A stretch of DNA of 7,258 bases from Clostridiales bacterium (lineage in GTDB: Bacteria > Bacillota_A > Clostridia > Oscillospirales > Oscillospiraceae): positions 1 through 7,258 of the forward strand of contig JALFGI010000100.1 of NCBI GenBank assembly GCA_022777455.1, read 5' to 3'. This document shows, piece by piece, positions 1 through 7,258 of the stretch. The notes under the pieces were generated by a model. It had not been told where the DNA came from. It made no database searches and was given only the letters and a program-made list of their open reading frames with translations. The translations under genes and the position numbers were made by a program. Each line of letters starts with the position of its first letter. The first letter of the stretch is position 1.

Positions 1-723
1 ATGCCCGATCCCCAGCCCGAGGCTCCCAAGGTTGCCCTGTCCTCCGCCTCCCGCTCCAAGCCCAAGGCGCCCAAAAAGCCCGAGGCTCCCAAGCCCGAGG
101 CTCCCAAAGCAGCACCCGTGAAGGAAGAGACCAAGCCCGCCGCCCCCAAGGCCGAGGAAGCTCCCAAGCCCGAGAAGAAGGAGCGCCGGGAAAATCGTGA
201 AAAGAAGCCTCAGGCTCCCAGAGAACCCAAGGAGCCGAAAGAGCCCAAGGTGTACGCCCCTGCCCAGCCCGGCAGCGTGGAGGAGAAGATTGAGCAGTTC
301 ATCGCCGGTCTGCTTGCGCACATGGGCTCCAAGGCCGTGCCCCACTGCTGGAAGGAAGAGGGCAATACATACCAGGTGGAGCTGGTGGGTGAAGACCTGG
401 GCTACCTGATCGGCCGCCGGGGTGATACCCTGGACGCCATTCAGCACCTGGCAAACTACTCCATCAACCGGGGTGTGGAAGGCCACATCCGCATCAATGT
501 GGACGCGGAGAGCTACCGGGAAAAGCGGGAGGACAGCCTGCGCCGGTACGCCGTGAAGAAGGCCCAGCAGGTGCTGAAAATGCGCCGCCGCACCACCCTG
601 GAGCCCATGAACGCCTACGAGCGTCATGTGATCCATGCCGCCCTCCAGGATATGGACAACATCACCACCCACTCCACCGGCGTGGAGCCCAACCGCTGCG
701 TGGTCATTGAATACGTGCGATGA
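1..723 (+). CDS. jag: Jag/KhpB (SpoIIIJ-associated) RNA-binding protein, 5'-partial
   Basis: This is the C-terminal 240 codons of a Jag/KhpB protein, a cytoplasmic RNA-binding protein (partner of KhpA in several Firmicutes) usually encoded next to the membrane insertase yidC. Residues 1-95 are a low-complexity Pro/Lys/Ala/Glu linker containing repeated PEAPK units; at DNA level a 15-bp unit occurs at 16-30, 79-93 and 94-108. Residues about 97-170 form a KH domain with its GxxG loop GRRG at 138-141. Residues about 175-240 form an R3H domain with the R-x3-H pair at R208 and H212. The family's N-terminal Jag_N domain is not present, so the gene most likely begins upstream of the window and the ATG at base 1 is probably internal. 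A strong terminator follows the stop by 6 nt, so jag ends its transcription unit here. The family call is very secure; only the true start is unknown. Confidence 0.95.
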   Translation: MPDPQPEAPKVALSSASRSKPKAPKKPEAPKPEAPKAAPVKEETKPAAPKAEEAPKPEKKERRENREKKPQAPREPKEPKEPKVYAPAQPGSVEEKIEQFIAGLLAHMGSKAVPHCWKEEGNTYQVELVGEDLGYLIGRRGDTLDAIQHLANYSINRGVEGHIRINVDAESYREKREDSLRRYAVKKAQQVLKMRRRTTLEPMNAYERHVIHAALQDMDNITTHSTGVEPNRCVVIEYVR

Positions 724-729
724 TTCCCC

Positions 730-760
730 GAGCCGCCTTGCGAAAGGCGGCTCTTTTTTT
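730..760 (+). terminator. Rho-independent terminator of jag
   Basis: A perfect 10-bp stem (730-739 pairs with 744-753) is closed by a GCGA tetraloop of the GNRA type and followed by seven T residues (754-760). It lies 6 nt after the jag stop codon and insulates the following operon from jag transcription. Confidence 0.93.
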
Positions 761-803
761 CCGCCACATCGTTCAGATGGTAAATCGTATTGATCGGGAT
801 GTT

Positions 804-977
804 TCGTAGGGCGGGGTCTTGACCCCGCCGATCAGGTAACGAAACAAACCTGGTTAGGCCAAATGGAACCAAATAACGTTTTTAGACATTTTCCCATGGA
901 TATTCCGAAAAATGTACCATTCAACACACCATTCATAAATCCAACCGGGTCGGCGGGGTCAAGACCCCGCCCTACGA
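804..977. repeat. 174-bp MITE-like non-coding element with perfect 28-bp inverted ends
   Basis: Bases 804-831 and 950-977 are exact reverse complements over 28 bp. Each end is itself nearly palindromic: GGCGGGGTC and GACCCCGCC are separated by 2 nt, so each end can fold alone or the two can pair together. The 118-bp interior is AT-richer, and I see no gene in it. The element fills the gap between the jag terminator and the promoter of the MerR operon. No target duplication is obvious. Its outer motif (CGTAGGGC) and an internal 12-mer, TCAGGTAACGAA at 832-843, recur in the second element near 3483-4906, so it belongs to a family rather than being a chance inverted repeat. Mobilisation by a transposase elsewhere is an inference. 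Confidence 0.82.
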
Positions 978-1054
978 ATGGCGTTGCACGAAATCGCAAT
1001 TCCCCGTCTGTCCCGCGGGCGCAAAACATTTTCTCCCAAAAATTGCAAAAAGAC

Positions 1055-1085
1055 TTGACATTCCCCCTGGTGGAAGGTTTATAGT
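1055..1085 (+). promoter_or_regulatory. MerR-type promoter with 19-bp spacer and operator dyad
   Basis: TTGACA at 1055-1060 and TATAGT at 1080-1085 are separated by 19 bp, the lengthened spacing typical of promoters that MerR proteins activate by twisting the DNA. An interrupted dyad centred on base 1068 (TTCC at 1061-1064 with GGAA at 1072-1075, plus CC/GG and CA/TG flanking pairs) lies between the two hexamers, as expected for a MerR operator. It starts 26 bp upstream of the merR-like gene, so autoregulation is likely. Transcription would cover the five genes up to the terminator at 3351. Confidence 0.8.
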
Positions 1086-1110
1086 ATGAATCAGAAAGGC
1101 GGTGGCCGGT

Positions 1111-1761
1111 GTGAAAATCAACGAGGTCGAGGCCCTGGCGGGAATCGCGAAAAAGAACATCCGCTTCTACGAGGAGCAGGGGCTGATCAGTCCCAGGCGG
1201 AACCCGGAAAACGGCTACCGGGATTACGCCGACGAGGACGTGCTGGTGCTCCGCCGGATCCGGCTGCTGCGGAAGTTGGATGTGCCCATTGACGAAATTC
1301 GGCTCATGCTCTCCGGCTCCCACACAGTGGGCGACGGCATGCGGCGGCATCTGATTTCCCTGGAGCGTCAGCAGCGGAATCTGCAGCAGGCCATGGAGCT
1401 GTGCCAGGAGCTTGCCTACCAGGACATCCCCATCTCCCAGCTGGACACGGAAAGCTTGCTCACCCGGATGGAAACCTTGGAGCAGGCCGGCACCTCCTTC
1501 CATGATGTCGCCGCCCAGGACATCAAAAAGCGCTACATCGCCCCGGTGGCGGTGACGGCGGTGGTGGTGACCTTCATGACGGCGCTGAGCGGGTTGCTGC
1601 TGTGGGCGCTCACCATCTCTCCGGAGGATGCGCCGCCCATCTGGTTTGTGCTGGTAGTCATTGGATTTTTTGCCGCCGTCGGAGTGGGCTGTGTGACTGC
1701 CCTGGCCCAGCGGATTCGGGAAATTCAGAAAGGAGAAATTGACGATGCGAAAAAATATTAA
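1111..1761 (+). CDS. Membrane-tethered MerR-family transcriptional regulator
   Basis: A 216-residue protein with a MerR winged-helix DNA-binding domain at residues 1-70 (start MKINEVEAL, motif KKNIRFYEEQGL, wing NPENGYRDY), a predicted coiled-coil dimerisation region at about 75-125, and two membrane helices at about 143-170 and 177-199 joined by a short SPEDAPP turn. It ends in a cytoplasmic tail ending DDAKKY. Classic MerR sensors have a ligand or metal domain after the coiled coil; here a membrane hairpin replaces it, and no Cys cluster for metal is seen. GTG at 1111 is chosen because AAAGG lies 12 nt upstream and the protein then begins like other MerR proteins; GTG at 1102 is too close to that site. 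The promoter has the MerR architecture, so it probably regulates itself. It overlaps the next gene by 17 nt. The DNA-binding call is secure; the signal sensed is unknown. Confidence 0.9.
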   Translation: MKINEVEALAGIAKKNIRFYEEQGLISPRRNPENGYRDYADEDVLVLRRIRLLRKLDVPIDEIRLMLSGSHTVGDGMRRHLISLERQQRNLQQAMELCQELAYQDIPISQLDTESLLTRMETLEQAGTSFHDVAAQDIKKRYIAPVAVTAVVVTFMTALSGLLLWALTISPEDAPPIWFVLVVIGFFAAVGVGCVTALAQRIREIQKGEIDDAKKY

Positions 1762-1987
1762 GCGGGGCGCCATCCTCAGCGCTTTGGTGGTGGTGGCGTT
1801 TTTCCTGGTGTATCTGGTGCTGCTGGCCACCGCCGTGCTGGAGGTACCGGAGGATACCATTGGCCTGATGGCTGTTTTGTTCGCCGGGGCCATTTTCCTG
1901 GCCATCATCGCAGGCGTACTGCTGGCTCTGGGACAGCGGCTGAAGGAAATTGACGGAGGCGAGGAAGAAGATGCCAGAAAATACTGA
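1745..1987 (+). CDS. Small two-helix membrane protein homologous to the MerR C-terminal hairpin
   Basis: An 80-residue protein with a basic N-terminus (MRKNIKR), membrane helices at about 9-32 and 41-63, a short turn containing VPED, and the charged tail RLKEIDGGEEEDARKY. It aligns along its length with the last 80 or so residues of the preceding MerR protein: basic start, helix, PED turn, helix, ALxQRxxEI, then tail ending DAxKY. It is therefore a free-standing copy of that membrane module without a DNA-binding domain. ATG at 1745 has AAAGGAG at 1729-1735, 9 nt upstream; a TTG two codons earlier is less likely. The gene overlaps both neighbours by 17 nt, which points to coupled translation. 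The function is not known; partnering with or competing against the MerR hairpin is an inference. Confidence 0.85.
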   Translation: MRKNIKRGAILSALVVVAFFLVYLVLLATAVLEVPEDTIGLMAVLFAGAIFLAIIAGVLLALGQRLKEIDGGEEEDARKY

Positions 1988-2231
1988 TACCACGCATCAG
2001 AAAAAGCAGGACGCTTTGAAAAGCGCCTGGCTGTATACCCTGATCTGTGGAGGAAGCGGCGCCATGTTGCTGTATCTTCGGATCAAATACAGCCTTGGCG
2101 GCTTCTGGGGCACCCTGGTGCTCCTATCATCCCTGCTGGATCTGGGACTCATCGTCCCTGTCTGGATATCATTCAAAGAGAGACTGAAAGAAATTGAAGG
2201 AGGAGAAGAAGATGCTGCTGCTGAATATTGA
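1971..2231 (+). CDS. Second small two-helix membrane protein with the shared tail
   Basis: An 86-residue protein with a polar, charged N-terminus (residues 1-17), membrane helices at about 18-36 and 44-66, and the tail RLKEIEGGEEDAAAEY, nearly identical to that of the previous protein. The helices are more diverged than those of the first small protein and the PED turn is absent, but size, topology and tail show the same design. ATG at 1971 is preceded by GGAGG at 1955-1959 and GAGG at 1961-1964. It overlaps the upstream gene by 17 nt and the downstream gene by 20 nt. With both termini predicted on the cytoplasmic side it could interact with the tethered MerR or the downstream protease. I recognise no named family; the membrane-protein call is firm and the function is unknown. 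Confidence 0.82.
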   Translation: MPENTDTTHQKKQDALKSAWLYTLICGGSGAMLLYLRIKYSLGGFWGTLVLLSSLLDLGLIVPVWISFKERLKEIEGGEEDAAAEY

Positions 2232-2523
2232 TCACGTCCCCGGGCGGGACATGGAGGCCATCGGACTGGTAAAGGGAACGGTGGTGCAGTCCAAGAATTT
2301 CGGCAAGGACTTTATGGCCGGAATGAAGACCCTGGTGGGCGGTGAGATCACCAGCTACACTGACATGCTGGTGGAGGCCCGCCAGATCGCCACCAAGCGA
2401 ATGGTGGACGAAGCCACCGCCATGGGCGCCGATGCCATTGTGAACATCCGGTTCGGTTCCTCGGCCGTGATGCAGGGCGCCGCGGAAGTCATTGCCTACG
2501 GCACCGCCGTGAAGCTGAAATAA
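2212..2523 (+). CDS. UPF0145/YbjQ-family protein (putative heavy-metal-binding domain)
   Basis: A 103-residue soluble protein matching the UPF0145/YbjQ family in length and pattern: an N-terminal strand, then GLVKGTVVQSKNFGKDFMAG, a VGGEITSY segment, a helix with EARQIATKRMVDEA, the family signature MGADAIVNIRF, and a final GTAVKLK strand. Databases often label the family 'heavy-metal-binding domain', but members form small oligomeric rings and no biochemical role is firmly established as far as I know; no Cys or His metal site is evident here. ATG at 2212 is chosen over TTG at 2194 because AGGAGG at 2198-2203 sits 8 nt before it. It overlaps the preceding membrane-protein gene by 20 nt, and the protease-like gene follows after 22 nt. 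Family assignment is strong, function weak. Confidence 0.9.
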   Translation: MLLLNIDHVPGRDMEAIGLVKGTVVQSKNFGKDFMAGMKTLVGGEITSYTDMLVEARQIATKRMVDEATAMGADAIVNIRFGSSAVMQGAAEVIAYGTAVKLK

Positions 2524-2545
2524 CCAAAAGGAGCTGGCATCTGTC

Positions 2546-3343
2546 ATGGAAATGCTGTACATCCCCAACCTGACCATCGCCGTTCTGGTGTTCGACGTCC
2601 TTCTGAGCCTTGCCCTGCCCCTAGGGCTGATGCTGGTGTTGCGGAAAAAATTCCACAGCTCCATCATTCCCTTCTGGGTAGGCTGCGTCAGCTTCTTTCT
2701 GGCGGTTTCCGTGCTGGAAAACCTGGCCCACTCCCTGGTGCTGGGCAGCCCGGCAGGCGTTTCCATCCAGGGAAATCTCTGGCTCTACGCCCTTTACGGC
2801 GGACTGATGGCGGGCATCTTTGAAGAAACCGGCCGTCTCGCTGCCATGAAGCTGCTGAAGAAGCGGCACAACCGCCCCGAGACCGCCCTGATGTACGGCG
2901 CGGGCCACGGCGGAATCGAGGTTCTGCTGGTGATGGGCTTTTCCATGCTGCAGAATCTGGTGCTGGCGGTAACGGTGAACGCAGGCCAGGTGCAAACCCT
3001 CCTCGCCCCTCTGGCTGCGGATGAAGCAGCCGCCCTGGAAAGCGGGATTGCCGCCTTGGCCCAGTACTCCCCCGCCATGTTTCTGTTGAGCCCCCTGGAG
3101 CGAATTCTCGCTGTGACGCTGCACATGACGCTGTCTGTCCTGGTGTGGCAGGCGGCGATGAAGCCCGGGAAGCTCTGGCTGTATTTCGCTGCCATCGGTG
3201 CCCACGCCTTTGCGGATGCCTCCGCCGTGGCGCTCCAGCTGCTGGGCACCCCCCTGCTGGCCATTGAAGGGTGGATGGCCCTCATCGACGTGGCAATGGT
3301 CTTCTGGGCGCGGTACCTCTACCGCAAAATGGAGACAGCGTAA
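2546..3343 (+). CDS. YhfC-family putative intramembrane metalloprotease
   Basis: A 265-residue polytopic membrane protein with about seven predicted helices. It carries the conserved polar motifs expected of the YhfC family (distantly related to CPBP/PrsW-type intramembrane proteases): E93-E94-T-G-R97 at the end of a helix, GHGGIE at 120-125, E185-R186 with H193 in the next hydrophobic segment, and H220 with D224 (AHAFAD). These buried Glu/His residues are candidate catalytic or metal-binding groups. AAAAGGAG at 2526-2533 precedes the ATG by 12 nt, slightly longer than ideal; no better start is seen. It is the last gene of the operon, ending 7 nt before the terminator. The placement with a membrane-anchored MerR regulator suggests that the tethered regulator or the small membrane proteins could be substrates, but nothing in the sequence proves cleavage. 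Family call good; activity inferred. Confidence 0.87.
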   Translation: MEMLYIPNLTIAVLVFDVLLSLALPLGLMLVLRKKFHSSIIPFWVGCVSFFLAVSVLENLAHSLVLGSPAGVSIQGNLWLYALYGGLMAGIFEETGRLAAMKLLKKRHNRPETALMYGAGHGGIEVLLVMGFSMLQNLVLAVTVNAGQVQTLLAPLAADEAAALESGIAALAQYSPAMFLLSPLERILAVTLHMTLSVLVWQAAMKPGKLWLYFAAIGAHAFADASAVALQLLGTPLLAIEGWMALIDVAMVFWARYLYRKMETA

Positions 3344-3350
3344 TCCTTCC

Positions 3351-3381
3351 AAAAGCCGGCCTCCCCCGGGGGGCCGGTTTT
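3351..3381 (+). terminator. Rho-independent terminator of the MerR-YhfC operon
   Basis: CCGGCC (3356-3361) pairs with GGCCGG (3372-3377). The stem can be extended inward by one G-U and two G-C pairs to a CCCG loop, and outward by AAAA (3351-3354) with TTTT (3378-3381). A further T-rich tract runs to about 3395. It begins 7 nt after the stop codon of the YhfC-family gene. Confidence 0.88.
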
Positions 3382-3413
3382 CCTTATCTTTTTCTTAAGG
3401 TACCCCTTTCCCC

Positions 3414-3443
3414 TTGACATTCCCCTTCCGGGACGGATAAAAT
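3414..3443 (+). promoter_or_regulatory. Orphan sigma-A-like promoter resembling the MerR operon promoter
   Basis: TTGACA at 3414-3419 and TAAAAT at 3438-3443 are separated by 18 bp. The 13-mer CTTGACATTCCCC at 3413-3425 is identical to 1054-1066 in the MerR operon promoter. A short dyad, TCCC/GGGA (3421-3424 with 3430-3433), is centred 13 bp after the start of the -35, the same offset as in the first promoter. No gene follows before the insertion sequence begins at 3499, and the transposase is on the other strand. The hexamers are good; shared regulation is an inference. Confidence 0.55.
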
Positions 3444-3448
3444 GAAGA

Positions 3449-3479
3449 AGCTGGCATTGTTGCAAGCGTTGCACCAGCT
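3449..3479 (+). other. Bulged hairpin in the leader after the orphan promoter
   Basis: AGCTGG (3449-3454) pairs with CCAGCT (3474-3479). Stacked directly on it, TGCAA (3461-3465) pairs with TTGCA (3469-3473) around a GCG loop, leaving a 6-nt bulge (3455-3460). It lies a few bases after the predicted transcription start and has no T tract, so it is not a terminator. It matches no riboswitch class I can recognise. Confidence 0.45.
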
Positions 3480-3498
3480 ACTGTAGGGGAGGCTATTA

Positions 3499-3546
3499 TG
3501 TCAAGAGAAACATAGGTAACACATGGGGAAGAGACATGGGTTACAG
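3499..3546 (+). repeat. Left terminal inverted repeat of the IS481-family element
   Basis: The end starts TGTCAAGAG and contains two copies of a 12-bp motif, ACATAGGTAACA at 3510-3521 and the variant ACATGGGTTACA at 3534-3545, spaced 24 bp apart. The inner copy overlaps the transposase stop codon. Paired motifs at this spacing are likely transposase binding sites. Confidence 0.82.
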
Positions 3547-4677
3547 TCTGCGGATGTGGCGATTGATGAGTTTACCCTCAACAGCATCTACCGAAGCTAT
3601 GATATAGTTGCGGTAGATAATGGAGAATGTGTCATTTTCATCAAAGCGGATCTCTACTTGAGTGTCAGCCATAGCCTCGCTAAGGAAGAGACGAATTGGT
3701 CCAAAACGCAGATACCCCCAATTGTTCACCTTTATCAGCTTGGCACCAGAGTCATAGACATAGGGCTTTGGAATGTAGTACTCTCTGGTGCTGGGCTTGT
3801 AGACAGAGGAAGGTGTTTTCATTTTCAGCGCCTCGTGAGGACGAAGCTCATTGTACACCCAGCGCCAGTTCTCTAGTCTGGCTTTGGCTTCGGCCAGGTT
3901 TGCGGGAGTGACCCCCAAGGCTTCCTTTTTCAGCGAACGATGAAAGCGCTCAATCTTGCCTTGCGTCTGAGGATGAATGGGTTTTCCGTGGATTGGGCAA
4001 ATGTCCAAGTCCATCAGGAAACGTTCAAAGGTGGATAGTCCTCTGTGCGCTCCGGCAAACTGAGAACCATTATCCGACAGTACAGAATTTGGAAGTCCGT
4101 ACTCCTTAAAAGCAGCTATAAAGCTCTCTTTTACACCGGTAGCGGAATCTTTTGGCTCAATTCTGATGCTGAACCGAGAATGGTCATCCAGGATTGTAAG
4201 GGGGTAACAGCGAACGCCGTTTCCCAGAAGGAAGTCCCCTTTGAAATCCGTTTGCCACATCTCATTGCAGTGGTGCTTTTCAAACCGCTGGAAGGCAGTA
4301 TGCTTGGAAGCTTCCGCCGGGTCGATCAGGCCATTACGCTTGATGATGTTGCAGCAGGTTTTGTCGCTGGGCAGCCCCTCAACGCCAGCAGATTCTAAAA
4401 CAGCATGTATCTTTTTACCGCCCCATGCAGGGTGATCAAGACGCATCTGGATGATTTTCTGCTCAATGTCCTCTGCTGTTTTAGAAGGCTGCTGGTGCGG
4501 TCTTCGGCTTTGGTCACAAAGCTGAAGACCCTCTGCGGCTCGATTGATCCACTTGTAGCCAGTCTTTCGACTGACTCCATACTTCCGGCACAGGGCGCTG
4601 ACGGTCTCCCGAGCTTCCATTACCTCTGCTACAAATTGTTCCCTTGTCTCCATAACAGTCTTTGTCTCCCATGACAT
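3541..4677 (-). CDS. IS481-family DDE transposase
   Basis: A 378-residue transposase that cuts and joins the ends of its own insertion sequence. An N-terminal helix-turn-helix (about residues 20-50, with CRKYGVSRKTGYKWI) precedes a second DNA-binding region (to about 120) and an rve/integrase core. The catalytic acidic residues are D144 in WQTDFKG, D202 in LSDNGSQF and E243 in GKIERFHRSLKKE. A C-terminal beta-rich region of about 90 residues is typical of IS481 members. ATG at 4677 is preferred because AAAGGAAG lies 8 nt upstream; GTG at 4686 overlaps that site. The gene is intact with no frameshift and all three catalytic residues, so it should be active. Its stop lies inside the left terminal repeat. 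It has no functional link to the flanking genes. Confidence 0.95.
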   Translation of the reverse strand: MSWETKTVMETREQFVAEVMEARETVSALCRKYGVSRKTGYKWINRAAEGLQLCDQSRRPHQQPSKTAEDIEQKIIQMRLDHPAWGGKKIHAVLESAGVEGLPSDKTCCNIIKRNGLIDPAEASKHTAFQRFEKHHCNEMWQTDFKGDFLLGNGVRCYPLTILDDHSRFSIRIEPKDSATGVKESFIAAFKEYGLPNSVLSDNGSQFAGAHRGLSTFERFLMDLDICPIHGKPIHPQTQGKIERFHRSLKKEALGVTPANLAEAKARLENWRWVYNELRPHEALKMKTPSSVYKPSTREYYIPKPYVYDSGAKLIKVNNWGYLRFGPIRLFLSEAMADTQVEIRFDENDTFSIIYRNYIIASVDAVEGKLINRHIRRL

Positions 4678-4711
4678 CTGACCCACTTCCTTTGCTCGTC
4701 GGATGCCCTTT

Positions 4712-4740
4712 ATTATAGCAAAAACTGTTACCTATGTCTC
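4712..4740 (-). promoter_or_regulatory. Transposase promoter within the right IS end
   Basis: On the minus strand TATAAT (4717 to 4712) lies 17 bp downstream of GAGACA (4740 to 4735), a 4-of-6 match to the -35 consensus. The -35 overlaps the inner ACATAGGTAACA motif, so transposase binding to its own end could repress its expression. The start codon follows 34 nt after the -10. Confidence 0.65.
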
Positions 4741-4775
4741 TTCCCTAACTGTTACCTATGTTACTACTCTATACA
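4725..4775 (-). repeat. Right terminal inverted repeat of the IS481-family element
   Basis: Read on the minus strand, it starts TGTATAGAG and carries ACATAGGTAACA twice, at 4750-4761 and 4726-4737, again 24 bp apart as in the left end. The inner copy overlaps the predicted -35 of the transposase promoter. Confidence 0.82.
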
Positions 4776-4979
4776 TATTAGCCTCCCGCGCGGTACAAAC
4801 CCACGATCAGAAATAAGGTTGGGCGAATTCGTACTGTGTTGTACATGGTATCATTCAACCGGGTACGCAGATTCGTTACCTGACGGGCCTCTGTAGCCGC
4901 CCCTACGGTGGCGTAGACGTAATTTTGTACCCGCCAAATTGCTATTTACTGAATTTCCATGAACAAAGGAGCGGTATCA

Positions 4980-7258
4980 ATGAAACGACTGTGTACATTT
5001 GCCCTGGTGCTGGCGGTTCTGCTGGCGCTGCTTCCGGCGGCGGGGGCAGAAAGAGAATTCCGGTTCACCCGGGAGAATTTTCCCAAGCTGGACGGCTCCA
5101 CCTCCATGGTGCCTCTGGGCAACGGCATCGCCAGCGTGCTGCTGGGGGAAAGCCGGGAGGATACCGCCTCCCTCATCGCCTTCAACCGCACCACCCAATC
5201 CTTCCGGAACCTGTGCAGCGGGGACAGCGACATCGTCATTGCCGCCGAGCCAAAAAATGATGTATTCCAGGAAATGGCCGAAAATGCCTTCCCCTATGAG
5301 CTGGAGCAGATTGCCACGGAGGCCCTGGTGTTTGTGGTGAACGAAAACAATCCCATCAACTCCCTCACCACCCAGCAGGTCCGGGACATCTATTCCGGCC
5401 AGATCACCAACTGGAGCCAGGTGGGCGGGGAGGATATGCCCATTGCCGCCTTCCAGCGGAACGCCACCGCCGGCAGCCAGGTGATGATGGAAAAGCTGGT
5501 AATGGACGGCATTCCCATGATGGAGGCCCCCGCCGCCATGGTGCCGGGGGAAATGGGAGAGCTCATCGAATCCGTCCGCAGCTACGACAATTCCGCCAAC
5601 GCCATCGGCTACACCGTGTTCTACTATGCCGCGGACATGCAGATGGCCCAGGGCCTGAAAATCCTGCAAATCGACGGCGTGACCCCCTGCGCCGAGACCC
5701 TGCGCTCTGAGGAATATCCCTTCCTCAACGGCTACTATGCCTGCATCTCCGCTCTGGCTGAGGCCGATTCCCCCCAGCGCATTCTCTACGACTGGCTGAT
5801 TTCCCAGGAAGGTCAGGACCTTCTGGCTCTGGAGGGCTATGTTCCCGTGTACGGCCCCGGGGAGGCCCCCACCACCGGGGACAAGGTATTCACCGACTAT
5901 TCCTCCTACGCTCCCAACGGCGGCACCCCCGCCAAATTCACTTCCTTTGACTGCCCCAAGGACCGTCTGGAGCCCCGGGAGGACTATGGCGATATTTACC
6001 CCTATGACGGCTCCCAGCTCTACGGCACCTGGGGGAACGGTTCCGGAGATTACCAGGTGGGAAGCCTGAAGGGCTTTTATAACCACCGGGGCCAACTGAT
6101 CACCGACCCCATCTACACCAGCATCGACTATTTCGCCCTGGACGAGCAGGGCGGGGACTACCTGTGGGTGGTATCCACCGGGGATGAACACTACGGCTAT
6201 GTGACCCGGGACGGCAGCTTTGCCACGGAGCTCTGCTACGACAGCCTGTATCGGGTGGGAGACTACCTGTTCGCCTCCACGGATTATGGTACCCAGACCT
6301 TCCAGCTGCTGGATATAAATCTGAACCAGGTTGCAACCCAGGAGGACTACACCTTCGACGGCAAACGCTATGCCCCCCAGCTGTTTCAAAACGGCCTGAC
6401 CCTGTGCTATCACAACAATGAGGATTGGAGCGGAGAATACATCCTCCTGGATGAAAACAAAAATATTCTCCTGCAAACCCAGAATTATGTCACCATTGAT
6501 GAAAACGGCATCATCTGTCTCTACGACGAGGCGTGGAACTGCACCCTGTTTTACTCGGATATGACCCCGGTGGAGCTGCCGGAGGTGGGCGAAAACCGGA
6601 ACGTACTGCAGCTGAGCGGCCGGTTCTACCAGGTGTCCGGGGACGACGGAAACTACATCATTGATGCGGGCGGCTCCCTTTTCCAGTGGAACTACGACAG
6701 CGCCGTCTATTCCTGCGAGGACTGCTTTACCGTGGTGAAAAATGGCCGGGCAACCCTTTACGATGCCAACGGCCGGGTGAAATTTGCCGGTCTGAACCCG
6801 GAATGGTACTATCTGGGAGATGGTATTTTCTCCGAAACCATAGAAGAAACAATTTTCCTGCACAAGCCGTCCGAGAATAAAACCCTCTCCTTCCCCGACG
6901 GCAGCTTCGCCTATGCTCTGGGAGACTGCTATATTGTTTCCATCTGCACCGACGACCGCTGGAGCACAGCGCTGGTGGACAGCGAGTTGAAACTTCTCAT
7001 GCAGGCCACTGGAGAGTTGTCCATCCTGGATGATTTGATTGCCGGAAAGAGCTACCTGCTGGCCTATGATTCCTACGGCTTTGCCGGGGAACAGCGGCTC
7101 TACACTTCCGACGGCCAGACCCAGCTCTTCCGGGCCAATGGGCAGCTGGGAATTCAGAACGGCTACATCACCGTCTCCAGCGACTGGGCCTTCACCTGCT
7201 ATGACCCTGAGGGGAATGTGATCTTCTGCTACCCCTACTACGGCATGGCCTCCGGAGA
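4980..7258 (+). CDS. Secreted PstS-like solute-binding protein fused to WG-like repeats, 3'-partial
   Basis: At least 759 residues; the frame is open to the window end. Residues 1-23 are a signal peptide (MKRLCTF, hydrophobic core, AAGA cleavage site) without a lipobox Cys. Residues about 30-290 form a PBP-like/PstS-type solute-binding domain: LDGSTSMVPL near the start, SGDSDIVIAAEP, then LVFVVNENNPINSLT, IYSGQITNWSQVGGED and QRNATAGSQ, all standard for the family. From about residue 340 the protein changes to beta-rich units such as YGYVTRDGSF...YDSLYRVGDYLF and LYDANGRVKF, resembling WG repeats of a propeller-like or solenoid fold. AAAGGAG at 4965-4971 lies 8 nt before the ATG. No transporter genes are in view, so it may act as an extracellular binding or sensing protein rather than as a phosphate-importer component; the ligand is unknown. 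I found no clear promoter in 4781-4979. Confidence 0.88.
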   Translation, partial: MKRLCTFALVLAVLLALLPAAGAEREFRFTRENFPKLDGSTSMVPLGNGIASVLLGESREDTASLIAFNRTTQSFRNLCSGDSDIVIAAEPKNDVFQEMAENAFPYELEQIATEALVFVVNENNPINSLTTQQVRDIYSGQITNWSQVGGEDMPIAAFQRNATAGSQVMMEKLVMDGIPMMEAPAAMVPGEMGELIESVRSYDNSANAIGYTVFYYAADMQMAQGLKILQIDGVTPCAETLRSEEYPFLNGYYACISALAEADSPQRILYDWLISQEGQDLLALEGYVPVYGPGEAPTTGDKVFTDYSSYAPNGGTPAKFTSFDCPKDRLEPREDYGDIYPYDGSQLYGTWGNGSGDYQVGSLKGFYNHRGQLITDPIYTSIDYFALDEQGGDYLWVVSTGDEHYGYVTRDGSFATELCYDSLYRVGDYLFASTDYGTQTFQLLDINLNQVATQEDYTFDGKRYAPQLFQNGLTLCYHNNEDWSGEYILLDENKNILLQTQNYVTIDENGIICLYDEAWNCTLFYSDMTPVELPEVGENRNVLQLSGRFYQVSGDDGNYIIDAGGSLFQWNYDSAVYSCEDCFTVVKNGRATLYDANGRVKFAGLNPEWYYLGDGIFSETIEETIFLHKPSENKTLSFPDGSFAYALGDCYIVSICTDDRWSTALVDSELKLLMQATGELSILDDLIAGKSYLLAYDSYGFAGEQRLYTSDGQTQLFRANGQLGIQNGYITVSSDWAFTCYDPEGNVIFCYPYYGMASG

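Follow-up and report, generated by a model that had tools for sequence, protein, structure and literature searches.

The locus studied here raises the question of what a YhfC-family membrane protein does beside a MerR-type regulator that carries its own membrane anchor. In the window, by which we mean the whole 7,258-nt stretch of Clostridiales contig JALFGI010000100.1 that was analyzed, both genes lie in one gene cluster (Table 1), and the preliminary description of the locus proposed that YhfC is a protease that releases MerR from the membrane. We favor, with a probability of roughly 0.6, a reading in which the MerR protein regulates envelope defense as a one-component system tethered to the membrane, with YhfC as an optional output of it and not the enzyme that frees it.

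Table 1. Features of the hairpin-MerR operon in the window.
Feature	Position	Strand	Details
MerR-type promoter and operator	1055..1085	+	TTGACA, 19-nt spacer, TATAGT; dyad TTCCCCC / GTGGAA
Hairpin-anchored MerR regulator RIREIQKGEIDDAKKY	1111..1761	+	wHTH 1-68, helices to 125, two-helix anchor, C-terminal tail
Free two-helix membrane module 1	1745..1987	+	Paralogue of the MerR anchor, same tail
Free membrane module 2	1971..2231	+	Same tail; matches module 1
YbjQ family protein	2212..2523	+	PF01906, E 5.7e-36
YhfC family membrane protein	2546..3343	+	PF10086, E 1.8e-48; conserved Glu/His set
Terminator-like hairpin, operon end	3352..3381	+	13 pairs, then T-rich stretch

The window promoter scores 46.0 bits against a matrix built from 77 loci. 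Of 81 loci, 78 (the 77 matrix-building loci and L035) carry the 31-nt element 5′ of MerR, and shuffled sequence totaling 1.49 Mb gave no match at threshold; the promoter is therefore more than a chance match, which supports the autoregulated MerR-type promoter of the preliminary description. Of the 76 loci in which a promoter was matched, 67 were fitted best by a spacing of 19 nt, as in the window. On the plus strand, the terminator scan listed just two weak matches of 5 pairs between this promoter and the 3′ terminator-like hairpin, and its overall site count was no higher than in shuffles. Read from the sequence, MerR, the two free hairpins, YbjQ, and YhfC form one transcription unit with a terminator-like hairpin after YhfC, in agreement with the shared operon described before. 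A promoter-like site at 3414 was considered as a second operator and rejected, as it scored 3.3 bits unaltered and 20.8 bits with one fitted inserted position.

MerR family proteins such as MerR, CueR, and BmrR combine a winged helix-turn-helix (wHTH) with a ligand-binding C-terminal domain and act at long-spaced promoters containing a dyad. The window protein (216 aa, start codon GTG) resembles them in its wHTH profile (PF13411, E 1.3e-19 over residues 1-68; PF00376, E 2.4e-11) and in a promoter whose 19-nt spacer contains a dyad, and both the family profile and the 19-20-nt spacer with dyad that mark the family were thus found. Where they have the ligand-binding domain, it ends in a membrane hairpin followed by a short tail, and a Pfam profile search of the protein gave no effector domain above cut-off. 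Hydropathy analysis gave two helices (about 146-164 and 177-195), and the AlphaFold2 model (mean pLDDT 88.7, pTM 0.61) consists of the wHTH, a helix at 73-102, a linker helix at 113-125, hairpin helices at 133-169 and 177-206, and a C-terminal tail of low confidence. Helix 73-102, a candidate for the long dimerization helix of the family, is present in this model of a single chain. Profile, hydropathy, and model thus agree on a DNA-binding domain and transmembrane segments within a single protein, a MerR with a two-helix anchor and no sensor domain as first proposed, and two or three hydropathy segments were found in 80 of 81 MerR relatives. A genome scan using the C-terminal alignment as query gave no matches. 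Literature searches over a collection of open-access papers listed no membrane-anchored or membrane-cleaved MerR.

Transmembrane transcription regulators such as CadC, ToxR, and TcpP, some with a co-encoded membrane partner, are treated in passages of PMC10269533, and the passages searched do not name MerR. The window protein shares with this type the union of DNA-binding domain and membrane anchor in a single protein, and differs in its MerR wHTH, in a promoter-untwisting mode that is presumed by analogy, in the paralogous free anchors, and in its YbjQ partner.

The two free membrane modules of the preliminary description were confirmed, each with an ATG start. Module 1 matches the MerR protein at 1e-7 and module 2 matches module 1 at 5e-4; module 2 gave no match to MerR at the cut-off used. 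Two helices are seen in the hydropathy profile of module 1 and one above threshold in that of module 2. The tail common to these proteins might be explained as a by-product of gene overlap, in which its codons double as ribosome site and start codon for the gene that follows. In the window the next starts do sit within these codons, with overlaps of 17 and 20 nt, and the tail of the gene before YbjQ deviates as overlap predicts. With gene starts picked by our own rule, however, the motif is kept in 40 of 40 C-termini free of overlap with the next gene (gaps of 9 to 1073 nt), compared with 154 of 161 where the next gene overlaps, and we reject this explanation as highly improbable.

The partner that is always present is YbjQ: its gene lies behind that of the hairpin MerR in 80 of 80 loci, which were selected by MerR alone (those with full-length MerR relatives, of 177 found). 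The window protein reaches 123.7 bits against a cut-off of 23 for PF01906, and in seven loci YbjQ carries a fused N-terminal hairpin. Three solved relatives have five chains each; structures are thus available for the family, for which no role is known. The YbjQ gene was not named in the preliminary description. The MerR anchor and YbjQ, together with the free hairpins that share the tail, would probably make up one membrane complex, which probably senses a membrane-active compound or the state of the membrane.

YhfC is far less constant. It was found in 17 of the 80 hairpin-MerR genomes and is absent from 63, many of which are drafts, and a comparison of 300 genomes from one family shows that YhfC and hairpin MerR occur independently of each other (14/53 vs 57/247; Fisher p 0.60). 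Where both occur, the link is real and specific, because 14 of the 17 YhfC genes adjoin hairpin MerR and the MerR operator precedes 15 of the 17, including one (L082) whose MerR is on a different contig. Among the 14 family genomes with both genes, the operator precedes eight YhfC genes, seven adjacent to MerR and one not. YhfC lies away from MerR in seven of these genomes, with the operator in G593 and without it at threshold in G431, G454, G462, and G604; the other two, G474 and G548, stand outside the operator count, so that at least 4 of 14 are without operator.

These distributions bear directly on regulated intramembrane proteolysis, in which a signal would lead YhfC to cut the MerR hairpin and soluble MerR would then activate the operon. 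The arrangement resembles PrsW-RsiW in that a tethered regulator lies near a membrane protein of the CAAX/PrsW/APH-1 superfamily, and passages of PMC3482391 term PF10086 (DUF2324) PrsW-like. The window YhfC (165.4 bits; cut-off 24.2) has the EExxR and His/Glu motifs first noted, with E93, E94, R97, and H193 all present and invariant in 16 aligned MerR-linked YhfC proteins, and E93, R97, H121, E125, E185, R186, and H220 are at least 94% conserved in all 48 aligned. Its conserved Glu/His residues, the operon shared with MerR, the adjacency at 14 of 17 YhfC genes, and the occurrence of YhfC, and once of an Rce1-like peptidase, beside other anchored regulators would all suit a protease. Its AlphaFold2 model (pLDDT 96.7) has a predicted fold like APH-1, consistent with the CAAX-protease/APH-1 superfamily. 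Against a protease, the closest solved folds are not themselves catalytic subunits, a role also given for APH-1 in part of PMC7387801. Rce1 is absent among the structural matches listed for the model, which has no bearing on the fold. Unlike in PrsW-RsiW, the candidate protease is missing from most instances and is itself placed behind the operator of the regulator. The co-occurrence that marks a protease-regulator pair is lacking, with YhfC in 17 of 80 genomes. An obligate protease is rejected as the general case on the 63 genomes devoid of YhfC and the independence in 300 genomes, and proteolytic release of MerR is improbable. The co-occurrence survey proposed in the preliminary description thus gave chance-level co-presence in the family and, in 63 of 80 genomes, the absence of YhfC that it had named as speaking against its circuit; the anchored MerR, the autoregulated promoter, and the MerR-YhfC link are supported, and YhfC as the releasing protease is not supported.

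We regard YhfC as an output because it sits behind the MerR operator, as efflux genes do. The operator pattern gave 116 matches, present in 50 of 50 hairpin-MerR genomes (one match in the reversed control), compared with four matches in 50 genomes of the family that lack hairpin MerR. The first genes behind 51 other matches encode HlyD/MacA-like proteins (14), ABC ATPases (7), serine hydrolases (6), TolC-like proteins (5), TetR proteins (3), alpha/beta hydrolases (2), and other or unclear products (14), with MerR at none; Pfam was run on one representative of each of five classes, and downstream genes were also inspected. MacAB-type and other ABC exporters are likewise preceded by the operator. 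This regulon is read from related genomes rather than from that of the window. From the membrane, hairpin MerR would bind the 19-nt-spaced operator and keep or untwist the promoter in MerR fashion. Besides its own operon, it would control a small regulon for ABC exporters (MacA/MacB-type and others), TolC-like proteins, and a serine hydrolase. In a minority of genomes YhfC would belong to this regulon, most likely with a function in membrane protection or peptide handling. Arguing against the output reading, the operator is missing at 2 of the 17 YhfC genes and in the family genomes counted above, and similar operators precede some MerR proteins whose C-terminal parts are of other kinds, in genomes that have no hairpin MerR (L142, L146, L149, and L151); the motif is therefore not unique to the hairpin-MerR subfamily. 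For the 19 operator-linked YhfC genes taken together, a single origin was borderline (AU p 0.053), and one for 16 plus the window was not rejected (p 0.62), so that no separate recruitment is claimed for the window.

In the SDP defense of Bacillus, SdpI holds the soluble repressor SdpR. YknWXYZ of the same defense provides MacAB-like export against a membrane-active peptide, as described in part of PMC4887032. Membrane-linked control and MacAB-like export would be common to both systems; the window regulator carries its own anchor, unlike the soluble SdpR.

By analogy with SpdC, an Abi-domain protein, and WalK, MerR-induced YhfC might also bind or cut the hairpin anchor and so damp or tune it. 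According to the abstract of PMC5854430, SpdC-WalKR of Staphylococcus aureus involves a two-component system and was shown experimentally; a CAAX-protease-like membrane protein is the target of a nearby regulator in both cases, as a prediction here, and any feedback in our system is putative. Such feedback seems doubtful. As YhfC is missing in 63 of 80 genomes it cannot be general, 18 of 22 genomes with a Zn-ribbon MerR have no YhfC adjacent to it, and no MerR position tracks YhfC linkage (top 0.287 bits against 0.297 at the 95% point of shuffles, in 66 of 81 rows, the 15 rows of a YhfC-free clade being left out).

Other neighborhoods fit the output reading less well, as 18 of 93 other YhfC loci adjoin membrane-anchored regulators and at least three adjoin soluble ones (TetR at L205, ArsR at L288, and Arc at L256), which is more than a plain output needs. 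The soluble count is a lower bound because just 35 neighbor proteins were scanned with Pfam, the rest being assigned by homology or eye. An AraC-like end was seen by eye in L092. SdpI-like genes adjoin YhfC at other loci. YhfC genes overlap those of other hairpin-anchored regulators, of Zn-ribbon MerR and Xre type (of the 11 Zn-ribbon MerR proteins, 4 have a single hydrophobic segment at the chosen threshold), so that YhfC might act on anchored regulators. On a wider and less likely reading, YhfC-family and occasionally Rce1-like proteins could be general partners of hairpin-anchored regulators, acting either as an APH-1-type scaffold or as an intramembrane protease to tune or cut the hairpin, with coupling often by gene overlap across unrelated regulators (hairpin MerR with YbjQ, Zn-ribbon hairpin MerR, and Zn-ribbon hairpin Xre). 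We found no description of a membrane signaling class with such partners.

Membrane-bound one-component regulators are widespread and little studied. The MerR version offers a definable operator, a small predicted regulon centered on export, a constant YbjQ partner, and free copies of the anchor, and MerR action from the membrane and the role of YbjQ become directly testable in gut Clostridia. The PF10086 family, named as a protease, would thereby gain a physiological setting.

The five genes between the promoter and a terminator-like hairpin in the window are closely spaced or overlapping (see table), and the operon described in the preliminary description was confirmed, as was its unusual composition. 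In the encoded MerR protein, the wHTH is present and a ligand domain absent; its C-terminal part is a two-helix hairpin, according to hydropathy and AlphaFold2, followed by a short low-confidence tail. The YhfC residues E93, E94, R97, and H193, pointed out earlier as candidate protease motifs, were found and are conserved. Beyond the operon, an IS481-type transposase (3541-4686, minus strand) directly follows a promoter-like site (3414-3443), and its insertion may have parted this site from its former gene. A PstS-like phosphate-binding protein with weak WG repeats (4959-7258) runs off the window.

Features of the operon and the preceding gene in the window
Feature	Position	Remark
jag/khpB	1-723	
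Promoter TTGACA-19 nt-TATAGT	1055-1085	
MerR	1111-1761	MerR wHTH
Small membrane protein, first	1745-1987	
Small membrane protein, second	1971-2231	
YbjQ	2212-2523	PF01906
YhfC	2546-3343	PF10086
Terminator-like hairpin	3352-3381	3' of the five genes

A scan of reference genomes with the window MerR gave 177 confirmed relatives. In the best 80 of these 177, residues 1-216 were matched in each, YbjQ was located downstream of MerR in all 80 loci, and zero to four small hairpin proteins were encoded in between. YbjQ was likewise found downstream of MerR in the 26 family-sample and eight order-sample loci read, some of which share a genome with one of the 80. As the loci were selected by MerR alone, the constancy of YbjQ is not built into the sample. 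MerR and the small hairpin proteins have in common a C-terminal tail with the pattern RxxEIxxGExDDAxxY. Since the start of the next gene often lies inside the tail codons, the tail was tested as a mere coding overlap; this was contradicted by the 40 C-termini without overlap to the next gene, which all keep the motif. Among overlapping C-termini it was observed in 154 of 161, the other seven having QI instead of EI. In seven loci, YbjQ carries an N-terminal extension of ~89 residues, which reads as a hairpin with a tail-like end in the five sequences inspected, and in locus L036 Pfam places YbjQ behind this extension. Most simply, the anchor, the free hairpins, and YbjQ would act together as a single membrane complex. 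Near-identical metagenome MerR proteins (P0001-P0119) with the same N-terminal part carry two alternative hairpin sequences at residues about 150-190, as if the anchor had been exchanged by recombination. Membrane segments also occur in many other MerR proteins of the order (L136-L157), some with a ~300-residue part after them and some with several helices.

YhfC was far less constant. Within flanks of up to 10 kb it was found at 13 of the 80 MerR loci, in all cases on the strand of MerR and immediately upstream of it, from a 3-nt overlap to 268 nt apart. Whole-genome searches identified YhfC in 17 of 50 hairpin-MerR genomes (including the 13 flank cases) and in none of the other 30, a total of 17/80. 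A fourteenth adjoining YhfC (L092) is located beside the second hairpin MerR of its genome. Among 300 genomes of one family, 71 contained YhfC, 53 hairpin MerR (E up to 1e-60), and 14 both (Fisher p 0.60), the pairs being immediate neighbours in seven of the 14. In an order-level sample of 295 genomes, YhfC was present in 50, full-length hairpin MerR in eight, and both in one, where they are not adjacent. On the MerR tree, YhfC adjacency requires 10 gains or losses, at least five of them forced by well-supported branches. As many genomes are drafts, single absences of YhfC may be gaps. Based on these counts, the partnership of YhfC with hairpin MerR is genuine but optional. The co-occurrence survey proposed in the preliminary description, where YhfC was taken for a candidate intramembrane protease that might release the tethered MerR, thus showed that hairpin MerR usually occurs without YhfC, the outcome named there as refuting this circuit.

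The position of the MerR-type operator bears on the same claim. A matrix built from 77 MerR promoters (consensus TTGACcTTCCcCCtggTGGAAGGTgTA) found the operator at the start of each YhfC gene in the flanks (13 of 13; 23.5 to 44.3 bits). At L012, L025, and L040 the yhfC-merR pair has no other copy, and the two genes may therefore share a transcript there. Further copies stand before the YhfC genes of L092, L082/L286, and L199/L285, the last two of which lie on a different contig from MerR; where measured in this group, the operator lies 23 to 51 nt ahead of the predicted YhfC start. In the 80-genome set, 15 of 17 YhfC genes have the operator, the two without it (L096 and L097) encoding distant YhfC proteins. 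In family genomes with both genes, it was found before 7/7 adjacent YhfC genes and, of five non-adjacent ones examined, before one and not before four. It was found before none of 30 YhfC loci of the order sample (L098-L127). Whole-genome pattern searches allowing up to two mismatches gave matches in 50/50 hairpin-MerR genomes, 116 in total (summed over the table, one palindrome counted twice) versus one for the reversed control. Fifty family genomes without hairpin MerR gave four matches, each with two mismatches. Similar sites at MerR proteins with other C-terminal parts, in some genomes without hairpin MerR (L142, L146, L149, and L151), speak against full specificity. In genome G038, three operator-like sites (L186, L187, and L189) are almost identical in sequence and have no clear gene behind them; they are perhaps a repeat. 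Missing in most instances and located behind the regulator's own operator, YhfC as the protease releasing MerR is unsupported as stated.

All 51 operator matches away from MerR, YhfC, and YbjQ were fetched, and the first gene was called by our start rule. These first genes encode HlyD/MacA-like proteins (14), ABC ATPases (seven; in L158 preceded by a small PLDc_N protein), serine hydrolases of the beta-lactamase fold (six), TolC-like proteins (five), TetR (three), alpha/beta hydrolases (two, by eye), and other or unclear products (14); none is a MerR gene. One representative for each of five gene classes was confirmed by Pfam. By eye, a MacB-type ATPase follows the HlyD gene in 8/8 cases looked at, a long protein of 528-533 residues follows the ABC ATPase in 4/4, and HlyD genes follow two of the TetR genes. 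Judged from sequence, the theme of this predicted regulon is export and envelope upkeep; the exporters are comparable to YknWXYZ of Bacillus, described as protecting against the SDP toxin (PMC4887032). The best account is that of a membrane-tethered MerR which would regulate export genes, with YbjQ as its constant partner and YhfC among its probable optional outputs.

Apart from the 13 flank cases, 93 further YhfC loci were read, from the order and family samples and a few others. In 11, YhfC directly follows, with a 4-nt overlap, a second MerR type (L105, L106, L107, L211, L213, L215, L217, L218, L249, L250, and L266), which consists of a wHTH, a two-helix hairpin, and a zinc-ribbon-like C-terminal domain and is distant from that of the window. 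In two loci (L113 and L117), YhfC comes directly after an Xre-type regulator that has a two-helix hairpin and a ribbon resembling that of the second MerR type; in another two it follows an Xre regulator predicted to have several TM helices, and three adjoin hairpin MerR of the window's type. In total, 18/93 are located beside membrane-anchored regulators versus at least three beside soluble ones. In L209/L283 and L220/L284, a small two-helix protein, whose tail is EVKSGEEDDLDKY or close to it, is encoded between YhfC and YbjQ, with no MerR within the stretch examined. SdpI-like or DUF1648 proteins are neighbours of YhfC in seven loci, five of them assigned by Pfam and two by eye. Zinc-ribbon MerR relatives occur in 22/295 order genomes, and the lack of an adjacent YhfC in 18 of these 22 counts against YhfC acting on anchored regulators. 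In 20 such loci read, the next genes were PLDc_N plus ABC ATPase in three, an Rce1-like peptidase in one (PF02517, E 4.5e-17), and no clear gene in most of the remainder. The PLDc_N and ABC pair also lies behind the operator of the window's MerR type in L158, and the outputs look interchangeable. The 18/93 loci and the other neighbourhoods described above keep alive the idea that YhfC may act directly on anchored regulators, which, if true, would be the more striking result.
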